The notes below the pieces were generated by a model, which did no database searches, was not told the DNA's origin, and was given only the letters and a program-made list of their open reading frames with translations. DNA of 64,000 bases from Synechococcus sp. RS9909 (GTDB lineage Bacteria; Cyanobacteriota; Cyanobacteriia; PCC-6307; Cyanobiaceae), in contig NZ_CP047943.1 of assembly GCF_014279595.1 (NCBI RefSeq), forward strand, positions 1,178,001-1,242,000, in the 5' to 3' direction. Positions 1 through 64,000 of the stretch are shown here, piece after piece. Positions within the stretch are counted from its first letter, which is position 1, and every line of letters starts with the position of its first letter. Both the position numbers and the translations under genes were made by a program.

Positions 1-2
1 CT

Positions 3-677
3 GCTGCCACCACCAGCACTGCTGATCCCCTGCGGGCCGAACGCCGCCGCAGCAACCAGTTGGAGAAAGAACTGCGCAAGGCCCGTGCCCAGCTGTCGCG
101 GTTCTCGGAGATCAACCCGGACGAGTACGCCCGCCTGCAGGACGCCGAGCGCAAGCGCGAGGAGTTTGAGCGCCAGGTGGGCGAGCGCGAACGCCAGCTC
201 AACGAGGCCAACTTGCGCCGCGTGCGCAGCGTGGAGAAGGAACGGGACGAGGCCCGCTCCCAGGTGCAGAACCTGCGCAAGGAGCGCTTGATGGAGCGCC
301 TCTTCTCAGAAGCGGAAGGCCGGGTGGGCGGCGATGAACGGGGGACGTTCTTTGACACCTTCGTGACGCTGTGCGGCGGGCACTTCCAGCTGGGGGATGT
401 TGATGGCCGCGAGCGGCTGCTGCCAGTGGACGGCAAGGGCCAACCCCTCACCGCCGATGGTGTGGCCCTCAGCGACGGGGACTACATGGAGGAGCTGCGC
501 CGCCACCCGGTGTACAGCTTCCTGTTCCAGCAGCGCAGTGGCCTCTATTCAGCTGCTGTGCCGGAGAGCGGTCACGAGCACGGGGGAGCGGTGAACCTGC
601 AGACCTTGAGCACCGCCGAGCTGTATCTGGAGGCCGTGAAGGGCACCACGCCCAGGGCGGCCGCGCCACGGCGTTGA
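3..677 (+). CDS. phage scaffold-like coiled-coil protein (5' end outside window)
   Basis: The frame is open from the first bases, so the start lies upstream. The visible N-terminal 80 or so residues are almost all charged or helical (many E, R, K, Q), as in a coiled coil. A more globular C-terminal part of about 120 residues follows. In tailed phages such a protein often precedes the major capsid gene and acts as a scaffold, and a capsid gene does follow at 6963. The two are now separated by 6 kb of toxin-antitoxin and lysis genes. The scaffold role is inferred from shape and context only; no catalytic motif is visible. Confidence 0.45.
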   Translation, partial: AATTSTADPLRAERRRSNQLEKELRKARAQLSRFSEINPDEYARLQDAERKREEFERQVGERERQLNEANLRRVRSVEKERDEARSQVQNLRKERLMERLFSEAEGRVGGDERGTFFDTFVTLCGGHFQLGDVDGRERLLPVDGKGQPLTADGVALSDGDYMEELRRHPVYSFLFQQRSGLYSAAVPESGHEHGGAVNLQTLSTAELYLEAVKGTTPRAAAPRR

Positions 678-779
678 TCACCCCGCCGTGATGGATCCAG
701 CCCCCAGTTCGGCTCTGCTCGCTCCAAGGCCCGGGCCCGGCGGCAGCGGAGTGCCTACCGCCACTGGCTGTGACCTGCA

Positions 780-802
780 GTGTAAGGCGAATCGCCTTAC
801 AC
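780..802. promoter_or_regulatory. inverted-repeat operator upstream of vapB
   Basis: There is a perfect 11-bp inverted repeat (GTGTAAGGCGA, one base, then its complement) ending 7 nt before the antitoxin ATG. AbrB-type antitoxins usually bind palindromes overlapping their own promoter, so this is the likely autoregulatory site. Confidence 0.65.
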
Positions 803-809
803 TGGACTC

Positions 810-1055
810 ATGGCCACTGTGACGCTCACCAGCAAAGGGCAGCTGACGATTCCGCGGCAGTTGCGAGACGCGCTCGGCCTGACGCCAGGGGCCAGGTTGC
901 AGGCTTCCATCGATCGGAATGGCCGGTTGGTGCTGGTGCCCTCCAAGTACGAGCCTGAGGACCTGTTCCGGGACCGCCCCAAGGTGCATCGGGTGATGAC
1001 CACCGACGACATGGACCGGGCCATTGCCCGGGCGGTTGGCGGTGAGGACGCTTGA
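810..1055 (+). CDS. vapB: AbrB/VapB-type antitoxin
   Basis: This 81-aa protein has the swapped-hairpin AbrB DNA-binding fold at residues 1-50 (TSKGQLTIPRQLRDAL, then the GARL and GRLVL strands). A short acidic tail should wrap the toxin. It is the antitoxin of the VapC PIN toxin that overlaps its 3' end, and it probably represses the operon through the palindrome at 780-802. ATG 810 is the only good start. The family assignment is firm; the partner is inferred from the overlap. Confidence 0.85.
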   Translation: MATVTLTSKGQLTIPRQLRDALGLTPGARLQASIDRNGRLVLVPSKYEPEDLFRDRPKVHRVMTTDDMDRAIARAVGGEDA

Positions 1056-1437
1056 TACCAACGTGGTGGTGCGGCTGCTGATCGGGGACGATCCGCAGCA
1101 GACCCCGATCGCCGAACAGGCCTTTCTTGATGCCATCGCCAGCGGCGGTGTGTACCTGCCGGATGTGGTGCTGGCTGAGGTGGCCTGGGTGCTGCGGGGC
1201 TACGACCTCGAGCGCGCAACCCGCTACCAACTGCTGGAGCGGCTGGTGCGCACCCGTGGCGTTGTGGTGGATGACATCGACGCGGTGATCGATGCCCTCG
1301 AGCAGTTCCGCCTGGGAGGAGATCTGGCCGATCAGCTGATCCTGGCCCGGGCCGCCGGCACCGGTGCCCTGCCGGTGCTCAGCTTTGACCGTCGGTTCGC
1401 CGCCTCAGAAGGTGTTGAGCTGCTCAGCCCAGGTTGA
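1042..1437 (+). CDS. vapC: PIN-domain ribonuclease toxin VapC
   Basis: This 131-aa PIN-domain protein should cleave RNA as the toxin of a type II module. The acidic metal-binding residues are visible: D in the N-terminal LDTN, E in VVLAEVAW, D in GDLADQLI, and D in LSFDRRF. I chose GTG 1042, which overlaps the antitoxin end by 14 nt and gives the family-like start MRTLDTN. An upstream TTG at 1024 would add six residues with no homology value. It looks intact. Confidence 0.85.
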   Translation: MRTLDTNVVVRLLIGDDPQQTPIAEQAFLDAIASGGVYLPDVVLAEVAWVLRGYDLERATRYQLLERLVRTRGVVVDDIDAVIDALEQFRLGGDLADQLILARAAGTGALPVLSFDRRFAASEGVELLSPG

Positions 1438-1491
1438 GCGTCCCACGGAAAGCCCGGCCACCAACCGGCAGCCGGGCCAGAGCCCCCTGGC

Positions 1492-1710
1492 TCAGCAGAC
1501 CGAGACGGTGCAGCCGGGGGTGCCCTGCAGCTTGCGGGCAAAGGCGAAGGCCTTCTCGGCGGGGATCAGCCGCATTTTTTTGACGGGCTTGCCGCGGCGG
1601 CCAAAAAACGCGATCTCACAGGGGGCGGAGCCGAGCTTGCGGACCCCTGGCCCATAGCGGTGCACCAGGAGCAGGCGGACTTCGCAGACGGGGCCTTGGG
1701 GAATGGCCAT
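1492..1710 (-). CDS. small uncharacterised protein (72 aa)
   Basis: The protein starts MAIPQGP and is rich in basic and aromatic residues (VHRYGPGVRKL, FFGRRGKPVKK). It has an even core that reads like real protein, while the upstream extension of the frame does not. I do not recognise the family. It lies convergent to vapC within the prophage/TA island. The next minus-strand gene (2078-2428) also begins MAIP, which may be chance. Confidence 0.45.
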   Translation of the reverse strand: MAIPQGPVCEVRLLLVHRYGPGVRKLGSAPCEIAFFGRRGKPVKKMRLIPAEKAFAFARKLQGTPGCTVSVC

Positions 1711-2077
1711 GGCTGGGGTGGAGCGGAGAACACCGACCAGCCACCTCCCAGTGGCAACGGTGCAAGTGCCGTGCTGCCATCCCACCGCGCCCGGTGAACA
1801 GAGGTGCTGGCTCACCTGGGATCGAGGGCTGTCCCAGCTCCGTCACAGCTGATGCGGCCCGCCGCGCAGCGGCGTTCTGGCTGCCCGCTCTGCAGCACCC
1901 CCGCCAGCGTTCATCTGTGCCCTGAGCATCGGTCCCGGCCTGGCTGGTGGCAGGGCCTTCCCTGGTGGTTGTCCCCTACTTGCGCTGTGGCCACCCTTGG
2001 CCGGAGCCGAGGAGGCCGAGCAGGCGCGAGAGGCGGAGCGGCGCAGGCTGAAAGGGGCACAAGGGCCCCCTGCAGGA
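1711..2077. other. gap without a convincing gene
   Basis: Several overlapping frames are open here only because G+C is high. A short stretch at about 1997-2090 on the plus strand reads as a charged, coiled-coil-like peptide (EEAEQAREAERRR) and could be a scrap of a phage structural gene. No start, ribosome site or domain supports it. Confidence 0.3.
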
Positions 2078-2428
2078 TCAGGCAGCCGGTATGGACCCAC
2101 AGCGCTGCAGCCCGCCGCTGCGCAACGACGCCTCGGCTTCCACCTGCTGGCGGTAGCTCAGCTCGGCTTCTGCTTCCAGGGCGCTATCGATCTCATCCAC
2201 CCGCGCCAGGCATTGCTGGATCGCCGGCAGCACCTCTTCCTCAAGCCGGGAGATCTCCTCTTCTCCATAGGGCCGATTAATCCAGGTGCGGCGCAGCGGC
2301 CGGCCGGCATGACCCCTGAGGATCGATTCGATGGCCTTGCCGCAGGACTCCAGCAGCAGGAACGGATCCTCCTCTGGCCGGCAGAACGGCGAGGCAGCAG
2401 CAGAGAAGCCAGTGGATGGGATGGCCAT
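2078..2428 (-). CDS. uncharacterised helical protein (116 aa)
   Basis: The C-terminal half is strongly helical and acidic (EEEISRLEEEVLPAIQQ, then ARVDEIDSALEAEAEL) and suggests a coiled coil. The N-terminal part contains a PEEDPFLLLESCGKAIESIL segment. Start ATG 2428 gives MAIPSTG; the longer open frame upstream overlaps the FitA operator and looks spurious. The family is unknown. It is divergent from the FitA/VapC pair. Confidence 0.45.
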   Translation of the reverse strand: MAIPSTGFSAAASPFCRPEEDPFLLLESCGKAIESILRGHAGRPLRRTWINRPYGEEEISRLEEEVLPAIQQCLARVDEIDSALEAEAELSYRQQVEAEASLRSGGLQRCGSIPAA

Positions 2429-2572
2429 GGTGATCGGCGCCAGAACGGCGCAGCGATGGGACCGATCCCAGCGGAGGCCCGACGTCAGGAGGGCCTCAGA
2501 CTGGAGAGGCCCGAGCAAGCCTTCCCCACGGAGCCGACCATTCCGCTGCTGGTGAACGATCCGCGAACAGTC

Positions 2573-2587
2573 GATAGCATTGCTATC
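2573..2587. promoter_or_regulatory. inverted-repeat operator of the FitA/VapC pair
   Basis: GATAGCA, one T, then TGCTATC form a perfect 7-bp inverted repeat 17 nt before the antitoxin ATG. Its position suits autoregulation by the ribbon-helix-helix antitoxin. Confidence 0.55.
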
Positions 2588-2603
2588 AGCGTTGGGTGAC
2601 GCC

Positions 2604-2840
2604 ATGGCTGACCTGTTGGTGCGGGGTGTCGATGACGCCCTCGTGCAGGCCCTCAAGAAGCGGGCCGGGGCCCATGGACGCAGTCAGGAAGCCGAGCTGC
2701 GGGCGATCCTGTCCGCGGCGCTGCTGAGCCCACCGCGGCGCAAGCTGGCGGACCTACTGGCGGCCATGCCGGATGTGGGCGTGGATGCCGATTTCCAGCG
2801 CCACGACGAGCCAGCGGCGGCGGCCGATGTTTTTGATTGA
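2604..2840 (+). CDS. FitA-like ribbon-helix-helix antitoxin
   Basis: This 78-aa protein has an N-terminal ribbon-helix-helix (LLVRGVDDALVQALKKRAG, then GRSQEAELRAIL), as in FitA/StbC antitoxins. A flexible C-terminus (residues 50-78) should bind the toxin. It overlaps the downstream PIN toxin by 14 nt. ATG 2604 was chosen over TTG 2580 because it begins directly before the DNA-binding strand. Confidence 0.8.
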   Translation: MADLLVRGVDDALVQALKKRAGAHGRSQEAELRAILSAALLSPPRRKLADLLAAMPDVGVDADFQRHDEPAAAADVFD

Positions 2841-3249
2841 CACCAACGTGATCAGCGAGGCGCGCAAAGGCCGCCGCGCAGATCCAGGGGTGCAGGCCTT
2901 CTGGGCAGAGACCGCCCGCGACGACACCCCGCTGTTTCTGGCGGCCGTCACCATCGGTGAGCTGCGCCGCGGCGTGGAGTTGATCCGTTACCGGGGGGAT
3001 CACCCGCAGGCCCAGCTGCTGGAGCAGTGGCTGCTGGAGGTGCTGGAGACCTACGGCGATCGGGTGCTGGACCTCGATGGTGATGCGGCCCAGATCTGGG
3101 GGCGATTGCGGGTGCCCAATCCCCACAACGCCATCGATAAGCAGATCGCTGCCATCGCCCTGCTGCACAACCTCACCGTGGTGACGCGCAACACCGATGA
3201 TTTCGCCGGCTGCGGGGTGCGGCTGCTGAACCCGTTTCAGGTCCTCTGA
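2827..3249 (+). CDS. vapC: PIN-domain toxin, FitB/VapC type
   Basis: This 140-aa protein starts MFLIDTNVISE, the classic FitB/VapC beginning. Other acidic PIN residues are visible in TIGELRRGVE, NAIDKQIAAIA and TRNTDDF. It is a probable endoribonuclease neutralised by the gene just upstream, intact and of normal length. It is the second PIN-type pair within 2.5 kb, from a different subfamily than the first. Confidence 0.88.
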   Translation: MFLIDTNVISEARKGRRADPGVQAFWAETARDDTPLFLAAVTIGELRRGVELIRYRGDHPQAQLLEQWLLEVLETYGDRVLDLDGDAAQIWGRLRVPNPHNAIDKQIAAIALLHNLTVVTRNTDDFAGCGVRLLNPFQVL

Positions 3250-3292
3250 CGGTCGGATCGCCCATCGACCTCAGCATCTGCTCACCAACGGT

Positions 3293-3559
3293 TCACCGGT
3301 CCATCCGCGTCAGCGCGGCTCCACCCAGCAGCGCCAGCAGCAGGTTGAGGGTGGAATCAAAGCCGCCCTGCAGCTGCTCCAGCGTGCCGGGGCAGATCTG
3401 CCCGATCGGCCGGCCTTCCATGGCCCGCTGGCCGCAGACCCCGGCGGCGAGGGAATAGACCAACAGCTGGGTGCCGATCACCACCGCCAGGATCTTGAAC
3501 ACAAACCGCTCCCGGTCAAACGGCGGCTTGGGCGGCCGGGGCACTGGGTCGGCTTGCAT
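3293..3559 (-). CDS. small membrane protein, possible holin
   Basis: This 88-aa protein has two hydrophobic segments (FKILAVVIGTQLLVYSLAA and STLNLLLALLGGAAL), a proline/charged N-terminus and a basic C-terminus. It starts 20 nt after the stop of the lysin gene upstream, and a GGAGG ribosome site precedes ATG 3559. A two-helix membrane protein after a lysin is typical of a phage holin. The function is inferred from topology and neighbourhood. Confidence 0.5.
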   Translation of the reverse strand: MQADPVPRPPKPPFDRERFVFKILAVVIGTQLLVYSLAAGVCGQRAMEGRPIGQICPGTLEQLQGGFDSTLNLLLALLGGAALTRMDR

Positions 3560-3578
3560 CGCTGCTCCTCCCAGGCGA

Positions 3579-4909
3579 TCAGGACCCAACCGGCGGCAGC
3601 ACGAGCGCGCCGCTCTGCAGCAGCCCCCAGATGCGCTGGGCCTCCGCCTGGCGTCGCTCGGTGTGGGGCGTGCCCGGCCTGAAATAGCCCTCGGCTGTTG
3701 CCGCTGATCCGGTCCAGTAGGCCGCCGCTGCGGCTGGAGTCATGCCATGAGGCCGATCCTCAAAGACGCAGGTCCAACCGATCAACGAGCCCTCCGGCGG
3801 ATCGTGCAGGCCGGCGTACTCCTCGGCGAAGTACTGCTCCTGCCAGTCGTTGCTGTTGGGATCGATCCCGTCAGCGATGGCCTGCAGCCGAGCAGCGTCA
3901 TAGGCGGTGCGGCGCACGCCCGTGTACTGCATGGCGCCGCGGCCGGCGCCACTGCCGGCCTCCACCACATCAAGGTTCTCCAGCTCCGGTTCACCGGTTT
4001 CGACGACCATGCAGCCGAGGAAACCGCAGGCCTCTTCCGCCGTGAGGGATTGGATGACGCCGAGGCTGGCCTCGGTGACGGCGCTGCTGCAGAAGAACTC
4101 CAGCCAGTGCTGCAGGTTGGCGTGGGCCAGGGATGGCTCCCCAAAGGTGCATCCCCCTGGGGCCTGGCCCGTCGACACTTTTTTTCCTGGAACACCCCCA
4201 CGTAGACGGTGCCCTGGCGGTAGAGGGGTAACACCTTGTCGCGCAGATCAGCGTTGTGCAGGCGCACGCAACCGAGGGTGGGGTGCAGGGGCTGCTGCGG
4301 TGCCCAGGCCCCAGGCCAGCCGCAGGCCGATCCGCCGCCGTGGAGCATGATCCCGGCCCGACCAACGGCCACCTCCTGGCCCTCCAGCTCCTCCATGTCG
4401 AAGGAGTACCAGCCGTAGCCCATGGCGGTGTCGGAGCAGGGGGGATTGGGGTTCTGCTCGTAGTCCGCATAGAGCTTCCCGAGCTTGTAGAGCCCAGGCG
4501 GTGTGTCGGTGTTGGTGTGGCTCCAGTCGGTGTCAGCACCCTGGCCGCGCGCCAGGCAGGGAATCTTCCAGAGGAAGGCCCCGGTGTGGTCGTAGGCCTC
4601 CATGTCCTCGTCCCGGTCATTCACCAGCAGGTAGGTGTCGCCGGCCTGGACAGGGGCGGCCATCTGCGGGCCGGCCATGCCGGCTTCCTCTGAACCGCGG
4701 GGATCCAACCCACCGGTGGGAGTTGGCGGCTGGGATGGCTGCTCGCTGTAGGTGACGGCCCAGGGGGCCTGCTCATCGAGGATCGCGGCCCCTTGGTCGC
4801 TGCTGCCGATGGCGGCATACAGCTGCAGAACGCCGCGCAGCTGTTGCGGCTGGCCTGAGTAGAAGCGGAAGCGATCGGCAAACCGCTCGGCGCTCATCGG
4901 GGTGGTCAT
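3579..4909 (-). CDS. two-domain phage lysin: L,D-transpeptidase + lysozyme-like, joined by a -1 frameshift
   Basis: The first frame (ATG 4909) holds a YkuD-type L,D-transpeptidase-like domain with the HGGG segment and catalytic-type TLGCVRLHN motif. The second frame (to 3579) holds a lysozyme-like domain with a candidate catalytic Glu (VVETGEPEL) and the GAMQYTG strand seen in phage tail lysozymes. The frames differ by -1 and meet at an A_AAA_AAG heptamer (4178-4184). Without a shift the first frame runs on for about 130 codons of low-complexity shadow sequence to 3782. A shift would give about 440 aa. Alternatives are a one-base deletion in the A run, or separate translation of the lysozyme from GTG 4178, which has AGGA upstream. 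Confidence 0.7.
4124..4185 (-). promoter_or_regulatory. candidate programmed -1 ribosomal frameshift signal
   Basis: On the minus strand the codons GAA AAA AAG contain an in-phase A_AAA_AAG slippery heptamer (4184 to 4178). A 7-nt spacer follows. Then come GGGCCAGG (4170-4163) and its exact complement CCTGGCCC (4131-4124), giving an 8-bp stem. This is the classic bacterial frameshift layout. The same heptamer is used by the two IS elements in this window. Confidence 0.6.
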
Positions 4910-5043
4910 GGGATGGGGTGCTGACCCCTGCCCTTGCCAGCGGGCGCTCAACCCTGCGTCTGCCTGGATCCCGCGCACCCGTGATGCGGTGGGCTGGGAA
5001 ACCCTGCTGATCCATCCGATACTGAATGGATCCGACTGGTGCC

Positions 5044-5361
5044 ATGGCCAGCGCAGACACTCTGCTTGTATTCGGTCCTGATCAGGTGCTTGCACTGCTG
5101 CGTGAGCGCCAAAGCGAATGGCGGCAGCGCTATCAGGTGCAACGCATTGGGCTGTTCGGCTCCATGGCTCGCAACCAGACCACGGCCTCCAGTGACGTAG
5201 ATGTGTGGGTTGAACTCGATCCCCTCACGCCCTATGCCACCGTCCACCTGAAGCAGGAGCTGGAGGAGTTGCTGCAGCGCCCGGTTGATCTGGTGCGTTT
5301 GAGGGAGCGCATGAATCCCGCCCTACGGCAGGCCATACTGCAAGAAGGCATCAGCGCGTGA
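5044..5361 (+). CDS. mntA: MntA-type nucleotidyltransferase antitoxin
   Basis: This 105-aa minimal nucleotidyltransferase has the GSMAR loop followed by SDVDVWVEL, the metal-binding DxD of the fold. In type VII modules MntA modifies its HEPN partner and so silences it. It overlaps hepT by 4 nt (GTGA). An alternative ATG at 5026 lies inside an inverted repeat (GATCCAT...ATGGATC, 5009-5032) that may be the operator, so I prefer ATG 5044. It is intact. Confidence 0.85.
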   Translation: MASADTLLVFGPDQVLALLRERQSEWRQRYQVQRIGLFGSMARNQTTASSDVDVWVELDPLTPYATVHLKQELEELLQRPVDLVRLRERMNPALRQAILQEGISA

Positions 5362-5732
5362 GCGGTGACCTGTTGTTGCTGCTTACCCCGCTGCGGCAGG
5401 CCCTGGAGCGGATCGAGCGCAAGGCACAACCCTTGCTGATGGATCCGGCACTGCTGGACCATGAGGAAGGCCAGGACCTGCTCGATGTGATTTGCATGCA
5501 GTTCCTGGCAGCCGGGGAAGCACTCAAACGACTGGACAAGCTCCAGCCTGGGCTTCTGGCAGCGAGCTTTCCTGCTGTCGACTGGAAGGGAGCTATGGGG
5601 TTTCGCGATGTCATTGCGCATCAGTACTTCGATCTCGACGCCGAGCAGGTGCTGCTGATCTGCCAGCAGGCCCTACCCGGCGTTCTGGCTGCCGTTCGCG
5701 ACCTTGAGCAACGCAGTCAGGACACGACCTAA
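5358..5732 (+). CDS. hepT: HEPN-domain toxin HepT
   Basis: This 124-aa all-helical HEPN protein has the RNase-type motif R-x4-H (FRDVIAHQYF, about residues 82-91), including the HQYF end typical of HepT. It is probably an RNase inhibited by MntA. The GTG start overlaps the mntA stop. No truncation is seen. Confidence 0.85.
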   Translation: MSGDLLLLLTPLRQALERIERKAQPLLMDPALLDHEEGQDLLDVICMQFLAAGEALKRLDKLQPGLLAASFPAVDWKGAMGFRDVIAHQYFDLDAEQVLLICQQALPGVLAAVRDLEQRSQDTT

Positions 5733-5747
5733 GCCAGAGCCGATGAC

Positions 5748-5765
5748 TGCCCCCGGATGGGGGCA
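5748..5765 (+). terminator. hairpin after hepT
   Basis: TGCCCCC-GGAT-GGGGGCA is a perfect 7-bp stem 16 nt past the hepT stop. It lacks a strong T tract, so it may be a weak or factor-assisted terminator. Confidence 0.4.
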
Positions 5766-5822
5766 ATTGCGGGCCAGCAAACTCCTGCCCACGGCCCCGC
5801 AGCTGGGCATCCAGCCACAGCG

Positions 5823-6041
5823 TCATCCCATCAACACCGGATGGTGGATTTCCTGGGCGGCGTAATCCAGGGCGGCGCTGAGGTCTTCAGGTTCCAGATC
5901 AGGGAAGTCGGCCAGGATCTGCTCGCTGCTCAGGCCCGCGGCATAAAGCTCCAGCACATCACGCACGCGAATGCGCATGCCCCGAATGCAGGGCTTCCCG
6001 CCGCACTGCTCCGGGTTGTGGGTGATGCGGGATGAGAGCAT
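5823..6041 (-). CDS. DUF433 (antitoxin-like) protein
   Basis: This 72-aa protein matches the DUF433 pattern. It has the N-terminal GGKPCIRGMRIRV, then LELYAAGLSSEQILADFPDLEPEDLSAALDYAA, a winged-helix-like fold. DUF433 proteins are often antitoxins of DUF5615 (PIN-like) toxins, but no such partner is next to it. A broken copy of the same family lies at 29154. Confidence 0.75.
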   Translation of the reverse strand: MLSSRITHNPEQCGGKPCIRGMRIRVRDVLELYAAGLSSEQILADFPDLEPEDLSAALDYAAQEIHHPVLMG

Positions 6042-6098
6042 GGACCCAGGCTAAGCGGCTTTCCTGGTTGTCGATCACACCGCCGCCGCAGCCCCTGA

Positions 6099-6245
6099 CG
6101 CACCTGGCAACAGCTGCTGTTGTCACTGGGGCGAAGCCCCGGGAGCGTGCCCTTGGGCCTGACGCTGATCGACGCGCAGAAAGTCGCCCGCCGCGCCGAA
6201 CAGCTCGCGGTGCTCAAGACCGTTGCAGAGGAGCAGTTGCTGCGC
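6099..6245 (+). repeat. partial duplicate of the capsid gene 5' end (copy 1)
   Basis: About 147 bp here match 6915-7061 with scattered substitutions. They include the leader, the GGGAG ribosome site, the GTG start and the first 30 or so codons of the major capsid gene. The two copies bracket higBA and are 816 bp apart in the same orientation. Confidence 0.85.
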
Positions 6246-6266
6246 TTGCCCGGCCGCTACGTCTGA
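6147..6266 (+). pseudogene. truncated major capsid gene fragment
   Basis: GTG 6147 corresponds to GTG 6963 of the full gene. The frame encodes 39 residues beginning MPLGLTLIDAQKVARRAEQL, which closely match the capsid N-terminus (I/D and K/V changes only in this stretch). It then drifts and stops at 6266, overlapping the end of higA. It is a relic or a by-product of the insertion that brought higBA. Confidence 0.7.
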
Positions 6267-6556
6267 GCAGCCACCAGGGGCTGGATCTGCTCCAGCTCGT
6301 CGGCCAGTTCAGCGCTGGCCAGCTCAGTGTCGTGGGCGGCCTGGGCCCGCAGCCAGTACCCGGGACTGAGGCCCAGAAACCGGCAGAGGCGCAGATCGGT
6401 ATCGGCGGTGATCGCCCGCTGGCCCGTCACGATTTCACTGATCCGTGAGGCCGGCACGCCAATGGCCTTGGCCAGCCGGTACTGACTGACACCCAGCGGC
6501 TGCAGGAACTCCTCCTGCAGCAGTTCACCGGGGGGGATGGGGGGTAGACGGTTCAT
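6257..6556 (-). CDS. higA: HigA-type antitoxin (XRE helix-turn-helix)
   Basis: This 99-aa protein begins with the family-typical PPIPPGELLQEEFLQPLG. A helix-turn-helix follows (QYRLAKAIGVPASRISEIVTGQRAIT), then helices that contact HigB. It is encoded 8 nt downstream of higB, the reversed order typical of HigBA. It represses the operon and binds the toxin. Intact. Confidence 0.9.
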   Translation of the reverse strand: MNRLPPIPPGELLQEEFLQPLGVSQYRLAKAIGVPASRISEIVTGQRAITADTDLRLCRFLGLSPGYWLRAQAAHDTELASAELADELEQIQPLVAAQT

Positions 6557-6564
6557 GGCAAGGA

Positions 6565-6843
6565 TCAGTGGTAGTCGACGATTTCGACGGCATCGGGGCC
6601 GGCGGCCGTCCAGATGAAGCAGAGACGGAACTGGTCGTTGATGCGGATGCTGTGCTGGCCTGCGCGATCACCCCGCAGGGCCTCTAGTCGGTTGCCCGGG
6701 GGAACACGCAGGTCGTCCAGACGGCCTGCGATCTCCAGCTGCCTGAGCTTGCGGCGGGCTACGCGTTCAAAGGACTGGAACCTGGGCACGGCCCAGCCCT
6801 GGGCCAATCGTTCGGTGTCGGGACATCGGAACGAGCGGATCAT
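6565..6843 (-). CDS. higB: HigB-type mRNA interferase
   Basis: This 92-aa RelE-fold toxin has the family landmarks: MIRSFRCPDTERL at the start, VARRKLRQLEIA, the PPGNRLEAL turn and the C-terminal INDQFRLCFIW strand with EIVDYH. It is expected to cleave mRNA on the ribosome. It is first in a two-gene operon, divergent from the capsid gene whose 5' fragments flank the module. Confidence 0.92.
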   Translation of the reverse strand: MIRSFRCPDTERLAQGWAVPRFQSFERVARRKLRQLEIAGRLDDLRVPPGNRLEALRGDRAGQHSIRINDQFRLCFIWTAAGPDAVEIVDYH

Positions 6844-6914
6844 CCATCCACCTTAGTTCCGCAGCGCAGAACGGTTGCTGTCTGCTGCGCGAAGGGGCCA
6901 GCCAGCCCTGCTTG

Positions 6915-7061
6915 CGCACCTGGCAACAGCTGCTGTTGTCACTGGGGCGAGGCCCCGGGAGCGTGCCCTTGGGCCTGACCTTGATCGAGGCGCAGAAATA
7001 CGCCCGCCGTGCCGAGCAGCTGGCGGTGCTCAAGACCTTCGCGGAGGGGGAGCTGCTGCGC
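6915..7061 (+). repeat. capsid gene 5' end (copy 2, in the full gene)
   Basis: This is the partner of the repeat at 6099-6245. Leader and first codons are conserved between copies, so the duplication is not confined to coding sequence. Confidence 0.85.
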
Positions 7062-7874
7062 CGCCTGCCCTTCCGCAACCTCGTCGGCGGCTCGTTGAGC
7101 TTCCCGGCGGAGACCAAGCTCCCCCGCGTGGGTTTTCGGGCGGTGAACGAGGGCTACCGCCAGAGCTACGGGGTGATCAACTCCGATTCGGAGTTCGTGC
7201 ACCTGTTTGGCGGCGACCTGGATGTGGACCGCTCGATCGTGGACCTGCAGGGCCCTGAGGCCCGCGCTGCCCAGACCGAAATGAAGGTGCGCTCGATGCG
7301 CCTCACCTTGGAGGCCGCGATCATCAACGGCGATGACACCTTCGATCCGCGGGCGTTTAACGGGCTGAGCAAACGCCTGGTGCCGGGCGCGGACCAGACG
7401 ATCGACAACGGCGGCAGCACCCTCAACCTGCTGGCGCTGGAGGCGCTGACCGACAGCGTGATCGGCTACGGCGGCGACAAGGTGCTGATCGCCAGCAAGG
7501 CGGCCCGCCGCCAGATCAGCACCGCCTCCCGCCAGGCCGGCGGCGATCTGTATGAGGTGATCGACGGCCGGCACTTCTTCGAGGGGATCGAGATCCTGCT
7601 GGTGGAGGAGGACGCCGAGGGCCATGCGGTGCTCGGCTACGACGAACCCGGAGACACCACCTCGATCTACTGCTGTGTGCTGGGGGATGCGGCGGTCTGC
7701 GGTCTGCAGGGCCCGTTCGAGGGTCGCTACGGCATCTCGGTGCGGGATTTCGGGGAGGTGCATGACGCGCCGGTGTTCCGCACGCGGGTGGATTGGTACG
7801 TGGGCTTTGCGGTGTGCAACCGCAAGGCCGCCGCACGCCTGTTCAACGTCGCCCCGATGCCGCTGGTGGTCTGA
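6963..7874 (+). CDS. phage major capsid protein
   Basis: This 303-aa protein has the layout of a HK97-fold capsid subunit. A helical N-arm (MPLGLTLIEAQKYARRAEQL) is followed by the FRNLVGGSLSF strand, a long central domain with RSMRLTLEAAIINGD, and a C-terminal domain ending in YVGFAVCNRKAAARLFNV. I chose GTG 6963 after GGGAG; TTG 6912 would translate the duplicated leader. It heads a run of co-directional virion genes to 12287. The gene itself looks intact. Confidence 0.75.
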   Translation: MPLGLTLIEAQKYARRAEQLAVLKTFAEGELLRRLPFRNLVGGSLSFPAETKLPRVGFRAVNEGYRQSYGVINSDSEFVHLFGGDLDVDRSIVDLQGPEARAAQTEMKVRSMRLTLEAAIINGDDTFDPRAFNGLSKRLVPGADQTIDNGGSTLNLLALEALTDSVIGYGGDKVLIASKAARRQISTASRQAGGDLYEVIDGRHFFEGIEILLVEEDAEGHAVLGYDEPGDTTSIYCCVLGDAAVCGLQGPFEGRYGISVRDFGEVHDAPVFRTRVDWYVGFAVCNRKAAARLFNVAPMPLVV

Positions 7875-7930
7875 GACGTCGCCTGCCACCCCTGCCGCAA
7901 GGCCTTTCCCTTTTCTCCGGAGACCTTCCC

Positions 7931-8365
7931 ATGACCTCTCAAGCCACCCGGCTGCTCGACGCCCAGACGGTGCTCGTCGGCTGGATCAATCACTCGGCCA
8001 CCGACTGCTACGAACACACCCGCAGCAGCGGTGATGTGGTGAACCTCGGCACCGACCTTGAGGCCACCAGCTCCTTTGTGCTCGTGGCCTCCCACCCCGG
8101 CCACAGCGAGGCGGTGACGGTGACCCTCGAGCTGGCGCCGCTGCTGGCTGATGGCACGGCCGGCAGCTGGATCACCGCTGCGGCCGTCGCCATCCCTGCC
8201 GCTGGCGGCAAGGTGGAGGCGATCATCAGCGGCGCTGCGCTGCTGATCAACCCGGTCGACAACGAGCTGATCACGCCGCCCTGTCTGCGGCTGGCACGGG
8301 CGACGGTGTCTCCCTCCACGCCCGCAGGGATGACCGTGGCACTCACCGCCAACCAGGGGCTGTGA
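7931..8365 (+). CDS. phage virion-associated protein (144 aa)
   Basis: This beta-rich protein of small and polar residues (VTVTLELAPLLADGT, ITAAAVAIPAAGGKV) sits directly after the capsid gene. A GGAGA ribosome site precedes ATG 7931. Position and composition suit a capsid decoration or head-closure protein, but no specific family is recognised. Confidence 0.5.
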   Translation: MTSQATRLLDAQTVLVGWINHSATDCYEHTRSSGDVVNLGTDLEATSSFVLVASHPGHSEAVTVTLELAPLLADGTAGSWITAAAVAIPAAGGKVEAIISGAALLINPVDNELITPPCLRLARATVSPSTPAGMTVALTANQGL

Positions 8366-8375
8366 GGTGAGCGCC

Positions 8376-8906
8376 ATGAGCAACCCAATCGACACCCTCA
8401 CCGAGGCGGCCGGAGCCGAGGCCCTGCCGCTGGAGCTGCTGCAGCCCATCGACAGCAGCAACCCCGCCTCCACCCCCGTGCGCCTTTCGGGCCCGGAGCA
8501 ACGGCTCACCCTCAGCCCGGATCCGGGTGTGGGTGATGCGGCGCTGCTGCCCCCCAGCCAGGTGCTGATCGGCAAGGACGGAATGACCCGCTCGATCTGG
8601 CCGGTGCACCTGGCCGGCTGGCAGGCCCTGGGCTGGCAGCTGCACGCGGAGCCGCCGGCACCGGCACCCGAACCAGAACCTGAGCCAGCACTGGAGCCAG
8701 AGGCCCCCGAGCCCCCTGCAGACCCCGCCCCCGCCAGCGGAGAAGCGCTGCTGGCCACCGAGACCACCGACTTCCAGGCGATGACCAAGGCCCAGATCAT
8801 CGAGTACTGCTCGACTGTCCATGGCGTGGAGCTCGATGGCAGCCAGACCAAGGCGGAGCTGGTGGAGCAGGCCACAGCCCTGGAGCTGGGGGATGCCCTG
8901 CTCTGA
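8376..8906 (+). CDS. phage protein with Pro/Glu-rich hinge and HeH/SAP-like C-terminus
   Basis: This 176-aa protein has an N-terminal globular half, then a proline/glutamate repeat hinge (PAPEPEPEPALEPEAPEPP, about residues 92-115). A C-terminal helix-extended-helix follows (MTKAQIIEYCSTVHGVELDG, then TKAELVEQA), a DNA/RNA-binding fold also seen in phage head proteins. It follows the previous gene by 10 nt. Its role is unknown. Confidence 0.55.
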   Translation: MSNPIDTLTEAAGAEALPLELLQPIDSSNPASTPVRLSGPEQRLTLSPDPGVGDAALLPPSQVLIGKDGMTRSIWPVHLAGWQALGWQLHAEPPAPAPEPEPEPALEPEAPEPPADPAPASGEALLATETTDFQAMTKAQIIEYCSTVHGVELDGSQTKAELVEQATALELGDALL

Positions 8907-8954
8907 TCCCTACCCAGGGCCTGGCAACAGCTGAGCAGCACTGCCCTGCTGCCA

Positions 8955-9197
8955 ATGGCCACTCCTGATCCGGCGGTGCTGGCGGCCCTGGCGGAGCAAT
9001 GCCGCAGCGAGGCCCGGCCCCGGGGGCTGATCTTCCTGGGCGAGGCCCAACTGCAGGACAGCTGCAGCCCTGAACCACCTCCGGCTGGCGCCGTCTCGGC
9101 GGTGCTGGCCCTGGCTCCCCTGCTGAGTGCGGCCGCCGGCGATGGGGTGGTGGTGCTGGCGCTGGACCTGCGCCTGCTCAGCCCCCTGCCGCCCTGA
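8955..9197 (+). CDS. small phage protein (80 aa)
   Basis: It is co-directional with the virion genes. Alanine/leucine-rich segments (AVSAVLALAPLLSAAAGDG, VVVLALDLRLL) dominate the second half. It starts at ATG 8955 without a clear ribosome site. No family is recognised; it is kept because it fills the operon gap in a consistent frame. Confidence 0.4.
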   Translation: MATPDPAVLAALAEQCRSEARPRGLIFLGEAQLQDSCSPEPPPAGAVSAVLALAPLLSAAAGDGVVVLALDLRLLSPLPP

Positions 9198-9239
9198 CCC
9201 CCGCCCCCATCTCGCCAACCCCTTTCTCCACGGATCGCT

Positions 9240-9914
9240 ATGGCCACCACCACTGCCCCAACCGCAGGCCGCGCCCTGCCCCAGCCCACCGACCTGCTGC
9301 TGGTGCAGCGCGGTGACACCCCCTACAAGGCCCCCGCCGAGGCGTTGAAGGCCTACATGCTCTCTCCCGCCACCGCCGCAGCGATCGGGGCGATCAAACC
9401 GGGCACCAACCTCTCGGTGGATGCCGATGGCACGTTGCATGCCGCCATCTCCGGTGCCCTCACCTACCGCGGTGCGATCGACCCCACCAGCGCCGAGGCT
9501 CCTGCAGGGGCTGCGGTGGGGGATGTGTATCTGGCCAGCGCGGCCGGCGTCGCCCTGGCGAGCTGGAGCGGCATCGCCGGAGCAGAGATCGCCCAGGGGG
9601 ATCTGCTGCTGTTTGACGGCAGCAACTGGAGCACCAATGCCGCCCTGGGGCCCGATGGCGCCGGTGTGGTGCAGGTGCGGGTGAATGCGCCGCTGAGCGT
9701 GGATGCCAGTGATCCCGCCCAACCCCTGCTCGCCGTGGCCCTGGCCACGAGCGAGACCAGCGGCGTGGTGCAACTGGCCGATGCGGCAGCCCTGGCGGCC
9801 GGCACAGCGGAGCGGGTGGTGGATGCAGCCCAACTGCAGGCCGCCATGGCCAGCGCCCAGCCTGCGGGCAACTACATGCCGCTGGACATCAGCACCCTCC
9901 CCGCCCTGCCCTGA
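9240..9914 (+). CDS. phage tail-fibre-like protein (224 aa)
   Basis: It starts MATTTAPTAGRALPQPTDLLLVQRGDTPYKAPAEALKAY in type, the attachment motif that opens many cyanophage/prophage tail proteins. Beta-rich repeats follow (LTYRGAIDP, GDVYLASAAGVALASWSG, APLSVDASDPAQPLLAVAL), as in trimeric tail fibres. The next gene opens with a similar PTDLLAITRPSGAG segment. Confidence 0.6.
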   Translation: MATTTAPTAGRALPQPTDLLLVQRGDTPYKAPAEALKAYMLSPATAAAIGAIKPGTNLSVDADGTLHAAISGALTYRGAIDPTSAEAPAGAAVGDVYLASAAGVALASWSGIAGAEIAQGDLLLFDGSNWSTNAALGPDGAGVVQVRVNAPLSVDASDPAQPLLAVALATSETSGVVQLADAAALAAGTAERVVDAAQLQAAMASAQPAGNYMPLDISTLPALP

Positions 9915-9920
9915 GGTTTG

Positions 9921-10445
9921 ATGGCGCTGCAACCCACTGACCTGCTGGCGATCACCCGCCCCAGCGGCGCCGGGGCCGGCAGCTACCAGCTGCCCGCTGC
10001 GGCATTGGCGGAGCTGGTGGCCCAGCTGTTGCCGCCCCAGCTGCTGCTGGAAACCGCCGTGCGCAGCGGCAACACCACACTGGCCCTCGCCGATGCGGGC
10101 CGGGTGGTGCCGGTGGCCACCAGCAGCAGCGGCGTCACGGTGACGGTGCCGGCCGAGGCGAGCGTGGCCTTTGCCATCGGCACGGTGGTGAACGTGTACA
10201 ACGCCGGCAGCGCGGCGATCACGGTGGCCGGCGCCAGTGGCGTGACGGTGCGCAATGGCGGCCTGGTGGCGCCCTTGCAGGAGGTGTCTCTGCGCAAGCG
10301 GGCCGCCAATGAATGGGTGCTGGCCGGGACGGTGACTGCCAGCAAAGATGACGCCCCTGCTGCTGTTCAAGCAGCCATCCTCAACGTAGCTGGACTGGGG
10401 TCAAGTTCTGTTGGTGGTGGATTGATCCAGACCACCTCTGGTTGA
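9921..10445 (+). CDS. phage tail protein, 3' end replaced by IS sequence
   Basis: ATG 9921 follows GAGG. The protein opens MALQPTDLLAITRPSG, like the gene before it, and continues with beta-rich fibre-type sequence to about 10328. From there the frame reads into the left end of the IS element (GTVTASKDD onward), so the annotated C-terminus is IS-derived. Removing the IS plus one GG copy gives an end ...VLAGSTT followed by TGA that overlaps the ATG of the next tail gene at 12033. This is a good sign that 10328 is the junction. Confidence 0.6.
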   Translation: MALQPTDLLAITRPSGAGAGSYQLPAAALAELVAQLLPPQLLLETAVRSGNTTLALADAGRVVPVATSSSGVTVTVPAEASVAFAIGTVVNVYNAGSAAITVAGASGVTVRNGGLVAPLQEVSLRKRAANEWVLAGTVTASKDDAPAAVQAAILNVAGLGSSSVGGGLIQTTSG

Positions 10446-11452
10446 CGCCAGCAGCGTGTGGATCGTGACCACCGGCGTGGGTGTCGCTTGCGCGCTTGCT
10501 CGTACACGACAGCGCGATGTCGACAGATCTCGATGGCCTGACCGCTATGGCGTTGATGGGGCGTCACGAACTTGATGCCGCTGTGGCGGTGCCGATGGTT
10601 GTACCAGTCGACAAACGACGCGACCCACTGGCAGGCCTCGTCCTTGCTGGCAAATGGCCGTCTCGGGTAATCAGGCCGGTACTTCGCTGTGCGGAACAGC
10701 GATTCGGAGTAGGGGTTGTCATTGCTGACGCGCGGCCGTGAGAACGACCTGAGCACACCCAGTTCTTCCAGCCGGCTTTCCAGCGTCGACGCACGCATGG
10801 CATTGCCGTTGTCAGCGTGGAGGATCAGCGGTTGGCGGCGCCTCTTGCTGATCTTCTCTCTCAAGCAGGCTCTGCTCACCAGATCCGCTGCAATGGCTGG
10901 ATCCTCGCGCTCGGCGACATCCCAGGCCACAACCTTGCGGCTCCAGACGTCAATCACCAGGTAGAGGTACAGCCAGATCCCGCGCACGGTGGTGGGCAGG
11001 TAGGTGATGTCCCAGCTCCAAACCTCATTTGGACCAGCGGCCCTCAGCCGTGGCACGGGTCTTGGTTCTTGTGGTGGCCGTGCACGACCCCGCCGGTGAA
11101 CCTGACCGTGAGCGTGCAGCACCCGGTAAAAGCTGCGTTCCGAACCGATATAAAGCCCGCGATCGGCCAGGACCGGCACGATCTGGCCTGGCGGCAGCGC
11201 TGCAAATTCAGGTTCGTTGCAGGTGAGCAGGATCCGTTGGCGTTCCTCCTCACTGAGGCGGTGAGCGACGTGGCGGTGGCTCCCCTTGCGCCGGTCGACG
11301 CCATCACCGTCACCAGCAAACTGACGGCGCCAGCGCTGCAGCGTGGTGAGCCCCACGCCGAGCAGCAAGGCCAGCTCACGGGCTCGGGCACCATTGGCCA
11401 TGCCCTCATCAAGAATATCCAGGGCCTTCCGGCGATCGTCGGGTGACGTCAA
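10367..11452 (-). CDS. IS3-family transposase OrfB (DDE integrase core)
   Basis: This 361-aa protein has an N-terminal helix-turn-helix-like segment and an rve catalytic core. The DDE residues lie in WSWDITYLP, ILHADNGNAM and NPYSESLFRTAKYRP. TTG 11452 overlaps the orfA stop (TTGA). The -1 frame from the orfA slippery site at 11485-11491 also runs straight into it, so an OrfAB fusion is the likely transposase. Confidence 0.9.
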   Translation of the reverse strand: MTSPDDRRKALDILDEGMANGARARELALLLGVGLTTLQRWRRQFAGDGDGVDRRKGSHRHVAHRLSEEERQRILLTCNEPEFAALPPGQIVPVLADRGLYIGSERSFYRVLHAHGQVHRRGRARPPQEPRPVPRLRAAGPNEVWSWDITYLPTTVRGIWLYLYLVIDVWSRKVVAWDVAEREDPAIAADLVSRACLREKISKRRRQPLILHADNGNAMRASTLESRLEELGVLRSFSRPRVSNDNPYSESLFRTAKYRPDYPRRPFASKDEACQWVASFVDWYNHRHRHSGIKFVTPHQRHSGQAIEICRHRAVVYEQARKRHPRRWSRSTRCWRQPEVVWINPPPTELDPSPATLRMAA

Positions 11453-11955
11453 TCGTCCCCGTCCTCTCCCCAGAAGGCCTGAATCTTTTTTGAGGCGATC
11501 AGCAGTGCAGCCGCCTCCGCCAGGGCTTTCTCCTTGCGGCGCAGCTCCTGCTTGAGCCGCTTGATTTCCTTTTGATCCTGGGCGCGGAGCCGTTCAAGCT
11601 CCTTCTGCTCTTTCAAGGTGAGCACTGGTTTTTCGTTGGCATCCTGCGATGCCTGACGCCAGCGCTCTACCTGCTCCGGGAACAAGCCCCGCTCGCGGCA
11701 GTAGGCACTGAGCTCGGTGGCGTTGAGCCCAGCGGTCTCGAGCACCACCGTGAACTTATCGGTGGCGCCCCAGCCCTCAGGATCCTTCTCGGATGCCGGC
11801 ACCACCTCTCCCTGCAACCGCCAGGCCTTCCTCCAGTTGTAGAGGGTGACCACGTGAATGCCCAGCTCTGCTGAGATCTGGGCCACGCTCTGCCGCATCG
11901 GCGGACTCATCCGCCTTCTCACATCAGCCTTGACGGCCTCGCTGTAGCGACGCAT
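11449..11955 (-). CDS. IS3-family transposase OrfA
   Basis: This 168-aa protein has an N-terminal helix-turn-helix (SVAQISAELGIHVVTLYNWRKAW), a middle domain and a long coiled coil (LTLKEQKELERLRAQDQKEI...). Near its 3' end the codons TCA AAA AAG contain the in-phase A_AAA_AAG heptamer, with a possible 7-bp stem downstream (GGCCTTC/GAAGGCC). This is the usual IS3-family frameshift device. Confidence 0.9.
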   Translation of the reverse strand: MRRYSEAVKADVRRRMSPPMRQSVAQISAELGIHVVTLYNWRKAWRLQGEVVPASEKDPEGWGATDKFTVVLETAGLNATELSAYCRERGLFPEQVERWRQASQDANEKPVLTLKEQKELERLRAQDQKEIKRLKQELRRKEKALAEAAALLIASKKIQAFWGEDGDD

Positions 11956-12032
11956 TGCTCTGCTCCATCAAGCCCCCTTGGTGATCGAAATGGAGAGGCG
12001 TCAACTTTCCTGGCAGAGGGGGGGAGCACCAC

Positions 12033-12287
12033 ATGAACCTGCGCCGCCGCGCACACCTGAGCAGCCGCCATGGCTTTCGGCCAATCCAGGCCACAGGCGG
12101 CGTGGTGAGCGAGATCACCGTGGCCGGGGTGCGCTACCGCCTGCACAGCTTCCTGGCGGTGGGCAGCCACAGCTTTGTGGTGCTCGACCCCGGCAGCGAT
12201 GGCCTGATCGACTACCTCGTGGTGGGCGGTGGCGGGGGAGGCTCCACCGGTGGTGGCGGCGCCGGTGGGGTGCTCACCAAGAGATAA
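12033..12287 (+). CDS. phage tail protein fragment (3' truncated)
   Basis: It starts at ATG 12033 after GGGAG. It begins MNLRRRAHLSSRHGFRPI and ends in a glycine-rich stretch typical of the middle of cyanophage tail proteins (IDYLVVGGGGGGSTGGGGAGG), then stops at once with VLTKR. Beyond 12290 base composition drops sharply into AT-rich DNA. The 3' part was therefore probably lost when that segment inserted. Confidence 0.6.
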   Translation: MNLRRRAHLSSRHGFRPIQATGGVVSEITVAGVRYRLHSFLAVGSHSFVVLDPGSDGLIDYLVVGGGGGGSTGGGGAGGVLTKR

Positions 12288-12338
12288 TAAATTATCCTCT
12301 ATCACACTAAGTTGGAATCGCTAGACTGGATAGATCCG

Positions 12339-13070
12339 TCAGTCACCTTCTTTCCTCTGCACCTCCTGAGGGAGTGAAATCCATTTCCATAGCCAGTTAG
12401 CCAAGTCGGTAGCAACAAATACGGTCATTGATTTTGTGCTAAGTCGTCCGACTCCCTCGTCACGCAAGAGTCCGCGTGATACAAGTTCAGAGCATGCCAA
12501 CTCTAAAACATGACTTTCATAAGAGGAGAAAAGATCCCTCAGATTGATGCTATTGGAGGCTGACCCTGCATGAGTTGCTTTCTCTAAAGTAACAATCCGA
12601 TGTCCTTCGTAAGGGCCAGTTGCCATAGGAGCATTGACTGCCTCGCGCAGAACAGCTACGTGCATCTCTTCTAGAGATGCAAGAAGACGAGCCGCACTTT
12701 CTGCCTCATCCCAAGAAAAGGCTAGAGTTGCCTGACGACCAACTACCTGGACCAGGCGTTGTCGTTTTTGTACGGAGCGAGTATGAATTGCTTGATCTAT
12801 CGTAGACAAGATAAAGTCTGAAAACCCTTCACTGCCCAGGTCTGCTGCAACCTCTTCAATGGCACTCATGCGTGACTGCAACATCTGAACATAGCTTTCA
12901 AGGCGCTGCATCTGGATCTTTGAGGCGCCACCAGCCAACAATGTATCGAGGCTTCCACCTATCCCAGGAATAGCCTGAATACCTGCTCGTATCGCATAAG
13001 CGTCGGAATATCGCGTGCGAATCTCTTGAATCTGGCCGCCAACTGAATCAGGCGTCATCTTGCCATTCAA
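12339..13070 (-). CDS. uncharacterised 243-aa protein on a low-G+C segment
   Basis: The N-terminal part has RYSDAYAIRAGIQAIPGIGGSLDTLLAGG, a glycine-rich helical hairpin seen at the start of several hypothetical proteins in mobile regions. Long helices follow, then a C-terminal winged-helix-like part (HVLELACSELVSRGLLRDEGVGRLS). I do not know the family. Codon use and base composition differ from the high-G+C neighbours, pointing to transfer. An abortive-infection-type role is possible but unsupported. Confidence 0.6.
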   Translation of the reverse strand: MNGKMTPDSVGGQIQEIRTRYSDAYAIRAGIQAIPGIGGSLDTLLAGGASKIQMQRLESYVQMLQSRMSAIEEVAADLGSEGFSDFILSTIDQAIHTRSVQKRQRLVQVVGRQATLAFSWDEAESAARLLASLEEMHVAVLREAVNAPMATGPYEGHRIVTLEKATHAGSASNSINLRDLFSSYESHVLELACSELVSRGLLRDEGVGRLSTKSMTVFVATDLANWLWKWISLPQEVQRKEGD

Positions 13071-13316
13071 ATCAACTCCGGCTTGATAGTACTATTCGCG
13101 GCCTCAAAAGCTGCTTTATGCTGACTTTTGGGCAGCTGGACGTGATGGAAGGCCTGGATCCGCGGCAATCCCCTCGCAAAGTTGTCGGTGTTGATATTGA
13201 TATCCGCCCCCACAACCGCAAAGCCCTCGACGAGCATCCCCTGCGCTTCAAGATGGAGCTGATTGAAGGATCCTCGACGGTGACTTTCAGGAAAGGTGTC
13301 ACTCCTGGGCTGCCTT

Positions 13317-14438
13317 TCAGGCCGCCTGCATCAACGGTAGCTGCCCTGGTTCATTGAGTTCATCTGGCGGCTGATTGATCCAGACCACCTCCGGTTGACG
13401 CCAACACCTGGTTGATCGTGACCAACGCCTTGGATTGAGCTGTCGGGCTCGCTCGTAGACGACAGCGCGATGGCGGCTGATCTCCACAGCCCGGCCATTG
13501 TGACGTTGCTGGGGCGTCACGAATTTGATCCCGCTGTGGCGGTGTTGGTGGTTGTACCAATCGACGAACGCGGCCACCCACTGACAAGCCTGCTCTTTGG
13601 AGGCAAATGGCTTGCGGGGGTAATCAGGCCGGTACTTCACTGTCCTGAACAGGGATTCTGAGTACGGGTTGTCGTTGGACACCCGTGGCCGTGAGAACGA
13701 CCTGAGTACGCCCAGTTCCTCCAACCGGCTTTCCAGCGTGGCTGCACGCATGGCGTTGCCGTTGTCGGCATGGAGAACCAGAGGTTGTTTCCTGCCTTTG
13801 CTGATCCGTTCTCTCAGGCAAGCCCTACTCACCAGATCCGCTGCAATCGCTGGATCTTCCCGTTCGGCGACATCCCAGGCCACAACCTTGCGGCTCCAGA
13901 CGTCGATTACCAGGTAGAGGTAAAGCCAGATCCCGCGCACGGTGGTGGGCAGGTAGGTGATGTCCCAACTCCACACCTGGTTTGCGCCTGAGGCCCTGAG
14001 CCGTGGAATGGGGCGCGGTTCCTGTGGTGGCCGTGCACGACCGCGCCTGTGCACCTGTCCGTGGGCGTGGAGCACCCGGTAAAAGCTGCTCTCCGAGCCG
14101 ATGTACAGCCCCTGATCTGCCAGTGCTGGCACGATCTGACCTGGTGGCAATGCGGCGTACTGGGGCTGGTTGCAGGTGAGCAGGATGCGCTGGCGCTCCT
14201 CTTCACTCAGTCTGTGGGAGACCAGGCGTGGGCTGCCTTTACGACGATCGTGACCACCGTCATCACCCGTCAAGGCCTTGCGCCAACGCTTGAGGGTGCG
14301 CAGAGAGATCCCGATCTCGCTGCAGGCACGCACCAAACCCGCGCCAGCGGCATGTGCCTCGCTGATCAGCTCGATGGCCTTCTTCCTGTGAGCGGCGCTG
14401 GTCAGCCTTCCGCGTCCTCCGAACAGAAGGCTTCCCAC
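13317..14438 (-). CDS. IS3-family transposase OrfB, copy 2
   Basis: The DDE integrase core has WSWDITYLP, VLHADNGNAM and NPYSESLFRTVKYRP intact and is highly similar to the other OrfB. The equivalent of the TTG start in copy 1 is CTG here (about 14405). The frame continues upstream to 14438 inside orfA, consistent with expression by -1 frameshifting at 14438-14444. Confidence 0.88.
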   Translation of the reverse strand: MGSLLFGGRGRLTSAAHRKKAIELISEAHAAGAGLVRACSEIGISLRTLKRWRKALTGDDGGHDRRKGSPRLVSHRLSEEERQRILLTCNQPQYAALPPGQIVPALADQGLYIGSESSFYRVLHAHGQVHRRGRARPPQEPRPIPRLRASGANQVWSWDITYLPTTVRGIWLYLYLVIDVWSRKVVAWDVAEREDPAIAADLVSRACLRERISKGRKQPLVLHADNGNAMRAATLESRLEELGVLRSFSRPRVSNDNPYSESLFRTVKYRPDYPRKPFASKEQACQWVAAFVDWYNHQHRHSGIKFVTPQQRHNGRAVEISRHRAVVYERARQLNPRRWSRSTRCWRQPEVVWINQPPDELNEPGQLPLMQAA

Positions 14439-14908
14439 TTTTTTCGCAGCACCAGCAGGGCCGCCATCTCCGCCATGGCCTTCTCTTTGCGCTGCAGCTC
14501 CTTCTTGAGGGCTTTGATCTCCCGTTGGTCCTGGGCGCGGAGCTTTTCCAGCTCCTTCTGCTCTTTCAAGGTCAGCACTGGCTTTTCATTGGCATCCTGG
14601 GCCGCCTGCCGCCAACGCTCCACCTGCTCAGGAAACAGGCCTCGCTCTCGGCAGTAGGCACTGAGTTCGGTGGCGTTCAAGCCAGCCGTCTCCATCACCA
14701 CCGTGAACTTATCGGCAGCGCTCCAGCCCTCTGGTTCCTTCTCGGATGCCGGCACCACCTCTCCCTGCAACCGCCATGCCTTCCTCCAGTTGTAAAGGGT
14801 CACCACGTGAATGCCCAGCTCCTCGGAGATCTGGGCCACGCTTTGCCGCTGCGGTGGGCTCATTCGCCTCCTCACGTCAGCCTTTACAGCCTCGCTGTAA
14901 CGACGCAT
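14402..14908 (-). CDS. IS3-family transposase OrfA, copy 2
   Basis: This 168-aa protein matches the other OrfA closely, with helix-turn-helix and coiled coil intact. The codons CGA AAA AAG carry an in-phase A_AAA_AAG. A 7-bp stem (AGCCTTC/GAAGGCT) begins 5 nt downstream. Confidence 0.9.
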   Translation of the reverse strand: MRRYSEAVKADVRRRMSPPQRQSVAQISEELGIHVVTLYNWRKAWRLQGEVVPASEKEPEGWSAADKFTVVMETAGLNATELSAYCRERGLFPEQVERWRQAAQDANEKPVLTLKEQKELEKLRAQDQREIKALKKELQRKEKAMAEMAALLVLRKKWEAFCSEDAEG

Positions 14909-15386
14909 TGGTCATGTCCTCAAGCCCCCGGGTGTACTGATCACAGGGGTGACAACTTTCCTGAAACCGGGGGCGATCGACCCCGAGATCATCCAACAGG
15001 TGCGAAGCCATGCCGATGGCGTCGATCGGGTGCTGGTGTCCTTGGATTCCAACCACACGCATGAGCACGTGCTCGCTGAACTGAATGCGTACGCCGATCT
15101 GGTGTCCGTTGGCAGCTACTGCATCGTGTTTGACACCGTGGTGGAAGACCTACCTGCCGGCTCCTTCCCCGATCGCCCCTGGGACGTCGGCAACAACCCC
15201 AAAACAGCCGTTCATGAATGGCTGAAGACCCATCTCGAGTTTGTGATCGACAAGGACATCGACAACAAGCTGTTGATTAGCGTAGCGCCGGATGGGTATT
15301 TGAAGAGGGTTGGGTAGTGCGAACAAGCTGGTCTGGAGAATTGCCTATATGATTTAGAATATAAAATCACATTCGCCCCAACGTAC

Positions 15387-15584
15387 ATGAGCGTACAATC
15401 TATGATCCTTGCCCAGCTCGGTCAAATGGGCATTCAGATCGAGCGCGTTTCCAGTGAAGCAATGAACGGAATAGCGAAAGATATCGCAGAGATGACCGAT
15501 AGCGGCCTCGACTTTGACGACAAAGATCAGATAAAGGAACTAGAGAAAGTAATTCTGTGGCACATGCATAAGCATCCCGTTTGA
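15387..15584 (+). CDS. small uncharacterised protein (65 aa)
   Basis: It is helical and acidic (MNGIAKDIAEMTDSGLDFDDKDQIKELEK in type). It lies in low-G+C DNA, with a TATGAT-like element about 43 nt upstream. No ribosome site or family is recognised. It probably travelled with the ParA-like gene. Confidence 0.45.
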   Translation: MSVQSMILAQLGQMGIQIERVSSEAMNGIAKDIAEMTDSGLDFDDKDQIKELEKVILWHMHKHPV

Positions 15585-15727
15585 CGCGCTCTTCCGGGGA
15601 TCTGCAGTCAAAGGATCTGTAGCTTTTTCGAAACTGAGACCGTGGCGAATATTCCCCTGGATGTACTCTTAGCCTTATTCTGGGTCACCGTGCATTGCTA
15701 AGGACAAGTCACTTTTTTCGGTAGATT

Positions 15728-15898
15728 ATGCCCAACGCCAAGATCAGCGGCGGGGGTGGCTCAACAAGGCGCGCTTCATCTGTGCAATCCCGTCCGCTGA
15801 ATCTTGATGTTATACATTATTGGTATAGCGTTGCTGCTGAATTATCAAAGAACCCGCAGACAATTGCAGCGTTACTTATGCACTGCTTGATCATCTAG
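15728..15898 (+). CDS. possible 56-aa small protein
   Basis: The frame ATG 15728 to TAG 15898 reads MPNAKISGGGGSTRRAS, then a balanced hydrophobic/polar stretch (NLDVIHYWYSVAAELSKNP). It fills most of a 319-bp gap and converges with the ParA-like gene, stop to stop. Evidence is limited to reading like protein. Confidence 0.3.
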   Translation: MPNAKISGGGGSTRRASSVQSRPLNLDVIHYWYSVAAELSKNPQTIAALLMHCLII

Positions 15899-15903
15899 GG
15901 TTC

Positions 15904-16971
15904 TCAGAGTCGCCTGACTACATCATCGATGGCATCTTGACACTCGCCTGTTCGACGAGCATCGACGCTAACATTGGTTCCATATACTGAATAGCTTCTT
16001 TCTTTCAGATCAGAAAGGGGTGTGCCCAAGTGGGCCGCGACCACTCCCGCGGTATTGAAGTCTCGTAGTGGAACCGAGAATGAAGTCCTAAAACTGTCCA
16101 AGTCGTGTGGGGGAGGTGTTATTTGAGCGAATCTTTGAGGTGTATTTTGGAAGGCTGTGTAGAGAGCGTCGGCTGTAGCGTCAGAAAGTGCTCCATATGC
16201 TGCAGCTGAGCCCGAGTACTGTGTCAGCCGATTACCAATGACAAGGTGCACCATTGGGCGCAAGATGGCATGTGTATGGGCTTTTGCGGCATAAGTGTAC
16301 TGCCCATAAAATGGATGAGGAGGGTCTGCTCCATAAATCAATGAAAACATCGCATTAACGGCTACCCGAGACGCATCATCAGCATTTACAGGAACAACTA
16401 GTCGGTCGACACCTGATATTGCAATTTCTGTGTAGATACTGAAGCTTGGATTTGTATCAACAAAGACCACCCAATCTTCTTCGGTGCTTGTGGCATTTTC
16501 GATGAAACGACGCAAGATGCTGTGAACCCATTTCCAAGGGTGCTCTGCCGGCGGCAGCGCTGCTTGATTTGCTCTTTCGGAGATCAGTGGTGCCATTGGT
16601 TCGAGGTTGCCATCTCCACATAGCAGCAATAGATTGGGTGGTATGTGCTGATTCCAGTCACTAGGATTAACTATGAAGTCTGATGGGTGCGGGAGCTGAG
16701 CGCCCGAGCCACCTGAAAGGACGGTAGCCAAGTAACCCACCACAGACTTTGGGGTAGGATCAACTTGGCACAGTTGAAGAACTCTGTCTTCACCCTCTTG
16801 CCCACCACCGAGCAGAATCATTGATACATTTGCCTGTGGACACATATCAATTACAAGTGCTTTGCGCTCCGGATGAAGCTGTGCGTAACGAGTAGCGAGA
16901 TGAAAGGTGATTGTACTTTTGCCCACCCCTCCCTTGTTATTCCACAGCGCATAGCTTGCAGCAAGTGACAT
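15904..16971 (-). CDS. solitary ParA/MinD-like ATPase
   Basis: This 355-aa protein has the deviant Walker A WNNKGGVGKSTITFHLA at residues 10-25, the switch-like LVIDMCPQAN and the Walker B-like VFVDTNPSFS. ParA family members segregate DNA or position complexes, usually with a ParB-type partner, and none is adjacent. About 100 residues are longer than in minimal ParA. It lies in low-G+C DNA and is probably acquired. Confidence 0.75.
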   Translation of the reverse strand: MSLAASYALWNNKGGVGKSTITFHLATRYAQLHPERKALVIDMCPQANVSMILLGGGQEGEDRVLQLCQVDPTPKSVVGYLATVLSGGSGAQLPHPSDFIVNPSDWNQHIPPNLLLLCGDGNLEPMAPLISERANQAALPPAEHPWKWVHSILRRFIENATSTEEDWVVFVDTNPSFSIYTEIAISGVDRLVVPVNADDASRVAVNAMFSLIYGADPPHPFYGQYTYAAKAHTHAILRPMVHLVIGNRLTQYSGSAAAYGALSDATADALYTAFQNTPQRFAQITPPPHDLDSFRTSFSVPLRDFNTAGVVAAHLGTPLSDLKERSYSVYGTNVSVDARRTGECQDAIDDVVRRL

Positions 16972-17441
16972 TAGAGCTCTGATCTTGAGTAAGTGGAAGA
17001 ACTTTAGGGGATATGGCTCTGAGTCGCCACTTCGGACGCCAGCCCTGCAATGACTTATAGCGCTAAATGGGCGGATCGTTTCGAGGAGATGGTCCGACCC
17101 TTCGTGGTCCGCATAGGCACAGGAATTCGTTTCCGGATACCTCTAAACCCATTACGTGCCAGCCAATCACAGGCATATGGTCCTATCTGCCTGGTCCATA
17201 TGCGGGCCACCCATTGCCACAGCTGAGATCTGAAGGAGGCAAGCCGTCAGCCCCGGCGTAGCCGGTGCTGCTCCTCGGGATTTACACCACTCGGCGGGAC
17301 GCCCCCCGATGCCCTGCTCACCTATGCCGGGATGCTGTCGCAGCTGGCCTGACAGGAGCTGCCCGACTCCCTGACCCGCGTGGCCACCGATGTGGATGGC
17401 CATGGCACCCGGCGGTAGGGCGGCCACGATCCCAACAGCGC
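16972..17441. other. gap: promoter side of the ParA-like gene and decayed sequence
   Basis: The first 80 nt or so should carry the ParA-like promoter. From about 17265 the sequence becomes G+C-rich and reads as fragments in several frames broken by stops. It is probably the eroded front part of the dehydratase relic that becomes recognisable at 17442. Confidence 0.35.
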
Positions 17442-17705
17442 CGGCAACGTGATCGGCAGCGGCGACTGGGCGGCCGATCGGATCGTTCCCGATGCCATGC
17501 GGGCCCTGGCAGCACGTGCTGGAAGCCGCCCTCCAGCACTGGCCCGGCTCCTGACGCGATGGCTCCGACCCCCACGCCCCGCACGAGGCCGGCCGCCTGC
17601 ACCTGCAGATCGACAAGGCCCACCACCAGCTCGGCTGGCAGCACCGCTGGCGTGCTGTCTGGCGGAACTGGAGGCTTACGCAGGTTGCAAGCGCAGCCCC
17701 GCCTG
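17442..17705 (+). pseudogene. CDP-glucose 4,6-dehydratase relic
   Basis: Three family motifs survive in order but in different frames: NVIGSGDWAADRIVPDAMRAL, PWQHVLEA, and HEAGRLHLQIDKAHHQLGWQ, which is the C-terminal motif of RfbG-type SDR enzymes. Segments between them are deleted. The enzyme makes a deoxysugar precursor for surface polysaccharides, so this supports an older polysaccharide locus together with the CmcI-like relic. Confidence 0.65.
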
Positions 17706-17709
17706 AGCC

Positions 17710-17988
17710 ATGCTCATAAAACTTGAGCCATCACGCCACCACCCGCTGACCCGCCAGCCCATGCCTGTCTTGCTCCAAAGCTGGTCACTCGTGCAGGCCA
17801 AGGCGCTGTATCAGCGCATGGGGCGCCAGCGGCCCAGCTTTTGGCGGGGCTTGGAAGCCGCAGTGGATTGCGAGCCCTTGGCCCGGCCCACAGTCCGCCG
17901 ATCGATGGGATCCCGGAGTTTGCGGGCCGATCTTGAAGCTTTGCGCGCCGATCGTGATCAGGCACTCTCCCAACTCCTGAATGCCTGA
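17710..17988 (+). CDS. uncertain 92-aa open frame
   Basis: The C-terminal end looks helical and antitoxin-like (LRADLEALRADRDQALSQLL), but the N-terminal half is rich in P, Q and R with no recognisable fold. It follows the dehydratase relic directly. It could be a chimera of relic sequence and a real tail. Confidence 0.25.
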   Translation: MLIKLEPSRHHPLTRQPMPVLLQSWSLVQAKALYQRMGRQRPSFWRGLEAAVDCEPLARPTVRRSMGSRSLRADLEALRADRDQALSQLLNA

Positions 17989-18069
17989 AGAGCCGCTGCC
18001 ACGGCTGGATCCAGCCGATCAGCCAGCGATGGCCAGGCTTCATGCCGTTGTGGCACTGGCTACGGCTAC

Positions 18070-18351
18070 GTGAAGACCACGTCCTATTTCCGTGAGGTGG
18101 TGTGCACGAAACACCCAGGCATCGAAGCGGCCTGGATCCTGCGGGTGATGGCCGCACCCCTGAAGGAACGCAGACAGGCCGACGGCCGCTATGCCCTGTG
18201 GGGCCTGGTGCCAGAGGCACAGAACCGTGCGCTCAGGGTCATTACCCTTGAGGACAGAGAGACCGTCCACAACGCCTTCTTCGATCGGGGCTTTCTGAGG
18301 TCCCGCACTCCGTCACAACCTCCCCCATCTGCTGTGCCCCCTGCGCCATGA
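18070..18351 (+). CDS. DUF4258-like putative toxin
   Basis: This 93-aa protein has a compact N-terminal domain of about 75 residues (FREVVCTKHP, DGRYALWGLVPEA, ALRVITLEDRETVHNAFFDR), as in DUF4258 proteins that pair with DUF2283. The fold is RelE-like, so an RNase toxin is plausible. GTG 18070 is the start. It overlaps the next gene by 4 nt (ATGA). The proline-rich last 15 residues look like overlap filler. Confidence 0.6.
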   Translation: MKTTSYFREVVCTKHPGIEAAWILRVMAAPLKERRQADGRYALWGLVPEAQNRALRVITLEDRETVHNAFFDRGFLRSRTPSQPPPSAVPPAP

Positions 18352-18563
18352 AAATCCGTTACTTCCCGGATACCGACACCCTCCATATCGAGCTGGCCGA
18401 TCGAGTGAGCAGCAGTTCAGAAGCGATGAGCGACAACTTGATCATCGACTTCGATGAGCTAGGCAAGCCGGTCGGCGTGACTCTCGAGCACTACTCCCAG
18501 ATCAGTGACAGCAGCACGATCGAGACCCTGCTGCCGATCCACCCGATGCTGCAGCCGGCCTGA
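18348..18563 (+). CDS. DUF2283 putative antitoxin
   Basis: This 71-aa protein has the DUF2283 signature: MKIRYFPDTDTLHIEL, then DNLIIDFDELGKPVGVTLEHYS. DUF2283 genes regularly follow DUF4258 genes as predicted toxin-antitoxin pairs. The 4-nt overlap and co-direction support that here. Intact. Confidence 0.75.
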   Translation: MKIRYFPDTDTLHIELADRVSSSSEAMSDNLIIDFDELGKPVGVTLEHYSQISDSSTIETLLPIHPMLQPA

Positions 18564-18682
18564 CCTGTCACGACATCGACAGTCGAGACATGTGACCAAT
18601 CGCCGCGGAGGTGGTCGATGCATCGTCCCCAACAACTGAGCCTTCAGCTCAAAGGCATGGAGCGGCTGTTGGCTGATCCCGT

Positions 18683-18968
18683 CAGCGATAGACCCTGCGA
18701 CGATGGCCGATGCGCACCACCAGGATCACCGGGTCGCTGCGTTGCCATTCGTAGACCACGCGGTAACGGCCCACCCGTAAGCGCCGCAATCCTTCGAATT
18801 CACCCTTGAGCGCTGAACGGCTGTTGCTCAGCGACCAGCATCCGCAGCGAGCAGCGCATCGCGCACCTCCGCCCAGTCGAGAACGGGGTCGGCAGGGTCC
18901 TTTTCGCGAAGCGCCCTACGGTGAAACCGAGCGCCGCTCCCCAGCGGATGCCATGCCGGGCCAATCAC
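18683..18968 (-). pseudogene. RelBE-type toxin-antitoxin remnant
   Basis: The frame from 18968 to 18828 ends in DPADPVLDWAEVRDALLAAD, the C-terminal type of Phd/RelB antitoxins, but lacks the DNA-binding N-terminus. A second frame ending at 18683 encodes the C-terminal half of a RelE toxin (LRRLRVGRYRVVYEW, VVRIGHRRRVYR) with no N-terminus or start codon. Both genes appear to have lost their front halves. Confidence 0.6.
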
Positions 18969-19444
18969 CGGAGCAACGCGCCCAGGGTGCGGCGGATGTC
19001 CTTGAGCGGCAGCAGCAGGTGCAGCGGATCGGTGGGTGAACGCTCGAACTCCGGGATCCGGTGCTCGTAGAAGCTCCGGGCTTCCTCAGACTCGGCATGG
19101 ACCAGCAAGCCACGGCAGCCGATCGCCTCGCCCAGGCTGGCGACTCGGGCGATCACATCCAGCAACAGGGCAGCGCCAAGGCCGTGGCCTTCATGGCGTT
19201 CGTCGACCCCCAGACGAGCCAGCAAGGCGATGGGCTGGGTCGCCACGCTCGCCATGCACCAGGCGTAGTAGGCGACCACATGCCGCTGATCCACTGCGGT
19301 GACCACAAACACACGGGTGGTACCGGTGCCATGGGCCTGCCGAGCCGTCTCAACCAGCCAGGCTGTCTGCTCTTCCGATCGGCAGCGAAAGCCTGCGAGC
19401 TGGTGACGGGCCGCCAGCAGCTCTGGCGGTTGGTAGCCGCTCAT
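18965..19444 (-). CDS. GNAT acetyltransferase toxin (TacT/AtaT type)
   Basis: This 159-aa GNAT-fold protein has the acetyl-CoA loop RHEGHGLGAALLLDV and the catalytic-type HRIPEFERSP segment (SFYEHRIPEF). Toxins of this group acetylate aminoacyl-tRNA and stop translation. The start overlaps the DUF1778 antitoxin stop by 4 nt (ATGA). Intact. Confidence 0.85.
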   Translation of the reverse strand: MSGYQPPELLAARHQLAGFRCRSEEQTAWLVETARQAHGTGTTRVFVVTAVDQRHVVAYYAWCMASVATQPIALLARLGVDERHEGHGLGAALLLDVIARVASLGEAIGCRGLLVHAESEEARSFYEHRIPEFERSPTDPLHLLLPLKDIRRTLGALLR

Positions 19445-19773
19445 GCCTCGGGCTGATCCTCCACTGGAGTGACAAAGGGCGACCGCCGCTGCAGCAGGAG
19501 CGCCAGCCCCGGCAGGTTGCGGGCCGGGCGGCTATTGATCCGCTCCCATTCTTTTTGGCCGTCGGCATCGAGCACGAACTGCTCCCGGTCGGCCAGCACC
19601 CGCTGGGCCGCCAGGCGCCCCTGAGCGAGCAGGAAGGAACTGCGGTCGGTGCCGAGGGCCGCAGCGGCCCGATCCAGAAGGTCGCGGTCGTCTTCTGTGG
19701 CCCGCAGCTCGATTCGGCTGGTCTTGGCCGGCCGGTGACCCTGGGGCTTGGTGCTGGTCAAGGCGACACCCAC
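19441..19773 (-). CDS. DUF1778 antitoxin
   Basis: This 110-aa protein has a ribbon-helix-helix (SRIELRATEDDRDLLDRAAAALG), then SSFLLAQGRLAAQRVLADREQFVLDADG. This is the standard DUF1778 pattern, with a C-terminal toxin-binding tail. GTG 19773 gives an N-terminus of normal length. It probably binds the GTACGG repeats just upstream. Confidence 0.88.
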   Translation of the reverse strand: MGVALTSTKPQGHRPAKTSRIELRATEDDRDLLDRAAAALGTDRSSFLLAQGRLAAQRVLADREQFVLDADGQKEWERINSRPARNLPGLALLLQRRSPFVTPVEDQPEA

Positions 19774-19780
19774 CCGAAAC

Positions 19781-19797
19781 GTACGGACACTGTACGG
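19781..19797. promoter_or_regulatory. direct-repeat operator of the DUF1778/GNAT pair
   Basis: GTACGG occurs at 19781-19786 and 19792-19797, spaced by 11 bp (one helical turn), 8-24 nt upstream of the antitoxin GTG. This suits cooperative binding by a ribbon-helix-helix dimer. Confidence 0.45.
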
Positions 19798-19898
19798 TGC
19801 TGATCAGAGAGAAGGGGCTGCAGCCTCCACCAGCGCCTCCAGCTGTGAGCGCGCAGCAAAGATGGAACACCTGATCGGCGCTGCTCTGCTGTGGCGCC

Positions 19899-20705
19899 TC
19901 AGAGGATGGCGCCCACCACCACCGCCCAGCCCCTGCCCGGGGCATAGCCATAGGCACCGCCGCCGATCGGCTCCACCATCCAGCGCTTCCCGTAGCCGCA
20001 GGCCCGCGAAGCGGTAATTCAGCCGGCTGAACCGCAGCCCCATCCCCTTGACGTTGAGGGTGGTGCCGTGGATCAGATCGGGCTCCCCCCAGGGGTCGTT
20101 CACCACCACATGGGTGGGGGTGTGGCCATAGACGATCAGCCAGTGCCCTGAGCCGGTGGGCCGCTCGACCGGGCCCCGGTGGATGTAGCCGCAGGGGACC
20201 AGGATGCCACGGTTGATCTGCTGCACGATCAGCTGGAAGTCAGCGTTCTGCACCATCCGGGCCGTGACGCCGAAATGGGCGAGGGCACGCAGCTGGGCGT
20301 TGGCGTCGGTGGTGTCGCCACTGGTTCTCTGCTCGTCGTCTGCGACGCCGAGGTGCTGCACCACCGCCAGGTACTGGTCGTCGCCATTGGCGCCCTTGAG
20401 CGTGCCGGGCTTGATGGCCTCCAGGAGCATGGCGCAGCTGGAGGAGAAGCAGGTGCGATCGCGCTGGGACAGCTGGGCGGAATCGCGCTGATTGAACCGG
20501 GGCACTCCCACCAGCGGGTTGGGGTGGCGCAGAACGGCCGGAGCAGGAGCCCGACCCGGAGCCTTGGTCTCCACCGCGGCCTTCCACAGATCCCGCAGCT
20601 CGCTGCCCTCAGCCAGGCGCGGTGATGGGCCTTGGCGGGGTCGTAGTAGGTGACGTAGTTGCTGGTGGGGACTGGAGGCTTCCCCTGCTTGGTGGTTTTG
20701 CTCAT
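19899..20705 (-). pseudogene. C39-like papain-fold peptidase, two frameshifts
   Basis: ATG 20705 starts MSKTTKQGKPPVPTSNYVTY. The core in another frame carries VPRFNQRDS, a candidate catalytic Cys in DRTCFSSSCAMLLEA, and the His in GSGHWLIVYGH followed by VVNDPWGEP. The natural end, WMVEPIGGGAYGYAPGRGW, lies in a third relation of frame and stops at 19899. Shifts are needed near 20615 and near 20010. Such peptidases occur among cyanobacterial prophage lysis genes. Overlap with the gene upstream is ATGA. Confidence 0.7.
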
Positions 20706-21073
20706 GGCTGCCACTGCTCCAGTTCCTCCGGCGTTGCCCCCTCCAGCCATCCCGCAAAGGCCTCATCGCCCATCTGGCCCACCGCATGATCCGCTGCTGC
20801 CCGCGGGTCGAATAGGGCAAACAGTGGCCTCAGGTCGTCTGTGGCCCAGCTCTCGCCGGTGAGCGCCTCCAGCTTCTGGCGCACCACCTGCTCGAGCTCG
20901 GCGCCAGAGCAGCGCTGCAGCAGCCCCGGCAGCAGCGGATCGAGCTGGCAGAACAGCAGGGGCGCGACCGCCAGGATGCGGCGCTGCACAAACCGCCGCG
21001 CCAGTGGTTTCACTACCGCCTCCATGGCGCCGAGGGCCAGGAAGGCGATGGCCAGATCAAGCAGCCAGCCCAT
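20702..21073 (-). CDS. phage-type membrane-anchored protein (123 aa)
   Basis: The N-terminus is a membrane segment (WLLDLAIAFLALGAMEAVV) followed by basic residues. The rest is helical (LDPLLPGLLQRCSGAELEQVV, TPEELEQW). It sits in an overlapping three-gene set ending in the C39-like peptidase. ATG 21073 was chosen because upstream sequence reads as the Gly-rich tail of the neighbouring gene in another frame. The family is unknown. Confidence 0.5.
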   Translation of the reverse strand: MGWLLDLAIAFLALGAMEAVVKPLARRFVQRRILAVAPLLFCQLDPLLPGLLQRCSGAELEQVVRQKLEALTGESWATDDLRPLFALFDPRAAADHAVGQMGDEAFAGWLEGATPEELEQWQP

Positions 21074-21431
21074 CGTCCCCGTCCTCGTCGCTTGTGCTGG
21101 AGCGGAACTGGCCGAGCCGGTTCCTGGGCGGCAGGTGCCGCACCACGGCAGCCGGGATGCCACCACCGGGGCCGGGGCCGCCGCCACCCGGGCCTTGACC
21201 GCCTGGGACCCTGCCGCCGGCACGGCTGGAGTCCATGAAATAAGTGGCGGCCGACTGGCCGGCCAGGGCAATCGCCGGCAGGGCCAAGGCCCAGCGGCTT
21301 TCACACAAGATCACGTCCTTGGCTCGGATCTCACAGGCCCCGACAAAGGCCATCAGCGAGAGGATCTCAGCGCCGACCAGGGCCAGGATCGGTGCGGCGT
21401 TGCTGCTCATTTGGGGTGGTGCCATCGGCAT
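21057..21431 (-). CDS. phage-type protein with Gly/Pro-rich tail
   Basis: This 124-aa protein has two hydrophobic helices (APILALVGAEILSLMAFVG, LALPAIALAGQSAATYF), then a glycine/proline-rich linker and a charged end. Starts at 21431, 21425 and 21410 are possible, none with a strong ribosome site. It overlaps the next gene by 17 nt. It may be a membrane protein of the prophage lysis set. Confidence 0.45.
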   Translation of the reverse strand: MPMAPPQMSSNAAPILALVGAEILSLMAFVGACEIRAKDVILCESRWALALPAIALAGQSAATYFMDSSRAGGRVPGGQGPGGGGPGPGGGIPAAVVRHLPPRNRLGQFRSSTSDEDGDDGLAA

Positions 21432-21454
21432 TGCTGGGGCCACCGCAGGCAGAT

Positions 21455-21483
21455 CGGCCAGCCCTCCATGGGCTTTTGCCAGG
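21455..21483. repeat. 29-bp direct repeat, left copy, beside vapXD
   Basis: These 29 bp are identical to 22280-22308. Weaker similarity continues for about 60 bp to the right of each copy. The pair brackets the VapX/VapD cassette (about 800 bp between copies). Confidence 0.85.
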
Positions 21484-21736
21484 TAGGCGCACGGCTCAAC
21501 TACAGAGAGGGGGCTCAGCCCTCGCTGGTGTGCTGCAGAAGGGGTGCCACCAGCAACCTCCACGGATGATCGTCGCCAGGCTCCAGCTATCGGCCTCGCT
21601 GACATCTCCATGGGGTCACAAAGCCGAGGCGAAACTGGCGGCAGCAGGAGCAGCCAGGGTGAGCCCCCCAGCCCAAGGTACGGAGCCGGAACAAAACCGA
21701 CTAGAGTTGCAGTGGCTAACCGATGGAGACCCCGCA

Positions 21737-21937
21737 GTGCCATCAACCCTTGAAAAGCCTGCGACCCCCGTTGGCGCAATCAAGAGCTTTGGCCCATTTG
21801 GGGCTAAGTACAAAGTTGGCGAGGCTATTCAAAAACTCGACGATGATGACTGGATGGTTGAAGTCGTCTTAATCGAGAGCGGAGAACGAGCGGAATACCG
21901 GCTAAGCCGCATCGAGAGCGACCCAGAGGCCGAATAA
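21737..21937 (+). CDS. DUF5397-like antitoxin of VapD
   Basis: This 66-aa protein has a core IKSFGPFGAKYKVGEAI, then MVEVVLIESGERAEYRLSRIESDPEAE, resembling the small DUF5397/VapX-type genes that precede vapD. GTG 21737 is the likely start; the long upstream extension of the frame runs through phage-type sequence. Its TAA abuts the vapD ATG. Confidence 0.65.
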   Translation: MPSTLEKPATPVGAIKSFGPFGAKYKVGEAIQKLDDDDWMVEVVLIESGERAEYRLSRIESDPEAE

Positions 21938-22216
21938 ATGTATGCGGTCGCCTTTGACTTGGTTGTCAGCGAAACCGAGAAGCATCACCCCAAGGGGATT
22001 ACACAGGCCTACACGGAAATTGCATCGGTCCTTGGGGAGCATGGTTTCAGCCGCGTGCAAGGAAGCCTCTATGTCTCTAGCAATGAAGACATGGCAAATC
22101 TATTCCTCGCGATTCAAGCTTTGAGAAGCAGGTCGTGGTTCCCGAAATCCGTGCGTGATATTCGCGCATTCCGAATTGAACAATGGTCTGATTTTACGGC
22201 TGTCGTGAAGAGCTGA
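21938..22216 (+). CDS. vapD: VapD ribonuclease (Cas2-like fold)
   Basis: This 92-aa protein begins MYAVAFDLVVSE and continues with TQAYTEIASVLGEHGFSRVQGSLYVS and VRDIRAFRIEQWSDFT. This is the VapD pattern with the ferredoxin-like Cas2 fold. VapD proteins are mRNA-cleaving toxins. G+C is lower than in the surroundings, which fits acquisition as a cassette between the two 29-bp repeats. Intact. Confidence 0.9.
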   Translation: MYAVAFDLVVSETEKHHPKGITQAYTEIASVLGEHGFSRVQGSLYVSSNEDMANLFLAIQALRSRSWFPKSVRDIRAFRIEQWSDFTAVVKS

Positions 22217-22279
22217 AGCTGCTCGCTCTTGGGGTAAACGATCAAGGATCTGACAAAGCGCTCAAAAGTCACCGCAGAC

Positions 22280-22308
22280 CGGCCAGCCCTCCATGGGCTT
22301 TTGCCAGG
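22280..22308. repeat. 29-bp direct repeat, right copy, beside vapXD
   Basis: This is the partner of 21455-21483. Read on the minus strand, both copies share WQKPMEGWP in one frame, so they may be pieces of one phage gene split by the cassette. Confidence 0.85.
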
Positions 22309-22346
22309 CCGGCCCACGCTTAGCGGCCCTACTGCAGGAAGGGGCC

Positions 22347-22850
22347 TCAGCTCTCAGCGGTGAGCTGCTGGAATCGACCTGTGGACCCTGCGGCCTCTTG
22401 CAGCTGGCTGTCCCAGTCGTTGGGTGGGTGACCGCTGGCCAGCATGGCCTGGAACACCCGATAGGCATCGCTCTTGCTGCCATAGGCGCGCTTGGTCTGT
22501 TGGTCGTTCACCCAAGCGAGCACGATCACCTTGGAGCGGCTGTGAAAGCGAAAAAACAGCCGGTATTGCTGGAAAAACTTCGCCCTGCGCCAATGCCGAT
22601 GCTCAGCCCCCAGGGTGGATCCCTGCTGAAACTCCTTGCGGCTGGGATCCTGGGGGATGTCGTGGAGCATCAACCGGGTGATCGCCGCCAGGTGCTTGCT
22701 GGTGGCCTTGCTGCCATACCCCTGGGGATCCTTGCGGCGGAGTGCCTCCACATCCGTGATCAGCGCCTCCAGCTGATCGAGAAATAGCGGATGCGCAAAC
22801 ACACGCCAGCCGTTGATCACGACAACCGCCGGGGCGGCTTCATCCGCCAT
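22347..22850 (-). CDS. yhaV: YhaV-type ribonuclease toxin
   Basis: This 167-aa protein is a textbook YhaV: NGWRVFAHPLFLDQLEALI, KHLAAITRLML, GSTLGAEHRHWRRAKFFQQYRLFFRF and VLAWVNDQQTKRAYGSKSDAY. It is a RelE-superfamily RNase. The ATG overlaps the prlF stop (TGATG). Full length. Confidence 0.93.
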   Translation of the reverse strand: MADEAAPAVVVINGWRVFAHPLFLDQLEALITDVEALRRKDPQGYGSKATSKHLAAITRLMLHDIPQDPSRKEFQQGSTLGAEHRHWRRAKFFQQYRLFFRFHSRSKVIVLAWVNDQQTKRAYGSKSDAYRVFQAMLASGHPPNDWDSQLQEAAGSTGRFQQLTAES

Positions 22851-23257
22851 CAGACGATTGGCTTCGAGGGGAGGTTGCTCATGCAGTCGTCATCCTCTGG
22901 AGGTGGACCATCGAGATCCACCGCAATCCCGCCCACGAGCTCCTGCAAGCGGCCCGCCAGATCTGCGCTGATGGGCTGGAGACGCTCGGGATGGGCGGCG
23001 ATGTCTTGCTCCAGCAGAACCAGGAAGGGTGCCAGCGCCGGATCGTCGTCTGCAGGCTCTGGGCAGGCGCGCTGCAGGACCACCTCGCCATTGGCACGGA
23101 AGGCATAGCGGATTCGGTCACGCTTGCGTAGCCCCAGGGCCCGCCGCACCGGCTGCGGCACGGTGGTCTGATAGCGATCGGTGAGGGCCGATTCCACCTC
23201 CTCGATCGGGGAGTCTCCAGCGGTGGCAGCCGGGGCAGAGGCGGGGAGAACAGCCAT
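22850..23257 (-). CDS. prlF: PrlF (SohA)-type antitoxin
   Basis: This 135-aa AbrB-fold protein contains SALTDRYQTTVPQPVRRALGLRKRDRIRYAF, the PrlF core. An acidic C-terminal domain follows (DDDPALAPFLVLLEQDIAAHPERL). It neutralises YhaV and represses the operon. ATG 23257 is preferred; ATG 23275 would place the start inside the operator-like repeats. Confidence 0.9.
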   Translation of the reverse strand: MAVLPASAPAATAGDSPIEEVESALTDRYQTTVPQPVRRALGLRKRDRIRYAFRANGEVVLQRACPEPADDDPALAPFLVLLEQDIAAHPERLQPISADLAGRLQELVGGIAVDLDGPPPEDDDCMSNLPSKPIV

Positions 23258-23271
23258 CGGACCAACCAAGA

Positions 23272-23303
23272 GCATTGCAACAATGGTAATGCAACTGCAT
23301 TGC
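23272..23303. promoter_or_regulatory. operator-like repeats upstream of prlF
   Basis: GCATTGC occurs at 23272-23278 and 23297-23303. AATGCA-AC-TGCATT is a perfect inverted repeat at 23288-23301. These lie just before the antitoxin start, as expected for AbrB-type autoregulation. Confidence 0.5.
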
Positions 23304-23394
23304 CGCGACAGCCGGGCGGCCTCAGCCCCCACCGGCAAGCTGCTGGCTGGCCTTGCCCAGAAGCCCCAGACTGGAGGCAGCCCGCTCAACGCCA

Positions 23395-23613
23395 ATGAGC
23401 ACAGCCGCCGCCCAACGACCCACGGCGATCCTTCACCGCGAGGAGGAGGTGGTCGTGGCCGAGTGCCCGGAGGTCGGCACCGTGAGCCAAGGCGACACCG
23501 TGGAAGAAGCCCTGGCCAACCTGCGGGAGGCCACCGAACTGTTCCTGGAGGAGTGTCCGCAGCCGGCGTTGGCGCCAAGGCTACTCACCACCTTTGAGGT
23601 GAGCGTTGCCTAA
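23395..23613 (+). CDS. hicB: HicB-type antitoxin
   Basis: This 72-aa protein has the partial RNase H-like HicB fold: TAILHREEEVVVAECPEVGTVSQGDTVEEALANLREATELFLEE in outline. It ends TTFEVSVA. It is divergent from prlF-yhaV and shares their promoter region. Its HicA partner survives only as a fragment overlapping its 3' end. Confidence 0.85.
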   Translation: MSTAAAQRPTAILHREEEVVVAECPEVGTVSQGDTVEEALANLREATELFLEECPQPALAPRLLTTFEVSVA

Positions 23614-23695
23614 GCTCCCGCGCCTCCCTGCCAGTGACCGCTGGCTGACCCTGACAGAATGGAATGGGTCCACTGACCTGGAGCGGAACCGATGA
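23606..23695 (+). pseudogene. HicA toxin start fragment
   Basis: TTG 23606, overlapping the hicB stop, opens MPKLPRLPASDR, very like the start of HicA toxins (MPKLPRLSG...). After about 12 residues it loses similarity and stops at 23695, inside the next module. The catalytic His region is gone, so this is an inactivated hicA with the following TA pair fused onto its remains. Confidence 0.55.
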
Positions 23696-23907
23696 CGCAA
23701 GCTCTGTCTGCAGCGGTGGCATCCGCAGCCAAGCTCCCGGAAGAGGAGCAGAACGTGCTGGCGGCGATCCTGCTCGAGGAAATGGAATCAGAGGAGCGCT
23801 GGAGCGCCCTGTTCGCTGGATCGCAGAACCTGCTGGAGCGAATGGCCAGTGAAGCCATTCAAGATTTCCAGGCTGGCCGGGTGCAGCCGATCGATGAGCT
23901 GCAGTGA
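23692..23907 (+). CDS. antitoxin of a RelE-type pair
   Basis: This 71-aa protein is acidic and helical (AAKLPEEEQNVLAAILLEEMESEERW) with a C-terminal segment EAIQDFQAGRVQPIDEL. The pattern is frequent in small cyanobacterial antitoxins upstream of RelE-fold toxins. It overlaps the toxin by 4 nt (GTGA). The family name is uncertain; the pairing is well supported. Confidence 0.75.
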   Translation: MTQALSAAVASAAKLPEEEQNVLAAILLEEMESEERWSALFAGSQNLLERMASEAIQDFQAGRVQPIDELQ

Positions 23908-24173
23908 ACTCAGTTACGACTGATCAGTTCAGACAGCTCTATACCCAGGCGCCCCTCGAAAGGAGACGAAAGATCAGGCGTGCCTACAAGCTTTGGCAAC
24001 AGAACCCGGCCCATCCTTCTCTGAGATTCAAGAAGGTGCATACAACGCTTCCGATCTACTCGGCCCGTGTCGATCTCGACTGGCGGGCCGTGGGAGTGCT
24101 GAAGGACGGCACGTTGATCTGGTTCTGGGTCGGATCACACAAGGCCTATAAGGCCTTGCTGCGGTCGCTCTGA
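23904..24173 (+). CDS. RelE/ParE-fold toxin
   Basis: This 89-aa protein has FRQLYTQAPLERRRKIRRAYKLW, RFKKVHTTLPIYSARVDLDWRAVGVL and the C-terminal WFWVGSHKAYKALL, a RelE-superfamily pattern. It is a probable ribosome-dependent RNase. GTG 23904 overlaps the antitoxin stop. Intact. Confidence 0.85.
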   Translation: MNSVTTDQFRQLYTQAPLERRRKIRRAYKLWQQNPAHPSLRFKKVHTTLPIYSARVDLDWRAVGVLKDGTLIWFWVGSHKAYKALLRSL

Positions 24174-24210
24174 CGAGCCCTGCGCGCCAGCCATCAAAGG
24201 CATCCGTGCA

Positions 24211-24468
24211 TCAAGCCGCTGCGGCCGTCGCGGCCGGCAGCGACCGTTGCCACTTCTCCAGCCACAGCTCTGGCCGGTAGCGATCCTTCTCCAGCCACAG
24301 CACCGACAGCTCGGCCGGGGTGTAGCGGCGAAAGCCGGTGAGCACGGCGTAGAAGTCGCGCCGGTGCTCCTCTGCCGCCAAGGCCATCAGTCCGTCCAGC
24401 GCTGCGGCCGCATCGAGCTGGTGCTCTTCGATCAGGCCCTGGAGCTGACGGCGCCAGCGGCTGCTCAG
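24211..24468 (-). CDS. phage tail-type protein with CTG start (85 aa)
   Basis: A frame not opened by ATG/GTG/TTG encodes SSRWRRQLQGLIEEHQLD, then LAAEEHRRDFYAVLTGFRRYTPAEL and LWLEKDRYRPELWLEKWQR, which clearly read as protein. The only start matching the upstream stop is CTG 24468 (CTGA overlap), or expression could be by frameshift from the preceding gene. Overlapping small gene pairs of this kind resemble tail assembly chaperones, but that identity is a guess. Confidence 0.5.
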   Translation of the reverse strand: MSSRWRRQLQGLIEEHQLDAAAALDGLMALAAEEHRRDFYAVLTGFRRYTPAELSVLWLEKDRYRPELWLEKWQRSLPAATAAAA

Positions 24469-24638
24469 GACAGCAGCCTGAAGACCCCCCGGCTCTCCTC
24501 CTGCTGCTGGAGCAGCACCTCATAGGCGGGGATGGTCGGAATGCGCAGCCGGTTGGGGTGCTGGGGACTGGTCGCACCGAGAGGTGCGCGTGGCAGCGCA
24601 GTGCTGCTGGGCGTGGGTGGAAGAGGCGTTGCGGTCAT
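24465..24638 (-). CDS. small phage protein (57 aa)
   Basis: ATG 24638 starts MTATPLPPTPSSTALPRAP, and the conserved-looking end is RIPTIPAYEVLLQQQEESRG. The Pro/Thr-rich front and helical back, followed immediately by the overlapping 85-aa gene, suggest one functional unit within the prophage tail region. Confidence 0.45.
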   Translation of the reverse strand: MTATPLPPTPSSTALPRAPLGATSPQHPNRLRIPTIPAYEVLLQQQEESRGVFRLLS

Positions 24639-24717
24639 GGGGCTCGCCGCTGATGGCGGTGCATGGCACCAGCTCTTGCCATGCAGCCCAAGCCCCAGCC
24701 ATGGCAGGCAGGAGAAA

Positions 24718-24741
24718 GCCGGAGGCCAAGAAGCCTCCGGC
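24718..24741 (-). terminator. rho-independent terminator, minus strand
   Basis: GCCGGAGGC and GCCTCCGGC form a perfect 9-bp stem with a 6-nt loop, 10 nt after the stop at 24752. On the minus strand it is followed by TTTCTCC, a short pyrimidine tail. Confidence 0.6.
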
Positions 24742-24751
24742 CCCGGGAGGC

Positions 24752-24989
24752 TCAGAGCACCTGCACCCTGGCCTGAGGCCCAAGCACCCGCTGCTGATTG
24801 GAGGCCAGGATCAGCGCCTCTTCTCGGGGCACGTAGTGCGGCTCAGCAGAGATGTGCCCACTGGCTTCAAAGAAGCCTGGCGGCTTGGTGATCGAGGAAG
24901 AGAACCCTTAGAAGCCGGCCAGCGGCATCAAGCAGATGCACCGAGACGATGCGGATCGGGCAGGTGCGGCTGAGAGGGGTGGCGGCCAT
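24752..24989 (-). pseudogene. frameshifted phage gene
   Basis: ATG 24989 opens MAATPLSRTCPIRIVSVHLLDAAGR. A second frame continues with SSSITKPPGFFEASGHISAE, then HYVPREEALILASNQQRVLG, and stops at 24752. The parts read as one protein of about 78 aa split by a frameshift near 24905. A terminator follows directly, so the gene once ended a transcript. Confidence 0.5.
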
Positions 24990-25019
24990 GGCTGTGCTGG
25001 CGAACGACACCGCCGTCAA

Positions 25020-25105
25020 GCCCCGGCGCCGCCTGCGCCGCGCAAGGGGCGCGGAGCGCAGCGCAGCGACTCGCGTCAGCCCTTGCGCGGTGCGCAAGCC
25101 GGGGC
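25020..25105. repeat. long G+C-rich palindromic element
   Basis: GCCCCGGC (25020-25027) pairs with GCCGGGGC (25098-25105). Inside it, TGCGCCGCGCAAGGG (25034-25048) pairs almost fully with CCCTTGCGCGG...CGCA (25080-25096). The result is an imperfect hairpin of about 86 nt between a phage pseudogene and a TA pair. It may be a non-autonomous repeat or a structured RNA. Confidence 0.5.
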
Positions 25106-25191
25106 AGGCCGGGTGGCGTGATCGCCAGTGCCAGGGCCTGGCAGCCAGGAAGCGTGACACTGACACCGCGATTAGGGTTGAAGGAACGTCC

Positions 25192-25449
25192 ATGCGGACG
25201 GCGAGAGCCGCTGCCGTCATGACCCCAGCCGATCAAGCCATTCAGGAGCCGGAAGCTCCCTTCTCCATTCGCCGCCGCCAGCGCGGCGGGCGACGTGTTG
25301 TGGCCGTGAGCAGCTCGGTGAGCGCCATGGAGGCCCTGCGGGCCCGCATTCGTGCCCAGAGCAAAACGGTGGCCGATCACATCGCGGCTGATCCTGAGGC
25401 CCAAGGGTTCATCGACAACTGGACCACCCCTGAGCCCATCTCCCGCTGA
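25192..25449 (+). CDS. antitoxin of a MazF-type pair
   Basis: This 85-aa basic protein has an Arg-rich front (SIRRRQRGGRRVVAVSSSVSAMEALRARI) and an acidic end (DPEAQGFIDNWTTPEPISR). AAGGA precedes ATG 25192; ATG 25219 is an alternative. It lies 8 nt before the toxin. The DNA-binding family is not obvious, so the role rests on position. Confidence 0.6.
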   Translation: MRTARAAAVMTPADQAIQEPEAPFSIRRRQRGGRRVVAVSSSVSAMEALRARIRAQSKTVADHIAADPEAQGFIDNWTTPEPISR

Positions 25450-25457
25450 CGGCCAGC

Positions 25458-25838
25458 GTGGAGCTCAAAGCCGGGCAGATCGTCACCGTTGACTGGCGCA
25501 AGGAGCCAGACGACCCCGCCCAGAATCCTCAGCCGCCAGAGCCCAACAAGCTCAGGCCAGCTGTTGTGGTGCAGGACACCGAACTGTTTGACCCGGCTTA
25601 CCCCACGGTGCTGGTGGTGCCGATGACAGGCGACCCTGCCCTGGCCATCCCCGACCTGACCGTGGTCCTGCAGCCCAGCCCCAGCAACGGCTGCACGAAG
25701 GTGAGCTACCTGCTCCCGCAGAACCTGACCTGCGTGGCCAAGACACGCCTCACCGCAGCTACCAAGTCACAGATCACCCCAACAGAACTGCAGCAGCTGC
25801 GCCAGTTGGTGGTGCTGACCATCGGGGGCCTGGCCTGA
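25458..25838 (+). CDS. mazF: MazF/PemK-like endoribonuclease toxin
   Basis: This 126-aa protein has the SH3-like barrel pattern: ELKAGQIVTVDWRKEP, KLRPAVVVQDTELFD, TVLVVPMTGDPA and KVSYLLPQNLTCVAKTRL. MazF toxins cut mRNA at short sequences. GTG 25458 is the start. Intact and of normal length. Confidence 0.85.
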   Translation: MELKAGQIVTVDWRKEPDDPAQNPQPPEPNKLRPAVVVQDTELFDPAYPTVLVVPMTGDPALAIPDLTVVLQPSPSNGCTKVSYLLPQNLTCVAKTRLTAATKSQITPTELQQLRQLVVLTIGGLA

Positions 25839-25840
25839 AT

Positions 25841-25863
25841 TGGCCTGAAGCACATCCAGGCCA
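25841..25863 (+). terminator. hairpin after mazF
   Basis: TGGCCTG, a 9-nt loop, then CAGGCCA directly follow the mazF stop. There is no T tract, so termination strength is uncertain. Confidence 0.35.
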
Positions 25864-26145
25864 GCCAGTGAGCATGGCGAACCAAGCCGAAGTCGGTACG
25901 AGCGCGGGATAGCCCGTAACGAAAGAAGAAGAGCTGCAACGATTCCCGTCAGAGGTCAAATGTAGTTCCAGGCACAAGTCACGTCGCTGACAGGACGCGA
26001 TGGCTGATTCATGCAAATTCTGCATTTCCAGGCCTGGGTTTTGCCGTCCTACCGGGTAGGGCCGCGATCCAGGATTAGCGGCAGTTGAGCGTGCTGCATG
26101 GTCTTCCTGCCGTCAACAAGCGACTTCCCGCCCGATCCCGAGCCG
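25864..26145. other. gap before the three-gene cassette
   Basis: I see no gene. A small palindrome CCTACCGGGTAGG lies near 26050, and several pyrimidine/purine tracts are present. The segment should hold the promoter for the genes from 26146. Confidence 0.3.
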
Positions 26146-26688
26146 ATGAAGCGTGAGGATCTCAACAGCACCTACCGCGAACTGCGCAGCTGCTACACCA
26201 GCTCCCTGCGCAGCCGCGGCCAGCACAAAAGCCTGGCCAACAAGGCCAGAAGCGAAGCAGCCCAGCTGCGGGTGCGGCTACTGGCCCTGGCCAAGCGCGA
26301 GGCGTCGGTACGCACCGATGTCTACGAAATGCTGGAGATTGTCACCGCTATCGCTGGCGATCTGGAGGATGCCGGTGATGATCTTGTCAATCAATTCGGC
26401 CGCTACAAACTTGGACGAAAAACCTATCAAGGTGGCTCTTTTATTGGCGGTCTTGTGCAGGCGGTGATCCGCTTCATCAACCGCTGGACGCACACCAAAG
26501 ACAAGGTGGTGGAACTCGACAAGAAGCGTCAGGCATTCATCGAGAAAAGCCAGGAGCTGCCGCCGTTGAGCCTCGGCGGCAACGGCCACCAGGGCCCTGT
26601 GGAGATTGACGCTCAGCAGCTCGATCTGCAGGTCAACGAGAAGGAGGACACCACCGCAGAGGGAGGCCAGCGTGGGACAGATCGCTGA
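26146..26688 (+). CDS. uncharacterised helical protein with Gly-hydrophobic centre (180 aa)
   Basis: ATG 26146 gives MKREDLNSTYRELRSCYTSSLRS. The whole protein is predicted helical (LRVRLLALAKREASVRTDVYEMLEI, KDKVVELDKKRQAFIEKSQEL). A central TYQGGSFIGGLVQAVIRFINRW could be amphipathic or membrane-active. It overlaps the next gene by 17 nt. ATG 26098 is an alternative start. Not recognised; it is first of a three-gene unit. Confidence 0.55.
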   Translation: MKREDLNSTYRELRSCYTSSLRSRGQHKSLANKARSEAAQLRVRLLALAKREASVRTDVYEMLEIVTAIAGDLEDAGDDLVNQFGRYKLGRKTYQGGSFIGGLVQAVIRFINRWTHTKDKVVELDKKRQAFIEKSQELPPLSLGGNGHQGPVEIDAQQLDLQVNEKEDTTAEGGQRGTDR

Positions 26689-27166
26689 CACCCTGAGGGC
26701 CACCCTGCGGGATCTGGCCCAGTCCGATGCCCGCCTCTACCGGGGCCTGCAGGGGGAGCTAGCGGAGTCAACCCCCAGCCAGCCATCGGCGTTGCTGGAA
26801 GGAGAAGACTGGGCCAGCCGGGAAGACCTTGAGGGGCTGTCGGTGAAGGTGCTCTGGGGCCTGTGCAAAGAGCGGGGCATCAAGGGCCTCAGCAGCGGCC
26901 CCAAGCCGCGGCAGATCGAGGCCCTGCTCAACCATCCAGACGGCCCGCCGCTGCGCAGTGCCCTGCCCACCAAGGTCAGCAAGGGCGTCAAGGCATCGGG
27001 CGGCGGCCAGGCCGCCAGCAGCAAAGCCAGTGGCGGTGGCCTGCAGCAGCTGGAGCAGCGGCTCGATCGACTGGAGCTGCTGGTGCTGCTGATCGCCAAG
27101 CAGGTGGGTGTGCCCCCGGCGGCAATCGCCCAACTGACGCCTCCTGCAGCCCTTCCGCCAACCTGA
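26672..27166 (+). CDS. uncharacterised protein with SAP-like motif and coiled-coil end (164 aa)
   Basis: GTG 26672 was chosen as overlapping the gene before. The middle contains LEGLSVKVLWGLCKERGIKG, then GPKPRQIEALL, a SAP-type helix-turn-helix that binds nucleic acid in other proteins. A Gly/Ser/Lys linker (GGGQAASSKASGGG) and a C-terminal coiled coil (LQQLEQRLDRLELLVLLIAKQ) follow. It is the second gene of the unit; function unknown. Confidence 0.55.
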   Translation: MGQIADTLRATLRDLAQSDARLYRGLQGELAESTPSQPSALLEGEDWASREDLEGLSVKVLWGLCKERGIKGLSSGPKPRQIEALLNHPDGPPLRSALPTKVSKGVKASGGGQAASSKASGGGLQQLEQRLDRLELLVLLIAKQVGVPPAAIAQLTPPAALPPT

Positions 27167-27191
27167 AGCACCTCTGTGCTGGCCCCAGCCG

Positions 27192-27383
27192 ATGACGGTG
27201 AACCGGGAGTCGCTCGACAAGCTGGGCCGCTTCCTGCTGCGCGGCCTGCGCATCGGCGCCAGCACGGTGGCAATTGTGGAGCTGCTGCGCAACGACTGGA
27301 CCGGCGGCATCAGTGCCGGCGTGGCCTGGCTGGTGTTCCTCCAGGTGGAACGGCGGCTGCCGCCACCGGGGCAGACGCCATAG
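27192..27383 (+). CDS. small membrane-type protein (63 aa)
   Basis: A basic front (RESLDKLGRFLLRGLRIG) leads to two short hydrophobic stretches (ASTVAIVELL and ISAGVAWLVFLQV). It is the third gene, 25 nt after the coiled-coil protein and co-directional. It could anchor the complex or act as a small holin-like protein; no family is known to me. Confidence 0.5.
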   Translation: MTVNRESLDKLGRFLLRGLRIGASTVAIVELLRNDWTGGISAGVAWLVFLQVERRLPPPGQTP

Positions 27384-27483
27384 GGCTGAACGTCAGGACC
27401 CAAGCAGCATGCTGATCATGAGCTGCCAGAGATTGCCTACTTGCAAACGGCGGCTTGGTTTCAGGGCTTCCAGGGTGGACAAG

Positions 27484-27909
27484 TCAAGATCTTGAGTTAG
27501 CGGCGTCAGTTCTCCTTGCCGACAGTTGTAGCCAAAGCGATATCGCATCTTCTTCTGTCTCTCGCTCGCGCTCTTTGCACCGTGCGGCTCTGATTGTCTG
27601 AGGAACCAGCTCCCCGGGCTTGATGTTCAGTTCAATCCCGTTGCAGCCCAGAAACGCCACAGCGGAGATGATCGCGATGCGCTTGTTGCCATCGCTGTAG
27701 GGATGTGCCTTGGCGAGGCTCACCAACAGGTGGGCAGCCAGGCAAAAAAGGTTGTCTTCCCCGCCGTAGGCAAAGAGATTTCGAGGAGAAGCAATCGCGG
27801 CTTCAAGAACGTTGACGTCGCGGATGCCGCAGAGGCCGCCGTGGACCTGGAGGGATTGATCATGCAGTTCGTCGACCAGGTCGCGATCGAGCCATTGCGG
27901 CTCAGGCAT
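27484..27909 (-). CDS. doc: Doc-type Fic-fold toxin
   Basis: This 141-aa protein has the Doc/Fic catalytic motif HPYSDGNKR (residues about 68-76), preceded by GLCGIRDVNVLEAAIASPRNLFAYGG, typical of death-on-curing proteins. Doc phosphorylates EF-Tu. ATG 27909 is preferred (27915 is possible); it overlaps the antitoxin. Intact. Confidence 0.9.
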   Translation of the reverse strand: MPEPQWLDRDLVDELHDQSLQVHGGLCGIRDVNVLEAAIASPRNLFAYGGEDNLFCLAAHLLVSLAKAHPYSDGNKRIAIISAVAFLGCNGIELNIKPGELVPQTIRAARCKERERETEEDAISLWLQLSARRTDAANSRS

Positions 27910-28096
27910 CGGCAAGCTGCTTCAGCTCGTCCCCGTGCTCGTCATAAAGACGGGCGACAGCAGCCAGAGCACCTGCCCTGCCTGTCAACGGTTTCACTTG
28001 CCCGCTCACCCGAATGGGGGCCAAGCCAGGCTGGCTTGCCGGAATAAGCCGGGCCACCCGGGCCTTCGGCTGCTTTGTGCTTTCGGTTGCTTCCAT
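27902..28096 (-). CDS. antitoxin partner of Doc
   Basis: This 64-aa protein has LAPIRVSGQVKPLTGRAGALAAVARLYDEHGDELKQLADA. The C-terminal helix resembles the Phd toxin-binding end, but the N-terminal DNA-binding part is short. It overlaps doc by 8 nt. ATG 28096 was chosen over the alternative start at 28114, which extends into poor sequence. Confidence 0.7.
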   Translation of the reverse strand: MEATESTKQPKARVARLIPASQPGLAPIRVSGQVKPLTGRAGALAAVARLYDEHGDELKQLADA

Positions 28097-28243
28097 GCCC
28101 CCATCTTGGCGCACCTGAACCCCGGCGGGCAGGCGCGGCGGTCATCTCCCCCTCTTGTTGCGAGACCTGAGGCCATTGCCTCAATCCATGCCAGTGAAGC
28201 CCGAGAAGCCCAGGGGGGGACGCCCCCGTGCGCTCTGTCGTGC

Positions 28244-28666
28244 TCAGTTCTGCCCCGCCAGCACCTGCTGCATCACCTCCAGCAACCCATCAGCCAGAGG
28301 CCGGTGGCAGCCCAACCGGGTACTCCAAATCGACCCCACCAGCAGCTCCTCCGCACTCACCAGGGCCATGTCCTGACCCTCCAGCAGCTGCAGCTGCTCC
28401 AGCGGCACCGATAGCTCAGCCCGAAAGACATGGGCCGTGCGCCGGTGGATGTGATGCACCATCACCAGCTCCAACGCTGGGGGCTGCCAGCTGAGCTCCT
28501 CCAGCAGCTCCCGCCGCAGGGCCTGCTCCGGCGTCTCGCCAGGATCCAGGTGCCCGCCAAACAGGCCCCAGCAGCCGGGCGCGACGATCGTGGGGATCTC
28601 ATCGCGCAGCTGCATCAGCCAGCGGCCCTCCCGCTCCAGCATCGCCAGGGCGACTTCAACAGCCAT
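28244..28666 (-). CDS. NUDIX hydrolase
   Basis: This 140-aa protein has a full Nudix box (GHLDPGETPEQALRRELLEEL, about residues 38-58). It would hydrolyse nucleoside diphosphate derivatives; the substrate is not predictable. A solitary gene amid TA modules, intact. Such genes are common passengers of mobile regions. Confidence 0.88.
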   Translation of the reverse strand: MAVEVALAMLEREGRWLMQLRDEIPTIVAPGCWGLFGGHLDPGETPEQALRRELLEELSWQPPALELVMVHHIHRRTAHVFRAELSVPLEQLQLLEGQDMALVSAEELLVGSIWSTRLGCHRPLADGLLEVMQQVLAGQN

Positions 28667-28820
28667 CGCGCCAGCTCAGGTCGCTGCCGGGCGGCGATGC
28701 TGCATGGCGTAGACCGCGGTGGTGATTGGGCAGAAGGGGTTCAGAAGCACGGCGGCAGTCCTGCTGCACCCATGCTGGCGCGACACCAGCACCAGCAGAG
28801 GCCGGCACACCCACCTAGGA

Positions 28821-28830
28821 TGTGTACACA
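28821..28830. promoter_or_regulatory. palindromic operator of the orphan Phd gene
   Basis: TGTGTACACA is a perfect 10-bp palindrome 17 nt before the GTG start, next to a TAGGAT that could be a -10 element. It is a likely Phd-type autoregulatory site. Confidence 0.5.
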
Positions 28831-28847
28831 CTTTGCGGGGGTGCAGC

Positions 28848-29114
28848 GTGGCTGTCCGTGTCGGCATCCGAGAGCTGCGGGCGCGCCTGGCCTCGCATCT
28901 GGAAGCGGCCACCCCTCTTGAGGTGACGCGCCATGGGCGCACCGTTGGGCTCTATGTCCCCCTGCCGCAGGAATCCGATCTCAACGAGCGCGAGCGGCTC
29001 CTGGAAGCCGGCCGCCTCATGCAGGTTGAGCTGCAGCGACTGGGTCTGACAGAAGAGGAGCTGGCGGCTGACTTCAAGGCCAGGAGGCGGGGTCAGCTGC
29101 AGCGCGTCCCCTGA
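28848..29114 (+). CDS. Phd/YefM-family antitoxin without a toxin
   Basis: This 88-aa protein has the Phd N-terminal fold (VGIRELRARLASHLEAATPLEVTRHGRTVGLYVPL), then a helical C-terminal region. GTG 28848 was chosen; upstream extension crosses the operator. No toxin gene follows: a truncated DUF433 lies on the other strand. It may be an orphan that cross-regulates or guards against other toxins, or a relic pair. Confidence 0.75.
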   Translation: MAVRVGIRELRARLASHLEAATPLEVTRHGRTVGLYVPLPQESDLNERERLLEAGRLMQVELQRLGLTEEELAADFKARRRGQLQRVP

Positions 29115-29153
29115 ACCACGGCAACGATGGAGTCCTATCTCGACTGCTGAGCT

Positions 29154-29297
29154 TCAGGTGGGGTGCCCCTGCCACGAGGCCAACGCCTCCTCGATGTCTG
29201 CTGCTTCCAGCTGCGGGTAGGACTGCAGGATCCGCCCGCGGATGCAGGGCTTGCCGCCCATCACGGCGGGATCGTGCCTGATGCGGGGGAAGGCCAT
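29154..29297 (-). pseudogene. DUF433 gene with central deletion
   Basis: The frame encodes 47 residues: MAFPRIRHDPAVMGGKPCIRG, then immediately RILQSYPQLEAADIEEALAS. Compared with the intact DUF433 at 5823, the whole recognition helix region (about 20 residues) is missing in frame. It is probably non-functional. Confidence 0.65.
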
Positions 29298-29334
29298 GGG
29301 CCAACCGTAGGCAGAAGCCGCCAACTTGCCCCCT

Positions 29335-30393
29335 TCAGGAGAGGGGCTGAGCAGCTGTGCCGGGCTGACGCTGGTGCTGACTTGTGGAGCGCAGCTCCCG
29401 GTGCGACACCAGAAACGTCTCAATCCAGTCGTGGTGGCATTTCTGATTGATCCGATCGGCGATGGTGGCAGCGGCCTCGGGCACCTGGAAGCGCTTGCGA
29501 AAGGCCCGGGTGAGGCTCTCCAGCAAGGGGCGAGGCAGGGTCCGCAGGGTGCTGTGGAGGTGCTGGATCGTCTCGGTATCGAGGGGGATCTGGCCGCAGT
29601 CGGCCTGGGCTGATGGCGGTGGCGTCGGGTCCGTGGCGTGGGTGCGGCGCTGAGCAGGGGAGGCAACGGCGGCGGCGGGAGAACCAGCCTCCGGCCGGAT
29701 CAGAGAAGACCGCTGCCCACCAGGCCGCTTGGCTCCATCGCCCTGGCCCGCAGCACTGCTGACCTGCCGCTGCGCCTTGTCGTAGAGGGCGAGGCCGAAC
29801 GGATTCCCGAAGGTCATCAGGGCCCGCTTCATGGCGTCGGTCTCGGCTTCCTTGATGGCGGACTCGTGGGCCTGGCCCAGGTCGGCGTCGATGCCGTGGC
29901 CGGCGCCGCTGCCCTCGCGCACCAGAGGCGTCAGGCCTCCGGCGGTGACGGTGACGCGCACACGGGCGGTGTAGGTGACGCCCCAGCCGGGCTTCTGCTC
30001 CCGGCTCGTGCCTCTGGCACCGATCAAACGTTCGGCCTGGGCGACGCAGCGGACGGCGATGGTCTGCCGCTGCCAGCCGTCGAAACCAAAGATGCGGTTC
30101 GCTTCCGCGATCACCTGCCAGCCTTCGAGGTAGTGGACCTTCGATCGGCCCTGCTCCCGCTGACGGACGTTGGCGCGATCGAGGGGGGCGGAGAGCGCCG
30201 CGAGCTGCTCGGGCGAGAAGCCGGAGGGCTGAGCCTGGGGGGCTTCCGGTGCCGAAGTTGGTGCTGGAGCCTCAACGGCGCGGTCAGTTGAGCGGATTAG
30301 CTCCAGTGCCGAGGGCGGCCTCTGGCTTGGTCGGGGAGCAGCGGGGCGGCTGGTGGTGCGGGTCCCGTTGGTGGAAGGAGCGGCGACGGTCAT
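29335..30393 (-). CDS. Rad52-family single-strand annealing protein
   Basis: In this 352-aa protein the annealing core is at about residues 58-215 (FSPEQLAALSAPLDRANVRQ, VHYLEGWQVIAEANRIFGFDGW, GHESAIKEAETDAMKRAL in type). A low-complexity Pro/Ala linker and a C-terminal helical part follow. Phage Rad52-like proteins anneal complementary strands for recombination. It is last of a minus-strand set with Gp157-like and SLOG genes. Intact. Confidence 0.85.
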   Translation of the reverse strand: MTVAAPSTNGTRTTSRPAAPRPSQRPPSALELIRSTDRAVEAPAPTSAPEAPQAQPSGFSPEQLAALSAPLDRANVRQREQGRSKVHYLEGWQVIAEANRIFGFDGWQRQTIAVRCVAQAERLIGARGTSREQKPGWGVTYTARVRVTVTAGGLTPLVREGSGAGHGIDADLGQAHESAIKEAETDAMKRALMTFGNPFGLALYDKAQRQVSSAAGQGDGAKRPGGQRSSLIRPEAGSPAAAVASPAQRRTHATDPTPPPSAQADCGQIPLDTETIQHLHSTLRTLPRPLLESLTRAFRKRFQVPEAAATIADRINQKCHHDWIETFLVSHRELRSTSQHQRQPGTAAQPLS

Positions 30394-30480
30394 GGCGATG
30401 GAAGCAATGGTGTGAGGAGGAAGGGAAGGGGGGCCCGGCTGCCCAGCCGGAACCCCAGTTGCATGGGGCCTGTGTCCCGT

Positions 30481-31110
30481 TCAACAGATGCGCCAGGAGC
30501 GACGGGAGAGGAGCCGGGCGCCGGTGATCTCCGTGCCTGCTTTGAGGGCTTCCTTGATGGCGGCCTTGTCCGGCTTGGTGGTGGTGATGACGGTGAGCCA
30601 CTCGGAATCGAGGACTTCGTCGTCGTCGATCTCGACGGACTGGGACTTGCGGGAGGTGAGCTCGTGGTTCGGGAACGAGAAGCGGGTGGCGGCCGGCTGT
30701 AGTTGGGTGAGGACGAACACAAGCGACTCCTCCAGGGCATCGGCCCGGCCGGCATCAGAGCGGGCCAGATCGGTGAGGCGCTTGGCCTGCTGCTGGCGGT
30801 AGGCGGCCTGGCCGCGCAGGTGCTCGATCACCCAGCAGGTGGCATCGGCCTTGGCAGCGAGGGCCTGTTTGTTGCCTTCTTCCGCGAGCAGGGCAGCCTC
30901 CAGCTCAGCGAGGGCCTGGGCGCGGATGTCGACGTCATCGGTTTCGAGGCGCTGGGCCAGCAAGCCGATGGCGGTGGTGAGCTCCTGGGCCTCGATGCCC
31001 AGCTGCCAGAGGGAACCGGAACGCTGCAACGAGCAGGCTGGACCAGAGGCGACGGACTCAGGAGTTGAAGCATCCACTGGAACAGTGGTGATGGGGGTGA
31101 GGACAGCCAT
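30481..31110 (-). CDS. siphovirus Gp157-like protein
   Basis: This 209-aa protein has a helical N-terminal domain (LWQLGIEAQELTTAIGLLAQRLE, ELEAALLAEEGNKQALAAKAD, CWVIEHLRGQAAYRQQQAKRL). A beta-rich end follows (PNHELTSRKSQSVEIDDDEVL, EWLTVITTTKPDKAAIKEAL), as in the phage Gp157 family that accompanies recombination genes. ATG 31110 was chosen because upstream sequence has no coding character. Confidence 0.8.
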   Translation of the reverse strand: MAVLTPITTVPVDASTPESVASGPACSLQRSGSLWQLGIEAQELTTAIGLLAQRLETDDVDIRAQALAELEAALLAEEGNKQALAAKADATCWVIEHLRGQAAYRQQQAKRLTDLARSDAGRADALEESLVFVLTQLQPAATRFSFPNHELTSRKSQSVEIDDDEVLDSEWLTVITTTKPDKAAIKEALKAGTEITGARLLSRRSWRIC

Positions 31111-31163
31111 GGGAAGGACGGCGATGGGATTGGCGAGCGGAGGATGCGGCCGTGCCGCTGAGA

Positions 31164-31697
31164 TCAAGGGAGAGCAGGTGCCTGGCTGATCTGGGCCACG
31201 GCGATCGGCACCGGAGAACTGGCGGCCATGCGCCGGGCCTGCTGCACCAGCGAGGCGGTACCGGCACCACCGGGGAAGGCCACCACCAGCACCGAGACCG
31301 GGGCGGCGGCGGAGGTGAGGGCTACGGCCCGGCTGATCGCCAGCTCGAGCAGCTCGCGATTGCGGATCGGCCCGGCCGCACGGCCATGGCGGCGCCAATC
31401 GGCTGGTAGCACCTCGACGGGCCAGCCCAGCTGACGGGCGGCACGGCCAATGGCGCGATCGGCGCCACGGGCCCCGCCATGGAGCAGCTCATGGACGAGC
31501 TGGCCGCCGGTGCGGGCCACCAGGGCAGCGGCGATCTGATCGGCCGACCAGAGGAGATCCCTGCCACCACCAGCAACAAGCACCCGACCAGCAGGAGCGG
31601 GCGGCAACGGGGTGATCACCGCCGGCGCCAGCAGCTGCAGAACCGCATGGGGGCCCAATGCAGCGGCTTGAGCCACCACAGAAGGGTGTGAATTCAT
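31164..31697 (-). CDS. SLOG-family (YspA/DUF2493-like) protein
   Basis: In this 177-aa protein the Rossmann-like SLOG fold is visible: GRVLVAGGGRDLLWSADQIA, HGGARGADRAIGRAARQLGWPV, DWRRHGRAAGPIRNRELLE and VLVVAFPGGAGTASLV. SLOG proteins bind nucleotide-type ligands, and some phage members sit with recombination genes. It is first of the minus-strand trio, with promoter likely in the AT-rich stretch upstream. Confidence 0.8.
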   Translation of the reverse strand: MNSHPSVVAQAAALGPHAVLQLLAPAVITPLPPAPAGRVLVAGGGRDLLWSADQIAAALVARTGGQLVHELLHGGARGADRAIGRAARQLGWPVEVLPADWRRHGRAAGPIRNRELLELAISRAVALTSAAAPVSVLVVAFPGGAGTASLVQQARRMAASSPVPIAVAQISQAPALP

Positions 31698-32126
31698 GAC
31701 CTACAAAGCAAACGAACGGAGCAGGTTGTCTCGGGATTTCATTGCCGCAGGCGATGGGCTCGGGGCCTTTGGCGCTAACCTTATTCTAGCAGTTCAAATG
31801 CACTAAGAATCGAGCAGAGTGGCTGCAGCGCAATGGATTGACGCCTGGCAAACTGATCAGCCGGCAGCATTGAAAGCTGATAAGCAAGGCCACCAGATTC
31901 AGCACTAAATGCCCAGCTGGCCGCGCAGCCGCGCGAGGCAACCTACGGCTTCACCCAAGCCGCCTCGAGGCGGACGAAGCCCCGGCCACCGCAGCTGCGG
32001 GAGAGCCGCCATGCCCTCCACCCACACATCAGCCCCGGAGCGGAGGGCGGCGGCGGCTGGCCGCTGCACGCCACGGCGTAGCCGTGGCATGCTGAAGGAC
32101 GGCCGCTGTCGCACCGGGAGGTGCGC
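31698..32126. other. gap with palindromes
   Basis: The first 200 nt are AT-richer and should hold the promoter of the recombination trio. CCGCCTCGAGGCGG (31960-31973) is a perfect palindrome. GCCACGGC-GTA-GCCGTGGC (32070-32088) is a perfect 8-bp hairpin. A 61-residue frame on the minus strand crosses both, but I cannot support it as a gene. Confidence 0.4.
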
Positions 32127-32555
32127 TCAACGAATCCGAACGGAGCCCTGCGGCGGTTGCTCAGCCCCAGGGCCCCAGGGAACGTCCAGGAACCCCACCA
32201 GCAGCACGCCTCGGTGGGTGCCATGGATCCTCACCAGTCCCGCCTTGGCAGCACGCTCCATACCAGGACGCTCCTTGCGGACCTGCTCGGCGCTGGCCAG
32301 CACCCGCACCCAGCCGCCGGTCATGAAGTCCTCGCTGCCTGTTTCAAAGACCTGCAGCCGGCGGTGCTGGTTGCTGTTGCGCTCGTAGTACAGGCCTCCA
32401 CCGGTGGGGTCGGTCCCCTCTGCCCAGATCTGATCCACCATCAGCTTGCCGATCGCCAGCGGGTCCCGTGCCGCTGCGTCAATGGCCTCACCGTCAAGCA
32501 CCAGCGGGTTGCCCGGGTCCTCGCGGTTGTCAGAGATGATCAATCGGTCGCCCAT
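32127..32555 (-). CDS. phage-type protein (142 aa)
   Basis: GAGGAG precedes ATG 32555. The sequence is balanced and acidic (GDRLIISDNREDPGNPLVLDG, KLMVDQIWAEGTDPTGGGLYYE, WVRVLASAEQVRKERPGMER) and ends in a small beta domain (GLVRIHGTHRGVLLVGFLD). It reads like a real single-domain protein; the family is not recognised. It is co-directional with the recombination genes. Confidence 0.5.
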   Translation of the reverse strand: MGDRLIISDNREDPGNPLVLDGEAIDAAARDPLAIGKLMVDQIWAEGTDPTGGGLYYERNSNQHRRLQVFETGSEDFMTGGWVRVLASAEQVRKERPGMERAAKAGLVRIHGTHRGVLLVGFLDVPWGPGAEQPPQGSVRIR

Positions 32556-32876
32556 GAAAGGGTTCTCCTCAGACCCTTCCTCTCGCGTGATCACGCCTTA
32601 TGGGTCAATCCAGCGATGCTGATCGTCAGTCTGGCTGCGGATCTGCTTACAGCCTCAGCCAGTACCGGCTCAGCCGTTTCCCCTGAGCACTCCGGTCCGG
32701 GTCTCAAGCAGGTCCCACTGCAATCTGGAGCCTCGAATTCCGTCCATCCATCACAGACCGTGAATGACGGTATAAAAGACGGTACAGACGGAGGCACCCA
32801 TCGTCCCAAGCCATCCCATAGCAGTCGATCCGGTCCGCTGCACACGGACACCCTCTCCGTTTTTTTCTGATTCTGC
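32556..32876. other. gap with direct repeats
   Basis: No gene is seen. GACGGTA occurs at 32766-32772 and 32778-32784 (12-bp spacing) around a TATAAA-like stretch, possibly an operator and promoter. Confidence 0.35.
32844..32866 (+). terminator. possible terminator hairpin
   Basis: ACGGA, a 7-nt loop and TCCGT are followed by a run of seven T (32860-32866). The stem is short. On the plus strand it would stop antisense or read-through transcription. Confidence 0.4.
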
Positions 32877-33131
32877 TCAGTAGAGCAGGAATCCTGGTTC
32901 GAAGCCTTCATCGGGCCAGACACCATCCTCGCCGACTTGCCATTGATCCGCCGGGATGGGACCGGAGCTGGGCTGGCTTCCATCGATGCAGCCATCCGGC
33001 GTTGTGAAGCCGGAACTGAAGGTTTCGCAGTTGATCGGATCCGCCGGGGCGAGGTCAGGGTCCTGGGCGCGTGCGGCGGGGAATCCCAACAGAAGCAGGG
33101 CCAGGAACGCCAGCGGCAGCAGGTCTCGCAC
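32877..33131 (-). CDS. small secreted acidic protein (84 aa)
   Basis: GTG 33131 gives MRDLLPLAFLALLLLGFPAARA, a clean signal peptide with an ARA-Q cleavage site. An acidic mature part follows with two Cys (INCETF, DGCIDG), Pro and Trp (DQWQVGEDGVWPDEGFEPG). The upstream extension of the frame is shadow. Unknown function; possibly a prophage-borne envelope protein. Confidence 0.55.
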   Translation of the reverse strand: MRDLLPLAFLALLLLGFPAARAQDPDLAPADPINCETFSSGFTTPDGCIDGSQPSSGPIPADQWQVGEDGVWPDEGFEPGFLLY

Positions 33132-33163
33132 GGCAGCTCGGCAGGGTGGTTTCAGCGTAGGGC

Positions 33164-33550
33164 TCAGAGCTGACTCAGGGTTCCAAGCGGCCAGCCCAGG
33201 TTGCGGAGGTGGCGCACCAGCACCCGAGAGGCGGCGAAGTAGTCGTGGCTGTAGGACGCCTTGAAGCCGATCTCCCCCAGAGTGAGCAGCAGCAGGCGAT
33301 GCTCGCGCCGGGTGCCTTCCCGTTCCGCCAGCAGGGCAAACCCTCGCTGCTCCAGGTCGTCGCGGAGCTCTTGATTCAGATCCGCCGTGAAGCCCACGTG
33401 GAGCACATGGTCGACCGCGCGATAGGCGGTGAACACCCTGGCGCCCTGATGCTCTTCGAGAAACTGGTAGCGCTCGGTGACGGCGATCACCGCATCCATC
33501 ACCGGGGCCTGCAGGGCCTGTTCGATCACGGCAAGGTTGGCCCCACTCAT
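33164..33550 (-). CDS. uncharacterised protein paired with a ribbon-helix-helix regulator (128 aa)
   Basis: The segment VFTAYRAVDHVLHVGFTADLNQELRDDLEQRG looks like the core of a GIY-YIG nuclease (first strand, then hxVGFT and a helix), although the usual catalytic Arg is not clear. The C-terminal part (HRLLLLTLGEIGFKASYSHDYF, LVRHLRNLGWPLG) is helical. It overlaps the upstream regulator by 4 nt. It may be a toxin of an undescribed type; this is inference from layout. Confidence 0.55.
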   Translation of the reverse strand: MSGANLAVIEQALQAPVMDAVIAVTERYQFLEEHQGARVFTAYRAVDHVLHVGFTADLNQELRDDLEQRGFALLAEREGTRREHRLLLLTLGEIGFKASYSHDYFAASRVLVRHLRNLGWPLGTLSQL

Positions 33551-33789
33551 GACGGCATGCCTCCACCGGCAGCGAGCCGCTCCTCGCAGGCCAGCTCGTA
33601 ATTGCGAATGGCGCCGGAGGGAATGGCGCCGCTGCTTTTGAGCTGACGCACGGACAGTTCCACGCACTGGAGCACCACGCTGGTGAGCTCGCGGCCCTCG
33701 CACTGGGCCCAGCTGCGCAGCAGCACATGCAGGCTCGGCGGCACCGACACTGTGAGCTTCACCTGGTTTTCGCGGGGAACGGCCTTCAT
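33547..33789 (-). CDS. CopG-like ribbon-helix-helix protein
   Basis: This 80-aa protein has the RHH strand and helices (QVKLTVSVPPSLHVLLRSWAQCEGRELTSVVLQCVEL in outline) and a Gly-rich tail. ATG 33789 opens MKAVPREN. It probably represses its own operon at the three repeats upstream. It forms an operon with the 128-aa gene via an ATGA overlap. Confidence 0.75.
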   Translation of the reverse strand: MKAVPRENQVKLTVSVPPSLHVLLRSWAQCEGRELTSVVLQCVELSVRQLKSSGAIPSGAIRNYELACEERLAAGGGMPS

Positions 33790-33812
33790 GCCGGCAGCTG
33801 TTGGGCCCTGGT

Positions 33813-33843
33813 GAGTGACCTGAGAGTAACTCTGGAGTCACTC
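33813..33843. promoter_or_regulatory. three-copy operator with 11-bp period
   Basis: GAGTAACTC (33824-33832) and GAGTCACTC (33835-33843) are exact 9-bp palindromes 11 bp apart. A weaker copy, GAGTGACCT, lies a further 11 bp toward the gene (33813-33821). Spacing by one helical turn is typical of cooperative ribbon-helix-helix binding. Confidence 0.6.
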
Positions 33844-33877
33844 CGGGGCAACTGCGGGGTTGCTGTGAGGCTCGCCT

Positions 33878-34495
33878 TCAGCGGCGGAACAGCAGGCAGA
33901 GGTTGTTGGCGGGCATCGTTTGGAGCTGCTCCAGCGTCAGCCCCGAGTTGCTGGCGAGTTGCTCGACGGCCTCCAGCTCGCGCACGCCCCAGCGGGGATT
34001 GCGGGCCCGCAGGGATTGATCAAACGCGGCATTGCTGTCACTGGTGTGTTGCCCGCCGCGACGGAAGGGGCCATAGAGGATCAGGGCGCCGCCGGCGCTG
34101 AGCCGAGCAGCCGCTTCCTCAATCAGGGCCTGGCAGCAGCTCCAGGGGGCGATGTGGATCAGATTGATCGCCACCACGGCATCCAGGTGCTGCTCCAGCC
34201 GTTGGGGAAGCGGCCAGGGGCGGGATTCCACATCGAGTGCCAGCGGTGCTGGCAGGTCTGGCATGCCCGGTGGATGGCGAATCCAGGCGCTGATGCTGCG
34301 TCGATGGGCCGGATCTGGATCGCTCGTCTGCCAGTGGATGCCTGGGAGCTGCCGCTTGAACCAGAGGGCGTGCTCGCCGCTGCCACTGGCCACTTCCAGC
34401 ACCACGGCGCCATCGGGGAGCCAGGCTTTTAGTAAGGCGGCGATCGGCTCCCGATTGCGTTCGGTGGCCGGAAAGAACAGGCGGGCATCCTCCAT
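33878..34495 (-). CDS. DUF938 SAM-dependent methyltransferase-like protein
   Basis: This 205-aa protein opens RLFFPATERNREPIAALLKAWL and has the SAM-binding VLEVASGSGEHALWF, then AINLIHIAPW and GGALILYGPFRRGGQHTSDSN, all typical of DUF938. The substrate is unknown. ATG 34495 is in line with the family N-terminus. It marks the return from the accessory island to core-type genes. Confidence 0.85.
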   Translation of the reverse strand: MEDARLFFPATERNREPIAALLKAWLPDGAVVLEVASGSGEHALWFKRQLPGIHWQTSDPDPAHRRSISAWIRHPPGMPDLPAPLALDVESRPWPLPQRLEQHLDAVVAINLIHIAPWSCCQALIEEAAARLSAGGALILYGPFRRGGQHTSDSNAAFDQSLRARNPRWGVRELEAVEQLASNSGLTLEQLQTMPANNLCLLFRR

Positions 34496-34689
34496 GGTGC
34501 TTTTCACTGTGGTTGCAGCCCTTGACCGGGCGTTGGCAATGGATGAAGAGGGAACCCTGCCAGGCCTGGAGCACCAACAGGCCTGGTGCATCAAGTCGTT
34601 CCGACTTGAGCTTGAACGTTAACTCCAGTCAGCGCCCACGTAGCTTGAGTTTCTGATCCCCGGCCCGCCTCAGCGGCTTCGCCTGCACC

Positions 34690-36861
34690 ATGCCCCATCC
34701 CGCCCGTCTTGCCGCTTTGCAGGCCATCCAGCAGCGACAGCCGCTGGCTTGTGAGGCCACACCACCGCTGGCGAAGATCTGGGCCAGTGATGTGTTCACC
34801 CTGGGGCGGATGAAGAATGCCTTGCCCAAAGAGGCCTACAAGGCGGTCCGCAAGGTGATTCGCGATGGCGGCAAGCTCGACCTCGAGGTGGCCGATGTGG
34901 TGGCTCAGGCGATGAAGGATTGGGCCGTGGCCCAGGGCGCCCATTACTACGCCCATGTGTTCTATCCGCTCACCAATTCCACCGCGGAGAAGCACGACGG
35001 CTTCATCAGCCCCCAGGGTGATGGCGATGCCATCCATGAATTCTCCGGCAAGTTGCTGGTGCAGGGCGAACCGGATGGATCCTCGTTCCCCAACGGTGGC
35101 ATTCGCTCCACCTTTGAAGCCCGCGGCTACACCGCCTGGGACATCACCAGCCCGGCCTATCTGATGCGCACTCCGAACGGGGTGACCCTGTGTATTCCCA
35201 CCGTGTTCGTGAGCTGGACCGGTGAAGCGCTCGACAAGAAGACGCCCCTGCTGCGCTCCAACGCCGCGATGAACCGGCAGGCCCAGCGGCTGCTCCGCAT
35301 TCTGGGCAACCAGGAGGTGGCTCCGGTGAACAGCTCCTGTGGCGCTGAACAGGAGTATTTCCTTGTGGATACCCAGTTCGCGACGCTGCGGCCCGATCTT
35401 CTCCTCGCCGGGCGCACCCTTTTCGGGGCGCCTTCACCGAAGGGGCAGCAATTTGATGATCACTATTTCGGAGCGATTCCGGAGCGGGTGCAGGTGTTCA
35501 TGCAAGACGTGGAGCAGCAGCTCTACCGCCTCGGCATTCCGGCCAAGACCCGCCACAACGAAGTGGCGCCGGGGCAGTTCGAGATCGCTCCCGTGCATGA
35601 AGCGGCGAATGTGGCCACCGACCACCAGCAGCTGATCATGACCGTGCTCAAAGGCACGGCCAAACGCCATGGTTTCACCTGCCTGCTGCATGAGAAACCC
35701 TTTGCCGGCATCAATGGCTCCGGCAAGCATGTGAACTGGTCGGTGGGCAACAGCACCCAGGGCAATCTGCTCGATCCGGGGCATACCCCACACGACAATC
35801 TGCAGTTCCTGCTCTTCTGCGCCGCGGTGATCCGCGGCGTGCATCGTCACGGTCCCCTGCTGCGCGCTGTGGTGGCCACCGCCGGCAATGATCACCGCCT
35901 CGGGGCGAACGAAGCGCCACCGGCGATCATCTCCGTGTATCTCGGTCAGCAACTGGAGCAGGTGTTCCAGCAGATTCAGCGTGGCGAAGTCACCGGCAGC
36001 GCCAGTGGCGGTGTGATGCGCTTGGGGGTCGACACCCTGCCCGAATTCCCCAAAGACGCCGGAGACCGCAACCGCACCTCGCCCTTTGCCTTCACCGGCA
36101 ACCGTTTCGAGTTCCGCGCCGTCGGCTCCGGCCAGTCGGTCGCCGGCCCGTTGGTGGCGATGAACACGGTGCTCGCCGATTCCCTTGAGTGGATCAGCGA
36201 TCGCCTGGAGGCGGAGATGGCTTCAGGTCAGACGCTGGAACAGGCTGCTGGCGCCGTGCTCAAGCAGGTGATGGACCTGCATGGTGCGGCTGTGTTCGGG
36301 GGCGATGGTTACGCCGACGCCTGGCACCGGGAAGCGACGGAGCAACGCGGATTGGAGAACCTCCGCAACACGGCGGAGGCCTTGCCCGTGCTCCGTCGCG
36401 ATGACGTGCGCGATCTCTTCCAGCGCCAGGCGGTGATCAGCCCGGTGGAACTGGAGAGTCGTTATGAGGTGTATGGCGAGCAGTATGTGTTGGCCATCGA
36501 GGTGGAGGCCCGCGTGGCCCTTGCGATGGTGCGCACCCAGATCAGCCCCGCCGTGGACAAGCAGATCAGCAGCCTGGCGCGCAGCCTTCAGCAGCAGCAC
36601 GCCCTTGGCCTCCAGCCCGATCAGCGCCGTCTGCACCAGCTCAGTGACCTGCAGCGACAGATGGACGACCACAGCCTGGCCCTGGAGGGCGAGCTGGATC
36701 CACTGCACCACGGCGACACCGCCGCCTCGATGCACCACTGCGCCCAGGTGATCCTGCCCCGCCTCGCCCAGCTCCGGGAGGCGGTGGATGGCCTGGAAGC
36801 CAGGGTTGATGACGATCGCTGGCCGCTGCCCTCCTATCGCGAGATGCTGTTCGTGCGTTGA
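34690..36861 (+). CDS. glnN: glutamine synthetase type III
   Basis: This 723-aa protein is the normal size of hexameric/dodecameric GSIII. It joins ammonium to glutamate with ATP. Family landmarks include [64 protein letters not shown] and [15 protein letters not shown]. In Synechocystis and some Synechococcus glnN is induced under nitrogen limitation. I could not see a convincing NtcA box here. An 8-bp inverted repeat lies upstream at 34591-34609. Confidence 0.95.
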
Positions 36862-36871
36862 GCGCGTTGCT

Positions 36872-37411
36872 GTGAGGCAAGCCAGGCAAGCGATCGTGGT
36901 GACGTTCGGGCTTTCGGTGTGCGCCGTCAGCCCTGCAGCGTTGGCTCAGTCGCAGGCCGCCGCCCGCCTGCAACCCGTTCAGGTTCTGGCGGTGAACAAC
37001 GGCCAGGAGCTGTTGGTGGAGATTGATGGCCAGGGCCGCACCCTGCGCCTCAGCTGTTTGCAGGCCCCCAGGCCCCAGCAGCAACCCTGGGCCGAGCAGG
37101 CGAAAGATGTTCTTGCCCGGGAGGCCCCGGTGGGCAGCCGTTGGCAATTCCAGCTGCGAGCGCGCGATGTGTATGGGCGCCTGGTGGGCACGCTGCAGCG
37201 CAACGGAAAGGATCTGGCCTCAACCTTGCTGCGCCAAGGGCGCGTGTTTGCCTACGACGGTTTTCTGGGCCGCTGCGACGACCTCCCCTACGCCCGCTGG
37301 CAGCAGGAGGCGGCGGCACAACGGCTCGGGGTGTGGAGCGTGCCGGGAGGGATCACGCGGCCCTGGGACCAACGGGAGCAGACCGCTGCAGCCGAGCGCC
37401 TGGCGCCATGA
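36872..37411 (+). CDS. secreted staphylococcal-nuclease-like protein
   Basis: This 179-aa protein has a GTG start just after glnN. The signal segment is QAIVVTFGLSVCAVSPAALAQ. The SNase OB-fold follows (VEIDGQGRTLRLSCLQAP, QQPWAEQAKDVLAREAPVGSRWQ, RDVYGRLVGTLQRNGKDLASTLLRQGRVFAYDGF). The active-site Arg/Glu set is partly altered (LSCLQAP instead of LAGIDAPE), so catalytic activity is uncertain. Confidence 0.75.
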   Translation: MRQARQAIVVTFGLSVCAVSPAALAQSQAAARLQPVQVLAVNNGQELLVEIDGQGRTLRLSCLQAPRPQQQPWAEQAKDVLAREAPVGSRWQFQLRARDVYGRLVGTLQRNGKDLASTLLRQGRVFAYDGFLGRCDDLPYARWQQEAAAQRLGVWSVPGGITRPWDQREQTAAAERLAP

Positions 37412-37494
37412 TCCAAGCGTTACCGCCAACGGTGTGCAATCGCACAGCATCGGCCCTCGCTGGCTGAGTGAATGGAGGTACCGACTGATCCGCC

Positions 37495-37731
37495 ATGCCC
37501 TACGAACCCGGCAGCACCGATTGCCGTCTTTTGATTGATGCCAAGCAACATCTCGAGGAGGCGATCCGCACCCTCAGCGGTCTGCCCCACACCGACCACA
37601 TCCAGCGTCAGTTGAAGGCGGTGTACAGACAGCTGGAGGGGATGCATGATCTCAAGCGTGCCGGTGGCGCCGGCATCTCCCTTCGCAACGCTGACTGGTG
37701 TTCCGCAACGACCAACGCCCTGCCTGGCTGA
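37495..37731 (+). CDS. uncharacterised 78-aa protein
   Basis: It has a helical core (DCRLLIDAKQHLEEAIRTLSGLPHTDHIQRQLKAVYRQLEGMHDL in outline) and a less structured end. GGAGGT lies 15 nt before the ATG, rather far. Its family is not known to me; it looks like a small cyanobacterial conserved protein. Confidence 0.5.
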   Translation: MPYEPGSTDCRLLIDAKQHLEEAIRTLSGLPHTDHIQRQLKAVYRQLEGMHDLKRAGGAGISLRNADWCSATTNALPG

Positions 37732-37808
37732 ACTGGCTGTTCCTGGCGATCTTCCTCTGGAGCTCCTGGCAGCTGGCCGGTTTCTGGTTTGCCCAGCTGC
37801 ATGGCTGA
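37698..37808 (+). CDS. possible 36-aa single-pass membrane protein
   Basis: GTG 37698 overlaps the end of the gene before. It encodes MFRNDQRPAWLNWLFLAIFL, then WSSWQLAGFWFAQLHG: a short basic front and one hydrophobic, Trp-rich helix. The composition is unlike a random shadow frame. Such micro-proteins are easily missed. Confidence 0.4.
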   Translation: MFRNDQRPAWLNWLFLAIFLWSSWQLAGFWFAQLHG

Positions 37809-37827
37809 TCGGCACGAAAAAGCTGGA

Positions 37828-38757
37828 TTATGCGTAGGGGTATGCATTCGGCACGAAGAACTGTTCATTGATCGGCGGCCGCACGTAGTCCCCCTGCTCC
37901 GGGCGGGGGGGCAGCTCGATCGCCGGCGGTGTCATGTCGTCCCAGGGCACCTTGCTGAGCACATGGCGCAGACAGTTGAGCCGGGCCCGCCGCTTGTCAT
38001 CGGCCTCCACGGTGAACCAGGGGGCTTCCGGGATGTTGGTGTGGGCGAACATTGCGTCTTTCGCTCGTGAGAATTCCACCCAGCGATTGCGCGCTTCCAG
38101 ATCCATCGGGCTCAGCTTCCAGCGCCGGGTCGGGTCATCGATCCGCGACTGAAATCGTGCTTCCTGCTCCTTGTCGCTCACGGAGAACCAGTACTTGAGC
38201 AGCAGAATGCCGCTGCGCACGATCATCCGCTCGAACTGAGGGCACGCCTCCATGAACTGATCGACCTGGTCGTCGCTGCAGAAGCCCATCACCCGCTCCA
38301 CACCGGCGCGGTTGTACCAGCTGCGGTCGAATACCACGATTTCGCCGGCGCTGGGGAAATGCTCCACATAGCGCTGGAAATACCACTGGGTTTTCTGTTG
38401 ATCCGAGGGGGTGCCCAGGGCCACCACCCGACAACCCCTGGGGTTCATCGGCTCGGTCAACCGTTTGATCGTGCCGCCCTTGCCCGCTGCGTCGCGCCCC
38501 TCGAAGAGCACGATCATTCGATACCCCGTCGCCTTGATCCAGTACTGCATCTTGACCAGATCGGTCTGGAGACGCACCAGCTCCGACTCGTAGAGCTTCT
38601 TGTTGAGCCGATCACCGTTGTGGTTGCGACCTTCCAGCAGGTCATCGAGCAGCTCGGATGGATGGTCGATGTCGCCTTCGCTGCCATCGAGGACCTCGAG
38701 CACGGTGTCGGGCAGCTTGCCCTTCACCTTGTTGTGCTTGTGTTTGTCTTTGGCCAT
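37828..38757 (-). CDS. ppk2: polyphosphate kinase 2 family protein
   Basis: This 309-aa protein has the PPK2 Walker A FEGRDAAGKGGTIKRL (residues 85-100). The Walker B-type VVFDRSWYNRAGVERVMGF and lid segment KYWFSVSDKEQEARFQSRIDDPTRRWKLSPMD in outline follow. It transfers phosphate between polyphosphate and nucleoside di- or monophosphates. ATG 38757 opens MAKDKHKHNK. Intact. Confidence 0.93.
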   Translation of the reverse strand: MAKDKHKHNKVKGKLPDTVLEVLDGSEGDIDHPSELLDDLLEGRNHNGDRLNKKLYESELVRLQTDLVKMQYWIKATGYRMIVLFEGRDAAGKGGTIKRLTEPMNPRGCRVVALGTPSDQQKTQWYFQRYVEHFPSAGEIVVFDRSWYNRAGVERVMGFCSDDQVDQFMEACPQFERMIVRSGILLLKYWFSVSDKEQEARFQSRIDDPTRRWKLSPMDLEARNRWVEFSRAKDAMFAHTNIPEAPWFTVEADDKRRARLNCLRHVLSKVPWDDMTPPAIELPPRPEQGDYVRPPINEQFFVPNAYPYA

Positions 38758-38826
38758 CGTGCGCGAGGCTGCCCTCCCCATTGGTGCCGCGATCCGTTGC
38801 CAGGACGCCGCAGAGCAAAGCTTTTC

Positions 38827-40134
38827 TCAACCATTGCCCGGGCAGGGCAGCGCAAGGGCGATGCCGAACCGCCCTGGAGCCGTTGGCGGCTCGCCATGCA
38901 GCTGGTGCAGTGAGCCGCCGTGGAGCTGGGCCACATGGGCAACGATCGCCAGGCCCAAGCCGCAGTGTCCCTGCTGGCCTCGGGCTTCATCGAGCCGCTG
39001 AAACGGTTGCAGTGCCCGCTCCCATTGATGGGAGGCCATGCCGGCGCCCTGGTCCCACACCTCAACGGTGCAGTGCTGCGGTTGCCGTCGCAGGCGCAAC
39101 ACCACCGGTGGCTCGCCGTAGGTGAAGGCATTGTCGATCAGGTTGGCCACGGCGCGACTGAGGGCGACCGGTCGCACCACGATCTGCACCGGCTCGAGAT
39201 CCAGACGCAGCAACTCCGAGGAATGGCTGCTCGACACCTCCGCCAGCAGCTGATCGAGGGGGAGATCCACCGGTTCCTCCGCATCGTTGCCACCGGCAAA
39301 GAGCAGAAACTGCCCGGTGATCCGTTCCAGGGCCTGCAGATCGTTGGCGCAGCGCTCACGCTCATCGGCATTGAGCTCGGGCAGGGAGAGCCGAAATTGC
39401 AGGCGGGTGATCGGTGCCCGCAAATCATGGGCAATCCCCGCCAGCATCGTCGCCCTTTCCTGGCGATTCGCTGCCAGTCGCCGCACCATCGCATTGAACC
39501 GATGGGTGAGCCGTTGCACCTCCGGTGCGCCGCGGGCCGGCACCGCCGCCGGGTCTTCCCCATCGCCCACTCGGCGCAGGGCCTTTTCCAGGCCCCTCAG
39601 CGGTCGCTCCACCTCCAGCAGCAGAAACAGCCCCCCCGAGATCACCGCGGCCCCCACCAACGACAGCCCCAGCAGGGTGGGCTCGGGGGGCCAGGCCATC
39701 GCTGAGCGCAGTTGCAACCGCAACCACACCGGCTCCAACGGGGAGATCAGCTCGATCCACACCACCCGGCCCCGGGCGCTGGCCTGCACCATCGGGCAGT
39801 GGGCCAGCCGCTGACAGAGTTGTTGTTGCAGGGCTTCCGCCTGGCGCTGCAACGCCAGCGCGGGCGCTGGCGTTGCGGGTGGTCGTGGACGCACCGCCAG
39901 ATCGAGGCCGGTGAGTTCACTGACCAGATCAGGCGGGTAGCGCTCCAGTGCCAGTTCGGTGAGACGCACGTTCAAGGCCAGCTCGCGCGCCAGCTGCACC
40001 GTTTGCAGCGTTTCGATCTGCCGGCCGAACAGGCCCTGCAGCACGAGCAGGCAGAGGCCCCAGCTCGCCAGCGCCAGCCCGCCCCAGCCCAGGCCCCTGG
40101 CCAGGCGAGGGCCCCAGCTGGCTCGACGTTTCAT
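38827..40134 (-). CDS. membrane sensor histidine kinase
   Basis: This 435-aa protein has TM1 at about 17-37, a periplasmic-type domain of about 110 residues, TM2 near 152-175, HAMP, and HisKA with phospho-His in GIAHDLRAPITRL (about 236). HATPase follows with N box NLIDNAF, and G boxes WDQGAGM and GLGLAIV. It overlaps the response regulator gene by 4 nt (ATGA). The signal is unknown. EnvZ-like layout. Confidence 0.93.
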   Translation of the reverse strand: MKRRASWGPRLARGLGWGGLALASWGLCLLVLQGLFGRQIETLQTVQLARELALNVRLTELALERYPPDLVSELTGLDLAVRPRPPATPAPALALQRQAEALQQQLCQRLAHCPMVQASARGRVVWIELISPLEPVWLRLQLRSAMAWPPEPTLLGLSLVGAAVISGGLFLLLEVERPLRGLEKALRRVGDGEDPAAVPARGAPEVQRLTHRFNAMVRRLAANRQERATMLAGIAHDLRAPITRLQFRLSLPELNADERERCANDLQALERITGQFLLFAGGNDAEEPVDLPLDQLLAEVSSSHSSELLRLDLEPVQIVVRPVALSRAVANLIDNAFTYGEPPVVLRLRRQPQHCTVEVWDQGAGMASHQWERALQPFQRLDEARGQQGHCGLGLAIVAHVAQLHGGSLHQLHGEPPTAPGRFGIALALPCPGNG

Positions 40135-40856
40135 CGCGACCGGGGCGTGCCGTCGGGAACGAACACATAGCCGTAGCCCCACACCGTCTGGATGTAGCGG
40201 GGGCGGCTGGGATCGGGCTCCACCAGCTTGCGCACCCGCGACACCTGCACATCCATGCTGCGGGTGTCGGTGTCGCAGCCCGGTCCGCGGGCCAGCTCGA
40301 TCAGGCGATCGCGGGAGAGGGGGCGATGGGGATGTTGCACAAAGGCGGCCAGGAGGCTGAACTCACCGCTGGTGATCACCGTGGCCTGGCCGTCCTTGCA
40401 CAGGGTGCGCGCGGCGAGATCGAGTTCGTTGTCGCCGAACTGGATCGATCCACCCTCCGCCAGGGGAGTGCCGGCGGGCATGGCGGTGCGGCGGCGCAAC
40501 ACCGCTTCGATGCGGGCGGAGAGCTCCCGGGGCAGGAACGGCTTGGCCAGGTAGTCGTCAGCCCCCTGCTCAAGGCCGATAATCCGATCGATCCCATCGC
40601 CTTTGGCGGTGAGCATCACCACTGGCAGGTCGTCGTCGGCATCCCGCAGCCGGCGCAGCGCCGTGAGGCCGTCATCGCCGGGCATCATCAGATCGAGCAC
40701 CACCAGGTCGGGGCGCTGGAAGTCGAGGCGAGCTTCGAATTGCTTCACATCGCTGAGGCAACGCACCTCGTAGCCCTGATCGATCAGGTAAGTGCCCACC
40801 ATCTGGCGCAGCTCAGGATCATCATCCACCACCCAGATCATCGTGGTGCGTGTCAT
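40131..40856 (-). CDS. OmpR-family response regulator
   Basis: The receiver domain has phospho-acceptor D55 (LVVLDLMMPGD), conserved DDD near residue 11 and K in LAKPF. The C-terminal winged helix ends IQTVWGYGYVFVPDG. It is first gene of the two-component operon. ATG 40856 gives MTRTTMIWVVDDD; an earlier start at 40874 is possible. Confidence 0.93.
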   Translation of the reverse strand: MTRTTMIWVVDDDPELRQMVGTYLIDQGYEVRCLSDVKQFEARLDFQRPDLVVLDLMMPGDDGLTALRRLRDADDDLPVVMLTAKGDGIDRIIGLEQGADDYLAKPFLPRELSARIEAVLRRRTAMPAGTPLAEGGSIQFGDNELDLAARTLCKDGQATVITSGEFSLLAAFVQHPHRPLSRDRLIELARGPGCDTDTRSMDVQVSRVRKLVEPDPSRPRYIQTVWGYGYVFVPDGTPRSR

Positions 40857-40997
40857 CGCCGCGGCCGCCATCACTCGGCCTTGATCGTATGGAGACCGGC
40901 CCCACCTGTCCGCAGGAATCGGACCCTGTCACAGCTCGCGGGCTCTCGGTTGCGGATCAGACATGACCGGGCTGGCGGTCGTCCATAGGGTGGCGTC

Positions 40998-41447
40998 ATG
41001 ACGCGTGTTTCCGCCACCTTCCTGGCTGTCGGTCTGGCGCTGTGCCCCACCGCCGCTTCGGCCGCACCCGATGGCGTTCGCGCCTATGGCCGCCGGATGG
41101 AGGCTCTGTTCGTGCGCATGGATGCCAATCGTGATGGCCGGCTGGACTTGCATGAAGTGCGCGGCCATCCCTATCTGGAGCGCCGGCTGCTGCGCCGGGA
41201 TTCGCCCGGTTTTCTGCGTATGGAGCATCTGCGCGGTCCGGCAAGTGCGCCCAGCGGTCAACGGCTGCAACGCCGCTTCCGTCAGGCCGATCGCAATGGC
41301 GATGGCCGGCTCGATCGTCAGGAGGTGCGCCGGCTGCCCTGGTTGGCGCGTCACTTCCAGAGCCTTGATCTCAATCAAGACGGCGTCCTCACCCTGGAAG
41401 AGCTCTGGATGTTGCAGCGCGCCCTTGCCCCTCGCCCCCAACCGTGA
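40998..41447 (+). CDS. secreted EF-hand calcium-binding protein
   Basis: This 149-aa protein has a signal peptide (VSATFLAVGLALCPTAASAA). Three EF-hand loops follow: DANRDGRLDLHE, DRNGDGRLDRQE and DLNQDGVLTLEE. It is a probable periplasmic Ca2+ sensor or buffer. Divergent from the two-component operon, so the two may share a promoter region (40875-40997). Confidence 0.85.
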   Translation: MTRVSATFLAVGLALCPTAASAAPDGVRAYGRRMEALFVRMDANRDGRLDLHEVRGHPYLERRLLRRDSPGFLRMEHLRGPASAPSGQRLQRRFRQADRNGDGRLDRQEVRRLPWLARHFQSLDLNQDGVLTLEELWMLQRALAPRPQP

Positions 41448-41457
41448 TTCGCTGCGG

Positions 41458-41844
41458 CTAGCGCTGCAGTCCGCTGCGCTTCGTCGTTGGCTTCAGGGCC
41501 TGACTGAAGGCCCGGAGAATGCGCACACTGCCGCTCACCAGGGCGATCAGGCTCACAAGGAGCAGCGCGGCGAGCAGCAGCACGGCTCCGATCCCGAGCA
41601 GGGCCTCGAGCAACTGGCTGAGGCCACGGATCAGATCGGCAATCGCTTCACTCACCACCACCAGGGCATCGATGCGCTGAGGCAACCAGCTCAGGAACGC
41701 GAGCAGGCCCACTCCGAGCGCCAGCAGCAGCAGACCCTCCAGACCCTGACGCCAGGGGGCACGCTGCCGTGGCCGAGACCCCTTGGCGAACACCTTGCGT
41801 TGGCCACTGAGGGTTTGGATCGGTCTAGGACGACGCTGCTTCAT
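41458..41844 (-). CDS. uncharacterised membrane protein (128 aa)
   Basis: The N-terminus is strongly basic (KQRRPRPIQTLSGQRKVFAKGSRPRQR). Two hydrophobic regions follow (LEGLLLLALGVGLLAFLSWL and LLEALLGIGAVLLLAALLLVSLIALV). No family is recognised. Its start overlaps the upstream gene by 4 nt. Confidence 0.65.
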   Translation of the reverse strand: MKQRRPRPIQTLSGQRKVFAKGSRPRQRAPWRQGLEGLLLLALGVGLLAFLSWLPQRIDALVVVSEAIADLIRGLSQLLEALLGIGAVLLLAALLLVSLIALVSGSVRILRAFSQALKPTTKRSGLQR

Positions 41845-42086
41845 ACCACCAAAGGGTGCCCGGCGCCGCGCATCCAGCGTTCAAATTCCAGCACCACCAG
41901 TTCGTTGGGGCAATCGATCAAGGTCAGATCACCGACCGTGCAGTCGCCGTAGCCGCTGTGATGCAGGGTGAGGTGATAGCCGGAGCCGCTGAGTCCGCAC
42001 ACTTCAGGGTCACTGCGCACCACCACATCCAGTGCCGCACCGATGCGCGCCACCCGTCGCCTCAGATCTGACCAGCTGGATGCCAT
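41841..42086 (-). CDS. conserved cyanobacterial small protein (81 aa)
   Basis: The compact protein is WSDLRRRVARIGAALDVVVR, then LSGSGYHLTLHHSGYGDCTVGDLTLIDCPNELVVLEF in outline. It reads as a conserved alpha/beta domain. ATG 42086 was chosen. It lies in an operon with the membrane protein downstream. Function unknown. Confidence 0.6.
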   Translation of the reverse strand: MASSWSDLRRRVARIGAALDVVVRSDPEVCGLSGSGYHLTLHHSGYGDCTVGDLTLIDCPNELVVLEFERWMRGAGHPLVV

Positions 42087-42119
42087 GGCAGGGTCCGGCG
42101 ACGACCCCAATTCTCTTCC

Positions 42120-42728
42120 TCAGGGTGCGTTCGTCAACGCTTCCTTAACCGCCTGCTCGGCTGCGGGCGGTGCGCTGGGGGGCTGCACCGGCACCATCAC
42201 CGCCACCACGGCCACGAGCGCCAGCGCCGAAGCGCCCAACAGGGGGGCGCCGAAGCGTCGACCTGCGGGAATCGATTCGCTGAGGTCGCGGCGGGCCAGG
42301 GGTTGGAGGCTGGGGCTGGGCCAGGCCACCTGCACATTGGGATCGAGCCGCAGCGCATCAAGGCAGCGCATCAGGTCGGCCAGTTCAGCATCATCGAGCT
42401 GGATCGTGAGCGGTTCCACCCCAGGTTGGCTGCTGCGCAGTTGCAGTTGATGCCCCGTGGCGTTGGGGCCGATGCTCACCGGATCCTGCTCGGCACCGAA
42501 GCGGCGGGCGACGCCGGAGAGCAGGTGCCGGCTGTAGGCGGTCACCACCTGGAGCAGGGCTTCGAGATGCTCCCGTTTGCCCTCCAGTTCCGGTGCTCCC
42601 ACCAGTTGGAGGCGCCAGGTGGAGAGGATGCCGATCACACCGCTGCCCTGATCGGAGGAGAAATCGGGCAGACCCTCCACCACCAGGCGCACTGCCGACT
42701 GGTCATAGCGATAGGTGAGTTTGAGCAT
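42120..42728 (-). CDS. DUF4335 protein
   Basis: This 202-aa protein opens MLKLTYRYDQSAVRLVVEGLPDF and continues with STWRLQLVGAPELEGKREHLEALLQVVTAYSRH, the DUF4335 pattern. A C-terminal membrane segment (APLLGASALALVAVVAVMVPV) is present. DUF4335 and DUF3038 genes are regular neighbours in cyanobacteria, and that pairing holds here with a 4-nt gap. Confidence 0.8.
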   Translation of the reverse strand: MLKLTYRYDQSAVRLVVEGLPDFSSDQGSGVIGILSTWRLQLVGAPELEGKREHLEALLQVVTAYSRHLLSGVARRFGAEQDPVSIGPNATGHQLQLRSSQPGVEPLTIQLDDAELADLMRCLDALRLDPNVQVAWPSPSLQPLARRDLSESIPAGRRFGAPLLGASALALVAVVAVMVPVQPPSAPPAAEQAVKEALTNAP

Positions 42729-42732
42729 GACG

Positions 42733-43257
42733 TCAGGGAGTCGGATCGAGAAGGCTGGCGCGCAGACGATCAACACCGCCACTGCCGGCGGCGAGGGCCA
42801 GGGTGAGCACCAGTTGTTTCTGCAGCGGTCGGGACTGCTCCGGATCCAGCATCCGCTGCACGGCGCCGCGGCGCGGGTTCATGCGTTCGGCCACCAGATC
42901 ACGCAGGCGCTGATCGAGCAGATCCCAGCGCTGTTGGCTGAGTGCCTCCGGCTCGCGGCTTGACAGCAGTTGATGCAACAGGGGGTAGAGCCGATCGGCC
43001 ATGGCGCAGAGCAGCCGGATCAGCGCTTCGGTTTCAGCACCACTCACCACACCGCGGCGCGTCGATCGACGCAGGGGGTTGTGGCAGCGGCGCTTCCACA
43101 GTTCCACCCGGTTGGGAAACAACTCCGAGAACCCCAGCTGCTGGGTGGCCCAGAGCATGGCTTCACCGCCATTGAGGTCGAGGGCTTCAACGGTGAGCAG
43201 CAACAGATCAAGACGTTCAAATCCCCGTCTGCTCAGCTCGGCGGTGGCGTTCGTCAT
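42733..43257 (-). CDS. DUF3038 protein
   Basis: This 174-aa helical protein has [27 protein letters not shown], then [23 protein letters not shown] and [24 protein letters not shown], matching DUF3038. Function unknown. Its start codon overlaps an ATG on the opposite strand at the 5' end of apt, so the two genes are head to head. Confidence 0.82.
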
Positions 43258-43267
43258 GGCTGCGATG

Positions 43268-43819
43268 ATGACAGGGCTCTGGCCTTTACGTCACCTCTCC
43301 TTGGATCTTCGCCAGCTCATCCGGGACATTCCCGATTTTCCTAAACCTGGAATTCTGTTTCGGGACATCAGCCCCCTGCTGCGGGACCCGGCGGGATGGT
43401 CGGAGGTGATGCGGCGCCTCGGTGGTGTGTGCGACCAGTTGCAGCCGGATCTGATCGTGGGGATCGAATCCCGGGGCTTCATCGTGGGCACCGCCCTCGC
43501 CACCGATCGGAAACTGGGTTTCGTGCCGGTGCGCAAGCCGGGCAAATTGCCCGGTGAGGTGATTGCGATCGACTACTCGCTGGAATATGGCAGCGATCGC
43601 CTTGAAATGCATGCCGATGCCCTGCGGGACGGGGCACGGGTGTTGATTGTGGATGACCTGCTCGCCACCGGCGGCACAGCCAGCGCCACCGCCAGCCTCG
43701 TGCAACAGGCCGGCGGTCAGTTGGTGGGCTGCGGCTTTGTTGTGGAGCTGGCTGGTCTGGATGGACGCCGTCGCCTGCCCGATCAGACCCCGGTGGAATC
43801 CCTGATCATCTACAGCTGA
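43268..43819 (+). CDS. apt: adenine phosphoribosyltransferase
   Basis: This 183-aa protein converts adenine and PRPP to AMP. Motifs seen are [44 protein letters not shown] and the PRPP loop [16 protein letters not shown]. Starts at 43256, 43265 and 43268 are possible; 43268 avoids overlapping the divergent DUF3038 start. Confidence 0.95.
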
Positions 43820-44028
43820 CCCAGGCGCCGCTGCCACTCCAGGACCTCCTGGTATTGCAGGAGGTTGAGCAGGCCGAAACTCCAGAGCACGATCGGCAGG
43901 GGTGCTTGCTCCAGCTCCGCCTGGCGCAGGCCCAACTCCAGAGCGTTATCGCTCAGGCCCAGTTTCTGTTGCAGAAACGCGAGCAGCTCCGCTGGCGGTT
44001 TTGGTTGGGGCTGCGTGCTGAGCACCAT
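43810..44028 (-). CDS. DUF2949 protein
   Basis: This 72-aa protein is [52 protein letters not shown] in outline, the DUF2949 pattern of cyanobacteria. Helical, function unknown. The 3' ends of this gene and apt overlap by 10 bp. Confidence 0.78.
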
Positions 44029-44088
44029 GGCGGCACGGGTTGATGGCCTCAGTCTGGTGGCCGTCGCCCGAATGTCATCGCTGCAGGG

Positions 44089-45324
44089 TCAAAGGTGATG
44101 GGGCAAGGGCCCATCGGTCATCGCTGCTAAGGCCAATCGCCGCAGGCTTGGCGAACGTTGGAGCAGGGCGAGGGCGATGCGGCGCAGACCGAGGAGCAGG
44201 GGCTGGCGGTTTGAGAACAGACGCACCAGGGCATCGGTGGCCAGGCCCACCAGGATCAGATCCGGCAAGCGGCGTCGGCTGTAACGGCGGGCGATCCGGC
44301 CGGGGGACACGGCTGCAGACGCGTGGTGTTCCAGCAGATCGAGCAGGGTGGCCACATCACGCCAGCAGAGATTGAGCCCCTGGCCGCCGACGGGATGGCA
44401 ACGGTGGCCCGCTTCCCCCACCAGCAGGCGATGCCCCTGATGCAAGCGCGGGGCCAGGCTCAGCTGGAGGGTCACAGCGCTGGGCTGATCCAGGAGGGCT
44501 TCGACCTCAAGCCCGGCCGGAAGCACGCTCGCGAGTTGATCGAGCAAGCGTGGTCCGGTTAAGGAGGCTCGCTCTTGGCATCGCGCCAACGGAGCACTCC
44601 AGACGATCTGGAAAGTGCGATCACCGAGGGGCAACACCGCCAGGGGACCTTCGGCCCGGAACAGTTCGTAGGCCAGTCGCGGCTCTGGATCGCGCAGACG
44701 CACCTTCAGGGTGAGACAGCCCTGGTTGTAGGGCAGGCTCCAGAACGGCAGCTGCCACTGCTTGCGGTGGGCTGAGCCCGGGCCGTCGCAGGCGATTTCA
44801 AGATCAGGCCTGCTGCTGGCGGCCTCTGGCGAACCCTGACTGGCCAGCCTCAGCTCCACAGCGGCTTCGCTGCGCAAGCGATCGAACAGCAACGTCATCA
44901 AGGGCTGGTGGTCGAGGATCCAGCCGATCGCAGCAATGCCACGGTTGGCACCGTTCAGATCGTCAGGGCCGAACATCACGACCCGATGCAGCTCCTGGTC
45001 CTCAAGCCGCAGGGCCTGGAATGGGATCAGATGCTCCGACAGCGGTCCCCAGAGACCGAGGCGCTCCAACAGGCGCCGCGAGGAATGGGTGAGGGCATAG
45101 GCGCGACTGCGTGCCAGGATCTGGTCCTGGCTCAGGGGATCCTGAAGGATCACCGAGCACTGGCGTCGAGCCAGCCCGAGGGCAAGAAGAGCCCCGGTGG
45201 GTCCGGCCCCGGCGATCGTCACCCGCAGGAGCGCGTCCTGGGTGCGGCTGACGTCGGTGAGGGGCTGGGTGACCAGGGGAAGGGCCAGGGGCTGCAATGA
45301 GTCTGCATCACATGCCCCTGCCAT
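44089..45324 (-). CDS. UbiH/COQ6-type FAD monooxygenase
   Basis: This 411-aa protein has an FAD-binding N-terminus (RVTIAGAGPTGALLALGLARR) and the motif LLVGEAGHRCHPVGGQGLNLCWRDV, in place of the usual GDAAH..P..GQG. It is likely a ring hydroxylase acting on a quinone or other aromatic. In cyanobacteria the exact role of these paralogues is unsettled. It lies 9 nt upstream of the hli stop side, minus strand. Confidence 0.8.
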   Translation of the reverse strand: MAGACDADSLQPLALPLVTQPLTDVSRTQDALLRVTIAGAGPTGALLALGLARRQCSVILQDPLSQDQILARSRAYALTHSSRRLLERLGLWGPLSEHLIPFQALRLEDQELHRVVMFGPDDLNGANRGIAAIGWILDHQPLMTLLFDRLRSEAAVELRLASQGSPEAASSRPDLEIACDGPGSAHRKQWQLPFWSLPYNQGCLTLKVRLRDPEPRLAYELFRAEGPLAVLPLGDRTFQIVWSAPLARCQERASLTGPRLLDQLASVLPAGLEVEALLDQPSAVTLQLSLAPRLHQGHRLLVGEAGHRCHPVGGQGLNLCWRDVATLLDLLEHHASAAVSPGRIARRYSRRRLPDLILVGLATDALVRLFSNRQPLLLGLRRIALALLQRSPSLRRLALAAMTDGPLPHHL

Positions 45325-45333
45325 TGCGGCTGA

Positions 45334-45624
<291 letters not shown>

Positions 45625-45628
<4 letters not shown>

Positions 45629-46287
45629 GAAATTTTTCGCGCTCGTGACAAGCGGAGTTGGCAGAGCTCTTCGAATGCGGGCCGCAGCAGATAGGGATAC
45701 TCCCCCACCCAGAGGCGCAGGCCCGGCAGCCAGGCATCACTGAGGGCAGCCACGCGGGAGAAATCCTTGCGGTCGCTGAGCACCAGGCAGCGCAGCCGCG
45801 CTCCAGCGCGAATGCTGGCGTATTTCTTCTGCATCGGAAAACTGAGTCGGCCCAGATAGCCGTCCTCATCCGCCAGTTCCAGCACCATCCAGGTGCGCCG
45901 TTGTTCCACCAGCTCCAGGTCGCCGTTTTGATCGGCCTGTTCGCGGCGGTTCTCCACCCGTTCGCGGGTGTAGGCCTCAGCCACCTCGCCATCGAACAGG
46001 GCGGCTGCCGGATAGCGGCGCAGGGTCGCATTGCGCTGTCCCGCCTCCAGAATCGGCCCCCAGAGGATGTAGAGCAGCAGGGCCACTCCCGCCACCAGCC
46101 ACACCGAGCCCCAGCGATTGAAGGACAGGGTCTGGCTGATCAACAGGGTGATGACGCCGCCGATGGTGGAAATCAGCACCCGCTGCAGGATTTTGCGTGG
46201 GTTGCCCAGGGCAGCGGTGAACTGGTTGCTGGTGGCCACCGCAGGGATCAGCCGCTGCAGCTCACCAGGACGTAGGGGAATCAGCAT
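45625..46287 (-). CDS. conserved cyanobacterial membrane protein (220 aa)
   Basis: Two membrane helices (ILQRVLISTIGGVITLLISQTL and WGSVWLVAGVALLLYILWGPIL) precede a soluble domain (RRTWMVLELADEDGYLGRLSFPMQKKYASIRAG in outline). It resembles a widespread cyanobacterial family of unknown function. It follows dapB by 29 nt on the same strand. Confidence 0.65.
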
Positions 46288-46316
46288 GACCGGATCGCAG
46301 GTGTGGACAGCTCAGT

Positions 46317-47168
46317 TCAAAGCAGCCGTTCCAGGCCGTACACCAGCCCGTCGAGTTGGCGCACGCGCCGCACGCTGAGCAGCACGCCGGGCATGTAGGC
46401 GGAGCGATCGATCGTGTCGTGGCGGAGGGTGTAGGTCTCGCCGGGGGCTCCGAACATCACTTCCTGATGGGCCACCAACCCGGGCAGGCGCAGGGAATGC
46501 AGGCGCAGGCCGCTGGGACGCAGGCCACCACGACTGCCCTGCAGCGATTCGTGCTCCTCCACCTCGCTGGGATTGAAGCGTTTGCCCAGCTCCTCCATCA
46601 GTTCTGCGGTTTTGATGCAGGTGCCGCTGGGGGCATCGGCCTTGCGGTTGTGGTGCAGTTCCGTGAGCTCGGCGTGGTCGTAGAAGCGGGCCGCCGCCGC
46701 TGCGGCCTGTTGCAGCAGCACCATGCCCACCGAGAAGTTGGGGATCACCGCCCCGCCCATCGAGGCCTTCTCGGCGAATAACTGCAGCTCCTTCAGTTGC
46801 TCTGGGGAGAGGCCGGTGGTGCCGATCACCGGATGCACCCCATAAGCAATCGCTGCGCGGGTGTGGTCATAGACCACAGAGGGGTGGGTGAAATCCACCA
46901 TCACGGCCCCCTGCCCCGGGCCCGCCTGACGCACCTCCTGGCTCACGGCACAGAGGCAACCCTCCAGATCGGCGGTGACTGCCACCTCCAGGCTGCCCAG
47001 ACCCAGCGCTTCACCCACATCGACGCCCTCCTTGCCGCTGGTGGTGTCGACGGCACCTGCGAGCCGGCAATCGGCGGAGGCCTGCACGGTTTTCACCACC
47101 TCAGCGCCCATCCGCCCCAGGGCACCCACCACCACCACGGGAATCGGGTTGGCTGTTGCGGTTGTCAT
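46317..47168 (-). CDS. dapB: 4-hydroxy-tetrahydrodipicolinate reductase
   Basis: This 283-aa protein is a lysine/diaminopimelate pathway enzyme. It has the NAD(P)-binding [15 protein letters not shown] and the catalytic [15 protein letters not shown] with the proton-donor His and Lys. [13 protein letters not shown] and [10 protein letters not shown] also fit. ATG 47168, divergent from chlH. Confidence 0.96.
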
Positions 47169-47288
47169 CGCGTTGGACTGGCTGGCAAGAGCCTATGGGG
47201 CCGGGCGGCTCTGTAACACCAGGGCCTCAACCCTCGCAGCAAGAACACGAACGCCCGTAGGCTTCTTCACATTGCTCAAACCACGCCG

Positions 47289-50200
47289 ATGTTCACGCAG
47301 GTTCGCTCCTCCGACCGCCGGATTGCTCCTGCCGAGAACAACAGCCATCAAGCGGTGATGAAGGCTGTGTATGTGGTGCTTGAACCCCAATACCAGAACG
47401 CGCTCACCCAGGCCGCCCAGAGCCTCAATGCCCAGAATGGTCCCTTGGGGCTCGAACTGAGCGGCTATCTGATCGAGGAACTGCGCGACCCCGACAACTA
47501 CGCCGATTTCCAGGCCGATGTGGCCCAGGCGGATGTGTTCATCGCCTCGCTGATCTTCATCGAGGATCTGGCGCAGAAGGTGGTGGAGGCGGTGGCCCCC
47601 CATCGGGATCGGCTCAAGGCCGCGGTGGTGTTCCCCTCCATGCCGGAGGTGATGCGCCTCAACAAGCTGGGGAGCTTCTCAATGGCCCAGCTCGGCCAGA
47701 GCAAGAGCGCCATTGCCGGCTTCATGAAGAAGCGGAAGGAGTCGGGTGGCGCCGGGTTCCAGGACGCCATGCTCAAGCTCCTCAACACGCTGCCCACCGT
47801 TCTCAAGTATTTGCCGGTGGAAAAGGCGCAGGATGCGCGCAGCTTCATGCTCAGTTTCCAGTACTGGCTGGGCGGCACTCCCGACAATCTGCGCAATTTC
47901 CTGCTGATGCTGGCGGATAAATACGTGTTCCCGCCGTCGGCTGGGGCGGAGCGCCCGGAGCTGGTGGTGGCCGACCCCGAAGTGTTCCCCGATCTGGGGA
48001 TCTGGCATCCGCTGGCTCCCTCGATGTTTGAGGACCTCAAGGAGTACCTCAACTGGACAGCCAGCCGCAGCGACCTGAGTGAGGCGGCCCGCAAGGGACC
48101 CGTGATCGGTCTGGTGCTGCAGCGCAGCCACATCGTCACCGGGGACGATGCCCATTACGTGGCCGTGGTGCAGGAGCTGGAATTCCGCGGTGCCCGCGTG
48201 ATTCCGATCTTCTGCGGCGGCCTCGATTTCTCCAAGCCGGTCAACACCTTCTTCTACGACCCGCTCAATCCGGATCAGCCCCTGGTGGACGGGGTGGTGT
48301 CGCTCACCGGTTTTGCCCTCGTGGGCGGTCCGGCTCGACAGGATCACCCCAAGGCGATTGATGCGCTCAAGCGCCTGAACCGCCCCTACATGGTGGCGTT
48401 GCCCCTGGTGTTCCAGACCACCCAGGAATGGGAAGACAGCGACCTCGGCCTGCACCCCGTGCAGGTGGCGTTGCAGATCGCGATCCCTGAGCTGGATGGT
48501 GCGATTGAACCGATTGTGCTCTCCGGCCGTGATGACGCCACCGGCAAGGCCCACACCCTCCAGGATCGGGTCGATGCGATCGCAGAGCGGGCGATCCGCT
48601 GGTCGTCGCTGCGGATCAAGCCCCGCGCTGAGAAGAAGCTGGCGATCACCGTGTTCAGCTTCCCGCCCGATAAGGGCAACGTGGGAACGGCCGCCTATCT
48701 CGACGTGTTCGGCTCCATCCATCGCGTCCTGGAGGAGATGAAGGCGAAGGGCTACGACGTGCAGAACCTGCCGCGCGATGCCAAAACCTTGATGGAGGCG
48801 GTGATCAACGATCCCGAAGCCCTGCAGGGCGCACCGGAATTATCGATTGCCCATCGCATGAGTGTGGAGGAGTACGAACGACTCACGCCGTACTCCGAGC
48901 GTCTCGAAGAGAACTGGGGCAAGCCCCCCGGCAATCTCAACAGCGACGGCCAGAACCTGCTGATCTACGGCCGCCACTTCGGCAACGTGTTCGTTGGCGT
49001 GCAACCCACCTTCGGCTACGAGGGCGATCCGATGCGCTTGCTGTATTCGCGCAGTGCCAGCCCCCATCATGGTTTTGCTGCCTACTACACCTATCTGGAG
49101 AAGATCTGGAAGGCAGATGCGGTGCTCCACTTCGGCACCCACGGCTCCCTCGAGTTCATGCCCGGCAAGCAGATGGGCATGAGTGAAACCTGCTATCCCG
49201 ATTCCCTGATCGGCGCCCTGCCCAATCTTTATTACTACGCCGCCAACAACCCCTCGGAGGCGACGATCGCCAAACGTCGTGGTTATGCCTCCACGATCAG
49301 CTACCTGACGCCACCGGCGGAGAATGCCGGCCTTTATAAGGGCCTCAAGGAACTGGGTGAACTTGTTGGTTCCTACCAGCAGCTGCGGGAAGGCGGTCGC
49401 GGCGTGCAGATCGTCAACGCGATCGTGGAAACGGCGCGCCAGTGCAATCTTGACAAGGACGTTGCGCTTCCTGAAGGCGATGCCGCCAGCCTCGATCTTG
49501 AGGCCCGCGATGCGGTGGTGGGTGCGGTATATCGCCAGTTGATGGAGATTGAGAGCCGGCTGCTGCCCTGCGGTCTGCACACGATCGGCAAGCCACCCAC
49601 GGCAGAGGAAGCGATCGCCACCCTGGTGAACATCGCCGCCCTGGAGCGCGAAGAGGAGGGGATCCGGTCGCTGCCGGGTTTGCTGGCGGAGGCACTCGGC
49701 CGCAAGATCGGCGACATCTACCGGGGTAACGATGACGGCGTGCTCGCCGATGTGGAGCTCAACCGCACGATCACCGAAACCTCCCGGGCTGCCGTCGGCG
49801 CGATGGTGCGCTCCCTCACCGGCCTGGATGGTCGGGTGAATCTGCGCGGCAACTTCGGCTGGTTGCTTGATTGGCTCACCAAGTTCGGCTTCAAGTTGCC
49901 GACCCCCTGGTTGCGTGCCTGTTGCAGCGCCGGTTTCACCAGTGTGGATTCAGTGGCGCTCGACAAGCTCTTCGCCTATCTGCGCTTCTGCCTTGAGCAG
50001 GTCTGTGCCGATATGGAAATGCAGAGCCTGCTGCGGGCCCTCGATGGTGAATACGTGCTGCCCGGTCCTGGTGGTGACCCGATCCGCAATCCCGGTGTGC
50101 TGCCCAGTGGCAAGAACATCCATGCCCTCGATCCCCAGGCCATTCCCACCCGGGCCGCCGTGGCGGCGGCCAAGGGCGTGGTCGACAAGCTGATCGAGCG

Positions 50201-51302
50201 CCAGCGCGAAGAGCAGGGTGCCTGGCCGGAAACGATCGCCTGCGTGCTCTGGGGCACCGATAACATCAAGACCTACGGCGAGTCGCTCGCCCAGATCCTC
50301 TGGTTCATCGGCGTGCGTCCGGTGCCGGATTCCCTCGGCCGGGTGAACAAGCTGGAGTTGATCAGCCTGGAGGAGCTGGGCCGACCCCGCATCGATGTGG
50401 TGGTGAATTGCAGTGGTGTGTTCCGCGATCTATTCATCAACCAGATGGCCCTGATCGATCAGGGCGTGAAGATGGCAGCAGAAGCTGATGAGCCTCTCGA
50501 CCAGAATTTCGTGCGCAGGCACGCGCTGGAGCAGGCCGAGAAGGAAGGCACCAGTCTGCGCGATGCCGCCTGCCGTGTGTTCTCCAATGCCAGCGGCAGC
50601 TACAGCTCCAATGTGAACCTGGCGGTGGAGAACAGCACCTGGGAAGAGGAGGGTGAACTGCAGGAGATGTATCTCTCTCGCAAAACCTTCGCTTTCAATG
50701 CCGATAACCCCGGCGAGATGAATCAGAAGCGTGAGGTGTTCGAATCGGTGATGAAAACGGCCGATGTGACCTTCCAAAATCTTGATTCCGCTGAGATCTC
50801 GCTCACCGATGTGAGCCATTATTTCGATAGCGATCCCACTAACCTGATCAAGGGGTTGCGGGACGACGGCAAGGCTCCCACGAGTTACATCGCCGACACC
50901 ACCACCGCCAACGCCCAGGTGCGCTCTCTCAGTGAGACGATTCGACTCGACTCGCGCACGAAGCTGCTCAATCCCAAGTGGTATGAGGGCATGCTCAATT
51001 CCGGCTACGAGGGTGTGCGGGAGGTGGCCAAACGTCTCAACTTCACCCTGGGTTGGAGTGCCACGTCAGGCCAGGTGGATAATTTCGTGTATGAGGAAGC
51101 CAACGAGACCTTCATCAACGATCCGGAGATGCGCAAGCGGTTGATGGAGCTCAACCCCCATAGCTTCCGTCGCATCGTTGGCACCCTGCTGGAAGTGCAT
51201 GGCCGTGGTTATTGGGAAACGTCCGATGCCAACATCGAGCAACTGCAGGAGCTCTATCAGGAAGTGGAGGACCGGATCGAGGGGGTGGCCCCGGCCGCTT
51301 GA
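47289..51302 (+). CDS. chlH: magnesium chelatase subunit H
   Basis: This 1337-aa protein is the full normal length for cyanobacterial ChlH, the porphyrin-binding subunit that inserts Mg2+ into protoporphyrin IX with ChlI and ChlD. The N-terminus [14 protein letters not shown] and [12 protein letters not shown] match the family. The cobN/Mg-chelatase domain includes [20 protein letters not shown]. The TGA overlaps the TTG of the next gene (TTGA), so translation is coupled. Confidence 0.97.
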
Positions 51303-53230
51303 GGCTCGGATTACTGCCCTGGATTGTGCTGTCGCTCGGGTTGGGCATCACGGCACTCTGGTGTGCGGATCAGCGCGATTTCCAACGCCTCGAACATGAG
51401 CGGATCGAGCGGGACCTCAGTCAAGAGGTCAGCCAGGCAATCAGCGAACGCCTCCACACCAACATCGTGACGCTCGACTCGGTGGTGGGGTTGTTCAACG
51501 CTTCCGAGCAGGTGAGCCTGGCCGAATTCACCACTTTTTATGACACCCTGAACGGCCGAGGGTCCACGCTGAAGGGCATCCAGGGCCTCGGCTATGCCGC
51601 CGTGGTGCCGGACAGCAATATCGCCGCCTTTGAGCAACAGGTTCGCCGGGAGGGGCAACCGGATTTCACGATCAAACCTCTCCGCCCGAGGGACATCACC
51701 ACGGCGATCGTGTATCTCCAACCCAACGATTGGCGCAACCAGCGGGCCGTGGGCTACGACATGTATTCCCAATCCACCCGTCGCGATGCGATGCAGCAGG
51801 CGGCCCTGACGGGGGAGCCGGTGCTCAGCGGACCGGTGCGCCTGCTGCAGGAAACCAATCTTCAACCCCAGGTAGGAGCGCTTCTGTATCAGGCGGTGTA
51901 TCGCCAGCCTGAGGCGGTTTTCCCCTCCAGCGAGGACCGGTTACGGCGACTCCGGGGTTGGGCCTATTCGCCTCTGCGGATCGACGATCTGATCGAGGGG
52001 GCGCTGGCAACGGTGCAGGCGCCGGCCTTGGAGAGCGCTGCGGTGGTGATTTACGACAGCGATCGCACAATCAAGCGGAATCTTGTTTTTGACAATCGCA
52101 ATCTTGCCGGCAGTGCCCGGTTGACCCATCCCACCTGGCGCAATCTCATGGTGGCCCAGCGCAACTGGCTGATCGGTGTGCAACTCGATCACCGCAGCAT
52201 CGATCCGGACGGATGGAGTCAGGGGCTGTTGCTCGAGGCATTGCTGGGCATGAGTCTCAGCGCCCTGGCGGCCGTGATCAGTCAGCGCCTGCTCGCCAGT
52301 CACCTGGAGCTGCGCAAGGCGCTGGCACGGGAGCAGGAAGCTGCCAAGGAGCGGGCCCTCGCCACCACGGTGTTTGACACGTCACCCATTGGCATCGTGG
52401 TGACCGATCCCGACGGCATCATCGTGCGGGTGAACCCGGCCTTCACGCAACTGAGTGGCTATTCCGATCGGGAGGCCCGGGGGCAGAAAACCAATCTGAT
52501 GCGCTCCGGTCGCCACGAGACCAGTTTTTATGCGCAGATGTGGACGGCGATCATTCAACGCTGTTACTGGAGCGGCGAAATCTGGAATCGCCACCGCAAT
52601 GGTCAGATCATGCGCCATGAACTCACCATCACCGCCGTTCTTGATGCTCGCCACCAGATCGCCAACTTTGTGGGCCTGCTGAGCGATGTCAGCGATCGTT
52701 ATCGCCAGCAGGAGCAGATGCAGTATCTCGCCACCCATGATCCGCTCACCGGTCTGGCGAACCGTGCCCTGCTCGCCGAAGAACTGGAACGCAGCCTTGC
52801 CCTCGCCAGGCGGGAGAACCGTGGTGTGGGGTTGTTGTTCATGGATCTGAATGCGTTCAAACCGGTGAACGATCGCTATGGCCACGCCGCCGGCGATTTG
52901 CTGCTCCAGTCCCTGGCCAGGCGCCTGAAAGACTGCCTGCGCGACAGTGACACCCTCTGCCGGCAGGGTGGGGATGAATTTGTGGTTCTGGTGCCGAACG
53001 CCCCATCGATGGAGAGTCTGCTGGTATTGGCGCGGAAACTGCACCACGCCATTCAGCAGCCGTTTGAAGCGATCACAGGCCTGTCTGAACCGGTGCGCAT
53101 CTCCGTCAGCATCGGTGTGGCCCGCTGGCCCGATCACGCTGACGATGCCGACAGCCTGATCCGTGCGGCGGATGCGGCGATGTATCGCGCCAAATCGATG
53201 CACAAGCCCCGCATCCTCGTGGCGGATTGA
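51299..53230 (+). CDS. CHASE-PAS-GGDEF membrane protein (diguanylate cyclase)
   Basis: This 643-aa protein starts at TTG 51299. TM1 ([20 protein letters not shown]) is followed by an extracytoplasmic CHASE domain (about 40-230), TM2 near 310-330, PAS (about 355-470) and GGDEF. The active-site GGDEF is intact (near residue 557). An RDSD lies exactly five residues before it, a product-inhibition I-site. It should make c-di-GMP in response to a small ligand. Coupling to chlH is unusual. Confidence 0.9.
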
Positions 53231-53233
53231 GTC

Positions 53234-54064
53234 CTACCGCCACAGCGCATCGGCCATTTGCGCTACCTGTCGGATCGGGCCGACGTCATGGACGCGCACC
53301 ATCGCCACCCCCACCGAGGCGCACTGCGCCACCACCGCAGCCGTTCCCCACAGGCGTGCCTTCGCCCGTGGCTCCTCCAGCACCGCACCAATGAAGCGTT
53401 TGCGCGATGGACCCACCAGCAAAGGGATGCCCGCATCCCGGAGACGGGGCAGGCCGCGGAGCAGCGCCAGGTTCTGATCGGTGGTCTTGGCAAAGCCCAG
53501 GCCCGGATCCCAGATCAGCTGTTGCGGCTGCACGCCACAGGTCAGGGCCCGTTCCGTCGCCCTTTGCAGGGCCTGATGCACTGCCTCCACCACACCAAGG
53601 CTGCCGTAGTCGGTGAGGCCATCCATCGTGCGGCTGTCGCCGCGGGAATGCATCAGCACATAGGGGCAGCCCGCTGCAGCGATCAAGGGGAGCATCGCCG
53701 GATCACGCGTACCGCCGCTCACATCATTGATCCAGTCGGCACCGGCCTCCAGGGCGGCGGCTGCGACCGGGGCGTGAAAGGTGTCCACCGACAGAATCGC
53801 GTCCGGCTGGCTGCGACGGATGGCGCCAAGCACCGGCAGGAGCCGGGCCAGTTCCTCCTCGCTGCCCACCTCGACGGCACCGGGGCGGGTGCTTTGGGCT
53901 CCCAGATCGAGCACATCGGCGCCAGAGGCCAGCATCCGCTCCGCTCTGGCGAGCGCCCGCTCCGGTCGATCAAACTGACCGCCGTCGCTGAAGGAATCGG
54001 GTGTGAGGTTGAGCACCCCCATCACCCCGGTGCGTTGGCCCCATCCCGCCGGCCAGCGCTGCAT
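53234..54064 (-). CDS. folP: dihydropteroate synthase
   Basis: This 276-aa folate-pathway TIM barrel has GVMGVLNLTPDSFSDGG, VLDLGAQSTRPGA, DWINDVSGG, WDPGLGFAKT, GPSRKRFIG and the closing VRVHDV. It starts 3 nt after the tpiA stop and is translated in the same direction. Intact. Confidence 0.96.
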   Translation of the reverse strand: MQRWPAGWGQRTGVMGVLNLTPDSFSDGGQFDRPERALARAERMLASGADVLDLGAQSTRPGAVEVGSEEELARLLPVLGAIRRSQPDAILSVDTFHAPVAAAALEAGADWINDVSGGTRDPAMLPLIAAAGCPYVLMHSRGDSRTMDGLTDYGSLGVVEAVHQALQRATERALTCGVQPQQLIWDPGLGFAKTTDQNLALLRGLPRLRDAGIPLLVGPSRKRFIGAVLEEPRAKARLWGTAAVVAQCASVGVAMVRVHDVGPIRQVAQMADALWR

Positions 54065-54067
54065 GGT

Positions 54068-54799
54068 TCAGCTCTTCTGGTAGTTGGCGATCCGGCCAAA
54101 GCTTTCCGGATCGAGCGACGCCCCACCCACAAGCACGCCGTCGATGTCGCTCATCGCCATCAGTTGGTCGATGTTGCCCGGCTTCACCGATCCGCCGTAT
54201 TGGATGATCAGATCAGGAGAGCCCACCCAGCTGCGGATCAGGCCACAGATCCGGTTCGCTTCGCTGGCTTCGCAGGTTTTGCCGGTCCCGATCGCCCAGA
54301 TCGGCTCGTAGGCCACCACCAGCTTGGCGGGATCGAGGCCCTCCAGGCCCTGTTCCACCTGCCGGCGGATCACCCGCTCCGCTTCACCGCGGCTGCGCTG
54401 CTCATCGCTTTCGCCCACACACACGATCGGGATCAGGCCATGGCTCTGGGCCGAACGGCCGCGGTGGTTGATCTGTTCGTCGCTTTCGCTGAAGTATTTG
54501 CGCGGCTCGCTGTGGCCCACGATCGCGTATCGAACGCCGTGCTCGAGCAGCATGGTGGGGGAGATTTCACCGGTGAAGGCCCCTTCCCCCTCCCAGTGCA
54601 CGTTCTGGGACGACAGCTCCAGGCGAGAGCCCTGGCCCATGGCCGCCAGGGTGGAGATCGCCGTGAAGGGCGGCGCCACCACCAGATGGCGATCCTCTGG
54701 TGTGTTGGCGATCAGCGGCAGAAACACGGTCATCCAGTCCCTGGCCTGGGCACAGGTCATGTGCATCTTCCAGTTGCCAGCGATCACCGGTTTGCGCAC
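54068..54799 (-). CDS. tpiA: triosephosphate isomerase
   Basis: This 243-aa protein has NWKMHMT with the substrate Lys, the catalytic His in [12 protein letters not shown], the catalytic Glu in [14 protein letters not shown], and the phosphate loop [10 protein letters not shown]. It serves glycolysis and the Calvin cycle. Upstream neighbour in operon with folP. Confidence 0.97.
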
Positions 54800-54832
54800 G
54801 CTTGCGTCCTCTGCAGCTCAGCAGCAGCCAAC

Positions 54833-55030
54833 TTACGGCCCAGGCTGAAGCGGCTCCTCAACGCTGGCGACCTCCAAACCCAGCTGCACGCGATCACCGT
54901 TCTGCAGCTGCCGCCCCCGCCGTTGCTCCACCGCACCGTTCACCGACACATCCCCCGCCTGGATGCGCAGCTTCGCTTCCCCACCGGTGCCCACCCAACC
55001 CTGCCATTTGAGGAATTGATCGAGCCTCAT
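54833..55030 (-). CDS. small S4-domain RNA-binding protein
   Basis: This 65-aa protein is MRLDQFLKWQGWVGTGGEAK, then LRIQAGDVSVNGAVEQRRGRQLQNGDRV: the S4 (YbcJ-like) RNA-binding fold. ATG 55030; the open frame continues upstream without coding sense. Divergent from the ABC transporter gene with about 40 nt between starts. Confidence 0.85.
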   Translation of the reverse strand: MRLDQFLKWQGWVGTGGEAKLRIQAGDVSVNGAVEQRRGRQLQNGDRVQLGLEVASVEEPLQPGP

Positions 55031-55070
55031 CACGCCTGGGTCCACAGGATGCCATTGATAGTGTGGCGCG

Positions 55071-56816
55071 ATGCTCAGCCCTTCTGAAGCCGGTTTCCGC
55101 CGGTTGTTGCCGCTCCTGCGACCCCATGGACGCCGGCTGCTCTGGGGTGGTCTGAGCATGGCGGTGTTTGTGGGTAGCTGGCCGGTGCTGATGCACCTGG
55201 TGGGGCAGTTCATCCCCGCCCTCGGCTCCGGTGACCTCCAGGTGGTGGTGCCCGTGCTGGGCCTGGTGCTGGTGGTGTTTCTGGTGCAGAAACTGGCCCA
55301 GTTTCTCCAGGATTCCCTGTTGGCCGGTCCGGCGTTGCAGGTGAGTCAGGCGCTGCGGCGCGATCTGTTTGAGCGGTTGCAACGGGTGGAGCTCGGTGCG
55401 CTCGAGAAGCTGTCGGCCGGTGACCTCACCTATCGCCTCACCGAGGATGCGGACCGGGTGAGTGAGGTGATCTACAAAACCCTGCACGACACGATCCCCA
55501 GTGCTCTGCAGCTGGTGGCGGTGCTCGGATACATGCTCTGGCTCGACTGGAAGCTCACCCTGGCCATCCTGTTGCTGGCCCCCCTGATCGCCTGGTTGAT
55601 CAGTCTTTTCGGTGCCCGGGTGATGGCCGCCACCGAACGCAGTCAGAAGAAGGTGAGCGAACTGGCCGGTCTGCTCGGTGAAGCGATCGAGGGGTTGCCG
55701 CTGGTGCGGGCCTTTGCGGCGGAACCGTGGTTGCAGGGTCGCTTTGAAGAGGAGATCGATCAGCATCGGCAAGCGCGCTACAACACCTATCGGCTGGTGG
55801 CGCTGCAGCATCCGGTGGTGGGGGTGATCGAGGTGCTCGGCATCGCCTTTGTGCTCGTGTTGGCGGCGATCCGCATCAGCAGCGGCGATCTCGACAGCCA
55901 GGGGTTGAGCAGCTATCTCACCGGATTGATCGTCTTGATCGATCCGATCGCCCACCTCACCACCAACTACAACGAATTTCAGCAGGGTCAGGCGTCGCTG
56001 CGACGCTTGCGGGCGATCGAGAAGGAACCCGCCGAAGCGGCCGACCCCCAGCCAGCCCTGCCGCTGGGTCGCCCCCGTGGTGATCTGGACCTGGAGCGGG
56101 TGGAGTTTGCCTATCAGGAGGGGCAGCCTGTGCTGCACGACCTCAGCCTGCAGGTGGCGGCGGGGCAGGTGGTGGCCCTGGTGGGTCCGTCGGGCGCCGG
56201 CAAGAGCACCCTGTTTTCGCTGTTGTTGCGCTTCAACACGGCCCAGCGCGGACGGGTGTTACTCGATGGCAAGGACCTGGCCCAGGTGAAGGCCCGGGAG
56301 CTGCGGCAGCAGGTGGCCCTGGTGCCGCAGCGCAGCAGTGTGTTTTCCGGAACGATCGCTGAGGCGATTCAGTTCGGGCGCCAGGCCAGCCAGGAGCAGC
56401 TGGTGGAGGCGGCGCAGTTAGCCAACGCCCACGACTTCATCATGCGCTTACCGGAGGGGTACAACACCCGCTTGGAGGAGCGGGGCACGAACGTGTCGGG
56501 GGGGCAGCTGCAGCGGTTGGCGATTGCCCGGGCCGTGCTCGGCAACCCGGCGGTACTGTTGCTCGATGAGGCCACCAGCGCCCTTGATGCGGAAGCGGAG
56601 GCAGCCGTGCAGGTGGGTTTGCGCCAGGCGATGCGCGGTCGCACGGTGCTGGTGATTGCCCATCGCCTGGCCACGGTGCAGGAAGCGGATCGGATTGTGG
56701 TGATGGAACACGGGCGCATCCGCGAGCAGGGCAGCCACGATGAGTTGATGCAGCGGGGCGGCCGCTACCGCGAACTCTGCGAGCGCCAGTTCATCCGCGA
56801 TTTGCAGAACGTTTGA
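55071..56816 (+). CDS. ABC transporter, fused membrane and ATPase domains
   Basis: This 581-aa half-transporter exporter has six membrane helices over about 1-310. The ATPase has Walker A GPSGAGKST (near 373), signature NVSGGQLQRL (near 475), Walker B VLLLDEATSALDAE and the switch His in IAHRL. It works as a dimer, probably exporting lipid or another hydrophobic substrate. Substrate not predictable. Confidence 0.93.
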   Translation: MLSPSEAGFRRLLPLLRPHGRRLLWGGLSMAVFVGSWPVLMHLVGQFIPALGSGDLQVVVPVLGLVLVVFLVQKLAQFLQDSLLAGPALQVSQALRRDLFERLQRVELGALEKLSAGDLTYRLTEDADRVSEVIYKTLHDTIPSALQLVAVLGYMLWLDWKLTLAILLLAPLIAWLISLFGARVMAATERSQKKVSELAGLLGEAIEGLPLVRAFAAEPWLQGRFEEEIDQHRQARYNTYRLVALQHPVVGVIEVLGIAFVLVLAAIRISSGDLDSQGLSSYLTGLIVLIDPIAHLTTNYNEFQQGQASLRRLRAIEKEPAEAADPQPALPLGRPRGDLDLERVEFAYQEGQPVLHDLSLQVAAGQVVALVGPSGAGKSTLFSLLLRFNTAQRGRVLLDGKDLAQVKARELRQQVALVPQRSSVFSGTIAEAIQFGRQASQEQLVEAAQLANAHDFIMRLPEGYNTRLEERGTNVSGGQLQRLAIARAVLGNPAVLLLDEATSALDAEAEAAVQVGLRQAMRGRTVLVIAHRLATVQEADRIVVMEHGRIREQGSHDELMQRGGRYRELCERQFIRDLQNV

Positions 56817-56887
56817 ACGCTGTCTGAGCGCCGTGCAGGGCTCAGTACAGTCAGGCCGAATCCGTGACCCCCATCGAGGCCCCTGCC

Positions 56888-57121
56888 ATGACCAGTTCTG
56901 CCGGTGAACAGAACCCCGTGCTCACTTTCGAGGGCAAGCGTTATGACCTCAACGCCCTGCCCGACGAGCTGAAGGAGCTGGTGCGGGGCATGCAGGTGGC
57001 CGACGCCCAGCTGCGGATGCATGAAGACACCCTCAAGGTGCTCGCCGTTGGCCGCCAGTCGATGGCGATGCAGCTGAACGAGCGCCTCAAGGACATCACC
57101 CCTCTTCCGGACGGGAACTGA
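56888..57121 (+). CDS. small conserved protein, DUF6447-like
   Basis: This 77-aa protein is PVLTFEGKRYDLNALPDELKELVRGMQVADAQLRMHEDTLKVLAVGRQ in outline, a pattern I associate with DUF6447. ATG 56888 was chosen; GTG 56864 is an alternative. Its end overlaps the convergent symporter gene by 26 bp. Function unknown. Confidence 0.65.
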   Translation: MTSSAGEQNPVLTFEGKRYDLNALPDELKELVRGMQVADAQLRMHEDTLKVLAVGRQSMAMQLNERLKDITPLPDGN

Positions 57122-58424
57122 AGCGGTAGGCGCCGGTGAGTCGGAAGACCACCGGCGAGAGCAGCAGCAGCGCCACAAGGTTGGGCAGGGCCATCAGGCC
57201 GTTAAGGATGTCAGCCACGGTCCACACCGTGCTGAAGGTGGCGACAGCGCCCACCACCACCACCGCAACCCAGACGAGGCGGAAGATGGTGAGGGGGAGG
57301 CCCACACCCACCAGAAATTCCAGGCAGCGCTCGCTGTAATAACCCCAGCCCAGGATGGTGGTGGCGGTGAAGAGGATCGTGGCGAAGGTCACCAGGTGAT
57401 CCCCCCCCGGCAATCCCCAGGCGAAGGCGGCTTTGGTCATGTCGACCCCGGCCAGGCCTTCGTTGTATTGGCCACTGATCACAATCACCAGGGCGGTCAT
57501 CGTGCAGATGATCAAGGTGTCGATCACCGTGCCAAGCATGGCCACCGCACCCTGCAGCACCGGATCACCGGGGCGGGCGGCGGCCTGCGCGATCGGTGCC
57601 GTGCCCAGGCCGGCTTCATTGGAGAACACACCCCGGGCGATGCCCTTCTGAATCACCACCCCCACCACGCCACCGGCGGCGGCCTGACCGGTGAAGGCAT
57701 CGCGCACGATCAGGCCAAGGGCCGCTGGAATCGCCCCGAGGTGGGCGATGAGAATCCAAAGAGCCCCCACGATGTAGATGATCGCCATGAAGGGCACGAC
57801 CAAACCGGCGATCCGTCCGATCCGCTCGATGCCGCCGATGATCACTGCGAAGGTGATCGCCGCCATCACCACGCCGGTGAGCAGGTCGGGGATGCCGTAA
57901 TCGTCGAGAGCGTTGGCGAGTTCATGGGCCTGAACGCCGTTGCCGATGCCGAAGCCGGCAAGGGTGCCGAAGATGGCAAACAGGGTTCCGAGCCAGGCCC
58001 AGTGGGGGCCCAGACCGTTGCGGATCGCATACATCGGTCCGCCCACGTGTTCGCCGAGTGCATCGGTTTCGCGGAAATGCACCGCCAGGAGCGACTCACC
58101 GAATTTGGTGGCGGTGCCGAACAGGGCCACCAGCCACATCCAGAACACGGCGCCTGGTCCTCCCACACCGATGGCGGAGGCGACACCGGCCACATTGCCG
58201 GTGCCGATGGTGGCAGCCAAGGCGGTCATCAATCCCTGAAAGGCGCTTACATCGCCTTCGCCGTTGGAGCGGCGAACGGAATCGAGCATCGCCTGCACCG
58301 CAAAACCGAGGCGGCGCAGGGGCATGAAGCGCAACCCGATCATCAGATACACGCCGGTGAAGGCAATCAGGGTCAGGGTGACCGGTCCCCAGACCCAGCC
58401 GTTGATGGCATTGAGAAACTCCAT
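57096..58424 (-). CDS. alanine/glycine:cation symporter (AGCS family)
   Basis: This 442-aa protein has about ten membrane helices. Family motifs are GGPMYAIRNGLGPHWAWLG, NEAGLGTAPIAQAAARPGDP, and GTGNVAGVASAIGVGGPGAVFWMWL in the Na+-binding region. It imports alanine or glycine with Na+. ATG 58424 opens MEFLNAINGWVWG. Intact. Confidence 0.93.
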   Translation of the reverse strand: MEFLNAINGWVWGPVTLTLIAFTGVYLMIGLRFMPLRRLGFAVQAMLDSVRRSNGEGDVSAFQGLMTALAATIGTGNVAGVASAIGVGGPGAVFWMWLVALFGTATKFGESLLAVHFRETDALGEHVGGPMYAIRNGLGPHWAWLGTLFAIFGTLAGFGIGNGVQAHELANALDDYGIPDLLTGVVMAAITFAVIIGGIERIGRIAGLVVPFMAIIYIVGALWILIAHLGAIPAALGLIVRDAFTGQAAAGGVVGVVIQKGIARGVFSNEAGLGTAPIAQAAARPGDPVLQGAVAMLGTVIDTLIICTMTALVIVISGQYNEGLAGVDMTKAAFAWGLPGGDHLVTFATILFTATTILGWGYYSERCLEFLVGVGLPLTIFRLVWVAVVVVGAVATFSTVWTVADILNGLMALPNLVALLLLSPVVFRLTGAYRFSSRPEEG

Positions 58425-58454
58425 GCAGCGGCTGACCCCCAGCGCAATCTTTAA

Positions 58455-58475
58455 TTTTTCGATTCAAGCGAAAAA
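58455..58475 (-). terminator. A/T-rich hairpin after the DUF3386 gene
   Basis: TTTTTCG and CGAAAAA form a perfect 7-bp stem with a 7-nt loop, between the stop of the DUF3386 gene and the start of the symporter on the same strand. The T run within the stem could serve as the terminator tract. Confidence 0.5.
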
Positions 58476-58489
58476 AAACTGATCAGCAA

Positions 58490-59170
58490 TCAGGCGGCGT
58501 CGAGGGGCTCACAATCGAGGAACTGGAAGACCTGCTCGGACGCGGGGGTGTCGCCGTGGGCTTCGCTGCTGACGCGACGCTCATGCAGCACCCAGGGGCC
58601 ACCCTCCTGGAGCGGAACAAAGGTGTCGATGAAGCGATTCAGGCCGCCGCGGGCTTCACCGGTGGCGGGATCGGCGTAGGCGCTGGTGTAGGTGTGGCTC
58701 AAATAGCCAGACCCGGTGTCGGTGGTGGAGCCGGTGTGGATCGTGACCACGGTGCCATGAATGTGGCGATGCACCATGGTCACCACCCGGTTGTGGATGC
58801 GGTAGCGATCACCGGCATTCTTGCCACCGACGATCACCTCCAACCCCTCATCGTTGCTGTCACCGGCGGTGAAGGTGTTGTCGCCATGCACCTGATCGAA
58901 ACTGCGCCTCACCCGGTGGATCGCCACTTCCCAGAGCTGGGAGTGAATCGCCTTCTCCACCTCAGGATCCTCGATCCCTTCCACCGTCGCCTTCAGGTCG
59001 GCACCAACCTGGAAGCGCCCCTCGAGGTGGCGATCGCCCTGTTTCCAGAGGCAACGGCCGCGATAACCGCCGAACTCCGGATCCCAGGTGTAGCGGTTCT
59101 CATAGGCGGCCCGGAAAGCATCCCGGCAGTCGGCTCCCTGAGCTGGGGCGGCGGTGGTGGCGATCGTCAC
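58490..59170 (-). CDS. DUF3386 family protein
   Basis: This 226-aa protein has CRDAFRAAYENRYTWDPEFGGYRG, then VEKAIHSQLWEVAIHRVRRSF, HRHIHGTVVTIHTGSTTDTG and a C-terminal SEQVFQFLDCEPLD, the DUF3386 pattern of cyanobacteria. Function unknown. It starts 27 nt after the carB stop on the same strand and may be co-transcribed with it. Confidence 0.75.
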   Translation of the reverse strand: MTIATTAAPAQGADCRDAFRAAYENRYTWDPEFGGYRGRCLWKQGDRHLEGRFQVGADLKATVEGIEDPEVEKAIHSQLWEVAIHRVRRSFDQVHGDNTFTAGDSNDEGLEVIVGGKNAGDRYRIHNRVVTMVHRHIHGTVVTIHTGSTTDTGSGYLSHTYTSAYADPATGEARGGLNRFIDTFVPLQEGGPWVLHERRVSSEAHGDTPASEQVFQFLDCEPLDAA

Positions 59171-59197
59171 GGGCGCTCGTTTGACAGAGAGATGACC

Positions 59198-62521
<3,324 letters not shown>

Positions 62522-62644
62522 GGGCCTCTTGGGATAGGCAAACCTGTTAAGCCTCCCACGCGGATGCACCTCTCACTGTTCATGCTGCGAAGGATGCTGG
62601 ATCGAGTCGCTAGCGTGAGGAGATCGGCACGCAAGATCGAGATC

Positions 62645-63280
62645 ATGAGCGAGCTCCAGCGCCTGAAGGGGCTGCTGCCACCGGAGATGCAGAGCTGGGT
62701 GTTCGTGGAGGCGGCGGCGGCTGTTGATCCGCCCCTGATCACCCTGGAGGAAATCGGCCGCGATGAGGTGGAGATTCAGGTGGATCTCGAGCCCTGGGAC
62801 AACCTGGCGCTCGACCACCGCAACCTGCTCTTCTGGCATGAAGTGGGTCGGATCCAGAACGACACGATTCCCCGCGACGGTTGGGAGATGGCGGCCCTTG
62901 CCATCGGCCTTGGTGGCGCCATCGGTGAGCTCTGGGTGCAGGACGGCCTGCTGCTGGTGATGGCCCTGGGGCTGTCGGGTTTTGCCGGTTATCGCCTCTA
63001 TCTCAAAAACAATGCTGAGAAACGGCTGCGGGATGCGATTGCCGCCGATGAACGGGCGATCGACCTGGCCTGCCGTTTCGGCTACAGCGTTCCCAATGCT
63101 TATAAGAGTCTGGGTGGTGCTCTGAAGGATCTGATCGAGCAGACGCGCAAGAAGAAGAAGCGGGGCTTCTATGAAGACCGTCTGGAAGCCCTGCGCAAGA
63201 GTGCGGGCAAGGCCCGGGCGGAAATGGCCCAACAGCAGGGATCCCGTCAGTCCGTGACCAGCGAGAACGTCTATGGCTGA
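62645..63280 (+). CDS. DUF3318 protein
   Basis: This 211-aa protein opens MSELQRLKGLLPPEMQSWVF and continues LDHRNLLFWHEVGRIQNDTIPRDGWEMAALAIGLGGAIGELW in outline, the DUF3318 pattern. It has a membrane stretch (LLLVMALGLSGFAGYRLYL) and a basic C-terminus (QTRKKKKRGFYEDRL). It overlaps rsfS by 8 bp. The open frame upstream of 62645 is antisense to carB and ignored. Confidence 0.8.
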   Translation: MSELQRLKGLLPPEMQSWVFVEAAAAVDPPLITLEEIGRDEVEIQVDLEPWDNLALDHRNLLFWHEVGRIQNDTIPRDGWEMAALAIGLGGAIGELWVQDGLLLVMALGLSGFAGYRLYLKNNAEKRLRDAIAADERAIDLACRFGYSVPNAYKSLGGALKDLIEQTRKKKKRGFYEDRLEALRKSAGKARAEMAQQQGSRQSVTSENVYG

Positions 63281-63671
63281 TGGCAGCGCCCCGGCTCCGG
63301 AGCTGGAGAGTGTTCAACTGGCGGAACTCGCCGCTGATGCCTGCGACGATCGCAAAGCCACAGACATCGAGCTGATCCGGGTCGATGCCGTTTCGAGCCT
63401 GGCGGACTGGCTGGTGATTGCCGGCGGACAGAGTGATGTGCAGGTGCGGGCGATCGCCCGGTCCGTCCAGGATCGGCTCGAGGCCGAAGCCGGCCGGCTG
63501 CCGCTGCGCAAGGAGGGCCTCAACGAAGGGCGCTGGGCGTTGCTCGATTACGGCGAATTGATTGTGCACATCCTCCAGCCCGGTGAGCGGGGCTATTACG
63601 ACCTGGAGGCGTTCTGGAGTCACGGTGAGCGCCGACCCTTCGTAGCGTCGGCAACGACACCGGAGTCCTGA
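63273..63671 (+). CDS. rsfS: ribosomal silencing factor RsfS (Iojap)
   Basis: This 132-aa protein has AELAADACDDRKATDIELIRVDAVSSLADWLVIAGGQSDVQVRAIARSV in outline, then EGLNEGRWALLDYGELIVHILQPGERGYYDLEAFW. RsfS binds uL14 and blocks subunit joining when nutrients are low. Intact. Confidence 0.95.
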   Translation: MADGSAPAPELESVQLAELAADACDDRKATDIELIRVDAVSSLADWLVIAGGQSDVQVRAIARSVQDRLEAEAGRLPLRKEGLNEGRWALLDYGELIVHILQPGERGYYDLEAFWSHGERRPFVASATTPES

Positions 63672-63709
63672 GTTGCGCACGCTGCGTTCAGGCCCGCCTG
63701 ATTGCACCG

Positions 63710-64000
63710 ATGGCCGCCACTCCCTGCCCTGTTCCGCCGGATCAACGCCCCCAGGAGGAGTTTGAGCAGCTATGCCGCTCCTGGTTCTTCGCCTGGCCCA
63801 CCCGGGTCCCCCAGGGGCTGGATAGGGCCCTGCTGGTGAGTTGGTTGGTGTTTCTGCCGATCACCGTGCTCGTGGCCAGCGGCAGCTGGACCCTCCGCCA
63901 TGACCCACCGCGTCTGCTGGCCGCAGGTGCAGTGGCGGCCCTGGTGTTGCCCATGCTGCTGCTCGTGCGTCAGTGGCTGGGTTGGAGCTACGTGCACAAA
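63710..64000 (+). CDS. CGLD27-like membrane protein (3' end outside window)
   Basis: 97 codons are visible from ATG 63710. It opens MAATPCPVPPDQRPQEEFEQL, then SWFFAWPTRVPQGLDRALLVSWLVFLP and a second hydrophobic region (LLAAGAVAALVLPMLLLV), the start of the CGLD27/DUF1230 family of cyanobacteria and plastids. The gene runs off the window. It lies 38 nt after rsfS. Confidence 0.8.
   Translation, partial: MAATPCPVPPDQRPQEEFEQLCRSWFFAWPTRVPQGLDRALLVSWLVFLPITVLVASGSWTLRHDPPRLLAAGAVAALVLPMLLLVRQWLGWSYVHK

Follow-up and report, generated by a model that had tools for sequence, protein, structure and literature searches.

Most known cases of programmed frameshifting in tailed phages concern tail assembly chaperones, which account for 2397 of the 2476 joined genes of the PRFect set in the portion of that paper drawn on here (PMC10885494). 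The same portion counts lysins among the genes known to contain a frameshift, with references beginning with Shearman 1994, so a lysin precedent may exist. That earlier system, known here from its title in the reference list, is a phage lysin from overlapping frames, as is the locus described below. A paper on the Ms6 lysin, in the excerpt used, carries the unproven suggestion that ribosomes shift frame at a GTGA junction before lysA (PMC3111421). We searched the literature for frameshifting together with endolysins or lysins, for AAAAAAG overlaps and for transpeptidase lysins, and none of the titles or abstract openings listed describes the present lysin.

In E. coli dnaX, according to the excerpt used, an SD-like element, the slippery heptamer A_AAA_AAG and a downstream hairpin act together (PMC3711429), and the same three elements are found at our locus. 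Stimulatory SD-like elements have been searched for 6-17 nt upstream of slippery sites in the part of the source seen (PMC4066793), a range that includes the 8 nt observed here. E. coli reads AAA and AAG with one tRNA-Lys, in contrast to the two lysine tRNAs and transcriptional slippage of the thermophilus case (PMC5009743, in extract). Our host resembles E. coli in this respect: among the 43 tRNA genes found, the sole lysine anticodon is TTT, i.e. tRNA-Lys(UUU).

The locus lies in a prophage region of Synechococcus sp. RS9909, within a stretch of 64,000 nucleotides (NZ_CP047943.1, positions 1,178,001 to 1,242,000) of a 2.6 Mb genome in a single contig; this whole stretch is called the window. 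Here, on the minus strand, a predicted YkuD-type L,D-transpeptidase (LDT) gene is followed by a predicted lysozyme in the -1 frame (Table 1). Comparison of genomes gives good support to the reading that a dnaX-type -1 frameshift makes an LDT-lysozyme lysin from this pair, although we treat this as a prediction from sequence. An earlier note on this DNA had proposed the two frames and their -1 offset; its coordinates hold, and Pfam assigns the first frame to PF03734 (E 4.9e-5) and the second to PF18013 (E 8.5e-8, with the match beginning at residue 45). H190 and C214 of the LDT are invariant in an alignment with 13 relatives. The lysozyme frame has a dN/dS of 0.13-0.37 in 13 pairs (L171, in which the lysozyme is deleted, was left out) and appears to be under purifying selection.

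Table 1. Features of the lysin cassette in the window
Feature	Position	Strand	Remarks
LDT frame	4178..4909	-	N-terminal stretch (~65 aa) and YkuD domain; ATG 4909; C-terminal end ...GVFQEKK
SD-like GGGGGTG	4193..4199	-	8 nt upstream of heptamer; anti-SD duplex -12.2 kcal/mol
Slippery heptamer A_AAA_AAG	4178..4184	-	in phase, spelled GAA AAA AAG
Spacer TGTCGAC, 7 nt	4171..4177	-
Outer 8-bp stem, 5' arm	4163..4170	-	MFE fold
Inner 9-bp hairpin stacked on outer stem	4139..4162	-	4162-4154 with 4147-4139; MFE fold
Outer 8-bp stem, 3' arm	4124..4131	-	MFE fold
Lysozyme frame (-1)	3579..4178	-	linker and Phage_lysozyme2; 199 codons counted from GTG 4178
0-frame run-on beyond lost LDT stop	3782..4177	-	131 codons and stop; out of frame with lysozyme
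Small ORF	3293..3559	-	ATG 3559, GGGAGGAG upstream; two hydrophobic stretches (by eye)

Two peptidoglycan-active domains, PF03734 and PF18013, in a phage region with capsid and scaffold genes nearby suggest a protein of the endolysin class. The neighbouring phage genes include those of a major head protein (6912-7874; phrog_212, E 6.6e-54) and a head scaffold (60-677; phrog_206, E 2.7e-11), and PHROGs held no match to the LDT or the lysozyme protein. The S-2L lysozyme shares the N-terminal stretch of the LDT (50% identity over 23% of the query). Structure prediction was poor for the two proteins (mean pLDDT 60.1 and 57.0). Against the PDB, the lysozyme model had 13 matches, none convincing (best E 2.0). 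The LDT model matched Campylobacter Pgp2, which we take to be a YkuD-fold protein, at the top (E 3.2e-3) and mycobacterial L,D-transpeptidases next; no match reached 1e-3, so no function was drawn from them. A search of PDB sequences returned no lysozyme relative and, for the LDT, two chance-level matches, both to a peroxisome receptor.

The small ORF that follows the lysozyme had no Pfam match, and its relatives likewise come after the lysin genes in the relative loci inspected; by position it may be holin-like. Four toxin-antitoxin-like pairs ring the cassette within 7 kb: a MazE-like/PIN pair (810-1437), a FitA-like RHH/PIN pair (2580-3249), an NTP_transf_2/HepT-like pair (5026-5732) and an HTH/HigB-like pair (6257-6843). 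The last of these sits between the units of a 147-nt direct repeat (6099-6245 and 6915-7061, 90% identical), which duplicates the 5' portion of the gene for the major head protein.

The heptamer is in phase with the LDT frame and lies within a run of exactly seven A (4185-4179) followed by G at 4178. Structures that stimulate -1 frameshifting typically begin about 5-9 nt past the heptamer. Here, both the 7-nt spacer and the 8-bp stem proposed in the earlier note were recovered; the stem is part of the MFE fold and extends into nine inner base pairs, with outer and inner stems together folding at -33.3 kcal/mol over 60 nt. That note had overlooked the GGGGGTG element (4199-4193), the possible GTG start at 4178, and the stop that follows the heptamer in the LDT genes of relatives. 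It had also pointed to the same heptamer with a downstream structure in two IS elements of the window (11491-11485 and 14444-14438), and both copies do prove to be in phase and to have a second frame at -1; the Pfam domains of their transposases fit the IS3 family, a name that comes from the earlier note. The window holds five copies of AAAAAAG where 1.6 would be expected, and 2 of 100 shuffles reached that number. By itself the heptamer is thus no more than mildly unusual, and the argument rests on conservation. In a search of Rfam restricted to 3500-5000, two sub-threshold matches (radC and mir-278) were returned, neither of them at the heptamer.

We regard a dnaX-like programmed -1 frameshift that gives an LDT-lysozyme fusion as the best explanation of this arrangement, and as probably correct. 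The signal would comprise three parts: GGGGGUG as the SD-like element, A_AAA_AAG as the slippery site and, beyond a spacer of 7 nt, a GC-rich hairpin. Ribosomes that stay in frame would make the N-terminal stretch and the LDT, stopping right after the heptamer in the relatives, while those that slip by -1 would fuse the LDT to the lysozyme and so gain a second catalytic domain. We infer the slipping, its efficiency and the role of both forms in lysis. In the window, TGT stands directly after the heptamer, where the other 13 heptamer-bearing LDT-lysozyme loci have TGA or TAG; the 0 frame runs on to a stop at 3784-3782, and the in-frame product would carry 131 unrelated residues. The window copy thus seems to be partly damaged with its frameshift signal intact, and a shifted product would be unaffected by the lost stop. 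The earlier proposal of two lysin forms stands insofar as the frames allow both; it does not stand for two clean forms from this copy, because the 0-frame stop has been lost.

Relatives were sought in viral contigs (the best 80 of 301 in one search), in species genomes and in whole genomes. With profiles, 13 of 399 genomes of the order had a lysozyme match and 54 of 399 an LDT match, some of the latter by the N-terminal stretch alone, and neither protein turned up in the 20 genomes of the same genus listed in each whole-genome search. Altogether, 200 LDT rows reduced to 110 distinct junctions. With L319 and L171 (lysozyme internally deleted) added, 15 distinct junctions run directly from an LDT to a lysozyme frame, and 14 of the 15, from a search that included the best 80 of 301 viral contigs, carry the heptamer with the lysozyme at -1, which supports the earlier note's reading of a programmed frameshift; these loci are related to each other and the counts are not independent. 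All 14 spell GAA AAA AAG. Apart from the window (TGT), nine have TGA (L199, L120, L118, L196, L201, L151, L119, L319 and L186) and four have TAG (L165, L170 and L172, which are intact, and L171). The fifteenth, L205 (the same junction as in L167), reads GCC TGATG, with an own overlapping ATG and no heptamer. A scan of viral contigs with a DNA pattern for the junction found 36 stretches, eight with LDT relatives, all on known contigs; the remaining 28 were treated as chance.

Four of the 14 heptamer loci are damaged: the stop is lost in the window, the LDT is broken in L319 and L186, and the lysozyme is deleted in L171. The frame break in the LDT of L186 (Synechococcus sp. GFB01) lies upstream of the heptamer, at about 5474-5492, and could be a mutation or a draft error. 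L171, on contig 46 of Cyanobium sp. Cruz-8D1, keeps the heptamer and TAG, and another copy in its assembly, L151, has TGA and a lysozyme of full length. In a tree of 61 LDT rows, in which the bootstrap had not settled, heptamer rows fall into two supported clades, one of 26 rows (support 96/91; three with a changed heptamer) and one of four rows (100/99); lineages without the heptamer fall outside these two. L319 and L186 were left out of the tree and of the synonymous-site count on account of their broken LDT, and the partial L209 was left out of the latter. On this topology, the heptamer may have had one origin followed by losses, or two origins.

Several observations suggest that the signal itself is under selection. 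In the same genes, 12.6% of Glu codons are GAA and 14.0% of Lys codons are AAA, so the A-rich GAA AAA AAG does not reflect codon bias. LDT rows with neither the heptamer nor a changed form of it mostly end in QE plus one residue, and none ends in KK. Across 12 lysozyme-bearing loci, synonymous difference in the last seven LDT codons is 0.043 vs 0.299 elsewhere, ranking 2 of 166 windows; with longer windows the rank is 12 of 161 (12 codons) and 6 of 153 (20 codons), and the rank of the seven-codon window is 23 of 166 when 17 lysozyme-deleted loci are taken instead. A changed heptamer or GGG GTG was found in 0 of 14 lysozyme-bearing loci vs 8 of 18 lysozyme-deleted loci (Fisher p 0.0044, uncorrected for relatedness). 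Taken singly, GGG GTG is changed in 6 of the 18 (p 0.024) and the heptamer in three (Fisher p 0.24, not significant). These counts indicate that the frameshift signal probably decays where the lysozyme has been deleted; the 15 deleted loci that still keep the heptamer may reflect recent deletion.

The lysozyme-deleted loci (L197, L198, L045, L193 and 14 more) keep a short tail in the -1 frame, of about 11-14 residues in those read. Most of these tails end like the lysozyme C-terminus (LVLPPxGA), and the deletion thus seems to have cut out the domain while the two ends of its frame stayed in place. On the reverse strand of L003, a lysozyme remnant after the LDT stop is in frame with the next small hydrophobic ORF, so that a frameshift there would fuse the LDT to the small ORF; in L003 the heptamer is changed.

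The earlier note looked to homologues for the heptamer and stem. The heptamer and offset are kept in 14 of 15 junctions, as given above; the stem appears well placed in the TGA clade, with more doubt in the TAG clade. Over the 50 nt that begin 6 nt past the first stop base, mean folding z is -1.54 in lysozyme-bearing loci (n=14) vs +0.72 in deleted loci (n=18); a control window at +120 gives -1.12 and -1.15, and the contrast is accordingly moderate. The best helix follows a spacer of 7 nt in 11 of 14 loci, of 6 nt in L165 and of 8 nt in L172 and L171. When the 5' arm was held fixed and the rest shuffled, a contiguous helix reached p<0.05 in 5 of 14 lysozyme-bearing and 0 of 18 deleted loci, and the test was weak for L170 (0.54), L172 (0.65) and L186 (0.31). 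The arms vary in sequence with pairing kept (GGGCCAGG/CCTGGCCC, GGGCCAA/TTGGCCC and GGGGCCCGGG/CCCGGGCCCC). GGG GTG is kept in all 14 lysozyme-bearing heptamer loci. The mean anti-SD duplex is -11.7 in these, -11.3 in the 18 deleted loci and -4.2 in 47 no-heptamer strings, the last being distinct upstream strings that fit a pattern and not all loci; the element is not exclusive, as -12.2 is likewise reached by 4 of 18 close relatives without the heptamer.

A frameshift is not the only way to reach the lysozyme frame. GTG 4178 is a possible lysozyme start with a weak AGGA 6 nt before it, and a non-frameshift reading by translational coupling therefore exists, in which the LDT ends at TGA, ribosomes restart at the overlapping GTG, and the A run is an unstructured spacer behind the AGGA. 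In all nine TGA loci, AAG TGA does hold a GTG in the -1 frame, a GTGA stop/start overlap, and the junction reads GTG ATG in L120 and L118; taken alone, these loci would suggest an ordinary gene pair. The first three relatives indeed pointed to a plain GTGA overlap whose stop the window had lost, a reading overturned by the TAG clade, where GTA replaces GTG with the heptamer kept: the lysozyme start codon is not conserved across homologues, and under coupling translation of the lysozyme would begin at an internal or non-standard codon. ATG, GTG and TTG are all absent from the lysozyme frame of L165 over the 73 codons before the junction, and its first downstream start codon is a GTG at codon 25, 13 codons past the NLQxW start. 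In L170, the first downstream start is codon 54, and two upstream starts, at distances of 116 and 131 codons, fall within the LDT gene. L172 has a GTG at codon 11, behind an AGGAG, and its nearest upstream start is 31 codons back, also inside the LDT gene. Stand-alone lysozymes with an own ATG (L205 and L317) start 3 to 6 residues before NLQxW, and the stretch from NLQxW is thus part of the protein. No start codon separates the heptamer from NLQxW in two of the three intact TAG-clade loci (L165 and L170), which argues against plain reinitiation. The codon-25 GTG of L165 has an AGG upstream and a position before the Pfam-matched core, and a shortened lysozyme from it is a possible product that would favour coupling, as would a start at codon 11 of L172; for L165 and L170, frameshifting at the kept heptamer would be the simplest route to expression. 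L186 has a linker and domain like those of L165 and yet stops at TGA, so the type of stop changes and the heptamer stays. Further in favour of coupling, relatives do have lysozymes with an own ATG: L205 after an LDT, and both G190 loci (L317 and L318) after a gene with a related N-terminal stretch and a C39-like peptidase. The separate lysozyme ORF is frame-broken in both G190 copies (Pfam was run on L317 only). L205, which does restart, is without the heptamer, however, and in the window there is no stop at the junction where a ribosome could terminate. The AGGA was judged a weaker signal than GGGGGTG, which lies 14 nt from the GTG but 8 nt from the heptamer, and 14 nt is a long spacing for initiation. 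We prefer the FRAMESHIFTING reading, as judged from the sequences, over the GTGA overlap, and coupling appears unlikely.

The A run also brings in transcriptional slippage, by which an extra A in part of the mRNA would reach the -1 frame. A homopolymer does stand at the frame change, and some IS elements use slippage, but seven A compare with nine in a large proportion of genomes and with eight, productive in Nostoc and Deinococcus, in the section of the source used (PMC1088944); moreover, slippage needs no conserved phase, G, SD-like sequence or hairpin, and it is very improbable as an account of the family. The earlier note's own rival was the loss of one base from the A run, by mutation or sequencing error, splitting a former single-frame LDT-lysozyme gene. 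Such a loss would be in keeping with a prophage copy damaged elsewhere, in its LDT stop, but the relatives refute it: 14 distinct junctions share the seven A and the -1 offset and come from many assemblies, a complete genome among them, a 0-frame stop stands right at the junction in 13 of 14, and no single-frame form with eight A occurs among the 15 junctions. We consider this the least probable of the alternatives, with next to no likelihood of being right.

If programmed -1 frameshifting is what occurs here, one gene would yield two forms of the enzyme at a fixed ratio. We tentatively raise the possibility, itself rather doubtful, that this ratio controls lysis, with the LDT-only form, whose N-terminal stretch is shared by other cyanophage lysins, and the fusion acting in a mixed assembly or in sequence and the slipping efficiency setting composition and timing; this would parallel, at the level of the ribosome, the lysins that have in-frame internal starts. 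A lysin that gains a second catalytic domain by a dnaX-like signal would widen the known phage uses of recoding, and gene calling restricted to single frames would overlook fusions of this kind. The family would also offer natural variants of the signal, with TGA, TAG or no stop, with an own ATG, with the lysozyme deleted and the signal decaying, and with single-frame fusions elsewhere.

Compared with known systems, the locus differs from dnaX, an unrelated gene, in that the frameshift product of dnaX is the shorter one and that of the lysin gains a whole catalytic domain. It resembles the orfA/orfB genes of IS3-family elements, of which the window holds two copies, in the in-phase A_AAA_AAG, the -1 overlap and the downstream structure; those genes encode a transposase, and the SD-like duplex is weak in the IS copies (-4.8 and -5.1 vs -12.2 in the lysin). 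Like the frameshift of tail assembly chaperones, it concerns a phage gene pair with a short and an extended product, although a structural assembly protein is made there and a predicted lytic enzyme here. In domain content it resembles single-frame cyanophage lysins, in which YkuD is joined to a glycosidase: S-CBS4 gp063 (Glucosaminidase and YkuD), L177 (Phage_lysozyme and YkuD), and L146, L135 and L130 (Phage_lysozyme2 and YkuD; the lysozyme domain of L135 and L130 is below the Pfam cut-off). In L019, Phage_lysozyme2 is joined to a C39-like peptidase. Such single-ORF fusions in other cyanophages suggest that a fused two-domain product is common in the group. Those lysins are encoded in one ORF with the glycosidase first and no frameshift, whereas in the window family the LDT comes first and the two domains lie in frames offset by -1.
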